Under the pieces are notes generated by a model. The model had not been told where the DNA came from, did not search any database, and saw only the letters and a program-made list of their open reading frames with translations. From Phragmitibacter flavus (GTDB lineage: Bacteria > Verrucomicrobiota > Verrucomicrobiia > Verrucomicrobiales > Verrucomicrobiaceae), in assembly GCF_005780165.1 (NCBI RefSeq), contig NZ_VAUV01000008.1, forward strand, positions 124,001-188,000: a DNA stretch of 64,000 nucleotides, in the 5' to 3' direction. A program made the translations under genes and the position numbers. Numbering within the stretch: position 1 is the stretch's first letter; every line of letters begins with the position of its first letter. Of this stretch, positions 1 to 64,000 are shown one piece after another.

Positions 1-1280
1 ACCGGGCGGCTGCAGACCTGGTAATGCGCGGTGGTGAGCGCGCCGTCCGCCCCGAACGTGTAGCCCTCGAATCCCGGGGCGGCCTTGTTGAAATCCAAAT
101 GCTGACCATGCTTCAGTCCAAGGTCGGAGCCGCCGGCGAGCACCAGCGGGAGGTTGGCATTGCCATGGCTGTGACCGTAGGACATGCCGCTGCCGAAAAG
201 CGACATGGTGGAACCGAGCAATGACTTGCCGTGAAGGTCCTTGGTTTCCGAGAGTCGCGTGAGGAAGTAACTGAACTGCTCAATGGCAAAGGTGTCGTAG
301 TTGGTGAGTTTCTCGATGTAGTCTGCATCACCTCCGTGGTGACTGAGTTGATGGCGCGACTCGGTAATTCCGATTTCGGGAATCGCGATCGCCTGGCCTT
401 CGCCACCGAGGCTGAAGGTGGCCACGCGGGTGACATCCGTCTGAAACGCCAGCACCATCAAGTCATAGACTGCGCGGAAATAATCACCTGCCAGAGTGTC
501 GGCGATGTCGCGGTTGGTGCGTTTGGCATCGGCTTCTGAAATGGCGGGCAGCGGCGTATCGAGCCATGCATCGGCCCGCCGCGTGCGGATCTCCGCCTCG
601 CGCACGGAAGTGAGGTATTGATCCATGCGTCCCTTGTCCTCAGAGCCCATTTTTTTGTCGAGGCGGCGAACTTCAGCGAGGTTGTCATCGAGCACGCTGC
701 CTTTGCGACGAAGGGCCCGTCGCTGGGATGCGATGCCGCCTTTTGGCTCGGCAAACATGGAGGAAAAGATCTCGCTGCAACGACGCAACGCGGGCAGACG
801 CACACCGTCGGCAGTCCAAGCGAGCGACTCCTGGGTGATGGCAACTTCGAGAGATGGGTAGCGGGTATGCTGCGCGGTGACCGCGGCCATTTGTTGGTCG
901 ACGGAAATGGTATTGCGATCAGTCGGCCCGAGCTTTCCACCGGTCAGCCAGATGCTGATGCAGTTATGGTGGTGACTGAGGCCTCCCGGATGATGCAATC
1001 CGCTGATGGGCGTGATGGACTCGCGATGTTTCTCCAGAGGCAAAAGCGACCGGGAAAACTGGTAGTCTTTCCCGGAAGTGGTGATCTGGTAGTTCAGCGA
1101 GTGAACGCCGTTGGCAAGATAAATGAAGGCGCTGCGCCGTGGCGTGGCGGTAATTTTCTCCGCAGCCGTGGCCCTGAACGGGACCATGCATTCCAGCAGC
1201 GGCAGGGAGATAAAAGTGCCCATCGCGCGAAGCGCATGCCGACGGTCAATCAGCCAGGATTGGGAGAGGTAGTTGCTCAT
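1..1280 (-). CDS. DUF1552 domain-containing protein (3' end outside window)
   Basis: Reads from ATG at 1278-1280 without a stop to base 1, so the C-terminus lies outside the window (about 426 codons seen). The N-terminus [21 protein letters not shown] followed by a hydrophobic stretch ([10 protein letters not shown]) is a Tat-like export signal. Typical DUF1552 stretches are visible: [23 protein letters not shown], the [13 protein letters not shown] segment, a central region ending [14 protein letters not shown], and the late block [19 protein letters not shown]. The family is exported and of unproven function; in Planctomycetes and Verrucomicrobia its gene normally follows a DUF1592/DUF1588 cytochrome gene. 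Here that partner lies at 1799-4240 on the same strand, with a small unrelated gene between. An AGGA inside the flanking repeat (about 1290) may serve as its ribosome binding site. Confidence 0.88.
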
Positions 1281-1292
1281 GGTTTTTGGTTC

Positions 1293-1700
1293 CTAGTGCT
1301 TGGTTCTTAGTTCTTCGTTGAGGAGTTTGCGAGGGCTGGAGGCGCTGAGGAGATAGCGGATAAATCCTCCGACTTTGGAATGAGTTCGAGCGGCTTTTTC
1401 GTAGAGGGAGGCGAATTCAGCCTGCGTAATGTAGGTCTGGTCCAAGGCGACGTAGAGCTGACTCTGAACCTCTGAGCATGAGCGCTGCGAGTAGTGCAGA
1501 TACTTGACGAACTCGGCGTTACTTCCCCCATCGAATCCCTCGGCGATATTGTGCATGGCCGAGCCTGAGGCACGAGTCATCTGATCCCGCAGTCCAAAAT
1601 CTTTCGCAAACGCACCTTGCATCGCCACGACATAGACTTGCCTCGTCAGCTCCCGCGCCAACTGCCAGCCTTCAATGTCTTCGAAGCGACGGATACTCAT
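1293..1700 (-). CDS. four-helix-bundle protein (23S rRNA intervening-sequence protein family)
   Basis: 135 residues. The opening MSIRRFEDIEGWQLARELT and the block MTRASGSAMHNIAEGF match the family first found in intervening sequences of 23S rRNA genes of Leptospira and Coxiella, which forms a pentameric four-helix bundle. Its function is unknown; PVC genomes carry many scattered copies. Here it sits between two genes that normally form one operon, only 12 bases before the DUF1552 start and 98 bases after the DUF1592 stop. Its last codons (ELRTKH) are encoded by a 20-bp sequence repeated exactly upstream of its start (1708-1727). This suggests the gene and one repeat copy were inserted as a unit. 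Family call is confident; mobility is inference. Confidence 0.85.
   Translation of the reverse strand: MSIRRFEDIEGWQLARELTRQVYVVAMQGAFAKDFGLRDQMTRASGSAMHNIAEGFDGGSNAEFVKYLHYSQRSCSEVQSQLYVALDQTYITQAEFASLYEKAARTHSKVGGFIRYLLSASSPRKLLNEELRTKH
1296..1315. repeat. 20-bp direct repeat, copy 1
   Basis: GTGCTTGGTTCTTAGTTCTT occurs exactly here and again at 1708-1727, bracketing the four-helix-bundle gene. This copy overlaps the last codons of that gene. Confidence 0.9.
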
Positions 1701-1707
1701 TTTTTTT

Positions 1708-1794
1708 GTGCTTGGTTCTTAGTTCTTGGTTCTTGGTTCGGTTCCCAGCTTCTTGGTGTCGAGATTAACAAAGAACAAAGCACCAAGAACTAGG
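1708..1794. repeat. 20-bp direct repeat copy 2 plus inverted-repeat arms
   Basis: Contains the second exact 20-bp copy (1708-1727). In addition 1718-1739 and 1773-1794 are inverted copies of one another (19 of 22 positions pair), separated by 33 bases, so this spacer could fold as a long hairpin. The whole region is built from variants of a TTGGTTCTTAG-type unit. It fills the gap between the DUF1592 stop at 1799 and the four-helix-bundle start at 1700. Confidence 0.8.
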
Positions 1795-1798
1795 AACT

Positions 1799-4240
1799 TC
1801 ATCTTTTCCGCATCAGTTCTGACATGGCCACGGCCCGGATGATGTCCTTGACCCCGTATTGGTTTTTCTTGGCCTCTGCCTCGATGGCGTTGAGGTCGTC
1901 CTGATCATCAACGGTCATTACGCGGCGTAGGCCGTAGGTGCAGAGGTGTTCGATGAAGGCGCGCACAAACTTGTCGCGGTCTTCAATCAAGAGGCGTTTG
2001 AATTCGGTGGAATCCTTGAAGGAACGGCCATCGGGCATTTGGCCGGAGGGATCGACCTGCGGGTCGGCTCCGACTCCCGCCGGGATCTTCTCATGAGTGC
2101 GCCATTGACCGATGGCATCGTAGTTTTCCCAGGCGAGGCCCAAAGGGTCAATTTTGGCATGGCATGAGGCGCAATTCGCGTCGCTGGCGTGGGCTTCCAG
2201 TTTGTCGCGCAGGGTAGCCTTCGGGCTTTTGGGCGGATTGGGTTCAATGGCAGGCACGTTGGCGGGCGGCGGCGGCGGTGTCTTGCCCAAGATCACTTCG
2301 CTGAGCCAGACACCGCGATGCACCGGGCGATGGCGGGTTCCATCCGAAGTCAACCCGAGCGCTGCGCCCATCGTGAGCAGACCGCCGCGACGATCCTCGG
2401 GTTTGAGAGAGACGCGTTGGAAGCCGTCTGCTTTTGGCTCTGGAAGACCGTAGAAATCGCTGAGCCGGGTATTGACCATGGTCCAGTCGGAATCGAGGAA
2501 GCCTTCCATTGGCAGGTTTTTCGTAAGCATCTCACGGAAAAACTCCACTGGCTCCTCCCGCATGCTCATCTCGAGCCAACGGTCATAGTTGGGGTAAAGT
2601 TTCTTGTCCGGCGGGAACATTCCCACGCGATGCAGTTGCATCCATTGCCTTGAAAAATCGTCGATGAAGCGGTTGATCCGACTGTCGGTCAACATCCGGT
2701 CCACCTCTTGTTTAAGTCCCCCGCCATTCAGGGTGCCGCCTTTGGCTGCAGAAAAAAGGGCGTCATCCGGCATCGAACTCCACAGAAAATACGAGAGCCT
2801 TGAGGCGAGTTCCCAATCATTGAGACGCTCGCGGGCCATCGGATCACCTTCAACGAGATAGAGGAAATTTCGGGAGGTCAGCACGCCCAGCATCGCCACA
2901 CGATAAGCTTCGACAGGCTTTTCGCCCGCCTCGCGTTCGGCAAGGTAGGATTTCAGATACCCGTCCAACTCCTCCTTCTGGACCGGCCGCCGCCAAGCAC
3001 GCTCGGCGAAACGTTGCAGGTGCTGTGCAACCACCTCGGGGGTCGCGTCATCAGAGGGCACGAGGTCGTTCCGCAGGGACTTTTCTGCGTCGGTCTCCAG
3101 CGGTCCCTCCCATTCGATCCAATCAAGGAGCACCGTTGAAAAAATCCCATTTCCCTTGTCATCGAACATCTGCGGGGCGTTCGGGTTGAGGAGCAGGGTC
3201 TCGCTGCTGTGCGTGAAGATATACCCCCCCCTACTGGAAAGCGCATTGCGGAAGGCGGCGCCGCTGCGTCGGTCCACCACATCGGTGGCCACCACACAGA
3301 AATAGAGCGTTGCGGGCATCTCCAGCATCACATCGAATTCATAAACCTGCGGTTTGTCCTCCGCTGCCGTGATGTCGAAATCGATGATGCCGTCCACCGT
3401 TTCCTCGCCGGTGCGCGTGCCGATGCTCAAATGCGCGGGCTGACCGCCGGGAGGACGGACGCCACTGGCCTGGACGCGCATGCGATAAAGTCCGCTGTGT
3501 TCCGGGCCCGTTTTACCGAACCAGTTGGTCGAGAGCGCGTTCTGGATGGTGCCGGGGAACATGAGAAATCGCAGCGGTCGTTTGATGCCGAGCCGGTCCA
3601 GCGCCTCCTGTTGGGCCTCCCCGCCGCCGTAGCGCAATTCGGCCGCAGTCTTGCGCACCTTGCGCGTCTCAACGGACAATGTGGGAAAGGCGCGATCGAG
3701 CACAAGCTCCGCCGCGCGGTAATAACGATCGACATGCGATGGCGAAAGCGAAAGCTCCGATCCAAGACGCTCAAAACCATGCCACAGCGTGTCTTCGTTC
3801 AACTCACCCGGCTTGGACGGATCATAGCGCACCCCGAGCAGGTCATACACGGTGTTTTGATACTCCTTCCGGCTCATGCGATAATGCGCCACCGCAGGTC
3901 GCGCCGCCATCCTCCCCGCCCGACCCGCCTTGATCTTCGAGTCCAGGTTCGTGACAAACGCCGCGATCTCCTCCTGAGTCGGTTGCTTCTCCTTTTTCGG
4001 AGGCATCCCGCCGGAATTGACCTGTTCGATCACCTCCGCCCAATGATGAGAATCCGCACCCAACTTGAAATCGCGCGAGAGCTGGTCGATCCGCAAGTCA
4101 CCTTTCTCCTTGTCGGGACCATGACAGCTGATGCAATGCTTTTCCAGAAAGGCGTCCAACGGCTCGGCTGCGCCGACGGAGCGTGAAAGACCAAGTTCGG
4201 CGACAAGGATGGCTGAAAGGCTAAAAACGAAACGGGTCAT
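1799..4240 (-). CDS. DUF1592 family cytochrome c-type protein (PSD1/planctomycete type)
   Basis: 813 residues from ATG at 4238-4240; the frame stays open upstream, but this start gives a signal peptide ([18 protein letters not shown]...VGAA). The first haem c motif is CISCH at residues 36-40. Then follow blocks of the usual domain chain: DUF1587 ([18 protein letters not shown]), DUF1595 ([13 protein letters not shown]), DUF1592 ([20 protein letters not shown]), DUF1588 with a second haem motif CASCH in [20 protein letters not shown], and C-terminal DUF1585 ([11 protein letters not shown]). These are periplasmic multidomain proteins of unclear role, often linked with polysaccharide use. The DUF1552 partner gene lies downstream on the same strand. 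Function beyond haem binding is not established. Confidence 0.9.
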
Positions 4241-4636
4241 GGGATTGAGATCACAACGAAACTGGTGCCGCGTTTTATCGTGATCCCCGAGTCTTGAGGG
4301 TGGGCACACGGAAGAAAAGGTGGCGAATCTCATTTACGGTTTCACCTGATGAATTCCTTCACCACTTTGCCAAACTCCAGAGGTTCGCTCTCCTCTCGGC
4401 GTGCCTTGGAAACGAGAAATCAACGACGGGTAAGCGCTGAGCCGCGTCCGTGGATGTTCCCATCGACCTAATAAAACACACCGGCCTTGAGAAGATCGAA
4501 CCTCGCTCTCCAGCAAACCACACGTGCAAAGCCAGGCCACCCCGTGGGATTCCCTTGTTGATAGTATACTCATCCTGGATAAGTAATATTCTCATTCCCC
4601 CGAGATATTTCGCCTTATCTCTCCCACCTTCTTCCC
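4241..4636. other. intergenic region between divergent genes
   Basis: 396 bases between the divergently read DUF1592 gene and the first ELWxxDGT gene. No convincing coding frame or RNA was seen. The last 80 bases become AT-rich (TTGTTG at 4555, TAATAT at 4584), compatible with a promoter for the plus-strand gene, but the spacing is poor and I do not assign one. Confidence 0.5.
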
Positions 4637-7600
4637 ATGCCGCTCCCGTTGCCGCGCCTTCCCTTTCGCGCCCTCATTCTGACACTTCTGGTGTTGCCCT
4701 GGTCCCTTTCGCAAACCGCGCATGCCGCCGATCCGTATCTGGTGAAGGACATCAATACCGTGCTGCGCAATGATGCTTCAGACCCGTATGATCTTTGTGT
4801 TATCGGTTCCACCACCTATTTCACTGCTTTCAGCCCTGCCACTGGCAGGGAACTTTGGAAGTCCGACGGCACAGAGGCTGGCACCGTCTTGGTTAAGGAC
4901 ATCGCAGCCGGCAGCATGGGCGCCAACATCACCGCCCTCGCCGCAATGAACGGAATCCTCTATTTCCGCGCCGATGATGGCATCCACGGCACGGAACTGT
5001 GGAAAAGCGACGGCACAGAACAAGGCACTTTGATGTTGAAGGACGCCACTCCTGGTGCCGCCTCATCAGTGATCGACCGGCTAACCCCCGTGGGAAGCAC
5101 CCTCTACTTCACCATTTCAGAGAGTGGCCTTCTCGTTACCTCTCCCAACGGTCATGTCTCCACCCCCTTGGATCAATCCCTATGGAAAACGGACGGCACT
5201 GCTGACGGCACCGTCAAGGTAAAGGATCTCAATCCTTACGCCCATGGCTACGAGAGATTTGGCGACTTAACCCCAGCAGGCAACCATCTTTTTTTCATGC
5301 ACTACACCGCTGCCCACGGCTCGGAGCTTTGGAAAAGCGATGGCACAGAGCAAGGCACAGGCATGGTGAAGGATATCCGCCCCGGCACCGGCGGCTCCGT
5401 TCCCAGTCATCTCACCGTTGTAGGCAGCACGCTCTATTTCAGCGCCAACGATGGCTCCACCGGTGGGGAGCTTTGGAAGAGCGATGGCACCGAGCAAGGA
5501 ACTACCCTGGTAAAAGACTTCATCCCAGGTGCGACCAGTTCCAATCCCACTGCACTAACCGCTTTTGGCGACCATCTCTATCTCCGGGCCACCGATAGCA
5601 CCCATGGGGCAGAGCTGTGGAAGAGCGATGGCACCGCGCTAGGCACCACCTTGGTAAAGGACATCAGTGATGGCTCTGCAAGTTCCTCCCCCTATGCATT
5701 TGCGGTGATCAATGGCTCGCTTTATTTCTCAGCCTCCGATGGCAACCTCGGCGTTGAGTTGTGGCGCACCGATGGCACCGCCGCAGGCACCATGCTGGTG
5801 AAGGATATCAACCCCGGCCCCGGTAACTCATCCCCTTCTGGACTATTTCCAGTGGGCAGCACCTTCTACTTCACCGCCAACGATGGAATCCATGGCACGG
5901 AGCTGTGGAAGACAGACGGCACCGCCGCTGGCACGACCATGGTGAAGGATATCCGCGAAGGCCTCACGCCCTCCACCATCTATTATTTCACCGCATCCGG
6001 CAACATCCTTCACTTCGCGGTTTCCGATGGCGTCCACGGGCTCGAGCTTTGGAAAAGCGATGGCACTGCGGGAGGCACCACGATGGTGAAGGACATCAAT
6101 GGCGGCAGCCACTCCTCCGACATTTCCCATCCCATCTCCTTCAATGGCGTGCTTTATTACCAGGCTGACGATGGCATCCATGGAAAGGAACTGTGGCGCA
6201 GCGATGGCACCGTTGGAGGCACCCGCATGGTGAAAGATATCGCACCCGGCCCCAATCATTCCTTCCCCTACGGCTTTAGGATTAAGGACGGCAAGCTCTA
6301 CTTCATGGTCACGGACTCTTCCGGCAGTTCCTCCGGCTGGTGGTGCAGCGACGGCACCGAGGAAGGCACTCAGCTCGTCAATTCCAACATCCAAAACTTC
6401 TATTCCGCCTTCGTGATGGGGAATTCTTTTTATTACCTCGATTACAGCTTCCAAACCTTTGCGTATTCTGATTTGTTCCGCACCGATGGCACAACGGAAA
6501 GCACCGTGTTGGTCAAAGATCTGGATGAAGTAACCAGCTTGGGTATCCAACAAGTCTTGGGCAACAGCATTTATTTCATGGGCGGCACTGCTGCTGAGGG
6601 CATCGGCCTGTGGAAGAGCGATGGCACCACGGCTGGCACTACCCTGGTGAAGCCCTTCGTGCTCCCCAGCCCAGTCATATTCTTCATTGGTCAGGGTGGC
6701 AGCACCATCATGAACAACACTCTTTACCTCGTCGCAGACGATGGCACCCATGGCTCCGAGCTTTGGAAGAGTGATGGCACCTCCGCAGGCACCACGCTGG
6801 TAAAAGACATCCTCAGCGGCAGCGGGAACTTCAGGATTTCTTTCCTGACGGCAGGCTCCAATTTGATTTACTTCCTCGTCGATGGAGAAAATATTCAGAA
6901 GCAGCTGTGGCGCAGCGATGGCACCGCGCAGGGCACCTTCTCCCTTTTTGAAATCGCCCCAACCCCCTTCCCACTCAACCCGCCCCTCCGTGAACTCATC
7001 GTGGTAGGCGACACGGTTTTCTTTGGGAACTACAGTCCAGAAACCGGCGCTGAGCTCTGGAAAAGCGACGGCACCATCGCAGGCACCGGCATGGTGAAGG
7101 ACATCAAGCCTGGCAGCGAAGGTAGCGCTATCGAAAGCCAAAGCGTTCACAACGGTCTCCTCTATTTTTCGGCAAACGATGGCATCCATGGCCACGAACT
7201 ATGGCGCTCCGATGGCACTGAAGCAGGCACCGTGATGGTGAGTGATGTCTCACCCGGCAGCGTTGGCTCAAGCCCCATCATCCTGGCAAAGGCAGGCAAC
7301 CTGCTGTATTTCACCGCCTCAAACGGGGATCAAGGCAGGGAGCTCTGGGCTCTCCCCCTCGCCGCAGATTACACTCCGCCCAGCGGTGGAACGTTCACAC
7401 TAACTCCCGCCACCTCCATCGATCCAGGCACAACACTCACCCTCACCTTTGCTGACTGGGTGGATGCAGATGCAGCCTCTCTTCCGCTCACCTACTCGAT
7501 CTTGGTGAATGGAGACGTCGTATCCCCATCAGGTCCCACCGCGTCTCGCAATTTTGCCTCGCCAGTTACTCCCGGCGTCCACACCATCACAGGCCGCATC

Positions 7601-8053
7601 CACGATTCTGCCAATAACCTCACCGATGTTATCTCTAGCTTCACCGTCAACACCCCGCTGCAGACTTGGCGCAGAACCTACTTCGGCAGCACCTCCAACA
7701 CCGGCACCGCCGCAGACACTGCCGATTTCGACCACGATGGCATCGCCAACCTTCTCGAATGGGCGACCGCACGGAATCCCACCATCGCCAGCACCCTGCC
7801 AGTCACCACCACCCTCAACAGCTTCACCGACAAGATTGAGTTCACCTACATTCGCAGTCGCGCCGCTTTCACTTCCGGCACCACCTACACCGTCGAGTGG
7901 AGCGACACCCTCGCCCCCAACAGCTGGAGCGATCTCGACGTGGAAGAAGTTTCCGTCATTGAAGTTGATGACGACACCGAGTCTGTCTTTTCACGAATCC
8001 CCGCTGGCAACCTCGGCAGACGCTTCGTCCGCCTTCGCGTCACGGCACCGTAG
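4637..8053 (+). CDS. secreted ELWxxDGT-repeat protein, copy 1
   Basis: 1138 residues. The signal peptide (FRALILTLLVLPWSLSQ, cleavage near AHAAD) is followed by 17 tandem repeats of about 55 residues, each carrying a variant of ELWKSDGTxxGT and most followed by VKDI. A degenerate final GRELWAL closes the array. The ELWxxDGT repeat resembles beta-propeller blades; its function is unknown and it occurs in large secreted bacterial proteins. After the array come an Ig-like segment (about residues 910-1005) and a 128-codon tail that is nearly identical to the tail of the next gene. The tail starts WRRTYFGSTSN and holds DFDHDGIANLLEWA, a Ca-binding or dockerin-like stretch frequent in verrucomicrobial secreted proteins. 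No PEP-CTERM anchor is seen, so release or another sorting route is likely. Repeats 11 and 12 (GWWCSDGT, DLFRTDGT) are degenerate. Confidence 0.9.
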   Translation: MPLPLPRLPFRALILTLLVLPWSLSQTAHAADPYLVKDINTVLRNDASDPYDLCVIGSTTYFTAFSPATGRELWKSDGTEAGTVLVKDIAAGSMGANITALAAMNGILYFRADDGIHGTELWKSDGTEQGTLMLKDATPGAASSVIDRLTPVGSTLYFTISESGLLVTSPNGHVSTPLDQSLWKTDGTADGTVKVKDLNPYAHGYERFGDLTPAGNHLFFMHYTAAHGSELWKSDGTEQGTGMVKDIRPGTGGSVPSHLTVVGSTLYFSANDGSTGGELWKSDGTEQGTTLVKDFIPGATSSNPTALTAFGDHLYLRATDSTHGAELWKSDGTALGTTLVKDISDGSASSSPYAFAVINGSLYFSASDGNLGVELWRTDGTAAGTMLVKDINPGPGNSSPSGLFPVGSTFYFTANDGIHGTELWKTDGTAAGTTMVKDIREGLTPSTIYYFTASGNILHFAVSDGVHGLELWKSDGTAGGTTMVKDINGGSHSSDISHPISFNGVLYYQADDGIHGKELWRSDGTVGGTRMVKDIAPGPNHSFPYGFRIKDGKLYFMVTDSSGSSSGWWCSDGTEEGTQLVNSNIQNFYSAFVMGNSFYYLDYSFQTFAYSDLFRTDGTTESTVLVKDLDEVTSLGIQQVLGNSIYFMGGTAAEGIGLWKSDGTTAGTTLVKPFVLPSPVIFFIGQGGSTIMNNTLYLVADDGTHGSELWKSDGTSAGTTLVKDILSGSGNFRISFLTAGSNLIYFLVDGENIQKQLWRSDGTAQGTFSLFEIAPTPFPLNPPLRELIVVGDTVFFGNYSPETGAELWKSDGTIAGTGMVKDIKPGSEGSAIESQSVHNGLLYFSANDGIHGHELWRSDGTEAGTVMVSDVSPGSVGSSPIILAKAGNLLYFTASNGDQGRELWALPLAADYTPPSGGTFTLTPATSIDPGTTLTLTFADWVDADAASLPLTYSILVNGDVVSPSGPTASRNFASPVTPGVHTITGRIHDSANNLTDVISSFTVNTPLQTWRRTYFGSTSNTGTAADTADFDHDGIANLLEWATARNPTIASTLPVTTTLNSFTDKIEFTYIRSRAAFTSGTTYTVEWSDTLAPNSWSDLDVEEVSVIEVDDDTESVFSRIPAGNLGRRFVRLRVTAP
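7667..8050 (+). repeat. shared 384-bp C-terminal module, copy 1
   Basis: The last 128 codons before the stop match 11204-11587 codon for codon with few changes and no length difference. The upstream repeat arrays of the two genes are much less alike at DNA level. Confidence 0.85.
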
Positions 8054-8215
8054 TTACAGCTATCCCAACTCAAATGAAGCCAGGCAGAGACCAGGAACGA
8101 GACCTTCTCCACTCCGAGCCTGGTGGGCAGGTAACCCGAAGGATTTGCTCGTCTTTCTCTCCCCTCCCTTCTAATCTAATCTAGGACTTCAAAGCCTCCC
8201 TCCGGATCTTATTGC

Positions 8216-11200
8216 ATGACTGTTGTATACCTATCACGCCGCCTCAGGTTGCTTGCCTTCGCCACACTCACCATCGCATTGGTATTTGTCTCACTTGGTC
8301 TTCACCTTCAGGCAAACCCCTTCTTGGTAAAGGACATCAATTCCAGCACCTCAAAATCCAGCAGCATTCCCGGGTCGCCGCTCAAGGTCGGTTCCGTCAC
8401 TTTCTTTTCCGCCGTTACCCCGGAGGCTGGCAACGAACTATGGAAGACCGACGGCACTGCCGCAGGCACCCAGATGGTCGCGGATATCTATCCTGGTTCC
8501 AACAGCTCCATGTTTACCGGTCCTATGGCCGCGATCGGCAGCACGGTCTTCTTCGTTGCCTCCCATCCCGTTCATGGCCGCGAGCTCTGGAAGAGCGATG
8601 GCACCGCCGCAGGCACCATGATGGTGAAAGACATCAACCCCGGCCCCGGCCAATCCAATCCAGACAAGTTTATCGTGATGAACAACACGCTCTACTTCAT
8701 CGCCACCGCCTTCACCAATGGAAACAAAGGCCTATGGAAAACTGATGGCACCGAGGCAGGCACCGAACAAGTAAAGCATCTCTACTCCATCAATCACCTT
8801 ACTGTCGTAGGCGACACCCTCTTCTTCGCCGCCGCCGCCAGCACTTTCAATGTGGAACTGTGGAAGAGCGACGGCACCACCCAAGGCACGGTAGAGGTAA
8901 AGGACCTCCTCCCTGGCAATTCCAGCTCTTTTCCCTCGGAACTCACCGCCATGGGCGGCACCCTCTACTTTGCCGTCGCAGATGGCACCCACGGCCTCGA
9001 ACTGTGGCGCAGCGATGGCACCAACGACGGCACGGTCATCGTGAAGGACATCAACCCCGGCACCGATGGGTCCAACCTGCGCTACTTCAAGGCCATGGGC
9101 AATGCGGTCTACTTCTCTGCCAACTCCCCCGCCACCGGCGAAAAACTGTGGAAGACCGATGGCACCGAGGAAGGCACCATCCCCATTTCAGGCAGCACAT
9201 TCGGCGAAGGACCCTACTACATCAATTCCCTAACCACCGCTGGCAATACCCTCTACTTTGTGGGGACAGATGCCACCAATGGCGCCGAGCTATGGAAGAG
9301 CGATGGCACCATCGCCGGCACCGCGCTGGTGAAAGACATCCGCCCCGGCAACACCCCTACCGCCGAGAGCCAAATCTCGCACATTATCCCGGTTGGAAAT
9401 TCCATCTACTTCTCCGCCGATGATGGCGTCCACGGAGAAGAACTGTGGAAGAGCAATGGCACCCTCGCAGGCACCGCTCTGGTGAAGGACATCAACCCTA
9501 GCTTTCTCCGCGGACTCCCCGAGTCCCTTGTCGAGATGAATGGCATTGTCTATTTCAGCGCCGAAGATGGCATCCATGGCTTTGAGCTCTGGCGCAGCGA
9601 TGGCAGTGCCTCAGGCACCTTCATGCTGAAGGATATCAATCTCCGCACAGGGAACAGCTCCCTTGTCCAACCCGTGAAAGTGGGGGATTTGCTGTATTTC
9701 TCTGCGAACAATGACACCGCTGGAAACGAGCTGTGGAAAAGCGATGGCACTGCCGCAGGCACTACCATGGTGAAAGACATCTTCCCATCCTTCCCCAGCT
9801 CTGTATTTACTCCACTGGCCGCCATCGGCAGCACCCTTTATTTCTCCGCCATCGACAGCCACAGCAACGGCATCGAGCTGTGGAAATCCGACGGCACGAC
9901 GAACGGCACCGTTCTCGTCAAAAACATCAATTCCAGTTCTGCCGATTCCCTTCCCAGCTCAGGCATGGTCATGGGCGATACCCTTTACTTCAGCGCCTTC
10001 ACTGGGACGCAAGGTCACGAGCTATGGAAAAGCGATGGCACCTCTGCGGGCACCATTATCGTGAAGGACATCTTCCCCGGGTCCGGCAATTCCTCCCACG
10101 CCAAGCCCCTCATTGTGCACAACAACAAGCTCTACTTTACCGCCAGCACCAGCGCCACCGGCACCGAACTGTGGTCCACCGACGGATCCGACGCAGGCAC
10201 CGCCATCGTCAAGGACATCAACCCTGGCATGGGCGGCTCAAACATCTCCCACATCGTCAGCTTCAGAAACATGCTGTATTTTGATGCCTCCGATGGCTCC
10301 TCCGGTCGCGAACTGTGGCGCAGCGATGGTTCTGAGGCAGGCACCACACGCGTGCGCGACATCCAGCCAGGCTCCGACGGATTCGTCTCGCAGATCACCG
10401 TAGCGGGCAACTCCATTTACTTCACCGCTTTCAGAACCTCCTCCGGCATCGAGCTCTGGAAAAGCAATGGCACCAACGCAGGCACCGTCCTCGTCAAGGA
10501 TATCCGCATCGGCGCCGACAGCTCCTCCATCAACAAGATCACCCCGGCAGGCAATCTTATCTACTTCACCGCCGACGACGGACTTGCCGGTGTCGAACTA
10601 TGGAAAAGTGATGGCACGGAGGCGGGCACCAAGCTGGTGAAAGACATTGCCCCCGGTGCCGCCACCTCTTCCCCCACCCATCTCACCGCCGCAGGCTCAG
10701 TGCTCTATTTTTCAGCCACCACGCCGGAGAACGGCACAGAATTATGGAAAAGCGATGGCACCGAGACAGGCACCGCCATCGTGCAGGATATCGTCCCCGG
10801 CATCAACAGCTCCGCTCCTGCAGGCCTCACCCTCATCGGCCACCGCCTATACTTTTCTGCCTACACTTATGAATATGACAGGGAGCTCTGGGCGTTGAAT
10901 ATTGCCGATACCATCCCACCGGCAGGCGGCACCGTCACTTTTAGCGTCCTCTCTCCCATGGACCCCGGCACCCCCATCGACTCCGTCACCTTTCAGGGAT
11001 GGTCCGATTCCGCCTCGCCATTGAGCTATGCCGTCTATATTGATGATACCCTTGTCTCCCCCCAAGGCTCATCCACCACCCGCCACAGCCTGCCCAACCC
11101 CGCCGCCCCAGGCACCCGCGCCGTTCGTGCCCGCATCTTCGATGCACTAAACAACTACCACGACGTCTTCTATAACTTCAACATCAACTCACCCTTGCAG

Positions 11201-11590
11201 ATCTGGCGCAGAACCTACTTCGGCAGCACCTCCAACACCGGCACCGCCGCAGACACCGCCGATTTCGACAACGATGGCATCGCCAACCTCCTCGAATGGG
11301 CGACCGCACGGAACCCCACCATCGCCAGCACCCTGCCAGTCACCACCCACTTTAACAGCGTTACGGGCAAGATTGAATTCACCTACATCCGCAGTCGCGC
11401 CGCCGTCACTTCAGGCACCACCTACACCGTCGAGTGGAGCGAAACCCTTGCCCCGAATAGCTGGAGCGATCTTGACGTTGAAGAAGTTTCGGTCGTTGAA
11501 GTTGATGATTACACCGAGTCTGTCTTTTCACGAATCCCCGCTGGCAACCTCGGCAGACGCTTCGTGCGCCTGCGTGTGGCCGCGCCGTAG
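8216..11590 (+). CDS. secreted ELWxxDGT-repeat protein, copy 2
   Basis: 1124 residues, tandem paralogue of the gene ending at 8053 (162-base gap). The N-terminus MTVVYLSRRLRLLAFATLTIALVFVSLGL is a signal peptide, with mature protein probably from about QANPFLVKDI. I count 17 ELWKSDGTxxGT-type repeats plus a terminal DRELWAL, the same number as in copy 1. An Ig-like linker (TIPPAGGTVTFSVLSPMDPG) follows, then the shared 128-codon tail. Variants such as LWKSNGT and LWRSDGS occur. Expected location is the cell surface or outside the cell; binding partner unknown. The equal repeat number and shared tail point to whole-gene duplication followed by divergence of the array. Confidence 0.9.
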   Translation: MTVVYLSRRLRLLAFATLTIALVFVSLGLHLQANPFLVKDINSSTSKSSSIPGSPLKVGSVTFFSAVTPEAGNELWKTDGTAAGTQMVADIYPGSNSSMFTGPMAAIGSTVFFVASHPVHGRELWKSDGTAAGTMMVKDINPGPGQSNPDKFIVMNNTLYFIATAFTNGNKGLWKTDGTEAGTEQVKHLYSINHLTVVGDTLFFAAAASTFNVELWKSDGTTQGTVEVKDLLPGNSSSFPSELTAMGGTLYFAVADGTHGLELWRSDGTNDGTVIVKDINPGTDGSNLRYFKAMGNAVYFSANSPATGEKLWKTDGTEEGTIPISGSTFGEGPYYINSLTTAGNTLYFVGTDATNGAELWKSDGTIAGTALVKDIRPGNTPTAESQISHIIPVGNSIYFSADDGVHGEELWKSNGTLAGTALVKDINPSFLRGLPESLVEMNGIVYFSAEDGIHGFELWRSDGSASGTFMLKDINLRTGNSSLVQPVKVGDLLYFSANNDTAGNELWKSDGTAAGTTMVKDIFPSFPSSVFTPLAAIGSTLYFSAIDSHSNGIELWKSDGTTNGTVLVKNINSSSADSLPSSGMVMGDTLYFSAFTGTQGHELWKSDGTSAGTIIVKDIFPGSGNSSHAKPLIVHNNKLYFTASTSATGTELWSTDGSDAGTAIVKDINPGMGGSNISHIVSFRNMLYFDASDGSSGRELWRSDGSEAGTTRVRDIQPGSDGFVSQITVAGNSIYFTAFRTSSGIELWKSNGTNAGTVLVKDIRIGADSSSINKITPAGNLIYFTADDGLAGVELWKSDGTEAGTKLVKDIAPGAATSSPTHLTAAGSVLYFSATTPENGTELWKSDGTETGTAIVQDIVPGINSSAPAGLTLIGHRLYFSAYTYEYDRELWALNIADTIPPAGGTVTFSVLSPMDPGTPIDSVTFQGWSDSASPLSYAVYIDDTLVSPQGSSTTRHSLPNPAAPGTRAVRARIFDALNNYHDVFYNFNINSPLQIWRRTYFGSTSNTGTAADTADFDNDGIANLLEWATARNPTIASTLPVTTHFNSVTGKIEFTYIRSRAAVTSGTTYTVEWSETLAPNSWSDLDVEEVSVVEVDDYTESVFSRIPAGNLGRRFVRLRVAAP
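11204..11587 (+). repeat. shared 384-bp C-terminal module, copy 2
   Basis: Second copy of the tail at 7667-8050, same length and same distance to the stop codon. Visible changes are mostly single bases, for example DHDG to DNDG and VTAP to VAAP. Confidence 0.85.
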
Positions 11591-11655
11591 GTCAATACTC
11601 AGAATCAAAGGGGACCTAACAATGCTTCAGGTCGAACGGGGTCGCCGATCTTTGA

Positions 11656-13032
11656 TCACGCATCAAGAGTCCACGGAGCACGATATTCGCGACCCAGCTT
11701 TGCGCTCGCTTCAGGATCGTTCAAAATTTGCTCTTGTTTGGGATCCCATTGAATGCGGCGATTGAGTTGCAGGGCGATCAGCGAAAGATGACCTGGAACC
11801 GCAGAACGGTGTCCCGTTTCCACTGGGCAAACGGGAGCTTCACGAGATTTGACCGAGTCAAGAAAGTCGCGGTGATGACCGGGACTTTCATACAGACGTT
11901 TTTTAATAAGATCGTCTCCAAGTTTCGGCGCTTCGAATCCTTCGACGATGATGTCCTTGCCCTCATGGTCTTTTTCGCGACGTTTTACTGGCTTTCGTAG
12001 TTCGCTGCGGGAGGCATCAAAGCCACCCCGATCCACCCATACCCAACCCTCGTCTCCAATCCATTTGGTGCCCATCGAAATATCTGGAAATCCACCGGCG
12101 ATGGTCATCACGATATCGTTCGGATACAGGCATTCAGTGCGGTATTTGGTAGCGGTGTTCCACATCGCGTCCGGGGACGGAAATTCGCCAGCAATGGGGG
12201 TGATCTCCGTTGGACCTGAGTCATCAGCCGCCATGCCCCAATGTGCGATGTCGACATGATGCCCCACCCAGTCGACCAACTGTCCGGCTCCATAGTGGTA
12301 GCTCCAACGCCAGTTTTTATGCACCCGGCCCTCAATGTAATCGAGCTTTTCGGAAGGGCCGGTCCAGAACTCGTAGTTCAATTCCGGAGGAGGCGTGGTC
12401 ACCTGGGTTTTGCTGCCGGTTCCAGCAAAGTCGACGTGACCTTGCGGCAAGCCCACGTGCACTTCTTTGATTTTTCCAATGAGTCCATTGGCAACAATTT
12501 CAGCAGCAATGCGGAAACGGTTGTCGGAACGTTGCTGGGAACCCGTTTGAAAAATGCGACCATGCTTTTTAACCGCCGCAACGATGGCCTGTTGTTCCCC
12601 AATGGTGCGGGCAAGAGGCTTCTCTCCGTAAATGTCTTTGCCGTTTTTTGCGGCTTCAATGGTCACCAAAGCATGCCAATGGTCGGGCACAGCGAGCATG
12701 ACGGTGTCGATGTCTTTGCGGGCCATCAATTCACGGTAGTCTTCGTAAGCCTGGCAATCGGTGTTGCGATACCGCTGGTTGATGGTGTCCACGGCGTTTT
12801 GCAAATGTCGTTTGTCGACGTCGCACGCAGCCACGATCTGGCAGTCTGGCTGGTTGAGGAACGCCCCGGTGTTTCCCGGACCCATCATGCCCCAGCCGAC
12901 GACGCCCATGGTGATGCGATTGCTGGGGGCGTTTTGCCCAAAGACGCTCGATGGAACGATGGTGGGAAAGCCGAGCATGGCGGTCCCGGCTTTTAAGAAA
13001 TGACGACGTGTGGTGCGATGGATGCGTTTCAT
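11656..13032 (-). CDS. Tat-exported Gfo/Idh/MocA family oxidoreductase
   Basis: 458 residues. The twin-arginine signal TTRRHFLKAGTAMLGFP lies at about residues 7-23. The Rossmann fold starts at ITMGVVGWGMMGPGNTGAF, with ACDVDKRHL ending the second strand, so NAD(P) is the expected cofactor. The family lysine motif is present in YGEKPLARTIGEQ. The second half (ELNYEFWTGPSEKLDYIEGRVHKNWRW, HHVDIAHWGM) is typical of the exported Planctomycetes/Verrucomicrobia branch, thought to act on sugars in the periplasm. Convergent with the ELWxxDGT gene (65-base gap). Substrate is unknown. Family assignment is secure. Confidence 0.92.
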   Translation of the reverse strand: MKRIHRTTRRHFLKAGTAMLGFPTIVPSSVFGQNAPSNRITMGVVGWGMMGPGNTGAFLNQPDCQIVAACDVDKRHLQNAVDTINQRYRNTDCQAYEDYRELMARKDIDTVMLAVPDHWHALVTIEAAKNGKDIYGEKPLARTIGEQQAIVAAVKKHGRIFQTGSQQRSDNRFRIAAEIVANGLIGKIKEVHVGLPQGHVDFAGTGSKTQVTTPPPELNYEFWTGPSEKLDYIEGRVHKNWRWSYHYGAGQLVDWVGHHVDIAHWGMAADDSGPTEITPIAGEFPSPDAMWNTATKYRTECLYPNDIVMTIAGGFPDISMGTKWIGDEGWVWVDRGGFDASRSELRKPVKRREKDHEGKDIIVEGFEAPKLGDDLIKKRLYESPGHHRDFLDSVKSREAPVCPVETGHRSAVPGHLSLIALQLNRRIQWDPKQEQILNDPEASAKLGREYRAPWTLDA

Positions 13033-13275
13033 GAAATTGATCTGATGCGATAACTAACTTGGGAATGCGAAGATTCGTGGATGGCGACCATTATCCAGGG
13101 ATGCTTGTGGAGGTTTTCCACTCAACTAGTTATCATAAATGAACGGCTGACTGCATTACTCGAGGCAAGATGAATGCCGATCCATGATTGCCATGGAAGC
13201 GGAAGTTTACTAAGCCATTCTCGCGCGCATTAGAAATGGGTGGAAACACTCATTTTGCTATCGGCCGCGTGAGGC

Positions 13276-16200
13276 ATGCACACTTCAACGTTGACATCAA
13301 ATTCGGGAATCCTCATGATCGGAATTAAACAAAACATGATTCATCGACTGCTGATCTCCCTGTTGACGCTCCACGTCGCTGTGGCGGCGGGCGAGCCGGA
13401 TGAACCGGCGACCCGAGAGAGTCCGCTGACCAGTTTGACGGAGGCGCAGAAATTACCCCGGATGGCCTTCAATGTAAGTCGACCGCTGTTACTTACAGGC
13501 ATCGTCACCCTCGCTGATGCGGAGCGCAACTTGCTGGTGATTCAAGACGCCGCCAGCGCCATCGCGATTCGCCCCGACCCGCCGCAAATGCCCGTGCGAA
13601 CAGGTCAGCGTGTCGAACTCCGGGCCGCCGACTCCGCGCCCTATCTCCCCTACTGTCCGACTTATCCGTTCAGCCCTTCAGGCAGCGACTTGCTGACATC
13701 ATTTGAGCTTTCAAAGGAAACAGGAAACTACAAGCTTAATCGCATGCGCGGCTGGCTGGTGCCGCCCAGAACGGGCTTCTACACTTTTTGGATCGCCAGT
13801 GATGACTCGTCCTCCTTGTGGCTGAGCCCCGGTTTGGATCCCAGCCAGGCCAAGCGCATTGCCCACATCGAAACGGGATCATGGACGACCGCCCGACAAT
13901 GGGACCGGTATGCAAACCAGCGCTCTGAACGTGTGCAATTGCAGGCGGGGAAGGCTTATTACATTGAAGCATTGCAGGAACAGCAAACGGGGGAGAATCA
14001 CCTTGCCGTCGCCTGGTCGGGGCCTGACATGCCGCAGGCAGTCATCAGTGGGCAATATCTCGCGCCATGGAGGGAATCTGACGAGTCAGCGGATGGTGAT
14101 CGAGCGATTGAAATCGGCAAGGGCATTATGAGGGAATACTGGCTGGACTACACTGCAGGCAATCTCGCCCCCGTTCTCTCAGGGGTGACCAACGAAGGCG
14201 GCTTGACGGTGCGAGGCCTGCAAATCAAGGTGCTTGATGACCATGTCTGGCCGGAACCGCATCCCATTCAGATCGGCCAATCGATTGCTGCCAGCAATAT
14301 TTACCGATGGGTGGAAGGTGAAGGCGCTGTCACCTTCCTTTCCACCGACGGCGTTTCCGCCAACCTGGAACTTACTGAAGGCTCCAACCGGCTTCTGCTA
14401 CGGGTTGCCCGTTGGCGGGGCAATCTTCCGCAAAGGCACACGAACCTTAGGGCGCGATTCCGGGGAGTGTGCGAGGGAGGCCACGACTTCGGCGGCCCGC
14501 TGATTGCGAGCATCGTCTGGGCCGCGACCGAGGAAGACGTGTCCTTTTTTGAACAAGCCGGTTCCCAGCCTCTTTCACCACCTACCTATCCATCAGACAC
14601 TGCGGAAGGATCGTTCCCGGGACATTACTTCACTCGCGGGGTCGTGACTTTCAATGACCGCGTGCGCGACAAAGACATTCTGTATGTTCAGGACAAACTG
14701 GCTGGAATCTCTATCTCTCAAGACCATCGCCAACTGGGCTCCAGCCTGCGGGTTGGGCAGCTGGTGGAAATCGGGGGGCCACTGTTGCCTGGAAAACATG
14801 CACCAGCGCTTCAAGCATGGACGGTCAACGTGATGGGCTGGCAAAACATGCCTCTTCCAGCCATTCCTTCATCTCAGCCGGTGGGCGAGGGCGTGCGTGA
14901 AGGTCAATGGACGGAAATGGATGGAGTGGTGCGATCAGTGACGGCCAATGGAACCATGAGTCTCATGGGAAAAAACGGCCCTTTCCAGCTCTGGTTAAGC
15001 GGGGTCGATCCCTCCAAACTTGACCGCTATGTGAACTCGCGGCTTCGTGCACGCGGCGTGGTGTCATTGGAAACATTTCAAGCGCCGGCCTTGCTGGTGC
15101 CTGGACCGACCTTCATTGAGATTGCCCAACCCGCACCTGAAGTCTCCACCGAGCCTACGCCGATCTCCCAACTGACCAATGTTGAGTCCCAAAATGAATG
15201 GAGCCACATGGAGAAGGCAGTGGGCACCGTGACCTTTTGCGGCGAGCATCACTTTTTCATTCAAGACGCGACCGGCGGCATCCGGGTTCATCCCCTCGAT
15301 GGCTCCCTTCCCAAACCTGGCGACAAGGTGCAGGTGATCGGCTTTCCAGGTCGGGCCGATGCCATCGCGCAGTTGACTGAAGTGACATGGAAGAGCGTCG
15401 AGCATGCACCAGCCATTGAAGCGGCAACCCTCGACCCATCGGAAGTGGACGCAAGTCACGCCAACTTGTTGGTCAAGGTGGAAGGCCGATTGGTTGCTCA
15501 AAAAACTCATGGAAGTGGACTCATATTTGAATTGCAATCAGGACGAACCGTTTTCGAAGCGGCGCTCACTGCTGATGCAAAAGAAGTGCCCGCTTTCGAG
15601 GAGGGGAGCATGCTCAGTGTCACTGGGATTTCCGTATTTCATTCATCATCCCAGCGGGCCAACCTTTTGTTGCGCTCACCAGCGGACGTCGTCCTAATCA
15701 AAGGTCCTCCTTGGTGGAATTTGAAACGCTCCGCCACCTTGATCGGGTTGTTGTTGACCGTGCTGGCGGCCACCATGATTCGGGTCCAGTTTCTCAATCG
15801 CCGGTTCGCCCATCAAAAAGCCGCACGGCTCGCCTTCGCACGCAGCATGCTGGAAAACCAGGAGAATGAGCGCCGCCGCATCGCCGCCAGTCTTCATGAC
15901 AGTCTCGGCCAGGATCTGCTGGTGATCCGCAATCAAACTCACCGCGCCCTTCAATCCGCTCTGGATCATCCGGTGTTGCGACAGCGGTTGGAGGATATCT
16001 CAAGCACTACGTTGCAGGCCATCAACGAAGTTAGAGAAATTGCCCATAACCTGCGCCCCTATCAATTGGATCGACTCGGGCTTACCCAGGCGATCCGCGC
16101 CATTGTAAGAAAGGTGTCAGAAACCAGTCCGATCGATCTGGCCTCCCATGTCGACGAGATCGACCACCTCTTCGACAAAGAGTCCGAAATTCACATCTAC

Positions 16201-16479
16201 CGGATCGTCCAGGAGGGAATCAACAACATCATGAAACACTCAGCCGCGACCGAGGCGGCCGTGGTGGTGAGACATCATCCCAGTCGCGTGTCCATTTCCA
16301 TTCGCGACAATGGCAAAGGAATCGATCAGGATGCCCGATCCATCCGCGATGGCGGACTGGGATTAAGCGGAATCGAGGAAAGGGCAAAAATCATGAATGG
16401 CTCCATCACGATTGATTCCGCGCCCGGTCAGGGTGTAAGCTTGCAAATAGAACTTCCAATTCTCACCCTCGCGGAATGA
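13276..16479 (+). CDS. large membrane sensor histidine kinase with PA14 and OB-like modules
   Basis: Up to 1067 residues; ATGs at 13315 and 13336 give shorter forms that start directly at the signal segment MIHRLLISLLTLHVAVAAG, and GGGAA before 13315 favours that one. The outer part holds an OB-like module (GIVTLADAERNLLVIQD, about residue 75), a PA14-like domain (GWLVPPRTGFYTFWIASDDS, about 155-265), a second OB-like module (GVVTFNDRVRDKDILYVQD, about 455) and another near 650 (GTVTFCGEHHFFIQD). A transmembrane helix follows near 820-838. The kinase core has the HisKA_3 box ERRRIAASLHDSLGQDLL with His874, an N box (VQEGINNIMKHS) and a G box (GGLGLSGIEERAKIM). PA14 domains usually bind glycans, so a carbohydrate-like signal is a reasonable guess. 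Stop overlaps the regulator start by ATGA. Confidence 0.9.
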   Translation: MHTSTLTSNSGILMIGIKQNMIHRLLISLLTLHVAVAAGEPDEPATRESPLTSLTEAQKLPRMAFNVSRPLLLTGIVTLADAERNLLVIQDAASAIAIRPDPPQMPVRTGQRVELRAADSAPYLPYCPTYPFSPSGSDLLTSFELSKETGNYKLNRMRGWLVPPRTGFYTFWIASDDSSSLWLSPGLDPSQAKRIAHIETGSWTTARQWDRYANQRSERVQLQAGKAYYIEALQEQQTGENHLAVAWSGPDMPQAVISGQYLAPWRESDESADGDRAIEIGKGIMREYWLDYTAGNLAPVLSGVTNEGGLTVRGLQIKVLDDHVWPEPHPIQIGQSIAASNIYRWVEGEGAVTFLSTDGVSANLELTEGSNRLLLRVARWRGNLPQRHTNLRARFRGVCEGGHDFGGPLIASIVWAATEEDVSFFEQAGSQPLSPPTYPSDTAEGSFPGHYFTRGVVTFNDRVRDKDILYVQDKLAGISISQDHRQLGSSLRVGQLVEIGGPLLPGKHAPALQAWTVNVMGWQNMPLPAIPSSQPVGEGVREGQWTEMDGVVRSVTANGTMSLMGKNGPFQLWLSGVDPSKLDRYVNSRLRARGVVSLETFQAPALLVPGPTFIEIAQPAPEVSTEPTPISQLTNVESQNEWSHMEKAVGTVTFCGEHHFFIQDATGGIRVHPLDGSLPKPGDKVQVIGFPGRADAIAQLTEVTWKSVEHAPAIEAATLDPSEVDASHANLLVKVEGRLVAQKTHGSGLIFELQSGRTVFEAALTADAKEVPAFEEGSMLSVTGISVFHSSSQRANLLLRSPADVVLIKGPPWWNLKRSATLIGLLLTVLAATMIRVQFLNRRFAHQKAARLAFARSMLENQENERRRIAASLHDSLGQDLLVIRNQTHRALQSALDHPVLRQRLEDISSTTLQAINEVREIAHNLRPYQLDRLGLTQAIRAIVRKVSETSPIDLASHVDEIDHLFDKESEIHIYRIVQEGINNIMKHSAATEAAVVVRHHPSRVSISIRDNGKGIDQDARSIRDGGLGLSGIEERAKIMNGSITIDSAPGQGVSLQIELPILTLAE

Positions 16480-17129
16480 GCGAAACCATAAAACTTCTCA
16501 TCGTTGACGATCACCCGGTATTTCGCCGGGGTCTGCGTGAGATCATCGAAGAAAACGAAAGTCTGGAGATTGTTGGAGAAGCGTCCAATGGTGCCGAGGG
16601 TTTGGAACTGGCAGCCAAACTACAACCTGACATTGTCGTGGTCGATGTCGACATGCCCGAATTAAACGGATTGGACATGGCGCGACAGTTGAGAAAGATA
16701 TTGAGCACTTCTCAAGTGGTGTTTCTCACCATGTATAAGGATGAAGACGTCTTCAACGCGGCGATCGACCTTGGTGTGAGAGGTTATGTGCTCAAGGAAA
16801 ATGCCGGTGAGGACATCATCGAAGCGTTGCTGATTGTCGCAGAGGGCGAGACGTTTTTTAGTTCGACCATGGGTGCCATTGGACAGCGCCGGGAGGATCG
16901 CGTTCAGGCCTTGCTGCTGAGCAAGCCAAACCTGGATCAGTTGACTCCATCAGAGAAACGCATCTTAAAGTTGATCGCCGACGATCACACCAGCAAGGAG
17001 ATCGCCTATCTCCTAAAAATCAGCGCGAAGACGGTGGAGAATCACCGGCTTAACATCTGCAACAAGCTCCACATTCACGGGTCCCACGGCTTGCTCAAGT
17101 TCGCGTTTGATCACAAGTCCTGCCTGTGA
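16476..17129 (+). CDS. NarL/FixJ-type response regulator
   Basis: 217 residues, translationally coupled to the kinase gene by a 4-base ATGA overlap. The receiver domain has the acidic pair D11-D12 (VDDHPVF), the probable phosphoacceptor D57 (VVVDVDMPELNG), Thr in FLTMYKD and Lys in YVLKENA. The C-terminal LuxR-type helix-turn-helix (LTPSEKRILKLIADDHTSKEI, then KTVENHRLNICNKL) binds DNA. Partnership with the upstream kinase is strongly implied. Targets are unknown; the convergent vcc cassette is only a neighbour, not a demonstrated target. Confidence 0.94.
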   Translation: MSETIKLLIVDDHPVFRRGLREIIEENESLEIVGEASNGAEGLELAAKLQPDIVVVDVDMPELNGLDMARQLRKILSTSQVVFLTMYKDEDVFNAAIDLGVRGYVLKENAGEDIIEALLIVAEGETFFSSTMGAIGQRREDRVQALLLSKPNLDQLTPSEKRILKLIADDHTSKEIAYLLKISAKTVENHRLNICNKLHIHGSHGLLKFAFDHKSCL

Positions 17130-17213
17130 TGGGATGCTGGGGAGGTGATGGTTCCGCCATTTATATGGACCGTAGTTCGGCGGGTAGCGCTGTGGACTGC
17201 TGCGTCGTTGAGG

Positions 17214-17843
17214 CTAATACATCACCGCCGAGCCGGTGTAGGGATTAATCACGAGCGTCCGGTGGTTGGCTGGCAAGCTATTCGGTGCCTTGTCCACATC
17301 CTCCACCAAGGCCAGCGTCAGCGACCAGATTGAAGCCCCCGCACCTCGAATCAAGGTGGTGCTGCCCTGTGGGGTGAAGGCAAACAATGGTGAAGTGTTG
17401 TCCTCGTCATCATCAACATCCATGGCCAACGGTGGCAGATTCACGAGCGTCGAAAAGGCGTTGTTTTCGATCATCATCACCGAAGCGTCCAGCCAGTTGA
17501 CTTCGCCCAAGGGTTTCCATTCTCCCGTCGTTCGGTCCGGGGCCAGCCACTGCCAGCCCTGCGTAAGAATTGATCCCGCGTCAAGTTCGTCGGCGCGTTG
17601 CACAAACCTCATTCCCACCGGCCGGTTCTCCTTGACGGCCAACTGCGCGGCATAAGCCAGTTCGTTGATCAACCGGGCACCGGACGCCGACAATTTTTGC
17701 GCTTCCAGCGAACGACCAATGGTCGAGGTCGACATGGCAAAAAGCAGCGAAATGATCACGATGACCACCAGCAGCTCAAGCAGGGTGAAGCCGCATTGCC
17801 GCCTGGATGAAGCGGAGTTTGGCAATGTAGAGTTAGTTTTCAA
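17214..17843 (-). CDS. vccD: Verru_Chthon cassette protein D (prepilin-like)
   Basis: 209 residues with a type IV prepilin leader: RRQCGFTLLELLVVIVIISLL, processing expected between G and F with Glu at +5. The remainder (GRSLEAQKLSASGARLINELAYAAQLAVKENRP) resembles GspH-like minor pseudopilins. It is the last gene of a four-gene cassette seen in Verrucomicrobia in which every member has a pilin-like N-terminal helix. Its start lies 11 bases inside the vccC frame, indicating coupled translation. Its role is unknown; a secretion or surface assembly function is guessed from the pseudopilin form. Confidence 0.85.
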   Translation of the reverse strand: MKTNSTLPNSASSRRQCGFTLLELLVVIVIISLLFAMSTSTIGRSLEAQKLSASGARLINELAYAAQLAVKENRPVGMRFVQRADELDAGSILTQGWQWLAPDRTTGEWKPLGEVNWLDASVMMIENNAFSTLVNLPPLAMDVDDDEDNTSPLFAFTPQGSTTLIRGAGASIWSLTLALVEDVDKAPNSLPANHRTLVINPYTGSAVMY

Positions 17844-18933
17844 TGGACGTCATGAGTTTGGCCGCAGGAAGCTGCACGGCGGTGGTGAAAATCCGGTAGC
17901 CGAGCTTCCGTCCGGCCAGTTCCTGCTCCAGTTCGCGGATGTCATCTTCGTAGAGCTCCGCATCGACAAACAAACCGGTATTCATGAAAGCCTGCAATTC
18001 CATCGCTTGCGCCGCAACCTGCGTCGCCTCCATGGCATCCCAATCACGCTCGTCCAAGGCAACCAGCGTGAGCCGAATCATGGGAGGTATCTGGTGGCGT
18101 GAACGGGCGGCCAGTTCCGATGTGTCGGGCCACTGGTGGCGTCGCGAATCGTAGATGTAGTTCGGAGCGACATCGGTATCCTTGTCAGTGGTTCCCTTGG
18201 CGGCCGGCCACAATGGTTGAATGACCAGCGCCAGGATGTTCTCGGCCAATGGTTGTGAGTCTTCTGCCAGCGCGGCGCGAAACCAGTCATACAAACCCAT
18301 TTGCGAAGCCTGGTCTTCGATCCACGGGATCGGCGTTGCGTCGGCATTACCGGGTGTCACCATTCGATAAAGTGACAACTTTTCGGTGGGCTGGCGAAAT
18401 TCCATCAACCGAAACCGTTTGCGCTCAGGGACCGCCGGAGCGGCTAGAAATCCCGGACGACGCGGCAGATCGCTGTCAAAGCAAGCATACCAGCCCCAAC
18501 CATTCATTGTGCCCGAAAGCTCCACTGGCGATAAAGCCGCCGGAGTCGTCCTGCCAGTATCGATGCTTTCCCCAACCGGTGCCTGGAAAAACAACGCATG
18601 CCCAGCCGCAAGCACGCTTTCATTCAAAAGAGTGGTTACCGGACCGGAGACAAAATGAAGCTCCGACTGCCTTTCGTAATGTTCCGGGTTGCCATCATCA
18701 TCGAACTTGTAGCCCCAGTAGGAGTTCAACGTCGCTTGTGACAATCGGGCGGCTATGGCATCGAAGGCGGCCCGGGCTTCGCGAAAGGAATCCGTGCGCT
18801 CCTTGGTGTCGGTCCACGCCACCTGCGTATCGGCAAGAATGCGAGCCAGCGAAATCAGCAACAGTGAGGCCACCGCCATCGAGACCAGCAGCTCGACCAA
18901 CGTAAACGCTGCGATGCTTTTACGGCTCTTCAT
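17833..18933 (-). CDS. vccC: Verru_Chthon cassette protein C (prepilin-like)
   Basis: 366 residues from ATG at 18931-18933, chosen because it overlaps the vccB stop as ATGA and places the pilin helix at the N-terminus; the frame is open to 18996. The leader SRKSIAAFTLVELLVSMAVAS has Ala where prepilin peptidase substrates normally have Gly at -1, although FTLVE is intact. The body resembles GspJ-like minor pseudopilins (EARAAFDAIAARLSQATLNSYW). C-terminal residues include RHQIPPMIRLTLVALDERDW. Third member of the cassette. Function not known. Confidence 0.85.
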   Translation of the reverse strand: MKSRKSIAAFTLVELLVSMAVASLLLISLARILADTQVAWTDTKERTDSFREARAAFDAIAARLSQATLNSYWGYKFDDDGNPEHYERQSELHFVSGPVTTLLNESVLAAGHALFFQAPVGESIDTGRTTPAALSPVELSGTMNGWGWYACFDSDLPRRPGFLAAPAVPERKRFRLMEFRQPTEKLSLYRMVTPGNADATPIPWIEDQASQMGLYDWFRAALAEDSQPLAENILALVIQPLWPAAKGTTDKDTDVAPNYIYDSRRHQWPDTSELAARSRHQIPPMIRLTLVALDERDWDAMEATQVAAQAMELQAFMNTGLFVDAELYEDDIRELEQELAGRKLGYRIFTTAVQLPAAKLMTSIEN

Positions 18934-19460
18934 GGTGTAGGACTGGTTGAGGGCAGCTTGTCTGTTTGGGCGAGCAACACTTGCGTGCTCCGGCACAGCT
19001 CGGGAGTCGCAAAGGCCTGCTCCGCGTTCATTCGATCGGTGACCAAAATCTGCAACGCCTTCAGTTTAGGATTGGAACCCCAATTTTCTGCCCCGGGCAG
19101 GGGTTCTGCATCTGCAACGGCGACGCGCGCGGTGAAGATTCGATCAGCCGCATCATTCTCCAGGCGCATCCCCTGTCCATCGAAGAAAAAATCTTCGCTC
19201 TCACTGGACTGCCGCTGATTCAACACCTCCTGCCAATCGCGCATGCGGTAGTCTGCGGCAACGAACTGTGCGATCCGTGCTTCCGCCGTGCGTGCGCCAG
19301 CTTCCCGAAGGGTGTTGAGGGATACCGGGATGAGTCCCACCAGAGCAGCGACCACCGATGAGGCAAGGCCCACAGAAAGCGCGGTCTCGGCCAGGGTGAA
19401 TCCTTGAGATTTTCTGGTTTTGGTTTTGATTTTGGTTGGATTTAGGGATGCTGGTTTCAC
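18930..19460 (-). CDS. vccB: Verru_Chthon cassette protein B (prepilin-like)
   Basis: 176 residues. The prepilin-like leader KSQGFTLAETALSVGLASS (G before F, Glu at +5) is followed by VVAALVGLIPVSLNTLREAG, the pattern of cassette B proteins. Start and stop both overlap neighbours by ATGA (vccA stop at 19457, vccC start at 18933), so A, B, C and D are probably made from one message. Small soluble tail (about 140 residues) with no recognised domain. Likely membrane-anchored and exposed outside the inner membrane. Confidence 0.85.
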   Translation of the reverse strand: MKPASLNPTKIKTKTRKSQGFTLAETALSVGLASSVVAALVGLIPVSLNTLREAGARTAEARIAQFVAADYRMRDWQEVLNQRQSSESEDFFFDGQGMRLENDAADRIFTARVAVADAEPLPGAENWGSNPKLKALQILVTDRMNAEQAFATPELCRSTQVLLAQTDKLPSTSPTP

Positions 19461-22400
19461 GGTGCGAATGTTTTTTTGTTGATGATTCGGAAGCGGTAAT
19501 GATCGTCGATGGCTTCAGTGGCATTGGTATTTTCAATAAGTGCCGGCAGGGTGGGATCGTTGGGATCCACATATCGCTCGATCAGTGCGGAGCCGCGTTG
19601 TTCGGCGATGAGCGCATCAGCATTCTCATCCCATTCAGCCGCTGCACTGGAGCGTGCTTTTTTTAGTGCCTGCACCCGATAATGGACCTGAAAGGTATTG
19701 GAACGCGTGGTGAGTCGGGGATACAACTGGTTGTATGGTGACTCGCGCACGTTGTCACCGGTAAGTTCCATGCCATCTTTTTGGGTGTTGAGACTGCCAT
19801 TCCACCAAGTGACCACATTCTCAAAGGTGGGATCGGGAGTGTTCATGACCCGCTGCGGATAAGTTCTGCCTTCTATCTTTTTGGGCACCAGGAATATCTC
19901 GCAAATTTCCGAAGCACTGCGGAAAATGTCACCTGCATTGAAGCGTCGATGAAAGCCTCTCATGGTTTCCTCAGCGTTGATCTCAAACATCGTTTCATAC
20001 TTCAGCCAGTTATCCCAGGCCTTGTAACACTCCTGTTTCTGCTCGGCGCCAGCGCCCCATGTGGAGGCGTCGCCCGCCCATGCCACTTCCGTAGGAACGG
20101 CGCTGAGACGCGTTCCACGCAGGGCGGCATGCAGGCCGGTTTCCCGTCGTAGATAAGTGAATGGCATGATTTGTTGGTTCATGTTGATCTTGCCGGATGT
20201 GGAGAGCGGCTCACTGATCGCGTAAGGTTCCACCACCGGCATCCAGAACAGGTCGAGCAGCAGGTGATCACGTGGAGGACGAAAGCCATAATGATCCACC
20301 TGGGTCGGTTCCGCACCCGACGCCGTGCTGCGGGAAGGAGGGTTGGGACTAAACAACAAGGTCTGCCATGGCCCCACCTTGTTGCCGATGCCCGGCACGG
20401 GATGCACGCCACTCGGCAACGAACCGAACGCCACCGCCGAGGCGATTTGACGATTGGGCGCATAGTTACCGGCATCTTCGGTGTCGGTGTAATCGAACAA
20501 GCTGAAGTAACTGGTGCGATCCGTGGTGGTGTTGGTTTTGAATCCGGTGGTATCCGGTTGGTTGATATAGGGTCCATCCTCAACACGGCCAATGCCGCTG
20601 TCCCAATCACCCGGACGGCTGGCGCTGCCGGCTCCGGTATTGTAAGCGCCGTCCAGACGATACGGTGTCGCCGGTTGACAGTCCTGCCAGTAGGCCACCT
20701 CTTTTAACAATCCGTAGGGTTGGATTTGATTCAGATTGGATCCATTCAAGACATAACCTGCCGCCTGCCAGGGATGCAAGCGGCCGCCCTTGGTAGGGTA
20801 AAGCACCGATTGCTGTTCCATTCCCCGTCCATAATGTCCTTGATAACTGTTCGCCGACCTTCGCAACGTTTGCGCCATCCATGTGGTTCCTGGAATGCCC
20901 GCCGGCGCGGTTCCAGGGGTAACGCCCGTAAGATAGTCGGCATGAGGGGCATAATAAGTCGCGGGGATTTCCCGCAGTGCGCAAAGAAGCCGGTAGTCGC
21001 CTTTGTTTGGTCCGCCGGCGTGTGCCGCCACGGAACGCACGACATCACCAGGAACAAAAAGGTTCTCTGCAGGATTGTCATTCACCAAACGGCTTTGAAC
21101 GCTCATTTTATTCTTCGCGTTTTCCCAGGTCCAGTCGACGTCATCCCAGCTTATCTTGGGGCGCTGGCGTGCCCGTGGGGTTGGCCAAGGCGTCGTTGAA
21201 TCGGGAAAGGTTAGGTTGGCCGTTTGGATCAAGGTGGCATCGCTGATGGCTCCCGGATCAGGACTGCCAATGTGGGTTTCGATGGTGATCGGTCCTCCGG
21301 TGAAGGTAAAGGTATCACCTACGGACACGTCGACCTCCACGCTTACAAAAGGAAATTTCTCCACGGGATTGCTGCCCCCATCCACCAGCTTGGCGGTTGC
21401 CCGGGAGCGGAAGAATTGGGCGTGCAACGACGTGTAGGCGCTCGACCTCCCTTCGTCCCAGGTGTCATAGCAGGGCATGCGTGCGTGATTCACGGCATCG
21501 GCGGGAAAGCCGAGCGATGCCCCATTCACCCTCCAGGTTTCGAGACCGCGAATGCGATAATTGACATCCGGCGAATAACCTGGCAGACCCACCACGGGCG
21601 CGAAGGGTTGCAAGATCAAAAAGGCACGCATCTTGTTCGTCTTGTCGGCGATGTTGTCGCCGTCCTCGTCTTTTGGCGTGCCATCGGGCAACAGTTCGAC
21701 ATCGGTCGCGATGAACACCAAGGCCGCTTCAATCACACTGGGAAAGTGGCCGAAAGATTTTAACGTTTCGCCAAACGGTTCCACGCCAGCGCCATTAGTC
21801 ACCACTGGAGCCGCCGAACCTTCGGCGAAAAACTCTGCGCCGTTGGCATCGGTCGACACCCGTGTCGGAGGAAGGAAACGGTATTCTGGATCGGTGTGGC
21901 GGCTCGCTGGATTCACCCCCCAGCGCACCATGTCGAACATGTTTAACAAGATCTGATTTTGGTTCCTCTCGCCATACTTGTTTCTGAAAGTTTGCGCACC
22001 GAACCCAGGCACGGGCTGTTGGGTGAGCCGTTGCAAATAGCTAAATACCTTTTGATTGCCTGCCAGTTCAAAGTCTGCCACAGGACTCTGTGAGGAGCCG
22101 CGGTTGTTTAAACTTTTCCAGGTTTCTGCGCGTTGGAAGTAACCTTGTTCTCCGGCAACATTGGCGCAGAATTCCAAAAGCTTGTCCTTCGAGTTGCGAG
22201 CCTCCGTTTCGGCCTGGATGGGCCACAGGGAAATACGCGGACGATTAAACCCGTTGGTTTCCGGCGCACGACTATGGGCGGTGAGAAAGAACCGGCCAGT
22301 CTCCAGATCCCGGGCATCAACCGATCCAGCGGATAGGTTGGGCTGCCGTTGTCCGCTGACCGGATCATATTCCGTGCCGAAGAAAAATTCATCCGTCGTG

Positions 22401-23557
22401 GCAAACAAACGTTCGCGTTTGAATGGCAGGCCGTTGGGGGAAGATACCAATTCGCTGCCGCCGCGTGATCCCTGACCAGATTCACCGAGGTGAATACGTG
22501 GCAATAAGTTGTAGACTCCACCAAGCCACGTCTGATACTCCGGCTTGTTGCTCACGGTGCCATCATTGATGATGTTCGGATAACGCCACCGGTAACGCGG
22601 GTCAAACCCTTGCAGAACCACACTTAGCGAAGTCATTCCCGGATGCCCAGGATACCGCTGAAACTCATTCTGTGCGGGAGGGAAATAGGCGTAGTTGCGA
22701 TCCGTCCAACTGGTGGTGCGGGGCACGTCCCAAGGAGTGCCTTCGCCTGCCGTGTTGATGTTGACCTTGCAGCTTTCGTCATCCGTCCAGAAGGCGATGC
22801 GTCCAACGATCGGGTTGTTTTGCGTGACCGCATCAGGATCAAAGGTCACCTTCTCCGCAGTTCCACCCGTCGGTGCGACGAGTTTGCCATCTTGCAACAC
22901 ATACAACCAGCGCGTGGGCATTGGAAGTGGTTGCTGATCGGTGCCTCCAGGCACCGCCTGGGTGGTGGAGATCCCGAATCCACCCACGCCCGTATTGCCT
23001 GTTCCCGGCAACGCGGTGGGACTGAGGATGGGGTAGATTCGATCAATGGTTCCGTTGGCATTCAATCGGGCAACCGGTTCATTCAAGTCGGTGAAACGTG
23101 CCGGAGCAGTGTCCCATCCGCCCAAACTGGCCGCTTCGTCGGCCGCAACAAAGTCCGCGCCAGACTCCACCATCTTGTCGGAGCTGTATAACTTCCACAC
23201 GGACTCCGTTGCAGAACGTAACTGTGCCGTCGATCCTCCACCAGGATGGGGACTGGTGCCGAACACGCGAATCATGCCCGGTTGGGAAGCCCAGGTTCTG
23301 GCCATACCCAAATCCGCCGTTGCCTGCTGAATCTGACCCATCACGATGGATGCCGGCATGTCCGACAAGGTGCGCGCCTCGGCCGTTTCACTGAAGGCCG
23401 CTGAAGACTTGGTTTCCACCGTGCCCAGAGAGAACATGGCCAGGACCAGGACCATCAGGATGGACATGATCACCAATACCAGAACCAGCACCATGCCGGA
23501 TTGTGAACGGGAACGGTTTGCCGCCACCCCTTGGCGGTTAAGTCCGTAAGGTTTCAT
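19457..23557 (-). CDS. vccA: cassette protein A from the internal start (alternative product)
   Basis: Alternative reading of the same frame. ATG at 23555-23557 is preceded by GGGAGGGG and followed by the pilin-like helix that opens VccA proteins, giving 1366 residues. The four bases ATGA at this start also spell a TGA in the next frame, exactly the overlap used between vccA/B and B/C. This suggests the upstream PEP-CTERM gene originally ended here. The large soluble part has blocks such as FWTDDESCKVNINTAGEGTPW and HYGFRPPRDHLLLDLFWMP. Function unknown. List as one of two possible products, not a separate locus. Confidence 0.6.
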   Translation of the reverse strand: MKPYGLNRQGVAANRSRSQSGMVLVLVLVIMSILMVLVLAMFSLGTVETKSSAAFSETAEARTLSDMPASIVMGQIQQATADLGMARTWASQPGMIRVFGTSPHPGGGSTAQLRSATESVWKLYSSDKMVESGADFVAADEAASLGGWDTAPARFTDLNEPVARLNANGTIDRIYPILSPTALPGTGNTGVGGFGISTTQAVPGGTDQQPLPMPTRWLYVLQDGKLVAPTGGTAEKVTFDPDAVTQNNPIVGRIAFWTDDESCKVNINTAGEGTPWDVPRTTSWTDRNYAYFPPAQNEFQRYPGHPGMTSLSVVLQGFDPRYRWRYPNIINDGTVSNKPEYQTWLGGVYNLLPRIHLGESGQGSRGGSELVSSPNGLPFKRERLFATTDEFFFGTEYDPVSGQRQPNLSAGSVDARDLETGRFFLTAHSRAPETNGFNRPRISLWPIQAETEARNSKDKLLEFCANVAGEQGYFQRAETWKSLNNRGSSQSPVADFELAGNQKVFSYLQRLTQQPVPGFGAQTFRNKYGERNQNQILLNMFDMVRWGVNPASRHTDPEYRFLPPTRVSTDANGAEFFAEGSAAPVVTNGAGVEPFGETLKSFGHFPSVIEAALVFIATDVELLPDGTPKDEDGDNIADKTNKMRAFLILQPFAPVVGLPGYSPDVNYRIRGLETWRVNGASLGFPADAVNHARMPCYDTWDEGRSSAYTSLHAQFFRSRATAKLVDGGSNPVEKFPFVSVEVDVSVGDTFTFTGGPITIETHIGSPDPGAISDATLIQTANLTFPDSTTPWPTPRARQRPKISWDDVDWTWENAKNKMSVQSRLVNDNPAENLFVPGDVVRSVAAHAGGPNKGDYRLLCALREIPATYYAPHADYLTGVTPGTAPAGIPGTTWMAQTLRRSANSYQGHYGRGMEQQSVLYPTKGGRLHPWQAAGYVLNGSNLNQIQPYGLLKEVAYWQDCQPATPYRLDGAYNTGAGSASRPGDWDSGIGRVEDGPYINQPDTTGFKTNTTTDRTSYFSLFDYTDTEDAGNYAPNRQIASAVAFGSLPSGVHPVPGIGNKVGPWQTLLFSPNPPSRSTASGAEPTQVDHYGFRPPRDHLLLDLFWMPVVEPYAISEPLSTSGKINMNQQIMPFTYLRRETGLHAALRGTRLSAVPTEVAWAGDASTWGAGAEQKQECYKAWDNWLKYETMFEINAEETMRGFHRRFNAGDIFRSASEICEIFLVPKKIEGRTYPQRVMNTPDPTFENVVTWWNGSLNTQKDGMELTGDNVRESPYNQLYPRLTTRSNTFQVHYRVQALKKARSSAAAEWDENADALIAEQRGSALIERYVDPNDPTLPALIENTNATEAIDDHYRFRIINKKTFAP

Positions 23558-25633
23558 CCCCTCCCGGCAGGAAGTTGGTGGAACGGAACGGCGTCGGCGC
23601 AACACCAGGCACAAACCACCCGTCAATAAAAGCAATACCCGCCCAGGTTCAGGAACCACCGCCACTCGAACATGGTAACCGTGCTCATTGAGCAGGCTCT
23701 CCCATTTCAAACCCTCGGCCAGTTCAGGCATATCGTCAAACACCAGGTCCCCACTGTAAACGGTTGCCGCCGTTACCCCTGACCAATCAATCAAACGCCA
23801 GGTATCTCCCAGAGCCCAACCGATGAAGTCATCATTGGACAGTCCCGTGGTGTCAGTCAGACTCAGGCTCCCACTTAGTTGAACCGTCGAGTCGCTGGCG
23901 ATCACCAATAAATCGTTGTTATCCAGAGGATTTAGAAGATTGTCTTCCGCGCCAACATTGTTCCAGATGTTCAACTCCAGCGTGCCGCCCAGGCTGGTAA
24001 CACCGGTGCCAGAGTTAACCAGACGCAATGACTGACCTCCGAGACCGCTCGACGTCCCAACGGAAAGAAAGGAGCCGTTTCCAAGCGTGATGTTCTGCTG
24101 GCTGGAACTTAGTCCCACCTGACCGCTCCCGGCGAGCCGTCCACCGCTTTGGACCAGCACATGGCCAGCGCCGGTGGCGGAGGTTCCCAGCGCGTTGTTG
24201 GCGAGAAGCACGCCTTGTTCAATGGTCGTCGTTCCCGTGTAAGTGTTGGCAGCCGTTAGCGTAAGGATACCGAGTCCCCGCTTAGTCAAACCGCCGTCCA
24301 CCACATCATCGCCATCAAGATTACTATGCTCAAGGACCTGGTTGACGGTGATATTAAATCCATTGGTGTCAAAGACGGCACCGTCATCGCGAACATTGAC
24401 CCGGGTAAGCCCCTGAAGGTAAGATCCAGTGCTCTGGCTGGCCTGGAGAGTGCCTCCGTTAAAGTTAAGGATGCCGGAAGATCCGCCGCCTTTTGCAACC
24501 CCACCGGTAGTCAAAGTGCCGCCATCGAGATTGACCTCCCCGACACCACCACCTTGGGCAATTCTGGTGTAGCCTGTCACCCCGGTGGTAACCACGCCCT
24601 CGGCGGATAGAGTCAACGTGCCGTCGCCTCCCTCCCCGACCCATAGCTCGTTGGTGGCGTTGAAGGTTCCGCCGCTGACATTCAGTGTGGAGGTGCCTCC
24701 TGCAAATGAACTTAACACCGTCTGGCCGCCAGTGGTGGCCGCATTGACGGTGCCCCCGGTGAGGTTGTAAGTCCCGTTTCCTCCATTGTCCCGCCCGATG
24801 ACAAACCAGTTATTCGAGGAAACCGTTCCGGACGATTGGTTAAAGACCCCAGTTCCATTTTGACCAACCCATAACTCGCCGGATGCGTTCAACGTTCCTC
24901 CCGTCATGTGGTAAGTTCCATTGGCACCGGTGGCATTGCCTACGATGAAAAGGTCCGCACTGAGGCTGCCGCCCGATTGATTCATCACACCAATGGCGGT
25001 GGCGTTTTCAGAGGAATACGGGCTCTGCCCCACGCTGAAGGTTCCTCCTGAAATGATGGCCCCGCCATTCAGGTTGAGTGTGCCAGTCCCCCCCGAGCCC
25101 CCGATCGCGAATCCGAAATTGGAATTCACTGTTCCTGCGTCGACCGTCAACACGCCGGTTGGATAGTCGGCATTTCCCCACGAACTATGGCCAACGTTGA
25201 CATAATTGAAAGAGGCGCTGCCCGTCGTATTGATGTTCATCGTGCCATTGCCTGAACCATGTCCTATGGAGGCGTCGCCGGTTGCGCTGATGCTGCCAGA
25301 ACCAGTCAGGTTGTAGGTGCCTGTGCCATACAAACCGACGTTGAACCACCCGGTGGTTAAGGTGCCTGCGGAATGGGCAACGGTCGCACTCCCAAACCAT
25401 CGACCCGCTTCAAACCCCGCCACGGTCTCATCGCTGCTGATGGTGACTGTGCCGTTGATTAATGCGTTGTCAGCGGAAGTCGGCTTCGCATCGCCCTCCC
25501 AATTTGCAGCGGTGCTGAAATTGGTGTCCTCCCCACCTCCAGAGTCCCAGACAAAGTCGGCTGCCTCCAACATCTGAAAACAGAAGATGGAGCAAACCGT
25601 CAAAAGGCTGGAAGCGCGCAATGGATTTTTCAT
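19457..25633 (-). CDS. vccA: PEP-CTERM autotransporter-repeat protein fused to Verru_Chthon cassette protein A
   Basis: 2058 residues from ATG at 25631-25633; AAGGGAAG directly before it is a good ribosome site. First part (about 1-690): signal peptide (SSLLTVCSIFCFQMLEA), then Gly/Asn/Thr-rich autotransporter-associated beta-strand repeats (GTYNLTGG, GTLNLNGG, GVFNQSSG). This part ends in a complete PEP-CTERM signal: VPEPG, hydrophobic RVLLLLTGGLCLVL, then RRRR. Such proteins normally stop there. Here the frame runs on without a stop into MKPYGLNRQG and a PilX-like helix (SGMVLVLVLVIMSILMVLVLA) that begins a typical cassette protein A of about 1366 residues. A strong internal start at 23557 argues that VccA can also be made alone. 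Either a true fusion or a frame change that removed the stop. Confidence 0.82.
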   Translation of the reverse strand: MKNPLRASSLLTVCSIFCFQMLEAADFVWDSGGGEDTNFSTAANWEGDAKPTSADNALINGTVTISSDETVAGFEAGRWFGSATVAHSAGTLTTGWFNVGLYGTGTYNLTGSGSISATGDASIGHGSGNGTMNINTTGSASFNYVNVGHSSWGNADYPTGVLTVDAGTVNSNFGFAIGGSGGTGTLNLNGGAIISGGTFSVGQSPYSSENATAIGVMNQSGGSLSADLFIVGNATGANGTYHMTGGTLNASGELWVGQNGTGVFNQSSGTVSSNNWFVIGRDNGGNGTYNLTGGTVNAATTGGQTVLSSFAGGTSTLNVSGGTFNATNELWVGEGGDGTLTLSAEGVVTTGVTGYTRIAQGGGVGEVNLDGGTLTTGGVAKGGGSSGILNFNGGTLQASQSTGSYLQGLTRVNVRDDGAVFDTNGFNITVNQVLEHSNLDGDDVVDGGLTKRGLGILTLTAANTYTGTTTIEQGVLLANNALGTSATGAGHVLVQSGGRLAGSGQVGLSSSQQNITLGNGSFLSVGTSSGLGGQSLRLVNSGTGVTSLGGTLELNIWNNVGAEDNLLNPLDNNDLLVIASDSTVQLSGSLSLTDTTGLSNDDFIGWALGDTWRLIDWSGVTAATVYSGDLVFDDMPELAEGLKWESLLNEHGYHVRVAVVPEPGRVLLLLTGGLCLVLRRRRSVPPTSCREGMKPYGLNRQGVAANRSRSQSGMVLVLVLVIMSILMVLVLAMFSLGTVETKSSAAFSETAEARTLSDMPASIVMGQIQQATADLGMARTWASQPGMIRVFGTSPHPGGGSTAQLRSATESVWKLYSSDKMVESGADFVAADEAASLGGWDTAPARFTDLNEPVARLNANGTIDRIYPILSPTALPGTGNTGVGGFGISTTQAVPGGTDQQPLPMPTRWLYVLQDGKLVAPTGGTAEKVTFDPDAVTQNNPIVGRIAFWTDDESCKVNINTAGEGTPWDVPRTTSWTDRNYAYFPPAQNEFQRYPGHPGMTSLSVVLQGFDPRYRWRYPNIINDGTVSNKPEYQTWLGGVYNLLPRIHLGESGQGSRGGSELVSSPNGLPFKRERLFATTDEFFFGTEYDPVSGQRQPNLSAGSVDARDLETGRFFLTAHSRAPETNGFNRPRISLWPIQAETEARNSKDKLLEFCANVAGEQGYFQRAETWKSLNNRGSSQSPVADFELAGNQKVFSYLQRLTQQPVPGFGAQTFRNKYGERNQNQILLNMFDMVRWGVNPASRHTDPEYRFLPPTRVSTDANGAEFFAEGSAAPVVTNGAGVEPFGETLKSFGHFPSVIEAALVFIATDVELLPDGTPKDEDGDNIADKTNKMRAFLILQPFAPVVGLPGYSPDVNYRIRGLETWRVNGASLGFPADAVNHARMPCYDTWDEGRSSAYTSLHAQFFRSRATAKLVDGGSNPVEKFPFVSVEVDVSVGDTFTFTGGPITIETHIGSPDPGAISDATLIQTANLTFPDSTTPWPTPRARQRPKISWDDVDWTWENAKNKMSVQSRLVNDNPAENLFVPGDVVRSVAAHAGGPNKGDYRLLCALREIPATYYAPHADYLTGVTPGTAPAGIPGTTWMAQTLRRSANSYQGHYGRGMEQQSVLYPTKGGRLHPWQAAGYVLNGSNLNQIQPYGLLKEVAYWQDCQPATPYRLDGAYNTGAGSASRPGDWDSGIGRVEDGPYINQPDTTGFKTNTTTDRTSYFSLFDYTDTEDAGNYAPNRQIASAVAFGSLPSGVHPVPGIGNKVGPWQTLLFSPNPPSRSTASGAEPTQVDHYGFRPPRDHLLLDLFWMPVVEPYAISEPLSTSGKINMNQQIMPFTYLRRETGLHAALRGTRLSAVPTEVAWAGDASTWGAGAEQKQECYKAWDNWLKYETMFEINAEETMRGFHRRFNAGDIFRSASEICEIFLVPKKIEGRTYPQRVMNTPDPTFENVVTWWNGSLNTQKDGMELTGDNVRESPYNQLYPRLTTRSNTFQVHYRVQALKKARSSAAAEWDENADALIAEQRGSALIERYVDPNDPTLPALIENTNATEAIDDHYRFRIINKKTFAP
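23558..23565 (-). promoter_or_regulatory. purine-rich ribosome site before internal vccA start
   Basis: Read on the minus strand, GGGAGGGG directly abuts ATG at 23557. The spacing is short, but the match to the anti-Shine-Dalgarno sequence is strong and would be an odd coincidence inside a coding region. Confidence 0.55.
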
Positions 25634-25672
25634 ACTTCCCTTGAAAATAAATCTTCCGTGCTTTGGGAACAA

Positions 25673-25688
25673 TAGGTGCAAACACCTA
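25673..25688. repeat. 16-bp inverted repeat upstream of the PEP-CTERM/vcc operon
   Basis: TAGGTG CAAA CACCTA, a perfect 6-bp inverted repeat with a 4-base centre, 40 bases before the start at 25633 in the gap between divergent genes. It could be an operator or a small hairpin; no factor is known. Confidence 0.4.
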
Positions 25689-25828
25689 GCCTCTTGATGA
25701 TGAACGCCCTTTCCACTGCGGAGCCGTCGTTTTCCCGGGGTTGACCGTGATTTCCGCGCCGATATCCCAACCGTGGCGGCAGGATTTGTTTTGCATGCGA
25801 TTGGAAAAATTGCTAAATCCTCAATCCG

Positions 25829-27529
25829 ATGATTTGCAGAATTCTTCTATTTCTCGCCTTCGGACACCAAGCGATGGCTCAGGTTCACCCTGGACTGCAG
25901 AGCCACGAAGCGTTCATCAGGGAGATCGCGAACAAAAAGTGGGAGTGTTCCTACACGAGTTATCCCGAACTGCGATTTCACGAGAACAAAATCGAGATCC
26001 TCGCCGGTGATGAGAGGGTGACTTCTGAATTGACCAAAGTCAGCCATCCCGAGCCTGGCATCATCCGCGTCGATTACGAGTCTGGCGACATGACGCTTTT
26101 CACCTTTTCAGATGATCTACAGACCTTCGTCGTCGCCTACATGGAGGAAATCAGCGAGTTCACCGTGCCGGGTGCCGCCGCTCCTCAAAAGTTGCCGTCA
26201 ACAACCGCTGATAAACCCGTTGAGATCGAATTCAAAGATCATCCTTACTGGAAAAAAAGCCGTCTTCACGCCGACAAAATGGAGGTCCTGGACGAAAGCG
26301 GCGTGCCCTTTGCAACCAATCAGAGCATCGGATACCTCCCGCATGTCCAAGGAATCATCCTGCCCGAAAAGACCGTTGGCGCAGTGATCATGTCGCGAAA
26401 GTCTCCTGGTGGATGGTATCTGCGGGGTCATAACGTGGGAACCGGTGTTCGCACTGAGAAATCAGGTTATTTCCGACCTTTCCTCGCCAGTAAACTGGAA
26501 AACTTCCCCCTCCGCTCGGCTCATTTCAATCACCCTCTGTTGCTCGCGGGTTTCGACCAACTTGCCTCAGCTCAGGAGCGCTACAGCATTCAGCTGGCGA
26601 TCGACAACTATGGGGAAACCTCAGCACAGGTGGCCAGCTGTTACCATGAGATGGGCAAACTTCGCGGTTATGCCCGTAGCTACATGGGGGCGCCCGGACT
26701 GCTCAAACAAGGCTTCGATCATCTCCAGAAAAATTATGCTGACGACAAGACCCGGATCTTGGAATACGGCACCGACCTGGCCGAAGCTCAATGTGATGCC
26801 GGTGAATTTTCCGCCGCTAAAGCTACGTTGTCCGGCATCTATACCCTGCTTTCGCCCGCAGGAGGCGAAGTGCGCAGCCGCTTCTTTTTCTTCAAAGCAC
26901 TGGGGACGGCTGAATTTGGTTTGCGTGCCTACCCCCAGGCGGCCCAACATTTTCAATCCAATTTAAAACTGACCACCGACGCTGGATTGAAATTTGATGC
27001 CATCCAATGCCTCCTGGACATCATCCCGTGTCACCTGGCTCAAAATCAACTCGGACCTGCCAGCGCAACCCTCAAACAATGCATGGCCGTCCAAGATCAA
27101 ATGACCACCGAATCCAAGAATCGAAACTTCGACACCTGGAAGCTCGCCTTCGCCTGCGTCGCCATGGGTGAAACCGAGAGCGCCATCAAATACGCCCCCA
27201 CCCGTCCCCGACGCAATTCTGTGACCTATGAGGAATATGGTCGGCTTGTCAGTCTGTTTCATGGTGGCGACCGTCCAGGTGCCCAGAAACTTGCCAAAGA
27301 GTTCATGGGGCGCTTCCAAAATATCGCGGAGATCAACATCCGTGACGACATCGATCCCATCACCGTCAAACTCACCCAAGCCATTGCGGACCCTTCGCCC
27401 GCCAATGTCACCGCGCTGGAGCAACTTTGGGCCACCCAGGTGGAGAGCTTGCGCAATCGCCCCCTGAAAAACTATCTGTTCGCCCGCGTGATGGTGGTCA
27501 CACTTAACAAGCTCAAGAGCGGTCGCTGA
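25829..27529 (+). CDS. secreted protein with TPR-like helical repeats, function unknown
   Basis: 566 residues. Signal peptide MICRILLFLAFGHQAMAQ. Residues 20-230 form a beta-rich region with no family I recognise (WECSYTSYPELRFHENKIEIL; later GGWYLRGHNVGTGVRTEKSGY). From about 250 on the chain is helical with TPR-like spacing (AQVASCYHEMGKLRGYARSYM, ILEYGTDLAEAQCDAGEFSAA, KALGTAEFGLRAYPQAAQHF). Likely periplasmic. Read divergently from the PEP-CTERM/vcc operon and 38 bases before surE, with which it may share a message. No function proposed. Confidence 0.72.
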   Translation: MICRILLFLAFGHQAMAQVHPGLQSHEAFIREIANKKWECSYTSYPELRFHENKIEILAGDERVTSELTKVSHPEPGIIRVDYESGDMTLFTFSDDLQTFVVAYMEEISEFTVPGAAAPQKLPSTTADKPVEIEFKDHPYWKKSRLHADKMEVLDESGVPFATNQSIGYLPHVQGIILPEKTVGAVIMSRKSPGGWYLRGHNVGTGVRTEKSGYFRPFLASKLENFPLRSAHFNHPLLLAGFDQLASAQERYSIQLAIDNYGETSAQVASCYHEMGKLRGYARSYMGAPGLLKQGFDHLQKNYADDKTRILEYGTDLAEAQCDAGEFSAAKATLSGIYTLLSPAGGEVRSRFFFFKALGTAEFGLRAYPQAAQHFQSNLKLTTDAGLKFDAIQCLLDIIPCHLAQNQLGPASATLKQCMAVQDQMTTESKNRNFDTWKLAFACVAMGETESAIKYAPTRPRRNSVTYEEYGRLVSLFHGGDRPGAQKLAKEFMGRFQNIAEINIRDDIDPITVKLTQAIADPSPANVTALEQLWATQVESLRNRPLKNYLFARVMVVTLNKLKSGR

Positions 27530-27567
27530 TTGATTGATTGACCAGGAAGTGAGGGGTATGGCAGCGC

Positions 27568-28284
27568 ATGCATTTTTTACTCACGAATGACGACGGTATT
27601 GACGCCCCGGGCCTGGCGGCCCTTTCACAGGCGGTCGGATTGATCCGTGGTGCCACGTTCACCATCGTCGCGCCCGCCACCGAGCAGTCGGAGTGCGGAC
27701 ACCGCCTCACCACGCGGGTGCCATTGATCCTCCAGCAATTGGACGAACACCGCTACAGCCTCAACGGAAGCCCGGCAGACTGCACCCGGGTCGCCTTGCA
27801 TCATTTAAAATTGAAGCCCGACTGGGTGTTTGCCGGCATCAACTCGGGTGGCAACATGGGTCAGGACCTGGCAGTGTCCGGCACCGTGGCCGCGGTTCGT
27901 GAAGCGGCCTATCATGACGTGCCCGCAGCAGCGTTTTCCCATTATCTGATTCGCGAAATTGAACTCGATTGGTCAAGGGCCGCCCGCTGGGTCGCCGAGC
28001 TGATCACCACGCGACTTCTTCCTACCTCACCCCCAATCGGCCAGTTCTACAACTTCAATCTGCCTCATCATCCGCCCGGAGCCCTGTCCTTGCCTGGCGT
28101 CGTGGAAAGCGCCCCCGCCCGATCGCCACTGCCTGTGGTGTATGCCCCGCTCACTCTGGCCGATGGCACCACTCAATTGATGTATGGAGGCCGTTATCCC
28201 GACCGCGGGCGCGATCCCGGTTCCGATGTGGAAGCGTGTTTTTCAGGCCATGTTTCGATGAGCACCCTGCATCTTCCAAGTTAA
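27568..28284 (+). CDS. surE: 5'/3'-nucleotidase SurE
   Basis: 238 residues, usual length. SurE is a metal-dependent nucleoside monophosphate phosphatase of the cytoplasm. The metal site is visible: N7-D8-D9 in LLTNDDGIDAPG, S41 in PATEQSECGH, and N92 in GINSGGNMGQD, followed by the conserved SGTVAAVREA. The usual DRNxSG loop is changed to TEQSECG. GAGGGG lies about ten bases before the ATG. Its stop overlaps the convergent lipoprotein gene by four bases. Confidence 0.93.
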   Translation: MHFLLTNDDGIDAPGLAALSQAVGLIRGATFTIVAPATEQSECGHRLTTRVPLILQQLDEHRYSLNGSPADCTRVALHHLKLKPDWVFAGINSGGNMGQDLAVSGTVAAVREAAYHDVPAAAFSHYLIREIELDWSRAARWVAELITTRLLPTSPPIGQFYNFNLPHHPPGALSLPGVVESAPARSPLPVVYAPLTLADGTTQLMYGGRYPDRGRDPGSDVEACFSGHVSMSTLHLPS

Positions 28285-28844
28285 CCTGCACCCGCATCCG
28301 CACCCGCTGGTTTCTTCAGCTTTGGTCCCTGGGATTGGGTCCAGCGAAACCCATTCCCGGTTGCCTCAGGCAGTTCGATCCATTCGCCTTCATAGGCCTT
28401 GTCGGTGCGCAGTTTCCACTGCTCGTCCTGGACCTCATGCAGGGCCCGATTGCTGTCCTTCGCCTCGCGACGCATCATCAAAGTGCGGTCCTCGTTCTCC
28501 GCGTTGACGGTCCGCTCCACATAATCGCCCCAGTCGCCGGCCGGCTTCTCGCGCAGGTGCAGCAGGCCGCGATGATCCTCCCCCACCAGACGGTTGTCCT
28601 TGAGCTTTTGGATTTCGGCCATGCGATTGCGCTGACGCTCCACCGCCTCCTCATAACTGACATTGGCCGCATCGGGTGCGGAAGGTTCGTCGCCTTTGTA
28701 TTGATAGACATCCAGCCGCATCGTGACGTCGACCTTGATGGGCTCGGGAGTCGACAGGCTGATCGCGGGCAACGAACACGAAGCCAAAAACAGCCCGGGC
28801 ATGAGGCCCAGCCCAATCGAAACTAATGCAGGATGACTCGTCAT
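28281..28844 (-). CDS. lipoprotein combining YnbE-like and YdbL-like (DUF1318) parts
   Basis: 187 residues. Lipobox LASC puts the acylated Cys at 23. Residues 30-50 (STPEPIKVDVTMRLDVYQY) resemble the short beta strand of E. coli YnbE, which continues the YdbH bridge at the outer membrane. Residues about 75-170 resemble YdbL/DUF1318: KDNRLVGEDHRGLLHLRE, then VNAENEDRTLMMRREA, then YEGEWIEL. In E. coli these are two separate proteins made from ydbH-ynbE-ydbL. Its start overlaps the stop of the YdbH-like gene by ATGA, so the module order is kept. Assignment is by pattern and context; a search should confirm it. Confidence 0.7.
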   Translation of the reverse strand: MTSHPALVSIGLGLMPGLFLASCSLPAISLSTPEPIKVDVTMRLDVYQYKGDEPSAPDAANVSYEEAVERQRNRMAEIQKLKDNRLVGEDHRGLLHLREKPAGDWGDYVERTVNAENEDRTLMMRREAKDSNRALHEVQDEQWKLRTDKAYEGEWIELPEATGNGFRWTQSQGPKLKKPAGADAGAG

Positions 28845-31800
28845 TCAGTGGTGGTCAGAGGTTTGTCGTCAGCAGTCCAGCGGTGATCATACACGTTGAT
28901 GTCAAAATTGCGCGAGCCATGTGGACCGGTAAATCGCACCTCGCCTTTGCCTTCGCGACCATACAACCGGAACTCCGCCGCCGCCTGGTCATACTCGAAA
29001 TCACGCAACGTTTCCAGTCCGATTTGAGTCATCTGTTTCTCCAGTTGGGTCCAGTCACCCGGCAGGCTCTTGACGGCATCATTAAGCGCAGTGATGGAAA
29101 ATTTCCCCGGACTATCGTTCTTGAAATTGCCGTCGGCCTGAAACAATTCGTGCATGTTTCCTTGTGCCACGAGGGTGGCATCGACATTGCCCTGCATGAA
29201 AAAATAGGTGGGGAATAATTTTTGGGTCAGTTCATTGGTCTGCACTTTTTTTCCACCAATCCACCCATCCCAGCTATAGGTGTCGTCATTATAAACATTG
29301 ACCTCGCCGTTCACATAACCCTCGTAAGCCTCGGCACCGAACTTCGCATAAATCCCGGCGGCATCGTAAGTGATGGTCAGATACGCCTTGCCGGTTTGCA
29401 GTTCCTTCCAACGAATCCGATCCACCTCAAAGGTCTCCACCAGGTTGTTGTCCTTGTCTTTGAGAGGCAGGTTGAACCGCACGCTGCCGTGCATGCCTTC
29501 GAGTTGAAGTTTGTATTCATCCAGGGTGTAGACGTCCGCAGGGATTTGCAGTTCTGCCTCCAACGTGCCGCGCACCACCTCCGTATTGATGTCGAACGGC
29601 AACGGTTTGCCAAAACCCTTCAGCGGCTTGCCTTTCGGCGCGAGGATCAGCTTCCCACTATGAATCTGCAATTGCCGGATGCTCCACGCGGCCTCCGCAG
29701 GCGTGGGTTCGGCATCGATCAGGGCGCTCGCCGCTTTCAAGGCAAACGCCTCGTCATCGGTCACCATCTGCGCCCCGCCCGGCGGACTTTCGGCACCCTT
29801 GCTGACGTATTTGCGGTAGTAGTCCACATACCAAAACAAATCCTCGCCGACATACAGGGTGGGGCTGACGACTTCGATTTTGTCGATCTGCTTGTTCATC
29901 AACCCCTGGAGGGTGAAATGCACAAAGATGCTGTCCAACTCCGCCACCGCACGCAGCGGCTCGTAGGGCGAAGGAATGGTGAGATTCGCCAGCTCGATGC
30001 GCTGGGAGGCCAGGTTGCGCGTCAGGTCTTCTGCCAGCAGAGGACTGTTGGTGGCGTGAAATTCGAGGTTGAACTTCACGGCGGGCAACCCCGGAACCAG
30101 ATTGGCAATCGTGATGCTGCTCTGGGTGATGTCGAGCTGTCCGACATGCCAGGGTCTGCCGCTTTCTGCTTTAGGCGCCGCTGGTGCTGTTCGGGCAGGT
30201 TCATCAAGCACCGGAGCCGCAGCCGCCGCTTTTTCGTTGCTGTCGATCAATCCCATCAACGCATCACCAGCCTCCAGACTCGCACCTTCCAGTCGCATCG
30301 ACTCGATCCGCCGTTTGGTCCACATCTCGGACAGTTTCACCGTCCCTTCGAATGAGGAGAAATTCGCCACGGGGAATGGCAGGCGGGAGAGAGTGGGCAA
30401 CCGCGCCTCCACATCGTCGAGCCGGATTTTTTGCACCTTGCCGTGGGATAAATCCAGGGTGGTGATGTTGATGTTTCCTCGCGCCTCGACGGGTTCGGGT
30501 GCAAGCACCAGCAGATCGCTGACGCCTTCCGCGAGGGTGAGTTCATCAAAATTCAGTTTTTGCCACCAGGGGGATTCGGTTTTCGGCTCCTCCTGGTCCT
30601 GATCGGCAGGGGCCGCCGGAGCCGTGGTTTTGGACGCCGCAAGCCAGGGCGTGTTCCCATCCCGCATCAGCAATGACGGTTTTCTGAGGACCAGCTTTTG
30701 CACATGAAAGTCTTTGTTCCATCGATCTGGAATCATTGCGAGTTCACCAAAAGGCAGCTCAAAAAACGGCTTCGGCTTCACCCCGGGCTCACCGTCCTTT
30801 TCCGGAAACTGCAACAGCCCGTTGATCACGGTCAACACCTGCGGCGAAGCCGATTGCCAGCCCTCCTGATTGATCCGCAGTGCCTTCACCTCAAGGCTGG
30901 CGTCCGCGTTCAAATGGAAGGACATCAGCGCCTCATCTTCCAATCGGACTTCGGCTTTTTCAATGCCACCATCCGCCACTTCAATTTCCCACGGAGCCGC
31001 CGCAACGGGATCTGCGACGATTGGTGGAACCTCATCAGATTTCGCCAAAAAGCTTTCACGCAAAGTTTTCGTCCAGGCAATTTCGGGCTGCTTGAAGAGG
31101 AGTTTCTTGAACTGCCAGCGCTTGAGATCCTGCAGCGTCTCGATCTCCCATTCAATCTGCGGAATTCGCACATGACCTGCGTTCTCCGGCGTTTCAATGG
31201 CCAGTCTTTCCAGATGCCATTGCTGTGGCCCCGTTTGAAGTTGTCCGCCAAGCTCCCAACGCAAAGCCGAAGTCTCCCCATTCATCGTCCCGCGAATGTC
31301 CGGCAAAAAAACGCCGCTCTTGTTCTCGGCATCAAATCCATCCGCCTTGAATGCCAATCCCTCCACTCTGATTTCGTTGACCTCAATCCCCCGAATCATG
31401 GGTGGAGCCGGATCAGCTGCGACGTCGACCACCGGAGGCAGAGTTGCTGACTCCCGCGAAGCAAACAGACTCATCAGCGTCGGCGTGAGGTGAAGCGTCG
31501 ATTCACGAATTTCCACGTTTGCCAACTTGAGCACTCCGTCCTGCACCTGTCCTTTCAATTCCAGATGCTGGACCGAAAACGGTGGCTCACCATTGCCTGC
31601 ATTGACTCGACCATCTTCAATGACCAGACGTTGCAGTCCACTGTTGACCATCCCGGCAGCGTCCCGAACCAGTTGCTCACCTTCATAGTTTAGCTTTAAC
31701 TCCACCGCTGTATCATCGTTCATGCGCAGTTTGATCAGCGCATCTTTGATGGTGATACCGCCCACATAAAACGGCGCCGGAGGAGCCTGGTTTGGCACGT

Positions 31801-32203
31801 CATCGGGTGAAGCTTGCAGCCATCGCCGCAGTTGCGCTTCGCCGATGTCCACCTGCGGGTGATCAAGCACCAGTTCCCCAATTTTACCCTCCAACAACTC
31901 TCGCCAGCCCGGATGGACCGTAAAAAGAGGCAGCCTGAGCAGTTCCCCACCCGTCAACCGGTCTTTGACGACCAGGTCAGTTCCATTGACGCGACCCTCA
32001 CCGCTCAAATCGACGGTCCCGACGGTGATTTCATACGGCTCAAGGTAAGTAAGCGCCCGGTTGGTGAGCGACACGCGGTAAACATAAGCCATCCAAGCGC
32101 TGCCCATCAGAAGCAAAATTGCCAACACCGACGTCCATGCCGCCCAACGGAACAGACGTCTCCATCGCGAACGACGCTTGGGTTTGGCTGGTTCACCCGG
32201 CAT
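28841..32203 (-). CDS. YdbH-like AsmA-superfamily envelope-bridging protein
   Basis: 1120 residues. A basic N-terminus (KPKRRSRWRRLFR) is followed by one transmembrane helix (TSVLAILLLMGSAWMAYVY) and a very long periplasmic chain of beta-rich repeats. Examples are ITVGTVDLSGEGRVNGTDLVV, GKIGELVLDHPQVDIGEAQL, VNEIRVEGLAFKADGF and the C-terminal FSITALNDAVKSLPG. YdbH-family proteins form a hydrophobic groove that carries phospholipids from inner to outer membrane. The coupled downstream gene encodes a fused YnbE-YdbL-like lipoprotein, strong support for the call. Acidic/Pro/Ala-rich loops (APAAPADQDQEEPKTE) look like linkers. Lipid transport is inferred, not shown. Confidence 0.75.
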   Translation of the reverse strand: MPGEPAKPKRRSRWRRLFRWAAWTSVLAILLLMGSAWMAYVYRVSLTNRALTYLEPYEITVGTVDLSGEGRVNGTDLVVKDRLTGGELLRLPLFTVHPGWRELLEGKIGELVLDHPQVDIGEAQLRRWLQASPDDVPNQAPPAPFYVGGITIKDALIKLRMNDDTAVELKLNYEGEQLVRDAAGMVNSGLQRLVIEDGRVNAGNGEPPFSVQHLELKGQVQDGVLKLANVEIRESTLHLTPTLMSLFASRESATLPPVVDVAADPAPPMIRGIEVNEIRVEGLAFKADGFDAENKSGVFLPDIRGTMNGETSALRWELGGQLQTGPQQWHLERLAIETPENAGHVRIPQIEWEIETLQDLKRWQFKKLLFKQPEIAWTKTLRESFLAKSDEVPPIVADPVAAAPWEIEVADGGIEKAEVRLEDEALMSFHLNADASLEVKALRINQEGWQSASPQVLTVINGLLQFPEKDGEPGVKPKPFFELPFGELAMIPDRWNKDFHVQKLVLRKPSLLMRDGNTPWLAASKTTAPAAPADQDQEEPKTESPWWQKLNFDELTLAEGVSDLLVLAPEPVEARGNINITTLDLSHGKVQKIRLDDVEARLPTLSRLPFPVANFSSFEGTVKLSEMWTKRRIESMRLEGASLEAGDALMGLIDSNEKAAAAAPVLDEPARTAPAAPKAESGRPWHVGQLDITQSSITIANLVPGLPAVKFNLEFHATNSPLLAEDLTRNLASQRIELANLTIPSPYEPLRAVAELDSIFVHFTLQGLMNKQIDKIEVVSPTLYVGEDLFWYVDYYRKYVSKGAESPPGGAQMVTDDEAFALKAASALIDAEPTPAEAAWSIRQLQIHSGKLILAPKGKPLKGFGKPLPFDINTEVVRGTLEAELQIPADVYTLDEYKLQLEGMHGSVRFNLPLKDKDNNLVETFEVDRIRWKELQTGKAYLTITYDAAGIYAKFGAEAYEGYVNGEVNVYNDDTYSWDGWIGGKKVQTNELTQKLFPTYFFMQGNVDATLVAQGNMHELFQADGNFKNDSPGKFSITALNDAVKSLPGDWTQLEKQMTQIGLETLRDFEYDQAAAEFRLYGREGKGEVRFTGPHGSRNFDINVYDHRWTADDKPLTTTE

Positions 32204-32273
32204 GAGTTGCTCATCTTACCCGCCGCTGAACGAAGAGCAAGCATGCAGGGCGTCCCGCTTCAACGGAAAGGGA

Positions 32274-32813
32274 TCAGTCGTCCGACAGAAACTCCGGGTG
32301 CTGCTCAAAAAACGGCAGCCACGTGTCCGTCTTCAAACCCGGAGCATTGGATCGCACGATGTTCAGTGTCACCTGCAACTCCACCAGCGCGGTGTCGATC
32401 CGGCTTTTGCTCACCCCACCCAACGTCGAAAGCTCCCGTCGTAATTCGGCGGTGGTGCGTGATTCGCGGCGAATCAGTTCATAAGCACGACGGGCCAGCG
32501 GGCCGCAATCAGAGACCGGCTTGTGATGCTGCGGATAATGTTCTTCGCGAAGGTATTGAGTGCACATCAACACCGCCAGACCACCTGGCAATTTCCCATA
32601 AAATATCTCGGAAGGAAACTGGGCTGGCAGTTCATTTTTCCATGCCCAGATCGCTTCCACCTTCCGTCCCCATCCTTTTTGACCTGGCTGGCGTCCCGGA
32701 AGGTCGACCATATCCCAGAGACTGGGGAGCGTGGATTTTTTTGAACCAAAAATGAGGCAGACTTTCACCTTCAAGACAAACTTGTGGGCCTGTTCGAGGG
32801 TTTTGATTTTCAT
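32274..32813 (-). CDS. AlkZ-related winged-helix protein
   Basis: 179 residues. The start MKIKTLEQAHKFVLKVKVCL, the block STLPSLWDMVDLPG, WKNELPAQFPSEIFYGKLPGG and the C-terminal part with RTTAELRRELSTLGG and IDTALVELQVTLNIVRS match proteins annotated as AlkZ-related. AlkZ itself is a DNA glycosylase with tandem winged helices; this short relative probably binds DNA but lacks most of that enzyme. No catalytic motif is identified. It lies 70 bases beyond the start of the YdbH-like gene and is followed by an empty, repeat-bearing region. Confidence 0.7.
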   Translation of the reverse strand: MKIKTLEQAHKFVLKVKVCLIFGSKKSTLPSLWDMVDLPGRQPGQKGWGRKVEAIWAWKNELPAQFPSEIFYGKLPGGLAVLMCTQYLREEHYPQHHKPVSDCGPLARRAYELIRRESRTTAELRRELSTLGGVSKSRIDTALVELQVTLNIVRSNAPGLKTDTWLPFFEQHPEFLSDD

Positions 32814-33157
32814 GATCGCAAGGCTGTCAGTCTACTTGATTCCGCACCAGCGTTGGATGCTGCGAAAGTCGTCTGAAAGCGAAGTTTGCATGGATTGCGC
32901 AGGCGGCAAGGGATTGCTGGCGCGGAAGTGGTCGGGGGTGTCCCACACCCGCCCCCAAATCCTTGCATGCAAAGCATGACACTGACCAATTTCCAAAGGC
33001 GTGTGGGACACCCGCCACCACGTCGGCATTCTCAAATGTCTGACACTTTACACACATTCCTGATATTTATCCTTAAACCCCTTGAGTTAGTGCCATTCTC
33101 TCCTGACCCACTTCCCACTGGCCCCATTTTCCCATTTTCGTGTCCCCGTTCCATTCC
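32814..33157. other. gene-free region with MITE-like inverted repeat
   Basis: 344 bases with no convincing gene. It carries the 26-bp imperfect inverted repeat listed separately, a TTGCATGCAA palindrome between its arms, and from about 33040 an AT-richer stretch that continues into the orphan gene 33158-33709. Confidence 0.6.
32925..33024. repeat. 100-bp inverted-repeat element (MITE-like)
   Basis: Arms 32925-32950 and 32999-33024 pair at 22 of 26 positions, including a perfect 13-bp core GGGTGTCCCACAC / GTGTGGGACACCC, with 48 bases between. No transposase is nearby. The form fits a small non-autonomous element or a structured intergenic repeat. Confidence 0.65.
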
Positions 33158-33709
33158 TTATCTAGCATTCTCAGCAGTCCACTGATTCACCTTGTCCATC
33201 GAACTCATATCCCCCCGCACGCAGGCAGCAAGATAGAATCCGAGAGCGCCAACCTTGTCGTTTACAATATTCCAATAAAGGTCACCCATCTGCCTGAGAG
33301 ACTCGGCATCCTGATCGATAAAGGACCTGCGAATGTGGTTGTCATCGATAAGTGAACGGTTGAACCAAGGCGATTCATATGGTCCAGCAACAGTTCTTAA
33401 AAATGATGATTTCCATTTGCTAAGATTTTCACTGCTAAGCTTATCTCCCAACAATTCACCAAAAATTAACCAACCTAATTCAGCGATCTTGTCTTTGCTA
33501 ATCCCTGCAGAATAGGACGCCAGTCTCCTGGCAACAGACATATCACGAGTTTCTATAAGTCTCAAAACCAATGCTTCTGCTTCACAATTTGAAGGCATGG
33601 TGCTCTCTACAGCATCGTCAACTACTCGATCACGGACAATGTATTTCTTTCGACATGTCGAGCAAAATACCAGTAAATACAGCAGCAAAATCAGAATTTT
33701 GATGTTCAT
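33158..33709 (-). CDS. orphan signal-anchored protein, function unknown
   Basis: 183 residues from ATG at 33707-33709 (the frame is open to 33793, but this start gives a signal segment, MNIKILILLLYLLVFCSTC). The rest (ETRDMSVARRLASYSAGISKD, GWLIFGELLGDKLSSENLSKW, LRQMGDLYWNIVNDKVGALGF) is helical and matches no family I know. Codons are clearly AT-richer than in the neighbours, and a MITE-like repeat lies just downstream, which together suggest recent acquisition. Lipoprotein processing is possible, but the box is not canonical. Confidence 0.55.
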   Translation of the reverse strand: MNIKILILLLYLLVFCSTCRKKYIVRDRVVDDAVESTMPSNCEAEALVLRLIETRDMSVARRLASYSAGISKDKIAELGWLIFGELLGDKLSSENLSKWKSSFLRTVAGPYESPWFNRSLIDDNHIRRSFIDQDAESLRQMGDLYWNIVNDKVGALGFYLAACVRGDMSSMDKVNQWTAENAR

Positions 33710-33750
33710 CCTTTTGACTAGTGGGTCGGGCACCCCCTTCGCTTTCACCA

Positions 33751-34617
33751 CTACATACCCTTCTCTACAGGAACACGGACCATGTTGCCCCACTCGGTCC
33801 AGGAACCGTCGTAGTTGCGGACTTTCTCGTAGCCGAGCAGGTATTTCAAGACGAACCAGGTGTGGCTGGAGCGCTCGCCGATGCGGCAGTAGGCGATGAT
33901 GTCGTCGTCTTTTTTCAGACCCAGATTGGTTGCGTAGATCTGCTGGAGTTCTTCAAAGGTTTTGAAGGTGCCATCCGGATTGGCGGCGGTGGCCCAGGGT
34001 TGACTTTTGGCACCGGGGATGTGTCCGCCGCGAAGAACACCTTCCTGCGGATACTCGGGCATGTGGGTGACTTCACCGCTAAATTCTTTGGGGCTGCGGA
34101 CATCGATCAAAGGTTTTTTGGCGCGATGATGGGCGAGGGCCTGATCGAAATACGCGCGATGCTCTTCGTCGTTGCGAGTTGCGGGTTGCGGGTATTCGCT
34201 GGGTTCGAAGTTTGGCACGGCACGGTTGGTGGCGCGTCCTTCGGCGATCCATTTCGCACGACCTCCATCAAGAAGTTTGGCGTTGGTGTGGCCAAAAAGT
34301 TGAAACACCCACATGGCGTAGGTCGCCCACCAGTTGTTTTTGTCACCATAGAAAATGACGGTGGTGTCGGGGGTGATGCCATGCTGGCGGACGAGTTTGG
34401 TGAATCCTTCCGGGTCGACGTAGTCGCGCACGGTTTCATCGTTGAGATCACGCCGCCAGTCGATGTGCACCGCACCGGGGATGTGGCCGGTGTCATAAAG
34501 GAGCAGATCTTCGTTGCTTTCGACGATGCGGATGGCGGGATTGTCTAGATTGGCGGCGAGCCAGTCGGTGTCGACGAGGGCGTCAGGGTGGGCGTAGGAA
34601 GCGAATTTGGTGCTCAT
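33751..34617 (-). CDS. two-domain sulfurtransferase (rhodanese family)
   Basis: 288 residues from ATG at 34615-34617. Two rhodanese domains: an inactive N-terminal one ([33 protein letters not shown]) and a C-terminal one with catalytic C244 in [13 protein letters not shown]. The family moves sulfane sulfur from thiosulfate or 3-mercaptopyruvate to thiophilic acceptors. The loop CRIGERS is like that of the thiosulfate sulfurtransferases of actinobacteria, so thiosulfate is the more likely donor. No signal peptide, so cytoplasmic. Downstream of the RluA-type gene on the same strand. Confidence 0.92.
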
Positions 34618-34708
34618 GATGAAAATAGGCAGTCGAAGAAAAGAAGCGGGGGCTAACATGGCCGCTGCACTGGTGATCGCAACCGCAAGCTTTGAAGGAG
34701 CGCTCGCC

Positions 34709-35494
34709 CTAGCCCTGAATGATGAAGTCGCTCATGTCCTGCGGCAATGGTGCACTCCAAGAGAGGGTGCCATATTCGTCCTCCAGCTTGAGCTGGTGCG
34801 AATGCAGCGCTTGACGCGGCATCAAAAGCTTGGAGGCCAGTTCAGCCGTCCAACCTTGTCCGACAATCGCCAGATAGAGAGTCTCGTCCGTGCCATACAG
34901 TTTGTCTCCCACGACCGGATGGCCATTGTGGGAAAGATGCACCCGCAATTGATGCATGCGACCGCTATGGGGAGTCGCTTCGACCAAGGCAAACGGTTCT
35001 CCGCGATGTTCAAAACGCTGCCGCACCCGAAATTCGCTGTGACAGGCCTGCCCGTTTTCATGCACGATTTGTTTCACGTAGATGGGAGAGTCTTGCACGT
35101 CGCCAGCGCGAAGAATCGGAGACATCTCGGTGAGGTCTTCCCAAGCGGGCCAGCCGTGCACCAGAGCCAGATAACTTTTGTGGATTTGCCGGCGCAACAT
35201 GGCTTTGCCGAATCGGCGCGCGGTCGCGCTGGTTTTGGCTACCAGCACCAGACCGCTGGTTTCGCGGTCGAGACGGTTGATGATGGAGATTTGTCCGCCG
35301 TTGCTGAGTTCAAAACACAGCAGATGCCGCAGTCCGTCCCATAGTGTGAGGCCCGCATCACGCGGTTTGCTGGGATGAATTTGCAGCGGAGCGGGTTTGT
35401 CGACCACCAGATAAGTGTCGGTTTCATCCAACACGGTAAAATCAAAACGATGGCGCTGCATGCCAATGTCGAACGTGAAAGACGAGGGGGGCAA
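34709..35494 (-). CDS. RluA-family RNA pseudouridine synthase
   Basis: 261 residues. Converts uridine to pseudouridine in rRNA or tRNA. Catalytic D76 lies in [11 protein letters not shown]; other family blocks are [52 protein letters not shown]. No S4 domain, so closest to the short RluA/TruC/RluC-like forms; the exact target site cannot be told. It begins immediately after the glycosyltransferase stop (35495), indicating one message. Confidence 0.92.
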
Positions 35495-36760
35495 TCAATA
35501 ATCCCCTTCGCGAAGTTCCCTGGAAAGCGGAAAGCGCAGCTTGGCCCCCAGTCGCAACCACCAGTGATTGCGACAGGTGGTGCTCAAATAAAGCAGTTTC
35601 TCGGTAACGTTTTTGCCCATGTTGGCAGTGAGCGGCCTGCCGATGCCAAGGAACAGTCCGAACCGCACCCACGGACACTTCAAAAGCTTCTGCCGACAGC
35701 GGGCAATCTTTTCGAGACTGTCGCGGTCGAGCTTCACCCGCACCATCTCTTCCTTGAGGGTTTCCAATCGCTTTCCAAGCACCACGCCGGCGTTGAGATT
35801 GTTTTTGCCATCGTAAGCCCCGGCCAGCGTGTGATTGGGAAACACCTCAAACTCCGGACCATTGAGCCCTGCACAAAGCAGTTCAATCTGCTCATCGCTC
35901 TGGCTGGTGATCAACTGCGCCAGCGCCACCTGCAACATGCCTTCGTGAAGACTGCTGATGCTGCTGCACGAACCACGGACAAAATCAAAAAAGCGGTGCC
36001 TCATCGAGGGACGCTCACGCAGCGCCGCAGCGTGGGTGCGGTAGAGGTCGAGATGCAGCCTCAACATTTCCCGCATCAATGGCGCGGGTTTGGTGGCAAT
36101 GGTGTTGCTACCGTGAACCCGGTATTCCACATGCACCGCCGGGTCCACGCTGAGCTGGTTCTCCAACGCTGCAGTCGCCAGGAAAAAGTAGTCGTGATTA
36201 TAACGATAAGGCCGGAACGGATTTCCCAACAGGTATTCGGTGCGCGCAAAAACGTTGGTGGTGGTGGCGACAAAGTTGGCCTGGCCCAGCCATTCTTGCA
36301 GGGTGATGCCGTCCTGTTGTCCAAGGCTCCAGGCCCCATGGAACCAGCGTGCGCGCGGTGCATCAGGCGGCATGATTTGCCCCGCTCCATCAATCACTTG
36401 CAGGCCCGTGGCAAAAACGGATTTCGCGGCAAACTGATTGGCCTTTTGCAGACAAAATTCCAACCGGTCGGGCAGCAGGCGGTCGTCAGAATTGAGGATT
36501 TGGACGAACTCACAATCCTTGGCCGCCTGACGCACCAGTTCGTTCAACGTGCAGTGCGCACCCCGGTTCTCACGACCCCACATCTCCACCCCATGCGGCA
36601 GGTATTGCATCACGACTTTTTCGGAACCATCCTTCGAGCCATCATCGATCACCAAAATACGGTCGGCCCTGCGACTCTGAGCAAGAACAGATTCGATGGC
36701 CGCGCCGATGTAGGCTGCGTGATTGTAACAGGGGATGATGACAGCGATTCGCTCGGACAT
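35495..36760 (-). CDS. glycosyltransferase family 2
   Basis: 421 residues from ATG at 36758-36760. The GT-A fold starts MSERIAVIIPCYNHAAYIGAA, with VIDDGSKDGSEKVV and the metal-binding type motif LNSDDRLLPDRLEF. The C-terminal half (about 230-420) lacks membrane helices and is of unclear function. It probably transfers a sugar for surface polysaccharide. A near-consensus promoter lies 65 bases upstream (36825-36853). Its neighbour upstream is a GT4 enzyme on the same strand. Confidence 0.9.
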   Translation of the reverse strand: MSERIAVIIPCYNHAAYIGAAIESVLAQSRRADRILVIDDGSKDGSEKVVMQYLPHGVEMWGRENRGAHCTLNELVRQAAKDCEFVQILNSDDRLLPDRLEFCLQKANQFAAKSVFATGLQVIDGAGQIMPPDAPRARWFHGAWSLGQQDGITLQEWLGQANFVATTTNVFARTEYLLGNPFRPYRYNHDYFFLATAALENQLSVDPAVHVEYRVHGSNTIATKPAPLMREMLRLHLDLYRTHAAALRERPSMRHRFFDFVRGSCSSISSLHEGMLQVALAQLITSQSDEQIELLCAGLNGPEFEVFPNHTLAGAYDGKNNLNAGVVLGKRLETLKEEMVRVKLDRDSLEKIARCRQKLLKCPWVRFGLFLGIGRPLTANMGKNVTEKLLYLSTTCRNHWWLRLGAKLRFPLSRELREGDY

Positions 36761-36824
36761 GAAAAGGCGGGGAAGCAAAAACAACCGCTGGGACCAGGGC
36801 CTATATCCGGGCTATTTTCGAGGG

Positions 36825-36853
36825 ATTATAATCAGTGTCTACCCGCACATCAA
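36825..36853 (-). promoter_or_regulatory. sigma70-type promoter for the GT2 / RluA operon
   Basis: On the minus strand TTGATG (36848-36853), 17 bases, TATAAT (36825-36830). It lies in the gap after the GT4 gene and 65 bases before the GT2 start. Confidence 0.65.
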
Positions 36854-36924
36854 GGGGCTAGAGTGAGTATTGCTTGTTTGAACCCCTCCAATTTTTGCCA
36901 TCCAACCCAAAAAACGCCAGCAAC

Positions 36925-38802
36925 CTAAGCATGGAGATGTTGCAGAATCCTCTCCAACCAAGCTTTCTCAACGGGTTTGCGATCCACTTTCGCGACCACC
37001 ACCCGCTTTTTCAGCTTGATCGGCCCCATTTGGATGGTGCGGTGATCCGGCGGATGCAGCAACTGCAAAGCATCGGCACCCGAGGCGTCCGCCAGTTTGG
37101 GATCGGCGATGCTGGTCAGTTCAATCTCCGCCAGCAGTTTCTGCAACAGGCTGCGGCTGAGCGTTGGATTTTCTTCAATCGCGGCACTGATCGATAATCC
37201 GGTGATTTTGTTCCACAACCAGACGGTGACCAGTGCATTGCTGCGAAACGCATGCAAATGTTTCACGCCTCGTTTCGGCAGGTTTTCCGCCAGCCAGAAA
37301 GCACGCCGGACATCGCGATAAAAATTCTCCCCCGTGATGGCATCACCAAACTGGCTGCGCAGTTTCTCCACCTGCTGACGCCAGTAGGAATAACGCAACC
37401 ACAAGGACTCCAGCACCACCGCGTCGGGCACATATTCCATGTCGTGGGCAGGCAATGCCGATTTCTTTTCAACGCCCGCCGCAATGCATCGCAACCGTTC
37501 ATCAACCGGCAAATCCCCCACCTCATACAGATCCCCGGCTTCAATAAAATAAGCCACCGGTGCCATCACCCGGGGCGCCTCTTCGCGACCCTCCATCGTC
37601 CGTTCAAACAACTGCGCGATCTGTCTCGCCGTGCCTCCCCCATCTCCGCCATCCAACATGAACCGGGTCTCCGCGCGGCACCGGCCAGCCCTTCCCATTT
37701 CGCGCCGCTGGGACGGATGCCTCATCATCTGTATCAACGCATCCGCCAGTTGCCGCTCATCTCCTGGTTCGGTGAGAAGCCCGGTTTCGCCATGCACCAC
37801 CATTTCAGGAATGCCGGCCACCGTCGTGCTCACCACTGGCAGACAGCAGGCCATGGCCTCCGTGATCACCGTCGGCAAAATGTCAGACGCCCCCTTCTGA
37901 TCAACAATGCCCGGATGCACAAAAACATGGGCCGCCGCCAGCTCCCTTTTGATGTTTTCCTGACTCAGCGGACCAAGCAGCGTCACTTGGGAAGCCACTT
38001 CTTGACTGGCAATCAACGCCTCCAAACTGGCCCGGAGCGGACCTTCCCCAACAATGCGGGCCTGAATATTCACCCCCTGGTCTTTCAACAATCGCACCGC
38101 GCCAATCAAATGCTGAAACCCTTTGAACTCGATCAACCGACCCACACTGACCACCCGCAATGCTCCCTCATCGCGAGCGTTCGCATAAGGAAAATCGTTC
38201 AATTCGATGCCGTTGTAAATGCGCACCGTCTTCGCGTCGTGGCCGGGACACATCGACAGCAGCAACTGCCGCGAAAAATCGCTCACCGTCACCACAAAAG
38301 CCGCCTCATCCACCATCTCGCGCAACAGGTCGTCGCTGCCCAGATCCACCATGAAATCCTGGGCATGGGCCGTGAAGCTGAACGTGAATCCCAACCTCTT
38401 GAGGAAAAGTGCCGAGTGCGTGGCCCGGTTGGCAAAGTGAACATGCACGTGACCAATTCCCAGCTTCCTCAACCGTTTCGCCGCGTGCCAGGCATTGCGG
38501 GCGCGGATTTCCGCCTTGAAACCCTTGCCGTATTTCTCATCATGCTCCCGGATCAACGGCCCCAGCGCCGCCTCAAATTCAGTCGTTGCCGCCTGCGCGT
38601 TCAACACCGCATCAGGGGCCGGATAATGAATCTCCGCCTGCAGGCGATCAAGCCGCTCATGCCGAAACGAGTCCGGCGGCGGATTCAACGAAACCACCTC
38701 AAGCTCAAAGCCAAGGGCTTCCAGCGCCAGCATTTCTGAATCGCAAAAAGTCTGGGAAACCACCGGATAACGACTGTAAAGATAGGCAATGCGGGCAGGC
38801 AT
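36925..38802 (-). CDS. glycosyltransferase family 4 with C-terminal extension
   Basis: 625 residues from ATG at 38800-38802 (MPARIAYLYSRYPVVSQTF). The N-terminal half holds HVHVHFANRATHSALFLKRL and FTAHAQDFM; the GT-B donor side has SVGRLIEFKGFQHLIGAV and the E-x7-E motif region ILPTVITEAMACCLPVVST. It resembles WcaL-type enzymes of exopolysaccharide synthesis. The usual enzyme ends near residue 400; here about 220 further residues follow. One part of them (NLPKRGVKHLHAFRSNALVT, then LWNKITGLSISAAIEENP) looks like a decayed copy of the N-terminal half. Confidence 0.88.
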   Translation of the reverse strand: MPARIAYLYSRYPVVSQTFCDSEMLALEALGFELEVVSLNPPPDSFRHERLDRLQAEIHYPAPDAVLNAQAATTEFEAALGPLIREHDEKYGKGFKAEIRARNAWHAAKRLRKLGIGHVHVHFANRATHSALFLKRLGFTFSFTAHAQDFMVDLGSDDLLREMVDEAAFVVTVSDFSRQLLLSMCPGHDAKTVRIYNGIELNDFPYANARDEGALRVVSVGRLIEFKGFQHLIGAVRLLKDQGVNIQARIVGEGPLRASLEALIASQEVASQVTLLGPLSQENIKRELAAAHVFVHPGIVDQKGASDILPTVITEAMACCLPVVSTTVAGIPEMVVHGETGLLTEPGDERQLADALIQMMRHPSQRREMGRAGRCRAETRFMLDGGDGGGTARQIAQLFERTMEGREEAPRVMAPVAYFIEAGDLYEVGDLPVDERLRCIAAGVEKKSALPAHDMEYVPDAVVLESLWLRYSYWRQQVEKLRSQFGDAITGENFYRDVRRAFWLAENLPKRGVKHLHAFRSNALVTVWLWNKITGLSISAAIEENPTLSRSLLQKLLAEIELTSIADPKLADASGADALQLLHPPDHRTIQMGPIKLKKRVVVAKVDRKPVEKAWLERILQHLHA

Positions 38803-38964
38803 GGAAAAGCCTAGCATTTCGCAGCAACCCCGGGGATTGCAAGCCATTGATGCTCACGCGCATTGCTTGTCGAAACGGCGCCAACTCTCGCCAACCCCAT
38901 CGCAACCATGAACTCATCGAGAATTTTCCTTGTTCATAATCCCAGCTTTTGACACTCTATCGAA

Positions 38965-39765
38965 ATGAAAATGATTTCTGCCTGTGTTATCGGAATTTTT
39001 GCCTCGCTGGCCACCCCCATTTCCGCAGTTGCCAAGCAGGACATCGTCGCCAGCGCCCTCGAATACAAGGCCGGTAAAACCCTCTGCGAAGGCTGGCATG
39101 CCTACGACCAAGCGGTCACCGGCAAGCGACCCGCCGTGCTCATCATCCATCAGTGGACCGGCGTTTCCGACAACGAAAAAATGCGCGCCCACATGCTCGC
39201 CGGACTGGGTTACAACGTGCTGGCTGCCGACATTTATGGCAAAGGCATCCGCCCCCAGCCACCCGAATCCGGCAAAGAAGCCGGGAAATACAAGCAAGAC
39301 CGCACCCTTTACCGCGAACGCCTGCTCGCTGCGCTCGACACCTTGAAAAAGGATGATCATACCGATCCCTCCAAGGTTTTTGTCATCGGCTACTGCTTCG
39401 GTGGCACCGGGGCTCTCGAGGTTGCCCGCAGCGGCGCTGAAGTGCTCGGCGTGGTCAGCTTCCACGGCAACCTCGGCACGCCGACTCCACAAGATGCCAA
39501 AAATATCAAGTGCCCGGTTCTCGTGTGCCACGGCGCTGACGATCCCTACGTCCCCGCCGCCGAAGTCGAAGCTTTCAAGAAGGAAATGGATGACGCCAAG
39601 GTCACCTATGAATTCATCGCCTACCCCGACGCCGTGCATAGCTTCACCCAGAAAAACGCGGGCAGCGACAACAGCAAAGGCGCCGCCTACAACTCGCGGG
39701 CGGATGCCAAGTCCTGGGTCTCCATGCAGCGTTTCTTCAAAGACGCATTGGAAAATTCCAAATAG
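38965..39765 (+). CDS. secreted dienelactone hydrolase family protein
   Basis: 266 residues. Signal peptide MKMISACVIGIFASLATPISAVA. Alpha/beta hydrolase with the Cys-Asp-His triad of this family: C144 in VIGYCFGGTGALE, Asp in HGADDPYVPAAE (192/193) and H225 in PDAVHSFTQ. The usual Glu region is HQWTGVSDNEKMRAHMLAG. Family members cleave lactone or ester bonds; the exported forms in Verrucomicrobia have no known substrate. Divergent from the GT4 gene and convergent with the lipoprotein gene ten bases downstream. Confidence 0.92.
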   Translation: MKMISACVIGIFASLATPISAVAKQDIVASALEYKAGKTLCEGWHAYDQAVTGKRPAVLIIHQWTGVSDNEKMRAHMLAGLGYNVLAADIYGKGIRPQPPESGKEAGKYKQDRTLYRERLLAALDTLKKDDHTDPSKVFVIGYCFGGTGALEVARSGAEVLGVVSFHGNLGTPTPQDAKNIKCPVLVCHGADDPYVPAAEVEAFKKEMDDAKVTYEFIAYPDAVHSFTQKNAGSDNSKGAAYNSRADAKSWVSMQRFFKDALENSK

Positions 39766-39775
39766 CCAAATCCAA

Positions 39776-41908
39776 TCAGTCCACTACCCGCGGTGGTTCC
39801 ACATCGATCCATGGCGACAATTCGAGTCCACCCTCGGTGTCGTCCATCACCCGTTCCCCCTGCAAATAAGGGTGTTCAGACTCCATCTCGATGATCAACT
39901 CATAACTCTTGCCCACCTCGCGCGGAAGTCCCGCCACCGGTTTGCGACCCAGCATGCCCCAGTGCTTCACCAGCACCTGCTTGTCTTCAAATTCCCCTTC
40001 AAGCACCTCTTCCACCTCATACACATAAGCGACCAGCGAGCTTGTGTAAGGATCAATGCCTTCTGCCGTTGGCATTGCTGATTCCTCGACCAACTTCGCC
40101 CGCATTATGACCCGCAACGGAGGCGGAGGGAGTTTGCTGAGATGAGCCGCCGCCGCTTGCGCCGCCCGGTCGATCTCCTCGTCAGTCAATGCCAAATCAT
40201 AAACCGCCAACCGACCCAGCCCCGCATCCCAATCACCACCCACCAAGCTTGATGACTGCTCTGACAAGGCAAGATTCGTCTCTTGATCCAACGCCAACGA
40301 TTTCCCATTCACCCACACGGCCATCATCCCCGCTTTTCTCGTCACCAACAAATGAAACGCCTTCGAAGGCAGCACTTTGGCCGATTTCTTCGCACCCGAT
40401 TTATCCCCTGCCAGCAAGGCACCATCCTCCCACTTCAGCCCCACTCCGCCGCCACGCCACAAGTTGCCCTCTGCCGCGGCTGCGCCAGGATAAACCACCG
40501 CCTCCAACGTAAAATCCCCGCCGTTCCCCACATGCTTCACCACCGGCCACGCCGAATCCGCCGCCACCTCATACCAGCCACCGTCCAGGGTCAATTCACT
40601 GAACCGCCCAAACCGCGCCGCACCATGCCCCTCAAGCCGGGTCTCCTGCTTCTCGCCAGCTCGCGTTTGAAAACTGTTCAAAGCCTCGCGATCCTTCCAC
40701 ATCAACAACAACCCCTCGTTCACTGTCGGCCACTCTGCCACTTTGGGTGTCCCATCATCCTTGCCAATGCCATACCCTGCCAGATTCACCGTCTCACCAC
40801 CCGCAATCCACACATCAGGATACGACTCCCCTTTTTTGTCATCAGTCAGCTGAAACCACGCCTCCACTTCCGTTGCCGATTCATTCAATTTCGCTACAAA
40901 CACATCGGCCTTCGAGCCGCCCTTGCCGATCACTGAACCCGACTCATTCTTCGTTTTGATATACGGCCCTGTGATCGCCACAAACCGCGCGTGATTGCTC
41001 CATCGAGGATGATACACCTCCGCGTTTTTCATTGCCTTGTCGGTGTTCAACGCCATCTCCCATCCCGGACGCCCATCATCCGCAAACATGTATCCATTGC
41101 GATGCCCCCCATCAAAAACCCACGATACCCCGCTGTTGTCCGGCGCGATCGATGGCCAGCAGCCGGTCGTTTTTTTCTCCGCCTTCCACTTGCCGTCCTT
41201 GATGTGAAAAACCCCGCAGTGCGGCCACGGAAACAACCCGCTCGCCCTCGTCCCATCTCGTGACAACTGCAAATTGTCCGTCCCGATCGGCGTCTCATCA
41301 TACACCAGCTCCACCTTGCCCGGCTCCTTCAGGGGAAAGCGAATCAACCGTTTCGCCTCCAATGCAATGCGCGTTGAAGTGATCAAACCATCCGCCGCAT
41401 ACACCCACTCAATTCCCGTCGCTGCGTCCACCCAGGTGTCCAACGCATACCCGTCCGCCAGTTTCTCCCCCTCGCCCCCTTCCCATCCGATGCGGTAGAT
41501 CACCGGCTTGTAACTCTTCTCGCTGCCCTCCCCGCGTTCGATGTTCTTGTCCGTGTAGAGAATCACCGTGCCATCGACTGACAGCAAAGGCCGCGCATAA
41601 TTTCCTTTATTTTCCACCAGATCACGCACCCCTCGGCCATCGCGGGAATCAATGCCTCGCAACAAATTGTTCTTCCCCACGGCAAAAGGGTCAGCCCTGT
41701 CCTCCTTCTCCTGCACCGCCCAGACCACACGGGTGTGATTGCCGGTAAATCCTTCAAGCTTGTTACTTAATTCCTTGTCCTGCTGCTCCAGAATCGGATC
41801 AGACGTTTTCTTTTTCGCCGACTCCTCCTCCCTCGGTTTGTCCTCCTCTTTGCACGAGGAAAGCAGCGAGATTGACAGAAGAACCAAACAAAAATTGCGG
41901 AATATCAT
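39776..41908 (-). CDS. lipoprotein with beta-propeller-like and LamG-like regions
   Basis: 710 residues. Lipobox LSSC, acylated Cys at 19, followed by a charged linker (KEEDKPREEESAKKK). Residues about 60-390 repeat TolB/WD-like blade ends (ARPLLSVDGTVILYTD, NLQLSRDGTRASGLFPWP, WPSIAPDNSGVSWVFDGGHR, HPRWSNHARFVAITGPY). Residues about 450-590 look like a LamG/concanavalin domain (FTLEAVVYPG, FHLLVTRKAGMMAVWVNGK, RLAVYDLALTDEEI). The tail (EEVLEGEFEDKQVLVKHWGML) is unassigned. Likely on the cell surface or outer membrane, perhaps binding glycans; function unknown. Confidence 0.78.
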   Translation of the reverse strand: MIFRNFCLVLLSISLLSSCKEEDKPREEESAKKKTSDPILEQQDKELSNKLEGFTGNHTRVVWAVQEKEDRADPFAVGKNNLLRGIDSRDGRGVRDLVENKGNYARPLLSVDGTVILYTDKNIERGEGSEKSYKPVIYRIGWEGGEGEKLADGYALDTWVDAATGIEWVYAADGLITSTRIALEAKRLIRFPLKEPGKVELVYDETPIGTDNLQLSRDGTRASGLFPWPHCGVFHIKDGKWKAEKKTTGCWPSIAPDNSGVSWVFDGGHRNGYMFADDGRPGWEMALNTDKAMKNAEVYHPRWSNHARFVAITGPYIKTKNESGSVIGKGGSKADVFVAKLNESATEVEAWFQLTDDKKGESYPDVWIAGGETVNLAGYGIGKDDGTPKVAEWPTVNEGLLLMWKDREALNSFQTRAGEKQETRLEGHGAARFGRFSELTLDGGWYEVAADSAWPVVKHVGNGGDFTLEAVVYPGAAAAEGNLWRGGGVGLKWEDGALLAGDKSGAKKSAKVLPSKAFHLLVTRKAGMMAVWVNGKSLALDQETNLALSEQSSSLVGGDWDAGLGRLAVYDLALTDEEIDRAAQAAAAHLSKLPPPPLRVIMRAKLVEESAMPTAEGIDPYTSSLVAYVYEVEEVLEGEFEDKQVLVKHWGMLGRKPVAGLPREVGKSYELIIEMESEHPYLQGERVMDDTEGGLELSPWIDVEPPRVVD

Positions 41909-42193
41909 GAGAAAATAAAAAACTGAAGATTGCGTTAAATGGTTGCCGCCGCCCGTTCGTGCATCTCGATGTCAGGCAGGTGATATGGGCGCATCACGAG
42001 AGTCAACCCCGTGGCAGGAACGTGATTGGACCAAAAAATATCCCTTTCGTTCGGCTAAGGCGGAACACACAAACCCTTGCAGGCAACACTTCGGCTGCCA
42101 TGCAAATGAAGGTCAAGCGTCGATGGAGGGCTCGCAGTCACCAAAAGTCCATAAGTTGACATTCGTCCCGTCGCAAGCACTTTCGCCCCTCCC

Positions 42194-43168
42194 ATGCGCA
42201 TCCTCTCAGGACTCCAACCCACCGGCCGACTTCACATCGGCAACTATTTCGGCATGATGCAACCCGCCCTGCAGCTTCAGCACGAAGGCGACGCTTATTA
42301 TTTCATTGCCGACTACCACTCGCTCACCGTCATCCACAATGCCGCCGAGCTCCGCGATAATGTCTACAATCTCGCCATCGACTTCCTCGCCTGTGGACTC
42401 GACCCTAACAAGAGCACCTTTTTTCGCCAGAGCGACGTCCCCGAGCACACCGAACTCGCCTGGATTCTCTCCTGCGTCACCCCCGTTCCGATGCTCGAAA
42501 ACGCGCACAGCTACAAGGACAAAACCGCCCGCGGATTCACTCCCAGCACCGGCCTTTTTACCTATCCCGTGTTGATGGCTGCCGACATTCTCATCTACGA
42601 CAGCGACATCGTCCCCGTCGGCAAAGACCAGAAGCAGCACCTTGAAATCGCGCGTGACATCGCCACCAAGATGAACCTCACCTTCGGCGAAAACACCCTC
42701 AAACTCCCCACCGCCCGCATCCGCGAAGCCTCTGCCATCGTCCCCGGACTCGACGGCCAAAAAATGAGCAAAAGCTATGGCAATACCATCAGCCTTTTTG
42801 AAGACGAGAAATTACTGAAGAAAAAAATCATGCGCATCGTCACCGATGCCACCCCGGTTGAAGACCCCAAACCCACCGAAGGCAGCTTCATCCTCCAGCT
42901 CTACCGGCTCGTCGCCAACGACACTGAATACGACGAACTGGTCGCCGACTTCCAACGCGGCGGCACCGGCTACGGCGACTTCAAAAAACGCCTTCTTTCC
43001 AAGCTGTGGGACTTCTTCGCCGAAGCCCGCGAACAACGCGAGACCATCCTCGCCAAGCCCGGTTATGTTGAAGACGTGCTCCAGCACGGTGCCAGCAAAG
43101 CCCGCGCCGTCGCCCGGCAGACTATTGACCGCGTCCGGGACGCCGTCGGCCTCTCTTCCGCAAAGTAG
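42194..43168 (+). CDS. trpS: tryptophan-tRNA ligase
   Basis: 324 residues, typical length. Charges tRNA-Trp with tryptophan using ATP. Class I signatures: HIGN at 14-17 (GRLHIGNYFG) and KMSKS at 190-194 (GQKMSKSYGN). Also YFIADYHSLTV, SDVPEHTELAWILSCVTP and VPVGKDQKQHLEIARDIA. The ATG directly begins the conserved MRILSGLQPTG. The 285 bases before it hold no gene; TTGACA is seen at 42155-42160 but without a clear -10 box. Confidence 0.97.
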   Translation: MRILSGLQPTGRLHIGNYFGMMQPALQLQHEGDAYYFIADYHSLTVIHNAAELRDNVYNLAIDFLACGLDPNKSTFFRQSDVPEHTELAWILSCVTPVPMLENAHSYKDKTARGFTPSTGLFTYPVLMAADILIYDSDIVPVGKDQKQHLEIARDIATKMNLTFGENTLKLPTARIREASAIVPGLDGQKMSKSYGNTISLFEDEKLLKKKIMRIVTDATPVEDPKPTEGSFILQLYRLVANDTEYDELVADFQRGGTGYGDFKKRLLSKLWDFFAEAREQRETILAKPGYVEDVLQHGASKARAVARQTIDRVRDAVGLSSAK

Positions 43169-43203
43169 TTGGACTCATCAATTTCGCTAATATGACGAAT
43201 TTG

Positions 43204-43233
43204 TTGACAAACCCGCCAAACGCCTCCTAAACT
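43204..43233 (+). promoter_or_regulatory. sigma70-type promoter for the PUR-protein gene
   Basis: TTGACA (43204-43209), 18 bases, TAAACT (43228-43233), ending 30 bases before the ATG at 43264. Confidence 0.65.
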
Positions 43234-43263
43234 CCCGTCTAACTTAAAGGAACACAAGGCAAG

Positions 43264-43515
43264 ATGAGTATGTTTGGGTATGGTGACGAGCCGCAACGCG
43301 GCACTCCTCCGTTGCACAGCGAGAAGATCGTGGGCGACAGGAAAATTTTCTTTCTCGATCTAAAAGAGAACGACCGCGGTCGTTTTATCAAGATCACAGA
43401 AGACGTGCGTGGTCGGCGAGACACCATCATGCTCCCCATGGAGCACGCAGAAGACTTTTTGGACGCCTTGGAGCGCATCCTTCAAGTCAGTCGCGATTCG
43501 AACGGCGGCGAATAG
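43264..43515 (+). CDS. DUF3276 PUR-domain nucleic-acid-binding protein
   Basis: 83 residues. The core SEKIVGDRKIFFLDLKENDRG, then FIKITEDVRGRRDTIMLP, is the PUR domain found in Bacteroidetes, spirochaetes and Verrucomicrobia (Borrelia BpuR is an example). These small proteins bind single-stranded DNA or RNA through a Whirly-like fold. The C-terminal helix HAEDFLDALERILQVS would complete the fold and dimer. It has its own promoter and is followed by a GGGACA/TGTCCC hairpin. Confidence 0.88.
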   Translation: MSMFGYGDEPQRGTPPLHSEKIVGDRKIFFLDLKENDRGRFIKITEDVRGRRDTIMLPMEHAEDFLDALERILQVSRDSNGGE

Positions 43516-43890
43516 CCCCACCAACATTTCAGGAGTAGGGACATTCCTGTCCCGTCAGAATCAGCGCCAAGCTGAACCTTCATTCTTGACCGTCAATCCG
43601 TGTTGACCGGCTAATCGGGAATCTGCCCGCCTCCCAGGCCCGCGATGGAAATTTTCCATCGCCCCAAAACTTCTTGTCAGCCAATAAAAACACGCTAGGA
43701 TCTCGCTCCCATGATCCGCCGAGCCACCATTGGCACCCATCGAATTACCCCGGGCTTCCGCTGCGCCTGAGAGCGTCCATCTGTGCCGGAAGCCCATCTC
43801 CTCGATCAACCAGGGAATAGGCCTTCCCTTTGTTGCGGCCCAAGCCACTCCATTTATCTCATTGTCTCTGCTTTTCTTCTCATCATCTCC
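43516..43890. other. gene-free leader region before cimA with two hairpins
   Basis: 375 bases. Hairpin 1: GGGACA TTCC TGTCCC (43538-43553), just after the PUR gene, possibly a weak terminator without a T run. Hairpin 2: GCGATGGAA ATT TTCCATCGC (43642-43662), a perfect 9-bp stem. A 19-codon frame at 43711 has no amino-acid bias expected of an attenuator. No gene is supported. Confidence 0.55.
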
Positions 43891-45456
<1,566 letters not shown>

Positions 45457-45458
45457 TC

Positions 45459-45518
45459 CGATCCTCTTGGGATCGCGTTACCTTGAAATTCTCCAATGGT
45501 CGCCCAAACGACCATTGG
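45459..45518. terminator. two hairpins between convergent cimA and mgtE
   Basis: CGATCC TCTTG GGATCG (45459-45475) and CCAATGGTCG CCCAAA CGACCATTGG (45493-45518, perfect 10-bp stem). Neither is followed by a clean T run, so action as a bidirectional terminator is likely but not certain. Confidence 0.6.
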
Positions 45519-45530
45519 CGCCTTCATCAT

Positions 45531-46742
45531 TTATTTATCCACCAGCAAGGTCGCCAGCCCGAGGAACGTGCCCATGCTGATGACATCGGTCGCTGTCGTC
45601 AAAAAGATGCTCGAAGCCGTGGCCGGGTCCGCACCAAAACGGCGTAACACCAGCGGGATCAGCGCCCCCGCCACTCCGCTCACCACGCAACTCACCACCA
45701 TGGCCACCCACACCACCAGTGCCAACATCAACGCATCTCCACGACCGCTGAACATCGCATAACCAAACATGCCCAGAGCGGCCACGATCCCCACCAAAAC
45801 CCCGTTCCAAAAACCCAGCACCGCCTCCTTCACAAACAGTCGTTTCTGATCGCCCTGCTTGAGATCCCCCAGGGTCAACCCCCGCAGACAAACCGCCAGC
45901 GCCTGGCAACCCGTGTTGCCGCTTTGACCTGCCAGAATCGGCAAAAACGCCGCCAAAATCACCACGCGATCCAGCGTGTCCTGAAACAATCCCACCACCG
46001 CCCCCGCCGCGAACGCCGTCAGCAAGTTCACCTGCAACCACGGATGCCGCATCCACAAACTGCGCCGCACCGGTGTGCCCAGACGCTCCTCTTCATTGAC
46101 CCCCACCATGTTACCCGGCTGAGCCGAAAGTTCGATCGCACGCGCCTCAAACAAATCCTGCCCGCGCACCAGCCCCAGCAGATGCCCCTGCCTGTTACAC
46201 ACCGGATAAACCGGCACATGACGGTTCAAAACCGCCGTCATCGCATCCGTCAGTTCCATCTCCGGAACCAGCGTAAACAAATTGGTATACATGACGTCCT
46301 GCAGCTTCCTGCCTGACTCCGACAACATCAAATCCCGCATCACCAGGACGCCCACCAGCTTGTTGTTTTCATCCGTCACATAGCCATAAGTGATGAACGA
46401 CTTTTTCGTCAACATGCGCAGCGCCTCCACCGTCTCGCCCACCGTCATGTGCGGTCGGAACACCGCGACTGGAGGTTCCATCAACCACCCGACGCTGTCT
46501 TCTGGATACTCACGGTTGCGCATCCATTGGCGCGCCATTTCAACCGGTGCCGCCGCCAGCAGTTCGGCCCTCCGTCGGTCATCCAGCTCATGCAGAATCT
46601 GCTGCGCAATCAAGGGATTCACCGTGTCCAGCGCCTGCACCGCCGCCTCATCATCCTGCTCCTCCAACAGCGCCGCCGCTTCATAAGGTGCCCTCTGCAC
46701 CAGTTCATCCGCCAGATTGAAGGATTGGGTTTCAGCTTTCAT
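45531..46742 (-). CDS. mgtE: magnesium transporter MgtE
   Basis: 403 residues, somewhat short in the N domain compared with about 450. Inner-membrane Mg2+ channel gated by cytoplasmic magnesium. N domain (AAALLEEQDDEAAVQAL), then paired CBS domains (VLVMRDLMLSESGRKLQDVM, VPVYPVCNRQGHLLGLV). The membrane domain of five helices has LPILAGQSGNTGCQALAV and the pore-side acidic block DPATASSIFLTTATDVISMG. No Mg riboswitch was recognised in the 129 bases upstream. Confidence 0.94.
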   Translation of the reverse strand: MKAETQSFNLADELVQRAPYEAAALLEEQDDEAAVQALDTVNPLIAQQILHELDDRRRAELLAAAPVEMARQWMRNREYPEDSVGWLMEPPVAVFRPHMTVGETVEALRMLTKKSFITYGYVTDENNKLVGVLVMRDLMLSESGRKLQDVMYTNLFTLVPEMELTDAMTAVLNRHVPVYPVCNRQGHLLGLVRGQDLFEARAIELSAQPGNMVGVNEEERLGTPVRRSLWMRHPWLQVNLLTAFAAGAVVGLFQDTLDRVVILAAFLPILAGQSGNTGCQALAVCLRGLTLGDLKQGDQKRLFVKEAVLGFWNGVLVGIVAALGMFGYAMFSGRGDALMLALVVWVAMVVSCVVSGVAGALIPLVLRRFGADPATASSIFLTTATDVISMGTFLGLATLLVDK

Positions 46743-46871
46743 TACGGGTCACAGTGTCGTCACACCTGATGGTCAATCAACGGGGAATTGTTACCCATTT
46801 TCCCAATCGATCACATCCGTCATGCTCCGCCGATTCGATGCCATCAGCGTCAACCCATTCAAACTCCTCTC

Positions 46872-47081
46872 ATGAAACTCCTCTTCATCTACCCATTAAC
46901 CTGTCTGTTCATCATCGGCATGCTCTCCTGCCAGTCCATGAAAGCAGAGGGCGGAATGAAGGAGATGATCAGCGGCGACATCTTCAGCGGCCCCGAACCA
47001 GCACCCGTTCGACCCGACAACCATCTTGGCCCACCAAGGCCGACCGTTCCCCTGCGCATGTCGATGAACATCGGTCGTTAG
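46872..47081 (+). CDS. small lipoprotein, function unknown
   Basis: 69 residues. MKLLFIYPLTCLFIIGMLSCQ is a lipoprotein-type signal with Cys at 20 (MLSC, slightly off consensus). The remainder is short, Pro-rich and unstructured (FSGPEPAPVRPDNHLGPPRP). Divergent from mgtE and convergent with the EF-hand gene. No family recognised. Confidence 0.5.
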   Translation: MKLLFIYPLTCLFIIGMLSCQSMKAEGGMKEMISGDIFSGPEPAPVRPDNHLGPPRPTVPLRMSMNIGR

Positions 47082-47121
47082 CTGTCACTGGCCCTGCACG
47101 CTCGGGACTGACGACCGAAAA

Positions 47122-47151
47122 AACGGCGAAGGCAACAAAGCCTCCGCCGTT
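47122..47151 (-). terminator. rho-independent terminator of the EF-hand gene
   Basis: AACGGCGAAGGC, 6-base loop, GCCTCCGCCGTT: a 12-bp stem with one mismatch. On the minus strand the stem runs into six T (47118-47123), 33 bases after the EF-hand stop. Confidence 0.75.
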
Positions 47152-47183
47152 CAATGGATCCGATTCAATATTCCATCAAACGA

Positions 47184-48002
47184 TCAGCTCTCAGGTGCTG
47201 GCGCAGGAGCTGGGGTGGATGCTTCTCCCTCAGGTTTTTTGTCGCCTGGGGGACGCTCACCTTCTGACCTTGGTCCGCCGTCACCGCGTTCGCCCCGATC
47301 ACCGCCACGCATGCGGCGCCCAATCGCCTCCAGTTCATCCTTGGTCACTTTGCCATCCTTGTTCTCGTCCATCTGATTGAACCGCTCCGTGGAGTTGGCG
47401 ATGAACTCGTCCTTGCTGATGTCGCCATCGCCATTCGTGTCCATTCCACGCAGCATTTCGCCGCCACCAAAGCCACCACGACGCTGACCGCGATCTCCAC
47501 GATCGCCCCGCTCACCTTCGGGACGCGCACCGGGCGAACGTTCCCCATCGGGCCCACGCTCAGGCCGCCCACCTTCAGGACGACGCATCCCCTCTGGAGG
47601 AGGCCCGCCTTCCGGACGACGGAACCCGCCCGGACGATCACCGCCCTCACCCGGACCACGTCCTTGGCCCTGCCCTTGTCCCTGTGACTGACGTGCCTCG
47701 CGCATCTTGCGTGCCGCCGCCTCAAATTCTGACTGCTCCACCACCCCATCCTTGTTTTCGTCGACCATCTCAAAGCGGCGTTCCGCCTCTTTCTGGGCAT
47801 GCGCCTTGAACTCCTCCAAGGTCACCTTGCCATCGCCATCCGCATCCAACTGCTTCAGCATCCCCTCAGCTCCCGGAGGCCTCCCCCCCTCAGCTCCCGG
47901 CGACCGCGGTGGTGGTTTGGGGGCATCTTCTTGAGAAAATAAGTTTGGAGACACACTCAACAGCGCGGCAGCAATCGGTAAAATAAGCAGTGTTTTTTTC
48001 AT
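47184..48002 (-). CDS. secreted EF-hand protein with Gly/Pro/Arg-rich linker
   Basis: 272 residues. Signal peptide MKKTLLILPIAAALLSVSP. Four calcium-binding EF-hand loops with intact D-x-D/N-x-D-G patterns: 53-64 (DADGDGKVTLEE), 81-92 (DENKDGVVEQSE), 188-199 (DTNGDGDISKDE) and 212-223 (DENKDGKVTKDE). Between the pairs lies a low-complexity segment (about 105-185) with SQGQGQGQG and repeated RRPEGG units; the tail is Pro/Ala-rich. Probably a periplasmic or secreted calcium binder. Partner and role unknown. A terminator follows at 47122-47151. Confidence 0.88.
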   Translation of the reverse strand: MKKTLLILPIAAALLSVSPNLFSQEDAPKPPPRSPGAEGGRPPGAEGMLKQLDADGDGKVTLEEFKAHAQKEAERRFEMVDENKDGVVEQSEFEAAARKMREARQSQGQGQGQGRGPGEGGDRPGGFRRPEGGPPPEGMRRPEGGRPERGPDGERSPGARPEGERGDRGDRGQRRGGFGGGEMLRGMDTNGDGDISKDEFIANSTERFNQMDENKDGKVTKDELEAIGRRMRGGDRGERGDGGPRSEGERPPGDKKPEGEASTPAPAPAPES

Positions 48003-48331
48003 GGCTGGTTTGGTTTATGAACGCCTCTTTCAACCCAACCCCCCGACATAAGTTGCGAAAATTTCCCAGCCGTCCCTCTCAATCCCTGCGGGGTGTAGGG
48101 GACTTTTTGGAGTGCGGCGCTCTGCACCGCTTTGGATCAGGACCTATTGCCCCCAAATATCTGCCGCTCCAATTAACGCCGTCCACCATTCGTGAGAAAG
48201 CTCCGCCGAGCGGAGCACTCCAAAAGCAACTTCCGCCGAATTAAATCAGCCGATCCAGCTTACGATGGCTAAAACAAGATCACCACCCAGGTGGGCGAAC
48301 AATGCCAGTATCACTATCACAAACGCATCAT
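48003..48331. other. gene-free region with inverted-repeat element
   Basis: 329 bases between the EF-hand start and the smc stop. It holds the element at 48105-48225; otherwise no gene or RNA was seen. Confidence 0.55.
48105..48225. repeat. 121-bp element with inverted ends
   Basis: Starts TTTTGGAGTGC (48105-48115) and ends GCACTCCAAAA (48215-48225), a perfect 11-bp terminal inverted repeat that extends imperfectly inward (GGCGCTCTGC against GCCGAGCGGA). Fits a small dispersed MITE-like element. Copy number elsewhere cannot be seen here. Confidence 0.6.
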
Positions 48332-51300
48332 TCAAATCAGACTCTCCTCACCCTTCTTGCTGCGGCTCGGTTTGGAGTTGGCATTCGCCGGTCCACGAAC
48401 CGTGTCAGCCACCGTTGTCGGTCCATCTTCCAATGACATCTTCTCTCCCGTCATGCGCACGCCCACCGGCTTGCTCACGCCGAACTCCTGCATGGTCACC
48501 CCATAAATCACATCGGCAACCGACATGGTCCGTTTGTTGTGGGTCACAATGATGAACTGGCTGTTCACCAAGAATTTTTCGAGCATCAACAGGAAGCGTT
48601 TAATGTTGGATTCGTCCAGCGGGGCATCCAGCTCATCCAGCACGCAGAACGGACTTGGCTTCACCATGTAGATGGAGAACAACAAGGCCACCGCGGTCAT
48701 CGAGCGTTCACCACCGGACAACAGGCTGATGCTCTGCAGTTTTTTGCCGGGCGGTTTGGCGATGATCTCGATCCCGCACTCAAGCGGATCGCTTTCATCC
48801 TGCAAAATCAGATCGGCCTGGGCACCGGCACCAAACAGTTCTTTGAAGTTACTGCGGAAGTTGGTGCGCACGGCCACAAACGTCTCCACAAACATCGTTT
48901 TCGTGGTCTCGTTGATCTTCGCGATCACCTGCAACAGCTCGTCCTTGCTCTTGATCAAATCGTTGTGCTGCGTGTCGAGGAAGTTATGACGCTCCTCCAA
49001 TTCTTCAAACTCCTGGATCGCATCCAGGTTCACCGAACCCATGCCTTCCAGTCGCTGACGCAGATCATTGACGATCTCTTGAATCAAATCCCAGTCCGGT
49101 TCGGGAAGGGTGTCGGATTGGATCGGCAAATCACCAAACTCGCCACCAAGAATTGTCTCCGCCACGACCTCACTGGTCTCCTCGGCGGCCACCACTTGCT
49201 CTTCCATCGCCGCGCCATCTTCCGCTGAACCCGAGTCCAATCCGAACGATTCATTACCGACTTTCCGCTTCCGGCCACCACGATCAAAATGTTTCCGCTG
49301 CTCCGACAGAGCCAGCAACAGGGCATGCGGATCAGGCTCAAAGGCATCCAACTGAATGCTGTAGCGCTCGCTGATCTGAGCGATCAAATTCTCCAATTTC
49401 AGTTCCACGCGCGTCTGCTGCACCTCGGCACGACTGCGATGTTCGCCGAGTTCGCTCTGGCGTTTACGCATCGCGTTGACTTCGCTTTCGATGCTCGATA
49501 CCGCAGCAAACATCTGGTTGCGACGCTCCACCGCTTCCGATCCCTGCGCTTCAAGAGAACTGCTCAACTGACGCGATTCCTCGGTCTCTTCCAGCAAGCG
49601 CGCGTTTTCCGCATTGGCGCTGTCGATGCGCTGACGCCAGATGAAACATTCGTTCTCGTAACGATTGATCGAGCCTTCCAGTTCCTCCAATCGGTTCGCC
49701 AGTGGAGCTTTCTGCTGCTCGATGTTTTGCAACGCATTGGTCTCAATCGCCAAAGCCGTTTTCAATTCGTTGAGGCGTTCGGTCGACTCCATCTCACGCC
49801 GGATCACCGCTTCAATCTGTGCTTCCAATTGACGCTCGCGTTCTTGGGTTTCCTCAATTTGACGCGTCGCCCAATTGCCCGTTTCGCGATGCTGACCAAT
49901 CTGATTCTCCGCTTCCGCAAGTCGCGCACTGATCTGCGATTGCTCCCACTCAAGACTGTCGAGCTTGGCCGTCGCCTGTTGCAACGCACGCTGCACCACA
50001 CTCACCTTCCCCTGCAACTGGCTCAACGCCTCACGATTCAGCTGCACACTGTCCCGCGCATTGGCCTCGGCGCGTTGCTTCGCTTCCAGGCTCAAGCCCA
50101 GCTCCTCAAGAAACTGTTCCTTCTCGGCAATCTGCTGTTCCAACGCCGCTGACTCCGTGCGCAACTCGCGCAGTTCCGTCTCACGCCGCAAGGCACTTGT
50201 CGCCTCATCCTTGGTTGCACCGCCATGAACAATGCCATGAACCGTCAGCAACTCGCCCTTGTTGGTCACGAAAGAAAGATCGGGATGATCCGCCTTGAGA
50301 CGGAACGCCGTCGCCAGATCCGCGACAATCAGCACATCACGCAATAAACGCTCCATCAACGGCTGCACCTGTGCCTGCGCCGTCACCTTGTCCAAAGCCC
50401 AGGCAATGCCACCGTTCGGCATGAACTGACGCTCGCTGCCACGCTGACCACGCAAGAACGATTGCGGGGCCAAAGTCGTTTTGCCGAGCCGACCCGCCGT
50501 GAGTTTTTCAATGATCTCTCCGGCCACCTTCTCGTCATCAAGAAGGATGGTCTGCAAATGATCCCGCAACGCTGCTTCAATCGCCGGAATGTAGGCCGGC
50601 TCCACCTGAATGGCCGAAGCAAGAATCCCGTGGATCGCCGGCTTCAGACGATCTGGATCATCCAATCCCTTGATGACATTCTGCGTGCCCTGCTCAAGCC
50701 CTTCGCCTTTTTCAATGATCTGGCTCAGCGCCTCAAGGCGCGACTTCTTCTGCGCCCCCTGACGCTGCAATTGATGCAGTTCCTCCGTGAGCAAATCGCG
50801 CTGACGACGCTGTTCGGCAATCTGATTCGCGATGTCCTTGAGGTTCTGCTCCAGCTCCGCGCGGGTGCTTTCCTGTTCCTCAATCTGACGCTGCAAATGA
50901 TCAAACTCCTGCTGGCTGGCCTCAGTATCCCGCGCTGCATTTTGTCGGTCATGCTGCAAGGTCTCGTGCCGCTGACGATCCGCATTCATCTGCTGACTGA
51001 GGTTCTGCGCCCGCGCTTCCGCTGACGCTGCCTCGCTCTCCAAACGACGGAAATCTTCGCGCAAATTGCGACGCTGCACTTCCAACTGCTGACGCTCCGG
51101 GATGATCGCGTTGTGCCCCACCTGATGCTCTTCCACATCATAACGCCGACTCTCAATCGTGTGACGGATGCTCGCAAACTGCTCATCTGCCGCCGCCAGT
51201 TCACGACGCTGACGATCCACCATTTCGCGATTGTTCTCCGCGTCCTCTTCGTTGCGACGAATGCGGCCTTCCAGCTCTTCCACACGTTCGCGATTGAACT

Positions 51301-52213
51301 CAATTTTGCTTTCCGCCGCCTGCAATTTGGAACGATGCTCCTGTGCCTGTTGACGCAAGGTGTTGATGCTCGACTCCACCTGATGATAGGCCTCGCGAGT
51401 TTCGCTGACCTCCGATTCCTTGGTGTGAATTTTCTGATGCAGCTCGTTCAACTGCGTCATCAACGAGATGATTTGATTCTCGCTCTCGGATTTTTCCGCA
51501 TTGAACTCCGTGAAATGTTTGTGGCCGAGATGGATGTCCAGCGTGCGCAGATCCTTGTGGATGCTCTGATACCGCTTCGCCTTCTGCGCCTGACGATGCA
51601 GGGTGCCCATCTGGCGTTTGACCTCCGCCACGATGTCCGCCACACGGATCAGGTTGGCCTCGGTATACTCCAGCTTGCGCAAAGCCTCCTTCTTCTGCCC
51701 CTTGAATCGCGTAATCCCCGCCGCCTCCTCGAAAACCATGCGGCGGTCTTCCGGTTTCGCACTGATGAGCATGTCGATCTTGCCCTGCTCCATCACCGAA
51801 TAAGCCGCACGGCCAATCCCAGTGCCTGCCAGCAACTCCTGAAAATCCTTCAACCGGCAGATCGTGCCATTGATCCGATACTCACTGCGTCCATCGCGAA
51901 ACACCCGGCGCTGCAACGCCACTTCATTGTATTCCACATTGAGCGCCTCTTCACAATCCGCCAGCGTCAGCGTCACTTCCGCCATGCCCACCGGCTTGCG
52001 TTTGTCCGTCCCGTTAAATATGACGTCCGCCATCTCGCCGCCACGCAATGCCTTCGCCGATGTCTCCCCCAACACCCAGCGAATCGCATCCACCACATTG
52101 GATTTGCCGCAGCCATTCGGACCCACAATCCCTGTCACGCCCGTGTGGAATTCAAACGTGGTCTTGTCAGCAAACGATTTGAAGCCGTGGATTTCGAGAG
52201 ACTTGAGATGCAT
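48332..52213 (-). CDS. smc: chromosome segregation ATPase SMC
   Basis: 1293 residues from ATG at 52211-52213 (MHLKSLEIHGFKSFADKT). Condensin core that organises and separates chromosomes. Walker A GPNGCGKS at 31-38; ABC signature LLSGGERSM near 1163; Walker B PFCVLDELDAPLD. Two long Gln/Glu/Arg-rich coiled coils flank a hinge around 500-670 (IHGILASAIQVEPAYIPAIE, GIVHGGATKDEATSALRRE). Usual bacterial length is about 1180; the excess includes an acidic insertion at about 975-1050 (AAMEEQVVAAEETSEVVAE) just before MGSVNLDAIQEFEELEERH. No scpA or scpB is nearby. Confidence 0.96.
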   Translation of the reverse strand: MHLKSLEIHGFKSFADKTTFEFHTGVTGIVGPNGCGKSNVVDAIRWVLGETSAKALRGGEMADVIFNGTDKRKPVGMAEVTLTLADCEEALNVEYNEVALQRRVFRDGRSEYRINGTICRLKDFQELLAGTGIGRAAYSVMEQGKIDMLISAKPEDRRMVFEEAAGITRFKGQKKEALRKLEYTEANLIRVADIVAEVKRQMGTLHRQAQKAKRYQSIHKDLRTLDIHLGHKHFTEFNAEKSESENQIISLMTQLNELHQKIHTKESEVSETREAYHQVESSINTLRQQAQEHRSKLQAAESKIEFNRERVEELEGRIRRNEEDAENNREMVDRQRRELAAADEQFASIRHTIESRRYDVEEHQVGHNAIIPERQQLEVQRRNLREDFRRLESEAASAEARAQNLSQQMNADRQRHETLQHDRQNAARDTEASQQEFDHLQRQIEEQESTRAELEQNLKDIANQIAEQRRQRDLLTEELHQLQRQGAQKKSRLEALSQIIEKGEGLEQGTQNVIKGLDDPDRLKPAIHGILASAIQVEPAYIPAIEAALRDHLQTILLDDEKVAGEIIEKLTAGRLGKTTLAPQSFLRGQRGSERQFMPNGGIAWALDKVTAQAQVQPLMERLLRDVLIVADLATAFRLKADHPDLSFVTNKGELLTVHGIVHGGATKDEATSALRRETELRELRTESAALEQQIAEKEQFLEELGLSLEAKQRAEANARDSVQLNREALSQLQGKVSVVQRALQQATAKLDSLEWEQSQISARLAEAENQIGQHRETGNWATRQIEETQERERQLEAQIEAVIRREMESTERLNELKTALAIETNALQNIEQQKAPLANRLEELEGSINRYENECFIWRQRIDSANAENARLLEETEESRQLSSSLEAQGSEAVERRNQMFAAVSSIESEVNAMRKRQSELGEHRSRAEVQQTRVELKLENLIAQISERYSIQLDAFEPDPHALLLALSEQRKHFDRGGRKRKVGNESFGLDSGSAEDGAAMEEQVVAAEETSEVVAETILGGEFGDLPIQSDTLPEPDWDLIQEIVNDLRQRLEGMGSVNLDAIQEFEELEERHNFLDTQHNDLIKSKDELLQVIAKINETTKTMFVETFVAVRTNFRSNFKELFGAGAQADLILQDESDPLECGIEIIAKPPGKKLQSISLLSGGERSMTAVALLFSIYMVKPSPFCVLDELDAPLDESNIKRFLLMLEKFLVNSQFIIVTHNKRTMSVADVIYGVTMQEFGVSKPVGVRMTGEKMSLEDGPTTVADTVRGPANANSKPSRSKKGEESLI

Positions 52214-52580
52214 GAGGAAAAGCGGCGTGAAGATTTGTGAACCCAACCAGCAAGACAGACCACCATCTCACCAACGGGTTCACCATTGTCAAAATTGAGA
52301 ATGGTTGCGGGGATGATTATGAATCCTGAGAGACCGCCACGCAACAAAAAACGCCTCCAACCGCAACAGGTTGTGGTGTCTCCGTCGATCACCCCACAAT
52401 ATATAGACACAGTGCCGTCCAACCCATTTTCCTTGCTCCCCGTTCTGTTCCAAGGATTTAGCGTCAATTCCCACCTCTTTAGCATCGAAATCCATCAGCA
52501 AAGCCAAGGCCGCCGTTGTGGAGATCAGCCTGATGGCCATGGGCATCGATCTCGAACTGAAACGCGATCCTTAATGTCCA

Positions 52581-52630
52581 CGCTGCGATCCCTCCAGGAT
52601 CACCTCGCTGCGATCCCTCCAGGATCACCT
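52581..52630. repeat. 25-bp perfect tandem repeat, two copies
   Basis: 52581-52605 and 52606-52630 are identical. Each contains GATCC CTCCA GGATC, a small hairpin. Confidence 0.85.
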
Positions 52631-52645
52631 TATTGCATCATTGAA

Positions 52646-52674
52646 CCGGGGGTGTCGCCAAGCTCAACCCCCGG
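52646..52674. repeat. GC-rich hairpin in intergenic repeat
   Basis: CCGGGGGT, 13-base loop, ACCCCCGG (perfect 8-bp stem), followed by ATGGC TTC GCCAT. Together with the tandem repeat it forms a structured intergenic unit of about 110 bases. Confidence 0.6.
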
Positions 52675-52750
52675 CTACAGGCTGCTATGGCTTCGCCATC
52701 ACGAAACCTCAACGTTCCGAGCCATCATTGAATCCACAGATGCCAGACCG

Positions 52751-54199
52751 CTACTTTTTCGCCGCCTGAAAATTCGCCTTCGCCTGCTCACGGGCGGCAC
52801 CCACGACATGCGTGCAAGCTTCCACGCACAACAACGGCACCACATCACCAGCAACGGAATCATCCGCATTCAACGGCTGTTTCTCCAAAGCTATCTGGGT
52901 GAGCGGCTGCTGGTCATCCAGCTTCCAGGTCAGACGCCGTGAGCATTTGGCATAGGACCCACACTCCCGCGCCACCAGCGCCTGCGCCTGTTCATCCGTG
53001 ATGGTGTTGGCAAATTTATACATGCCGGTCTGCCGACCCAAGGTTTCACGAAGCGAAACCGGTTGCAAAGTCCCCGCCTGCCGATGCTCCCAGAGGCCCA
53101 GCGCAGCCGGATAGAAAAAATCGATCGCCAGCCGCAGTTCCTCCCGCGTTGATAGATGCAGCTTCCATCCGCGCTTCAAATTGGGCGCGGTTTTGATGGG
53201 CCGATAGATCCCTGCATCATCATAAATGCCGAGATCACGGGCGGCGGTCGGATCGGTGTGCAACTCCAGATCATCCAATGCCGACGCATCATCCACATGA
53301 CAAATCAGCCACCCTTCCTTGCCGGAAGCCGGTCCGATGTGCAGTTGCCCCATCGTAAAAGTTCCATCAGGAATCCCCTCGTCGGGAGCAATCCACGTCG
53401 GCGATGGCGCGGGATCAGGGCGTTTGAAATCGTTAATTTGATCCAAGATGACATCGGCCATCAACGCCTCGGTGCCGATCGCGCTGCTATAATAAAGGGT
53501 CTTGCCATACAGATGGTGCGGATTGTGGCGAAACACATCGTTCTGACTCAGCGCCGCTGTAGGCTCGCTTTCAATGCCCAGCAAAACAGGGATGTCCTGG
53601 TAGCTGTGCAATCCATCCGCAATAAAAAACGGCACCACCACCACGTTCGGAGCGCTGGCCAGTTCATGCCACTTCGCGACCAACGGCGGCTCTTCCATGT
53701 AAGCCCCCAACACTTCCGCAAACCCATGTCCGCCATCGCGAATGAGAGCAACCTGATCTTCAATCGCCTTGGTTGAGTTCTCGTTCAACGTCGTGCCATG
53801 ACCGACGATGATCAAACTGGTTTCCCCGCGCGGCACTCCGGGAGCCACTTCATCGGCACGCTTGAGCAGCAGCTTGGTCATGCTCGGATGAATGCCCACC
53901 GGATCGGTGTAATAGATCAAGCGACCATCGCGAAACGTCACCGGTCCATCCAATCGCAACTCACGCGGAAGAATCTGCTGACAAAAATACCCTTCACTGA
54001 TGAAGTTCGGAACGATGTGAATCTCAGGACTGCGCAGCTGATAAAAAATCTCGCGCATCGACGGCTCCTCTTTCCAAAACGCACACGCCACCTCGTCATA
54101 AAGGCCACGACGCCGAATCTCGTCGGCATGTTGATGGGTGGGAGTGCTGGAATCAGGGTTCACCGTGGAACCGTGACCGATGATGAGGAGCGCGCGCAT
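52751..54199 (-). CDS. CbiX-type chelatase-like protein with DR2241-type Fe-S domain
   Basis: 482 residues. Two CbiX/sirohydrochlorin-chelatase-like halves: LLIIGHGSTVNPDS with H9 and SLIIVGHGTTLNENS with H134, and PNFISEGYF / VVPFFIADGLHSYQDIP. The last 110 residues have Cys in ARECGSYAKCSRRLTW and LLCVEACTHVV, the four cysteines expected for the iron-sulfur cluster of the Deinococcus DR2241 family. CbiX enzymes insert Co or Fe into sirohydrochlorin; DR2241 relatives are not functionally proven. No cobalamin or sirohaem gene is nearby, so the substrate is open. Confidence 0.85.
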   Translation of the reverse strand: MRALLIIGHGSTVNPDSSTPTHQHADEIRRRGLYDEVACAFWKEEPSMREIFYQLRSPEIHIVPNFISEGYFCQQILPRELRLDGPVTFRDGRLIYYTDPVGIHPSMTKLLLKRADEVAPGVPRGETSLIIVGHGTTLNENSTKAIEDQVALIRDGGHGFAEVLGAYMEEPPLVAKWHELASAPNVVVVPFFIADGLHSYQDIPVLLGIESEPTAALSQNDVFRHNPHHLYGKTLYYSSAIGTEALMADVILDQINDFKRPDPAPSPTWIAPDEGIPDGTFTMGQLHIGPASGKEGWLICHVDDASALDDLELHTDPTAARDLGIYDDAGIYRPIKTAPNLKRGWKLHLSTREELRLAIDFFYPAALGLWEHRQAGTLQPVSLRETLGRQTGMYKFANTITDEQAQALVARECGSYAKCSRRLTWKLDDQQPLTQIALEKQPLNADDSVAGDVVPLLCVEACTHVVGAAREQAKANFQAAKK

Positions 54200-54307
54200 G
54201 AGGGTTGGTTGGAGTTCGACTGAATGAGAATAAACAATGCCAGCATGGTTACGCTCCAGCCTTCAGAGCTGAACCAAATAACCTGAATCGATCAATCATT
54301 CGACCGC

Positions 54308-54898
54308 TCACCTGAGCGTGCGCGGAATAAACACCGCCTCCATGCCCGCAGCAGCCGCTGCTTCGAGCCCACTTCGACCGTCTTCAAACACCAGGCAATC
54401 TTTCGGATCCACTCCCATGCGTTCAGCCGCGAGCAAAAACATGTCCGGCGAAGGTTTGCCGCGCTTGACGTTCTCGGGCGTGATGATGATGGAGAACAAT
54501 TCGATCAGCCCAGTATTGGTAAGGCACGCCTGGACAATCGGCGCCTCGCTTCCGGATGCGACCGAGATCGGCGCATTTCCGTGCAGTTTGATCGCATAGT
54601 CGGCCACTGGATTGATGCGCTGAATCTCGGGAATGCGCTGCAGGAAAATCTCCGACTTCGCCCGCACCACCGCTTCGGCGTCGATGTCGACGTCGTGAAG
54701 TTTGTTGAGGATGCGCACCGTGTCCGCCTCGGGCACACCGGCATAGCTGTAGAACTCTTCCTCGGTGAAAGGATAAACGGCTCCGTTCAATCGAAGGGCC
54801 TCAATCCAGCACACATAATGGATGGGCATGGAATCCACCAGCGTGCCATCACAGTCGAAAATGTAGCCCGCATAGGGGCGGTCGGGTATGTCCAGCAT
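54308..54898 (-). CDS. HAD-superfamily phosphatase, beta-phosphoglucomutase-like
   Basis: 196 residues from ATG at 54896-54898 (54916 possible). Motif I FDCDGTLVDS with nucleophile D15 and acid/base D17; motif II PISVASGSE; motif III Lys in VKRGKPSPD; motif IV LVFEDGRSGLEAAAAAGM. A helical cap sits between motifs I and II (HYVCWIEALRLNG). Similar to YqaB/YcjU-type sugar phosphatases. Cytoplasmic. The substrate cannot be read from sequence. Confidence 0.9.
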   Translation of the reverse strand: MLDIPDRPYAGYIFDCDGTLVDSMPIHYVCWIEALRLNGAVYPFTEEEFYSYAGVPEADTVRILNKLHDVDIDAEAVVRAKSEIFLQRIPEIQRINPVADYAIKLHGNAPISVASGSEAPIVQACLTNTGLIELFSIIITPENVKRGKPSPDMFLLAAERMGVDPKDCLVFEDGRSGLEAAAAAGMEAVFIPRTLR

Positions 54899-54961
54899 GA
54901 ATGAAAAAGGTCTCAAAAATACGCCTTGGAATCTTGGAGCGGTAAAAAAATCCTCCGGGAC

Positions 54962-55480
54962 TCAAGAATCCTGCTGATCGTAGGATTGTGCGTGGCCATT
55001 TTTGGCCGTTGCCGTTGCCGCTGCTTCCGCAGGCAAAGCCGTCGCATTGCCACCCACCAATTTGCGGAACATGCGTTGCGGGAAACTGTTGCCACGTTCT
55101 TCCGTCTCCAATTGGGTCAATGCCTGCGATTTGGCAATTTCCCAAGCAGGCGCAAACCCTGGCGCACTGATGTTCATCTGCTTTTCAGCCCGCGCATAAA
55201 TTTCCATCTCGCGTTGCACCTTGTTGTCGGTGCGGTCGTTGAGTCGGGCCACTTGAAGTCGCAGGTTCTCATTCTCCTTAAGGAATTTTTCACGCTCTTT
55301 GGAAAGTTCATTCAACTGACGGTGCTCCAACTCCATTTTGTCGCCCAACATTTTTTTGTAACGGCGAAACTCCCGTGAAACACTCCAGTAGGCACGCAGC
55401 GCGAGAAGAAAAAAGGCCAGACCAATGACGAGTCCGATAACCAGTGCCCACATGTGGGTGGTGTTGAGATGCAAATCCAT
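54962..55480 (-). CDS. single-pass membrane coiled-coil protein, function unknown
   Basis: 172 residues. N-terminal transmembrane helix (MWALVIGLVIGLAFFLLALRAY), then a charged coiled coil at about 35-100 (RRYKKMLGDKMELEHRQLNEL, KEREKFLKENENLRLQVARL). The tail is Ala/Thr-rich (ALPAEAAATATAKNGH). Orientation suggests most of the protein faces the cytoplasm. Reads away from the ATPase gene at 55818. No family recognised. Confidence 0.65.
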   Translation of the reverse strand: MDLHLNTTHMWALVIGLVIGLAFFLLALRAYWSVSREFRRYKKMLGDKMELEHRQLNELSKEREKFLKENENLRLQVARLNDRTDNKVQREMEIYARAEKQMNISAPGFAPAWEIAKSQALTQLETEERGNSFPQRMFRKLVGGNATALPAEAAATATAKNGHAQSYDQQDS

Positions 55481-55817
55481 GAGTTTGAATGTAGTGGCAA
55501 TTGCAGCGCTGAAAAATGGAATTTCTCAGGCCGCCGCATTTGACCGGCTTTCTTGATCTTCAGGATCAAGAGCCGTCGCCGCAGATTGATACGATGCCTA
55601 AAGCGCAAGCGCGTTCAATTTTTTTGTGCCGATGACCTTCCCTTGCCGGTTCCACCAAACCCAAAAGAAAAATGTAATCAAACGACCAAGAATATACGCA
55701 TTTGTTAGTTAATTATTATAGTGATTATACTCAGTTTAGACTTGTATAGGATTCAACTTCGGCTTTCTTGGATTATCGTTCCGCAGCGGAGACGCCTTTT
55801 TCCTGAACTTTTCACGC
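55481..55817. other. AT-rich divergent intergenic region
   Basis: 337 bases between divergent genes. No gene was seen. The half nearest the ATPase gene is AT-rich and contains the promoter at 55702-55731. Confidence 0.55.
55702..55731 (+). promoter_or_regulatory. sigma70-type promoter for the ATPase gene
   Basis: TTGTTA (55702-55707), 18 bases, TATACT (55726-55731), 86 bases before the ATG at 55818. Confidence 0.55.
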
Positions 55818-57983
55818 ATGTCGGCTTCCTCGAAATCCCCCGCTTCCCCCTTTTCGGCCCCCTCCAAAACGGCTTCCCCGCTCGCGTTTTTGCAACCGTT
55901 CGGGAATGATATTTGTGAGTCGTGGCACGAGGCCGAGGTTTCGGTGGCCATGCATGAGGAAGCGCTCGACACCATGCGTTCCCTGGAGGCCGAAGGTCGC
56001 ATCGTTTTGTTGAGCGCCCCACGCGCCGGCCACGGCAAGACCCATTTATTAGGACGCGTAGCCGCCCGACTCCAGCCAGCCTCGGTCGTTGCGGCCCTGC
56101 CTTGGCAAACGCGTGAAGGATTGACCTGGGAGTCCACCGGACGAGGCGTGCTTCAAGATCTCGCGGCCCAACGTGGCACTCCCGGCATGCTCAATGAAGT
56201 TTGCGGAGGCGTGCTTGCCACCTTGTTGCGGCGAATGATTCAAACGGGTCAGGTTCCGAGCGCCAATCCCGGAAAAGCGTTGCGTTTGCTGCAGGAAAAA
56301 CCCATGCAACTTTTTTCCCGCGAAGGCGACGCCAGGCCGTTGAGCGACTGGTTTCATAAGCACTTCACCGCTCTGCGCAAGAAGCTCGCCGCGAGCACCG
56401 GGTTGACCGCTTCCCCCTGGATCGAAGCCTGGCTGCATCGCTTCATGCAAGCCGTTTCCCTTCCGACGAACGAAGCTCTGACCGTTCTATTGCAAGGCAT
56501 TCAAGGCAGGCAGGCCGAACAAAGCGCCGCATGTCTACTGCGACTTTTGTGCCTTTGGAAACCGCTGGTGTTGGTGGCCGATCACATGGACGGACTCTAT
56601 CGCGACACCGAAGCCGGCATGGAAGTCGCCCGCATGTCCTTGGCCCTCACCACGCTTCCGCGTGTGCGGGTGGTGTTGAGCATGAATCAGGATTTGTGGG
56701 ACACCACCCTTGGTCGACAGCTTCCCAGTGCCATGCAGGATCGCTTGAGTGCGCGCAACGTGTCGCTTCACGGTCTCGGATTGGACGAGGCAACCGCCCT
56801 GGTGGAATTGCGCCTCAAGGAAGCACAGGTTGGCGCGGCGGACAGTCGGGCGTTTCTGCAGTTTGTGGATCTCGACAGCTTCTTTGCCACACGTGCGGCC
56901 GGATCGGTCGCCCCTCGCGAACTGCTCCGGTTTGCCGCCCGCCGTTGGTATCGCTGGCTGCATCCCGATGCCGATCCCTCACAGGTTAAATCTACAAAAT
57001 CCACCGCGGACACAGCATCGGCTTCATTCCTGATGGTATCTCCAGACGACCATGATTCCGAACTCGATCGCCTGACCCAAAGTCTCCAACAAGATGCAGG
57101 TGGCAAGGTGGTCGATCTCACGACTTTCGACGGCGAATTTGAACCCGCCCCCGTCGGTGTGGTGCCACTTCCCGAAGACGTGCCCTGGAAAGGTTCTTTT
57201 CTTCTGGGCGACGAAGACGACGGCGATGAGACGCAGTCGGATGCCGAAATCCCCTTGGCAAACCTCTTGCCACCACCGCCGCCCAGCACCCTGCTCAAGT
57301 TGAGCGAGATGATGGCACGTCTGCAAAAACGCAAACCGACGGAGGCGGCATCATCATCACCGGCCTCGGCCAACGACAAACAAACGCCGGCAACGCCTTC
57401 GGAACTGCGCGACCGCTTTGAAGAACTGCGTGCCGGAGCATCCAGCTCGCATCTCGACGAACCCATGTTGCAGGACATCGTGCGGCTCGCCGGACATCGC
57501 TCCGCACTGGTCAAGCACGACGAGCTGGAACTGCCGGGATTGACCGGCCAAACCATCCCTCGCTGGACCTGGCAGGGAATGGAAGTCATCTTCGGAATCG
57601 CTCCGCTGAACCGACCCGAAGATTGGCAACTGCTGGCCAGTTACGTCGCGGGTCGCCTTGCCGAATTCGCCACCGCCGCCGATCAGTTCGGTGAAGCGGC
57701 ACCCGATTTTAAATGGGTCGTCTTCACCCACGAACCTGCGGGTGTCGCCATCCAGAGTCTTTTTGATTCCGCCGTGATCCCCTCCGCGCTTCGTCACTAC
57801 ATGGACGAAGTGAACTTGACCCCTCCTCAACAGGCGGACCTGATCGCCCTGCGCAGTCTGGTCAATGAGTGCTCCTCCCCAACCGACCCCGCACTGACAG
57901 CAGCCCTGCAAACTTTGCTGGCGGACCGCTTGGAATTTTTCTGGCGACGCATCACCCGGCCCCTGAAGGCCTCCGCTTCATAA
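55818..57983 (+). CDS. large P-loop (AAA+/ORC-like) ATPase of unknown function
   Basis: 721 residues, no family recognised. Walker A-like LLSAPRAGHGKTHLL (GKT at 73-75; Pro68 stands where Gly or Ala is usual). Walker B LVLVADHMD at 250-258, sensor-1-like VRVVLSMNQDLW at 283-294 and a sensor-2-like SVAPRELLRFAARRW at 363-377, the order seen in ORC/Cdc6 and STAND-type ATPases. A disordered acidic/Pro linker (about 385-540, with LLPPPPPSTLL) leads to a C-terminal domain of about 170 residues (PRWTWQGMEVIFGIAPL, FKWVVFTHEPAGVAIQS) that I cannot place. Cytoplasmic. It stands alone, with an ABC transporter ATPase gene following after 82 bases. ATP use is likely, function unknown. Confidence 0.75.
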   Translation: MSASSKSPASPFSAPSKTASPLAFLQPFGNDICESWHEAEVSVAMHEEALDTMRSLEAEGRIVLLSAPRAGHGKTHLLGRVAARLQPASVVAALPWQTREGLTWESTGRGVLQDLAAQRGTPGMLNEVCGGVLATLLRRMIQTGQVPSANPGKALRLLQEKPMQLFSREGDARPLSDWFHKHFTALRKKLAASTGLTASPWIEAWLHRFMQAVSLPTNEALTVLLQGIQGRQAEQSAACLLRLLCLWKPLVLVADHMDGLYRDTEAGMEVARMSLALTTLPRVRVVLSMNQDLWDTTLGRQLPSAMQDRLSARNVSLHGLGLDEATALVELRLKEAQVGAADSRAFLQFVDLDSFFATRAAGSVAPRELLRFAARRWYRWLHPDADPSQVKSTKSTADTASASFLMVSPDDHDSELDRLTQSLQQDAGGKVVDLTTFDGEFEPAPVGVVPLPEDVPWKGSFLLGDEDDGDETQSDAEIPLANLLPPPPPSTLLKLSEMMARLQKRKPTEAASSSPASANDKQTPATPSELRDRFEELRAGASSSHLDEPMLQDIVRLAGHRSALVKHDELELPGLTGQTIPRWTWQGMEVIFGIAPLNRPEDWQLLASYVAGRLAEFATAADQFGEAAPDFKWVVFTHEPAGVAIQSLFDSAVIPSALRHYMDEVNLTPPQQADLIALRSLVNECSSPTDPALTAALQTLLADRLEFFWRRITRPLKASAS

Positions 57984-58065
57984 AGCAAAACTCCGTCAAA
58001 AAAACATCCATTCTGCCCCGGGCGCGCTCTTGTGGGCAGCGGGACATGTGTTAGGATGCGCGCTT

Positions 58066-58854
58066 ATGGCAGCACTGGTCCGGGTCAACAGCCTGAAAAT
58101 TCACTTTCCCATTCATGCCGGGTTTCTCCGTCGCAAGGTGGACGAAGTGCGTGCCGTGGACGACGTCAGCTTTGAGGTTCAAGAAGGCACCACTTTGGGA
58201 TTGGTGGGAGAAAGCGGCAGCGGCAAATCCACCTTGGGCCGTGCCCTGCTGAAACTGGTTCCCGCCACCGAAGGTGAAGTTTTTTACCGCGAAACCAGCA
58301 TCCTGCCGCTGCGCGAAGCCGCCTTCCGCCCCATGCGCAAAGAGATGCAGATGATTTTCCAGGATCCGTTTGGTTCGCTGAATCCGCGCATGCGCATTGA
58401 TGAAATCGTCGGCGAACCGCTGCGCATCCATTTCCGCCATCTCGATAAAGCCGGCCGTCGAGACACCGTCGCCGCACTTCTATCAAGAGTCGGTCTTCCG
58501 CCTGAAAGCATGTGGCGTTATCCTCACGAGTTCAGTGGTGGCCAGCGGCAACGCATCGGCATCGCCCGAGCCCTCGCCGTGCAACCGAAGTTTCTGATCT
58601 GCGATGAACCCGTCAGTGCGCTCGATGTCAGCGTGCAGACTCAAATCATCAACTTGCTCAAGGAACTCCAGGAGCAGTTCAAATTAACCTATCTGTTCAT
58701 CGCCCATGATCTTGCCGTGGTGGAACACATGAGCGACGACATCATCGTGATGAACCGTGGCCGCATTGTCGAACAAGGCACCTCCGAGCAGGTGTGCGGC
58801 GATCCCCAGCACGAATACACCAAGAAACTGCTCGCCGCCGTGCCGTCTCTATGA
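58066..58854 (+). CDS. oligopeptide-type ABC transporter ATP-binding protein (OppF-like)
   Basis: 262 residues from ATG at 58066; AGGA lies nine bases upstream. Walker A LVGESGSGKSTLGRALL, Q loop MIFQDPFGSLNPRM, signature EFSGGQRQRIGIARAL, Walker B FLICDEPVSALDVS and switch His in FIAHDLAVVEHM. The C-terminal DPQHEYTKKLLAAVPSL is typical of OppF/DppF. It energises uptake of peptides or similar solutes, normally with a second ATPase (OppD), two permeases and a binding protein. None of these is in the window. Confidence 0.93.
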   Translation: MAALVRVNSLKIHFPIHAGFLRRKVDEVRAVDDVSFEVQEGTTLGLVGESGSGKSTLGRALLKLVPATEGEVFYRETSILPLREAAFRPMRKEMQMIFQDPFGSLNPRMRIDEIVGEPLRIHFRHLDKAGRRDTVAALLSRVGLPPESMWRYPHEFSGGQRQRIGIARALAVQPKFLICDEPVSALDVSVQTQIINLLKELQEQFKLTYLFIAHDLAVVEHMSDDIIVMNRGRIVEQGTSEQVCGDPQHEYTKKLLAAVPSL

Positions 58855-58972
58855 AAATCAGACAAAAGACTTCAAGACAAAAGACCGAAGACCCAGCCGC
58901 GACCCCGCCTGAGCCATTCCGTCTTTTCTGAGCAATTCTTCTGTCTTCCGTCTTCCTGTCTTCTGTCTTCTT
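58855..58972. repeat. AGAAGAC-type low-complexity repeats before the rodA-like gene
   Basis: Left part has AAAAGACTTC, AAAAGACCGAAGACC; right part is built of CTTCTGTCTTCCGTCTTC units, the reverse complement type. The two sides can pair. The ATG at 58973 follows directly, leaving no room for a normal ribosome site. Confidence 0.6.
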
Positions 58973-60169
58973 ATGACCCCGCTTTTTAGAAAATTCCTCG
59001 GCATCAACTGGCTGTTGTTTGCCAACATGATCCTGCTGCTGGTGTGGGGCGTGTGGGCCATTTACAACGCCTCCTCCTTTCGTGACGGAGCCGCGCTCGC
59101 AAGCAAATGGCGCGATCAGGTGCAATGGGGCGCGGTGGGGATGGTGGTGTTTTTCGGTGCGGCGCTGATCGACTACAAATGGATTCGATGGGGAGCAGGA
59201 TTGATGTATATCGCGGGCATTGCGGGCCTTGTAGCGGTGAAACTTTTTGGGATCGACTTGAAAGGGTCCAAGAGTGTCATCGACCTGGGCCCCGTTTCCA
59301 TCCAGCCCTCCCAAATGGCCATTGTTGCCACCATCGCGGTGTTGGCCGTGATCCTTGGTGACATGCATCGCATCACCCCGTGGTTCCGCTACCACTGGTT
59401 GCGCCTCGGAGTTTGTGGCATTCTCGCCGCCGTGCCCATGGCGATGGTCTTAAAAGAACCCGACCTTGGCTCCGCCGCCGTTTACGGTCCCGTGGTTGTC
59501 GCCATGCTGCTGGTCGGCAGCATCCCTTTCCGCTACCTCATCACGCTCTTCCTGGTGGTCATGTGCGTGCTGCCGCTCGCCTACTTTTTCGGCCTCAAAC
59601 CTTACCAGAAGAAACGCGTCGAGGTGTTCACCGACATGCTGATGAACAAAAAAGTCGATGTTCAAGGCGATGCCTGGATGGCCGACAAGGTGCAGATCGC
59701 CGTGGGCTCCGCCGGCTTCGATGGCAAAGGTCCGCTCTCCGTGAAGGTGCTCGACCAGCGTTCCGTGCATCGCACCTTCTTTTCCGAAACCGAGGCCATC
59801 AACGACTTCATTTACGCCGTGATCGTGGAAGAATTCGGCTTCCGCGGCGGCATGTTCCAGATCGCCTTCACCGCCATGATGCTGCTGCAATGTGTCTTTG
59901 TCGCCTTCTATGCCAGGGATCAGCTCGGGCGACTGCTGGCCGTGGGCGTCACGGCCATGATGTTCGCCCATGCCATGCAAAACATGGGCATGAACGTCCT
60001 CATGATGCCCATCACCGGTCTGCCCCTGCCCTTTACCTCCTATGGCGGCACCTTCCTGGTCGTCTGCCTTTTCCTGATGGGCCTGACCCAAAGCGTGTGG
60101 ATTCACCGTAATGTGTCGCCCGTCTCCAATAAACGCCCTGGAGATCAGGACGAAGAAGTCGCCTATTAA
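58973..60169 (+). CDS. RodA/FtsW/SpoVE family peptidoglycan glycosyltransferase
   Basis: 398 residues with about ten transmembrane helices. SEDS proteins polymerise lipid II into glycan strands in the inner membrane, RodA for elongation and FtsW for division. Family marks: KGSKSVIDLGPVSIQPSQMA, the functional Asp in MVLKEPDLGSAAVYGP, large loop with AGFDGKGPLSVKVL and FFSETEAINDFIYAVIVEEF, and the closing PITGLPLPFTSYGGTF. Choice between RodA and FtsW is uncertain; no penicillin-binding protein is adjacent to settle it. Next gene is another membrane protein. Confidence 0.92.
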   Translation: MTPLFRKFLGINWLLFANMILLLVWGVWAIYNASSFRDGAALASKWRDQVQWGAVGMVVFFGAALIDYKWIRWGAGLMYIAGIAGLVAVKLFGIDLKGSKSVIDLGPVSIQPSQMAIVATIAVLAVILGDMHRITPWFRYHWLRLGVCGILAAVPMAMVLKEPDLGSAAVYGPVVVAMLLVGSIPFRYLITLFLVVMCVLPLAYFFGLKPYQKKRVEVFTDMLMNKKVDVQGDAWMADKVQIAVGSAGFDGKGPLSVKVLDQRSVHRTFFSETEAINDFIYAVIVEEFGFRGGMFQIAFTAMMLLQCVFVAFYARDQLGRLLAVGVTAMMFAHAMQNMGMNVLMMPITGLPLPFTSYGGTFLVVCLFLMGLTQSVWIHRNVSPVSNKRPGDQDEEVAY

Positions 60170-60265
60170 CAGATTCGGAGGGGACAATCCCCACCTCAAG
60201 CACGTCGGAGAACCCCATCTGCCAGTTGCTCAAACCCCCAATCGGCCATAGAATTCACCCCCAAG

Positions 60266-62074
60266 ATGATTGATCGATCCAACCCGGCACGTTCCAAGGC
60301 GACGCCATCGCAACTGTTGCTGCGCGCCAGCATCATCGCCGGATTTGCCGCGCTCTTCCTGGTCCAGCTGCTCGTCACCTTCCGCGGACTTTCCTCACCC
60401 GCCGCCATGGAGCAGGCTCAAATGGCCCGCGAAATTGCCCGTGGCGAAGGATTGAGCACCAAAATGATCCGTCCCTTTGCCCTGCGCCAGCAGATGGAGG
60501 CCGGCAAGACCGTGGAGGTCGACCAGATGCCCGAGACCAAGCAGCCGCCGCTGCCCTCGCTGCTGATGGCCCCCATTTTCAAAGGCCTTGAGGTTCATTG
60601 GGAAAACACCGCTGAAACCCGCGTCTATGTGCTCGACCGCGTGGTCGCCGCGCTGTCCCTGTTGTTTTTCATCGGAGCCATGGGGCTGACCCTGCTCACG
60701 GCACAACGATTGTTCGACCAACGCATCGCCAACTGGACCGTCATCACCATGGCTGCCTGCTCCCTGCTCTGGGACCTCGCCACCACGGCCCTCGCCCCGA
60801 TGATGCTGCTGTTTTTTTTCAGCGCCATCATGTTCCTTCTCGTGCTGATGATCGAACGCCATGTCGATCAACGCAGCAACAACATCCTGTCAGCCCTGGG
60901 CATCGGCGTCCTCGCCGTGCTCATGGTGTTCACCAACTGGATGGCCATCTGGCTGCTGCCCGGACTGACCATCGCCGTCGCCCTTCTGGTAAGACCGCGC
61001 GGGTTCCTCATCCTGGTGCTGTTGCCGACCGCCGCCGCCTTAACTTTTTGGGGCATGCGCAACTACCAACTCACCGGCGATGTGCTTGGTGCCGCCAAAT
61101 CCACCTTCCAGGCCATCCTCATCGGCCAGCCTGAAGTGGCCAGCCAGCGCAGCTTCTCCACCGTCCAGTCCGCCATCGATCCGGAAGCCCTGACCCGCCA
61201 CTTCCTTCAGCAGACCGTCATCCAGATCAACAACCTCTATCAAAACCTTGGTGCGGCACTCGCCGCCATCATCTTCTTCCTGGCGCTGCTGCATCCCTTC
61301 AAACGCCAGGAAACCCTCTCCGCCCGTGGAGCCCTTGTCCTGATGTGGCTCGGTGTCTTCATTGGCACGGGCCTGGCCGGAAGCAATCAGGCAGAGACCT
61401 CGGAACGCCAGCTTCATTTCCTCTTTGTCCCGCTCTTCAGCGCCTATGGTCTGGCCTTTCTGTTTGTTCTGTGGGCACGGATCCCCGCCGGTCAGGGAAA
61501 CGGATGGGTGGCGCGCCACAGCATCGCCGCCATCGCCACCGCCATCACGGCGCTGCCGATGCTCCAACTTCTGCCTCCCGCCATCTCCGCCGGCATCCGC
61601 AACAAAGGCATGATGGCGCAGTGGCCGCCCTACCTCCCCGAACGCTTGGCCCTGCTCAAACCCATGGTGGGCGAGAATGAGGTGCTCGTGTCTGATATGC
61701 CTTGGGCGATTGCCTGGTATAGCGACCGACCCTGCATCTGGCTGCCTCGCGACCCGGCACAACTTGAAGAGATTCGCACGCTTGCCACCAGCCGCCAAAA
61801 ATCCGTGGCCGGACTGGTATTGACCCCATGGTCGACCAGAGGCGACGCCATCAATTCCGGCCTGACCAACGAATACGAACCCTGGGCACCGCAGATTTAT
61901 TATGGCACCGGACAGTGGCACGGGGTCGACACCATGGCCCAGCAAACCGCCTTTCCCTTTCGCAGGTTTTTCCCCCTTCATGGTCGGTTCGGCACCGGCG
62001 GTCGTCTGATCCTCGAAATGGTCTTCATGACCGACCGGGCGCGTTGGGAGACAACAGAACCAAATCCTGATTGA
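60266..62074 (+). CDS. GT39/ArnT-like multipass membrane protein
   Basis: 602 residues. About ten hydrophobic helices between residues 15 and 460, then a soluble C-terminal part (about 470-602: NEVLVSDMPWAIAWYSDRPCI, PTRGDAI-type loop, HGVDTMAQQTAFP). The first loop, AAMEQAQMAREIARGEGLST ... KQPPLPSLLMAPIFKGL, matches the acidic residue plus PPL pattern of GT-C enzymes that use polyprenyl-phosphate sugars. Substrate unknown. The downstream gene is xseB, 67 bases on. Family membership is likely, not certain. Confidence 0.75.
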   Translation: MIDRSNPARSKATPSQLLLRASIIAGFAALFLVQLLVTFRGLSSPAAMEQAQMAREIARGEGLSTKMIRPFALRQQMEAGKTVEVDQMPETKQPPLPSLLMAPIFKGLEVHWENTAETRVYVLDRVVAALSLLFFIGAMGLTLLTAQRLFDQRIANWTVITMAACSLLWDLATTALAPMMLLFFFSAIMFLLVLMIERHVDQRSNNILSALGIGVLAVLMVFTNWMAIWLLPGLTIAVALLVRPRGFLILVLLPTAAALTFWGMRNYQLTGDVLGAAKSTFQAILIGQPEVASQRSFSTVQSAIDPEALTRHFLQQTVIQINNLYQNLGAALAAIIFFLALLHPFKRQETLSARGALVLMWLGVFIGTGLAGSNQAETSERQLHFLFVPLFSAYGLAFLFVLWARIPAGQGNGWVARHSIAAIATAITALPMLQLLPPAISAGIRNKGMMAQWPPYLPERLALLKPMVGENEVLVSDMPWAIAWYSDRPCIWLPRDPAQLEEIRTLATSRQKSVAGLVLTPWSTRGDAINSGLTNEYEPWAPQIYYGTGQWHGVDTMAQQTAFPFRRFFPLHGRFGTGGRLILEMVFMTDRARWETTEPNPD

Positions 62075-62141
62075 CCTCCCCGCTTCATTCCACTTGCGAG
62101 CAGCCGCCAAGCAGGCATGGTAACCGGCTCGCGCCATCACC

Positions 62142-62498
62142 ATGTCCGACCAAGAACGCCCTATCGAAGAACTCGGCTTTGAAGAAGCCATGGAGTCTCT
62201 GGACACCCTCGTGTCCTCGCTCGAAAGCGGCCAGCTCCCCTTGGAAGAAATGGTCGGCGCTTATGAACGCGGCATGGCCCTGCTCCGGGTCTGCCGTTCC
62301 CGCATCGACACGGCAAGACGCCGCGTCGAAGCCATCAACCTCAACCTCGAAGGCAAAACTCAAGCGACCCTCACCGAATTCGCGCCCATGGACACCCCGG
62401 AAACAGCCTCCCCCGCTTCCCCGGCCTCTCCCAAACGCAGTTCAAAAAGCAAAGAGCCCGGCGACAAAGCCGGCTCCGGTGAAATCCGCCTCTTCTAG
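62142..62498 (+). CDS. xseB: exodeoxyribonuclease VII small subunit
   Basis: 118 residues. The conserved core GFEEAMESLDTLVSSLESGQ, then LEEMVGAYERGMALLRVCR, forms the helical hairpin that binds XseA; the complex digests single-stranded DNA. The family is usually 60-90 residues; here an extra Ala/Ser/Pro/Lys-rich tail (ASPASPASPKRSSKSKEPG) is added. The xseB-dxs order is common in bacteria. No xseA in the window. Confidence 0.92.
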   Translation: MSDQERPIEELGFEEAMESLDTLVSSLESGQLPLEEMVGAYERGMALLRVCRSRIDTARRRVEAINLNLEGKTQATLTEFAPMDTPETASPASPASPKRSSKSKEPGDKAGSGEIRLF

Positions 62499-62527
62499 CT
62501 CGTCCGATTGAAATAAATCCTACCACC

Positions 62528-64000
62528 ATGGCGGAACTTCCTCACATCCACTCACCAGCCGACCTCAAAGCTCTTCCCCAGGAACAGCTCGCTGACCTCG
62601 CAGAAAAAATCCGGCAGGATCTCATCACCACCCTGGCGGAAACCGGCGGCCACCTCGGCCCCAACCTCGGCGTTGTCGAACTCAGCATTGCCCTCCATCG
62701 CGTCTTCAACACCCCGAAAGACAAGTTCATCTTCGACGTCGCCCATCAGGCTTATGTCCACAAAATGCTCACCGGGCGCTGGGACAAAATCCACACCATC
62801 CGCCAATACGAAGGCCTTAATGGCTTCTGCCTGCGCACCGAATCCGAACACGACTGCTACGGCGCAGGCCACGCCGGCACCGCCGTCTCCGCCGCTCTCG
62901 GCATGGCCGTTGGGCGCGACCTCCGTGGCGCCGAAGACGAAAACGTCGTCTGCATCGCCGGCGACGCCGCCTTTACCTGCGGCCCCACCTTCGAAGCTCT
63001 CAACAACGTCGCCGCGCAGACCAAAAAGTTCATTTTGGTCCTCAACGACAACGAATGGTCCATCGACCGCAACGTCGGTGCCATTGCCAAATACCTCAAC
63101 CAGATCAACACCCACCCCACCTACGCCCACCTCCACCAGACCGCCGCCGGCCTGCTGGAAAAAATCGGAGGCAAAACCATCCGCCGCATCGCTGGCAAGG
63201 TTGAAGAAAGCGCCAAGGGTCTGTTGCTCACCACCAACTCCCAGCCAAGCCCCACCACCTCCGTCATCTTCGAAGAATTTGGCTTCCGCTACTACGGCCC
63301 CATCGACGGACACGACCTGCCGTTGCTGATCAAAACTTTTGAGTTCCTCAAAACTCAAAACCAGCCTGTCATCCTCCACATCATCACCGAAAAAGGCCGC
63401 GGCTACCGCCCTGCGCTTGATGATCCAGGCAAGTTCCACGGACTCGGCAAATACAACATCGAAACCGGCGAGACCCAGGCCACCGCCTCCCCCACCTACT
63501 CGCAAATCTACGCCCGCAGCGTCACCGATTTCGCCAAGGCCGATGAAAAAATCGTCGCCATCACCGCTGCCATGCCAGGCGGCACCGGCCTCAGCGTCTT
63601 CAAGAAGGAAATCCCCGAACGTTATTACGACGTCGGCATCGCCGAAGAACACGCGGCCCTGTTTGCCTGCGGCCTCGCCGTCCAGGGACTCAAACCTTTC
63701 CTCACCATCTACTCGACCTTCATGCAACGCGCCTATGACATGATCGTTCATGACATGGCGATTCAAAACCTCCCTGTCCGTCTCGCCATGGACCGCGGCG
63801 GTCTCTCCGGCGACGACGGCCCAACGCACCACGGCCTGTTTGACATCGGTTACCTCCGTCCCGTCCCCAACATCGTCCACATGCAGCCCAAGGACGAAGA
63901 CGAATTCGTCGACATGCTGTGGACCATGGCCAACTACGAAGCCGGCCCCATCGCCATCCGTTACCCACGTGGCAACGGACCCGGCGTCACTCCAAAAGAC
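62528..64000 (+). CDS. dxs: 1-deoxy-D-xylulose-5-phosphate synthase (3' end outside window)
   Basis: 491 codons seen; the frame is open at the window end (full length normally about 620-640). First enzyme of the MEP isoprenoid pathway: pyruvate plus glyceraldehyde 3-phosphate, thiamine diphosphate dependent. Motifs: GGHLGPNLGVVELSIALH, AHQAYVHKMLTGR, GAGHAGTAVSAALGMA, the ThDP/Mg part at 145-150 (GDAAFTCGPTFEALNN, where most bacteria have GDGAITAG), LNDNEWSIDRNVG, and catalytic Glu in YDVGIAEEHAAL. The GDAAF variant is like that of Chlamydiae, consistent with a PVC origin. Starts 30 bases after xseB. Confidence 0.95.
   Translation, partial: MAELPHIHSPADLKALPQEQLADLAEKIRQDLITTLAETGGHLGPNLGVVELSIALHRVFNTPKDKFIFDVAHQAYVHKMLTGRWDKIHTIRQYEGLNGFCLRTESEHDCYGAGHAGTAVSAALGMAVGRDLRGAEDENVVCIAGDAAFTCGPTFEALNNVAAQTKKFILVLNDNEWSIDRNVGAIAKYLNQINTHPTYAHLHQTAAGLLEKIGGKTIRRIAGKVEESAKGLLLTTNSQPSPTTSVIFEEFGFRYYGPIDGHDLPLLIKTFEFLKTQNQPVILHIITEKGRGYRPALDDPGKFHGLGKYNIETGETQATASPTYSQIYARSVTDFAKADEKIVAITAAMPGGTGLSVFKKEIPERYYDVGIAEEHAALFACGLAVQGLKPFLTIYSTFMQRAYDMIVHDMAIQNLPVRLAMDRGGLSGDDGPTHHGLFDIGYLRPVPNIVHMQPKDEDEFVDMLWTMANYEAGPIAIRYPRGNGPGVTPKD

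Follow-up and report, generated by a model that had tools for sequence, protein, structure and literature searches.

Tandem ELWxxDGT genes of Phragmitibacter flavus: near-identical tails behind diverged 18-unit arrays predicted to form twin nine-bladed propellers

The window analysed here is a stretch of 64,000 nucleotides from Phragmitibacter flavus (Verrucomicrobiaceae; contig NZ_VAUV01000008.1, positions 124,001 to 188,000). Two adjacent genes in it, C8a and C8b, encode large ELWxxDGT repeat proteins. The genome (5.91 Mb, 44 contigs, completeness 99.89) has four such genes in two tandem pairs, C8a/C8b in the window and C32a/C32b on another contig. C8a encodes, in this order, a putative signal peptide, an 18-unit ELWxxDGT array, an Ig-like segment and a C-terminal tail domain. 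C8b has the same architecture. The features, in window coordinates, are as follows.

4637..8053, + strand: C8a gene, an open reading frame of 1138 aa
4637..4729, + strand: C8a signal-peptide-like N-terminus, residues 1-31, hydrophobic as judged by eye in the translation
approximately 4715-4771, + strand: C8a N-terminal VKDI strand, at the predicted closing position of ring 2, placed from aligned ranges
4730..7363, + strand: C8a 18-unit array, residues 32-909, with 72 strands (18 x 4) in the model
4772..6106, + strand: C8a predicted ring 1, about residues 46-490, placed from aligned ranges (DPP IV chains, 46..489)
6116..7357, + strand: C8a predicted ring 2, about residues 494-907, placed from aligned ranges (BamB)
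7367..7654, + strand: C8a Ig-like (REJ-like) segment, single-copy, residues 911-1006, from Pfam REJ and the model strands
7667..8050, + strand: C8a tail module, 128 codons, near-identical to the C8b tail (profile A7)
8216..11590, + strand: C8b gene, an open reading frame of 1124 aa
8315..10897, + strand: C8b 18-unit array, from unit motifs
11204..11587, + strand: C8b tail module, 384 bp, from the identity scan and base comparison

The Pfam REJ match in C8a has a value of 7e-6 across residues 913-1032. According to the original prediction, each gene has 17 ELW repeats plus a terminal half unit. A relaxed motif recovers exactly 17 in each gene followed by an ELWAL half unit, and the strict ELWxxDGT motif is present in only 12 units of C8a and 10 of C8b. 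The NCBIfam model TIGR04534 matches 18 stretches in each protein, with whole-protein scores of 923 and 1013 bits above a cut-off of 65, which places both in this family. Counting from the VKDI strand gives a better description of each array, namely 18 units (17 plus a split unit). All four paralogs have 18 units.

The two tails are equal in length (384 bp) and differ at 34 bases, which fall at codon positions 1, 2 and 3 in 8, 2 and 24 cases, and 10 of 128 residues are changed. The arrays had been expected to differ far more, and about 46% of their nucleotides do. Identity between C8a and C8b is 54% (nucleotide) and 43% (amino acid) in the array, 55% and 37% in the Ig-like segment, and 90-91% and 92% in the tail. 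Windows placed along the genes show an identity of about 0.42-0.66 until the Ig-like segment ends, and tail windows reach 0.88-0.93. The step from about 0.5-0.6 to about 0.9 lies at a sharp edge near 7664, and similarity is gone beyond the stop codon. Among exact shared runs of at least 23 nt, the tail has runs of 55 and 53 nt, and the longest elsewhere is 25 nt. The signal peptides of the two proteins are also diverged.

Synonymous divergence is not uniform along the genes. The proportion of synonymous differences (pS) is 0.24-0.27 in the tail, 0.62 in the array and 0.63 in the Ig-like segment, and dS is 0.29-0.33, 1.29 and 1.40, respectively, about fourfold lower in the tail. With rounded synonymous differences as input, Fisher tests gave 2.5e-6 for the tail against the Ig-like segment and 2e-10 for the tail against the array. 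The original prediction proposed selection or gene conversion as the cause of the constant tail. The likeness extends to synonymous sites, which favours gene conversion, or an exchange equivalent to it, over selection. General selection for a constant tail is not supported, since the tails of C32a and C32b share only 36% amino acid identity and are as diverged as their own arrays. The C32 pair shows no contrast between tail (pS 0.71) and array (0.76). Recombination between neighbours, most simply gene conversion, probably made the C8 tails near-identical. The differences between the tails are unevenly spread (0 to 10 per 48-bp block), so the exchange need not have been a single clean recent event.

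The main rival to gene conversion is replacement of the head, in which the tail is the old part and the array and Ig-like segment of one gene were swapped in from another ELW paralog. This would leave the same pattern, with one breakpoint at the tail edge. It agrees with the near-equal distances among the array heads of the four paralogs (42-47% aa identity) and with the pairing of the C8b array with that of C32a (81/65) in an array tree. The tree places C8a with a family relative (87/90) and so does not join the two window genes, a result that also suits gene conversion after the arrays diverged, although branches are long and support is weak. Against head replacement, an exchange of about 3 kb including the signal peptide is required instead of a tract of about 0.4 kb, and the genome's four ELW genes yielded no close donor for either head. 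Head replacement is considered unlikely, though it deserves some weight.

Recent duplication of the whole gene, with the tail giving the true age and the arrays only seeming old through shuffling or exchange of units, is much less probable. The units of the paralogs are indeed barely in register. Across the six paralog pairs, the units whose best match lies at the equivalent position number 0, 0, 2, 2, 2 and 1 out of 17, with register permutation p values of 0.37, 0.28, 0.058, 0.003, 0.017 and 0.54. However, the Ig-like segment between array and tail has diverged like the array (pS 0.63, 37% aa), and repeat shuffling cannot account for this because the segment is single-copy. The divergence of the signal peptides is a further point against recent duplication. 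A purely selective account, with purifying selection on the tail and no recombination, fits the low dN of the tail (0.04) and the excess of third-position changes (24 of 34) but can hardly be credited, as synonymous sites are alike too, the C8 and C32 tails approach saturation (pS 0.68-0.73) and the C32 tails have diverged in protein. Constraint at the nucleotide level was also considered and ruled out, because the synonymous sites of the C8 and C32a tails are nearly saturated.

Other tandem ELW genes were compared in the same way, with 17 within-locus pairs comparable in both array and C-terminus. C-terminal pS is at least twofold below array pS in three of the 17 (L144, 0.12 vs 0.46; L148, 0.25 vs 0.66; L174, 0.11 vs 0.64). 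A fourth pair, L150, has a weaker contrast (0.44 vs 0.74), and the window pair can be added when only its tail is counted. In the remaining 12 of the 17 pairs, among them the C32 pair, the C-terminus differs little or not at all from the array in this respect. The homogenised ends of the two cyanobacterial pairs, L148 and L174, carry the T1SS target domain (TIGR03661), and the less diverged end of L150, from a Bacteroidia bacterium, is a T9SS sorting domain. Nothing was recognised by the family search in the homogenised end of the planctomycete pair L144. In three outside pairs the homogenised or less diverged part thus contains a known export module, which makes it more plausible that the verrucomicrobial tail acts in export or sorting.

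The tail had also been expected on other secreted proteins. Besides the four ELW genes, six more proteins of this genome carry it at E <= 0.01. All six are large, and five have peptidase S8, Calx-beta/PKD, CotH or pectate-lyase-like domains; subtilase domains are present in two. The tail is found in 47 of 68 genomes of the family, with up to 23 copies per genome at E <= 1e-8, and its profile matches 113 of 237 genomes of the phylum with at most 18 candidates scored per genome. Among 35 tails, a set that leaves out L066 and the truncated loci L049, L051 and L058, the match ends within 9 residues of the stop in 32 and 41-42 residues before it in three. The C8 tail has no Pfam or NCBIfam match at E <= 1. 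Among 26 tail members, no Pfam family was matched and NCBIfam gave only three stray matches, one member each. The best PDB sequence match of the tail is a serine-rich repeat adhesin (E 0.017). The tail has a DxDxDG loop and a second half predicted to be rich in strands; calcium binding, suggested by the DxDxDG motif, is a guess. A common secretion or anchoring role, as first proposed, is plausible because the tail is C-terminal and occurs on diverse exported proteins. It is a C-terminal domain of exported verrucomicrobial proteins without a family assignment, and its putative role is sorting or anchoring.

The T9SS type A sorting domain (TIGR04183, PF18962) resembles the tail as a C-terminal beta domain common to many exported proteins, and it ends the Bacteroidota ELW proteins L096 and L150. 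It differs in having no sequence match to the verrucomicrobial tail. None of 26 tails matched it at E <= 0.01, and SprA (TIGR04189) gave 0 matches in this genome versus one match of 2792 bits in a Flavobacterium control genome. A T9SS origin of the tail was excluded on these two grounds. The T1SS target domain is comparable as the homogenised C-terminus of the cyanobacterial pairs, but its sequence is unrelated to the tail and belongs to another export route.

The number of units was examined beyond this genome. A unit profile was built from the four genes, widened and run on three samples. Sample A comprised 80 named loci retrieved with 18-unit arrays, a query that biases toward 18. Sample B comprised verrucomicrobial genomes retrieved with the single-repeat model. 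Sample C comprised 16 of the 20 plasmid records retrieved with a three-unit query, which has no bias toward 18. After duplicates, eight contig-edge arrays and runs of fewer than 4 units were dropped, 167 arrays were left, of which 141 were gap-free and 26, having a gap of 80-115 residues, were counted apart. Among the 141 gap-free arrays, which come from many phyla and are related by descent so that the counts are not independent, 18 is the commonest number of units (85 arrays), nine comes next (20), and 11-14 do not occur. Smaller classes have 5 (three arrays), 6 (two), 7 (two), 8 (ten), 10 (two), 15 (one), 16 (six), 17 (seven) and 19 units (three). Nine or 18 units are thus present in 105 of 141. 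Plasmid sample C has 15 gap-free arrays; nine units are present in 10 of them and 18 in a single one. The 26 gapped arrays include seven with 17 units and one gap, which are probably 18-unit arrays with one degenerate unit, four of the form nine-linker-nine, and one with 12 units and one gap.

The position of insertions also divides the arrays at nine. In four planctomycete arrays (two genes of L126, L133 and L170), a linker of about 43 residues falls precisely at the junction of units 9 and 10, and unit 9 has the ending of a terminal unit in L126 and L133. In the cyanobacterial locus L136, about 125 residues of other sequence lie between successive runs of 9, 8 and 9 units. The runs in L148 and L174 are 9 and 7, 10 and 10, 9 and 9, and 10 and 8, the last two each with a possible missed unit. 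Nine-unit proteins stand alone at L149, L106 and six plasmid loci. The plasmid arrays L228, L230 and L233 have complementary half units at their two ends and nine in total in permuted register, as would be expected if a ring were closed there. Across 80 distinct 18-unit arrays, the lowest profile scores among units 2-17 belong to units 9 and 10, and unit 9 has the lowest share of W..DG motifs among units 1-17; this may be a modest trace of a joint between rings. The equal repeat number of C8a and C8b goes beyond what was first noticed: judged from sequence, it is family-wide and equals twice nine.

The repeat number recurs across distant bacteria. The L136 spacers look, on visual comparison, like the Calx-beta domain identified in L148.

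The arrays had been called propeller-like, and structure prediction agrees. The AlphaFold model of C8a (84 aligned rows) has mean pLDDT 88.4, pTM 0.74 and 72 array strands, with pLDDT 33-42 in residues 1-31. The model of the nine-unit protein L149 (442 residues, 42 rows) has pLDDT 91.9, pTM 0.90 and 36 strands. The rows for both were taken from arrays chosen with 18 or nine units, so the models depend on the count. With VIA-align, the C8a model matches Cake9 best (Z 23.3, 342/359 residues), followed by DPP IV (17.2) and Scone (17.1), and residues 1-428 of the L149 model match Cake10 (Z 23.9) and Cake9 (23.0), then DPP IV (17.5). The Foldseek E-value ranking has LRP/ROS1 and sortilin propellers on top. 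For the L149 model, the best TM-scores among the matches listed are those of sortilin (TMq up to 0.62, rmsd 6.7), and Cake9 is absent from the best 50 Foldseek matches listed. Sortilin is likewise absent from the best 50 VIA-align matches listed, which shows neither absence nor difference. BamB residues 53..389 align with C8a 494..885, or BamB 39..392 with C8a 26..908. As aligned ranges give the first and last aligned residues only, and the ring limits and strand placement are based on them, the N-terminal strand of the model may sit at the N-terminal strand of BamB and close ring 2. From the unit counts and these models, each ELWxxDGT array is predicted to form one nine-bladed propeller or two.

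Eighteen units could also be arranged as three six-bladed rings, as a single 18-bladed ring or as an open superhelix. The number is divisible by six, and a sequence search of the array against the PDB gave no solved relative and nothing convincing (best E 0.04). Nevertheless, nine-unit proteins exist, linkers sit between units 9 and 10 and the models match a nine-bladed design across the whole ring, so these arrangements are given very little weight. Three six-bladed rings were rejected on the first two of these facts.

Cake9 (PDB 6tjh) is the best structural match, with Z 23 over 341-342/359 residues and rmsd 3.7, and differs from the ELW arrays as an artificial single ring with 11% sequence identity. 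According to PMC8458387, Cake9 has nine blades and Scone is an eight-bladed fold. WRAP and Cake are able to form eight or nine blades, as described in PMC6805158 and PMC8458387, which parallels the 8- and 16-unit ELW classes. Natural nine-bladed propellers include eIF2A and eIF3b, and some DPP IV proteins are nine-bladed according to PMC9218822. These resemble the arrays in blade number. DPP IV chains align at Z about 17, and 3wj9, probably eIF2A, aligns with the L149 model at Z 16.9 over 342 residues (VIA-align). They differ in belonging to the WD40 or DPP IV families, without the ELWxxDGT motif and without tandem twins. The TIGR04534 family model describes one 47-residue repeat; this analysis adds a rule for the count (nine units, or two sets of nine) and the prediction of a ring. 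No paper on ELWxxDGT or ELWKSDGT was found in the open-licence literature searched. The claim is thus a variant of a known fold within a known repeat family.

Taken together, the favoured explanation, which is regarded as likely, is that the C8 genes are old paralogs for exported proteins with twin nine-bladed propellers, an Ig-like segment and a shared tail, and that the tails recombined. C8a and C8b would be adjacent, anciently diverged paralogs, and each protein would have a signal peptide, then 18 ELWxxDGT units folded into two tandem nine-bladed beta-propellers, and after these the Ig-like segment and the C-terminal domain. The array would be held at 18 units because rings close at nine blades, and units may diverge freely within this fixed number, probably yielding different ligand surfaces on propellers that may bind ligands. 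If the aligned ranges place it correctly, the N-terminal strand closing ring 2 would interlock both rings. The tail is probably handled by a common export or cell-surface machinery, and one tail would have been copied onto that of the neighbour after the arrays diverged, most simply via gene conversion. A broader reading is tentative and on balance doubtful: ELWxxDGT proteins could form a large natural nine-bladed family, mostly of interlocked twins, with the tail as the signal of an undescribed sorting or surface-attachment route, whose copies gene conversion between tandem genes would keep alike.

In beta-propellers the number of blades is a standing question, and designed propellers often fold with an unintended number of blades, as stated in PMC8458387. 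A natural and widespread family whose unit counts cluster at nine and 18, and to a lesser extent at 8 and 16, would offer many independent sequences in which the control of blade number can be probed. The tail is a testable candidate for the sorting of large surface proteins in Verrucomicrobiota. In these tandem ELW genes, a putative export module and a putative binding module may evolve at very different rates through recombination.

Two 18-unit ELW arrays, which are runs of ELWxxDGT repeats, are located within one protein in the comparison loci L100/L177, L134/L178, and L168. Arrays of 16 units are present in L135, L147, L149, and L156, which come from Calditrichia, Tenacibaculum, a planctomycete, and Aquimarina, respectively, suggesting that these arrays form an eight-plus-eight class. 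Arrays of nine units with a permuted register were found in three plasmid loci, L228 (Gemmobacter), L230 (a Rhodobacteraceae bacterium), and L233 (Azospirillum lipoferum), where the second half of a unit stands at the start of the array and the first half at its end.

Further features are the following:
L011 13420-14991, minus strand: ORFs adjoining the C32 pair, the second tandem ELW gene pair of the P. flavus genome
Window 19457-25681, minus strand: ORF of 2074 aa
L227 5827-7305: ELW gene on a Magnetospirillum plasmid, with just five ELW units recognised

By eye, the L011 ORFs resemble the urease accessory proteins UreG and UreF. The Magnetospirillum gene is flanked by conjugation-type secretion genes and efflux genes. 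Its five-unit protein might complete a propeller ring through oligomerisation.

Follow-up and report, generated by a model that had tools for sequence, protein, structure and literature searches.

In-frame fusion of a PEP-CTERM repeat protein to VccA of a Verru_Chthon cassette in Phragmitibacter flavus

A single open frame spans two genes

The window analyzed here, a stretch of 64,000 nucleotides of the P. flavus genome, carries a single minus-strand open frame (25633-19457, 2058 aa) in which a complete PEP-CTERM repeat protein is joined to a complete VccA. The frame starts at ATG 25633, preceded by AAGGGAAGT, and would encode 2074 aa if the alternative TTG at 25681 were used. No stop codon interrupts it between the RRRR basic cluster (23588-23599, minus strand), after which the corresponding proteins of relatives usually stop, and the VccA methionine at 23557. 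The intervening 30 nt (23558-23587, minus strand) encode a linker, SVPPTSCREG, that occupies the site of the relatives' intergenic spacer. The in-frame fusion claimed in an earlier note on this DNA is therefore confirmed for the sequence as assembled, based on the open frame and on profile matches to both complete domains. The ATGA at the VccA start (23557) and the site upstream of it, GGGAGGGG (23558-23565), are likewise present as that note described. The GGAGG core of this site is only 2 nt from the VccA ATG, a tight spacing for a ribosome-binding site, and no homopolymer at the junction is longer than 4 nt.

The PEP-CTERM repeat half (~690 aa; 23558-25633, minus strand) was recognized by matches to TIGR02601, TIGR02595 and PATR and by blastp. 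Its N-terminus, MKNPLRASSLLTVCSIFCFQMLEA, resembles a signal peptide by eye and was not flagged at the hydropathy cut-off used. The half contains an autotransporter-associated beta-strand repeat (24197-24292, minus strand; TIGR02601/PATR) of the kind associated with type V autotransporter passengers, and a Pfam scan of the fused protein found no C-terminal beta-barrel translocator domain of those autotransporters. Over its last 240 aa the half shares 40-52% identity with the C-termini of separate proteins of ~2450 aa in relatives (blastp), and its length is about one third of theirs.

The sorting motif, VPEPGRVLLLLTGGLCLVLRRRRS (23585-23656, minus strand; residues 676-699), has the Pro-Glu-Pro, the hydrophobic helix and the basic cluster, and the fused protein matches TIGR02595 at 22.4 bits (cut-off 16). 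In a search of the whole genome the motif scored 30.2 bits and ranked fifth among 121 PEP-CTERM matches, which places it beyond chance and upholds the claim of a complete internal signal; the motif is not degenerate. About 1375 residues follow the motif, which thus lies far from the C-terminal position that characterizes PEP-CTERM proteins.

VccA and the downstream cassette

The VccA half (19457-23557, minus strand; 1366 aa when counted from its internal Met) matches TIGR02600 over its full length (residues 729-2074, positions 1-1296) at 1368 bits vs. a cut-off of 332, and is 57-61% identical to unfused orthologs. It has its own N-terminal hydrophobic helix (23414-23506, minus strand; called by hydropathy), so that the full VccA with its own helix reported in the earlier note is present. 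The N-terminus reads SQSG|MVLVLVLV, with a putative prepilin-type cleavage point between Gly and Met (23495/23494). A cut by a prepilin peptidase after this glycine is likely at the predicted site because the GspK model matches the N-terminus in 28 of the 34 VccA proteins (best 7.9e-8). Like GspK, a minor pseudopilin of type II secretion, VccA thus has a Gly-hydrophobic helix and an N-terminal model match; however, it is about four times longer and its score against NF037980 (17.5 bits) is far below the curated cut-off of 130, by which VccA is not a GspK. No structural match was found either: a PDB search with the VccA profile returned none, and the fold matches of a predicted model (mean pLDDT 70; Foldseek, VIA-align) included no pseudopilin and none that was meaningful.

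Directly downstream of the fused gene on the minus strand are vccB (18930-19460, TIGR02598), vccC (17833-18933, start ATG 18933, TIGR02599) and vccD (17214-17843, TIGR02596), the last encoding a GspH-like pseudopilin. The order A-B-C-D is complete and, as in relatives, a PEP-CTERM gene lies upstream; this cassette differs from other Verru_Chthon cassettes in that A is fused to that gene. The same 4-nt ATGA overlap had been claimed for both of the next two junctions, which holds for vccB/vccC, whereas the overlap at vccA/vccB is GTGA. An acceleration of VccA was considered and rejected, since VccA is conserved as much as B-D. No published function of the cassette was found in the searchable literature, in which the term "Verru_Chthon" gave nothing. 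Directly past vccD and convergent to the vcc operon are genes for a NarL-type response regulator and a PA14-domain histidine kinase (13276-17129), a possible regulator pair.

The two genes are separate in relatives

The seven closest orthologous loci (L068-L073 and L089), which belong to Verrucomicrobium-like strains, another genus of the family and a Prosthecobacter MAG, all have the order PEP-A-B-C-D, and in all seven the PEP-CTERM gene and vccA are two separate genes. This argues that separation is the ancestral state and that, in agreement with the earlier suggestion of a fusion between two normally separate genes, the fusion is derived in the lineage of the window; a fusion common to all relatives was looked for and is absent. 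The PEP gene stops 0-5 residues past the basic cluster in the closest seven loci, with 21 in L089, and the distances from its stop to the vccA ATG are 28, 28, 25, 43, 30, 32, and 40 nt (L068-L073 and L089, respectively). No relative has a PEP/vccA overlap (gaps of 19-186 nt). The closest relatives do retain the ATGA overlap of vccA with vccB, and none of them has a clear Shine-Dalgarno sequence at vccA.

The frames of the two genes coincide in some relatives. In Verrucomicrobium sp. BvORR034 (G001, locus L072) both genes are in one frame and are separated by a single TGA, the junction reading LRRRRRL*SFCLRPIIDPMNNRIF, and the frame is again shared across a single TGA in L098 (RRRRGGR*MTSDSS). 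The stop after RRRR drifts, as can be seen by comparison of L071 with L073 (ccgTGA against cctATGAgtactatgTAA) and also in L089. In this last locus, from the Prosthecobacter MAG (L089:9780-9985), the PEP-CTERM protein continues for 21 residues beyond RRRR (SLAAGFGQSRATMATKHSGEC*) to a drifted stop next to vccA, and its motif has PES in place of PEP. The VccA tree gives the window no firm place, and for this reason the RRRR-Ser common to L089 and the window is not taken as inherited.

Rarity of the fusion

Among the 106 full-length vccA frames sampled from the order, only that of the window is fused. Upstream of VccA it extends in frame for 783 aa, vs. 218 aa in the next-longest case and a median of 36. 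Similarly, of 70 PEP-CTERM genes sampled from the P. flavus genome, 69 stop no more than 13 residues past the motif (median 2), the fused gene being the sole exception. Among ~110 other vccA loci read with their flanks, a few of which were counted twice because they came from two overlapping collections, about 15 have a PEP-CTERM gene directly upstream, unfused, and there was no second fusion to an upstream PEP-CTERM protein. Judging from the loci compared, the fusion is probably a one-off event. The pairing of the genes is probably meaningful in itself, since a PEP-CTERM gene lies directly upstream of vccA in three of the 13 loci of this genome (the window, L023 and L029) vs. a chance expectation of 0.3 (P ~0.003, a rough estimate that takes ~121 PEP-CTERM genes in roughly 5,300, the gene count being assumed from genome size).

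Proposed origin and processing

From these comparisons we infer a mutational path in which a lineage-specific loss of a stop codon would have joined two neighbors in an operon, namely a gene for a secreted PEP-CTERM beta-strand-repeat protein and vccA, whose product is a cassette protein of GspK-like pseudopilin type, with the former 30-nt spacer becoming the linker SVPPTSCREG. A stop placed right after RRRR would give a gap of 27 nt in the window, within the 25-43 nt of relatives. Simple stop loss can explain the fusion because the BvORR034 genes are already in the same frame and split by one TGA, so that one point mutation in that strain would yield the same fusion. That such a loss fused operon neighbors, and that the product is a membrane hairpin whose parts both proteases can restore, is the explanation we favor and consider reasonably probable.

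The topology, processing and function of the fused protein are likewise inferred. The chain would form a hairpin consisting of the periplasmic repeat domain, the PEP-CTERM helix running from out to in, a 35-residue cytoplasmic loop, the VccA helix running from in to out and the periplasmic VccA domain. The loop is placed in the cytoplasm by the positive-inside rule, as it has nine Arg/Lys and one acidic residue, and the predicted orientations of the helices match those in each separate protein. An exosortase acting on the outer side would cut at PEP, leaving the repeat protein released or anchored, and prepilin peptidase acting on the cytoplasmic side would cut at the putative GspK-like Gly|Met site and free VccA. 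Release of the repeat protein by exosortase is a reasonable expectation, and double processing could yield both proteins in their normal form; within the proposed explanation, the fusion would be tolerated because processing restores both parts. The genome encodes three exosortases (PF09721 matches above cut-off), one prepilin peptidase, located 3.6 kb beyond the window, and six secretins.

There is precedent for internal CTERM tags ascribed to gene fusion. MXAN_5598 of Myxococcus xanthus has an internal MYXO-CTERM, for which an origin by gene fusion has been proposed (PMC11980579), and resembles the window protein in that a surface-protein half carries its tripartite tag inside a longer apparent fusion of two genes. 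It differs in that its tag belongs to myxosortase and its second half is an outer membrane beta-barrel/OmpA rather than a pseudopilin. The authors propose that its tag is still processed; they state that C-terminal sorting tags are functional in the middle of a protein, and that type II secretion carries MYXO-CTERM and GlyGly-CTERM clients across the outer membrane (PMC11980579). Compared with the PEP-CTERM/exosortase system (TIGR02595; PMC1569441), the window has the same motif, helix and basic cluster, but ~1375 residues separate its motif from the C-terminus where normal tails are a few residues; Haft et al. (2006) found fewer than 10 residues after the motif in 87% of cases (PMC1569441). 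The same authors suspect that long-tailed motifs are non-functional; such motifs tend to be degenerate, whereas the long-tailed motif of the window is non-degenerate. Its intact state could also reflect a very recent fusion or a sequencing error.

Alternative explanations

Two other accounts concern the junction itself. An error of sequencing or assembly, in which one wrong or extra base hides a real stop between the genes, would fit with a fusion that is unique in our samples and a sorting motif that is uneroded, and with one G less in the GGGG run at 23558-23561 the PEP frame would end at the TGA of ATGA. The assembly, however, is of good quality (99.89% complete in 44 contigs), no frame is broken in the other full-length vccA copies or in any of the 69 other PEP-CTERM genes sampled, and the junction has no homopolymer run beyond 4 nt; we consider an error quite unlikely. 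The earlier note had instead proposed an ancestral PEP-CTERM gene whose end overlapped vccA by ATGA, followed by a small frame change. The ATGA is correctly placed and is reached by the +1 frame without a stop, vccA/vccB and vccB/vccC do have 4-nt overlaps, and the implied tail of 10 residues fits the range of 0-13 in this genome. But ATGA follows automatically from any Met-Lys, Met-Asn or Met-Thr start, and VccA of the window begins with Met-Lys; the closest relatives keep the ATGA at vccA/vccB, yet no relative overlaps at PEP/vccA, and in all seven closest loci the PEP gene ends 25-43 nt before the vccA ATG, which speaks against the proposed ancestor. The frame change is needless as well, as the BvORR034 genes already share a frame. 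Since no relative overlaps there and same-frame relatives need only one mutation, we prefer stop loss over a frame change, which on this comparison seems improbable.

The remaining alternatives accept the junction and differ on what it produces. The products might be mostly separate, with translation of VccA still starting internally at 23557 and the fused chain as a by-product. The ATG is kept with GGGAGGGG upstream of it, but the GGAGG core is just 2 nt from the ATG, ribosomes would now elongate across the site and meet no stop from which to re-initiate, and the closest relatives have no clear Shine-Dalgarno sequence at vccA, so this appears unlikely. A degenerating locus, in which the fusion abolishes PEP-CTERM protein sorting and is heading for decay, is suggested by the repeat half being about one third of the relatives' length and by the remarks of Haft et al. 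(2006) on atypical motif locations (PMC1569441); against it, the motif, VccA and B-D are all intact and VccA is conserved like B-D, and we give this account very little credence. Finally, there is a slim chance that the gene encodes a natural membrane polyprotein, made up of a secreted substrate covalently joined to the tip pseudopilin of its own secretion machine, that requires cuts by exosortase outside and prepilin peptidase inside.

Were that polyprotein reading true, Verru_Chthon cassettes would be dedicated secretion tips for the neighboring PEP-CTERM protein. If the fusion reflects mere loss of a stop, it shows how near to fusing such gene pairs are, with one point mutation being enough in BvORR034. 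Taken together, the fusion and the conservation of the PEP-CTERM neighbor among relatives suggest a single pathway shared by the cassette and the repeat protein, and the fused gene lends itself as a natural test for the acceptance of internal signals by exosortase and by prepilin peptidase.

Other vccA loci

Several candidates for further fusions were rejected. A tandem vccA (G113:C298, locus L271) looked fused in the open-frame column, and the genome search gave one 2964-aa frame; the locus consists of two same-frame vccA open frames with a short stretch containing stops between them. In-frame extensions of 213-218 aa in G010 have neither a PEP-CTERM motif nor a repeat and look like non-coding open frame, and two matches to a "PEP in frame" regex (L025 and L156) were taken as false positives, their extensions of 107 and 48 aa being too short for a repeat protein. 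In five loci of this genome (L025, L026, L032, L033, and L034) vccA comes last, in the order B-C-D-A or D-B-C-A, and no PEP-CTERM gene lies directly before it. A vccA cassette was also found on a contig labeled Betaproteobacteria (L166, CAJCIA010000108.1), which is either mis-binned or transferred.
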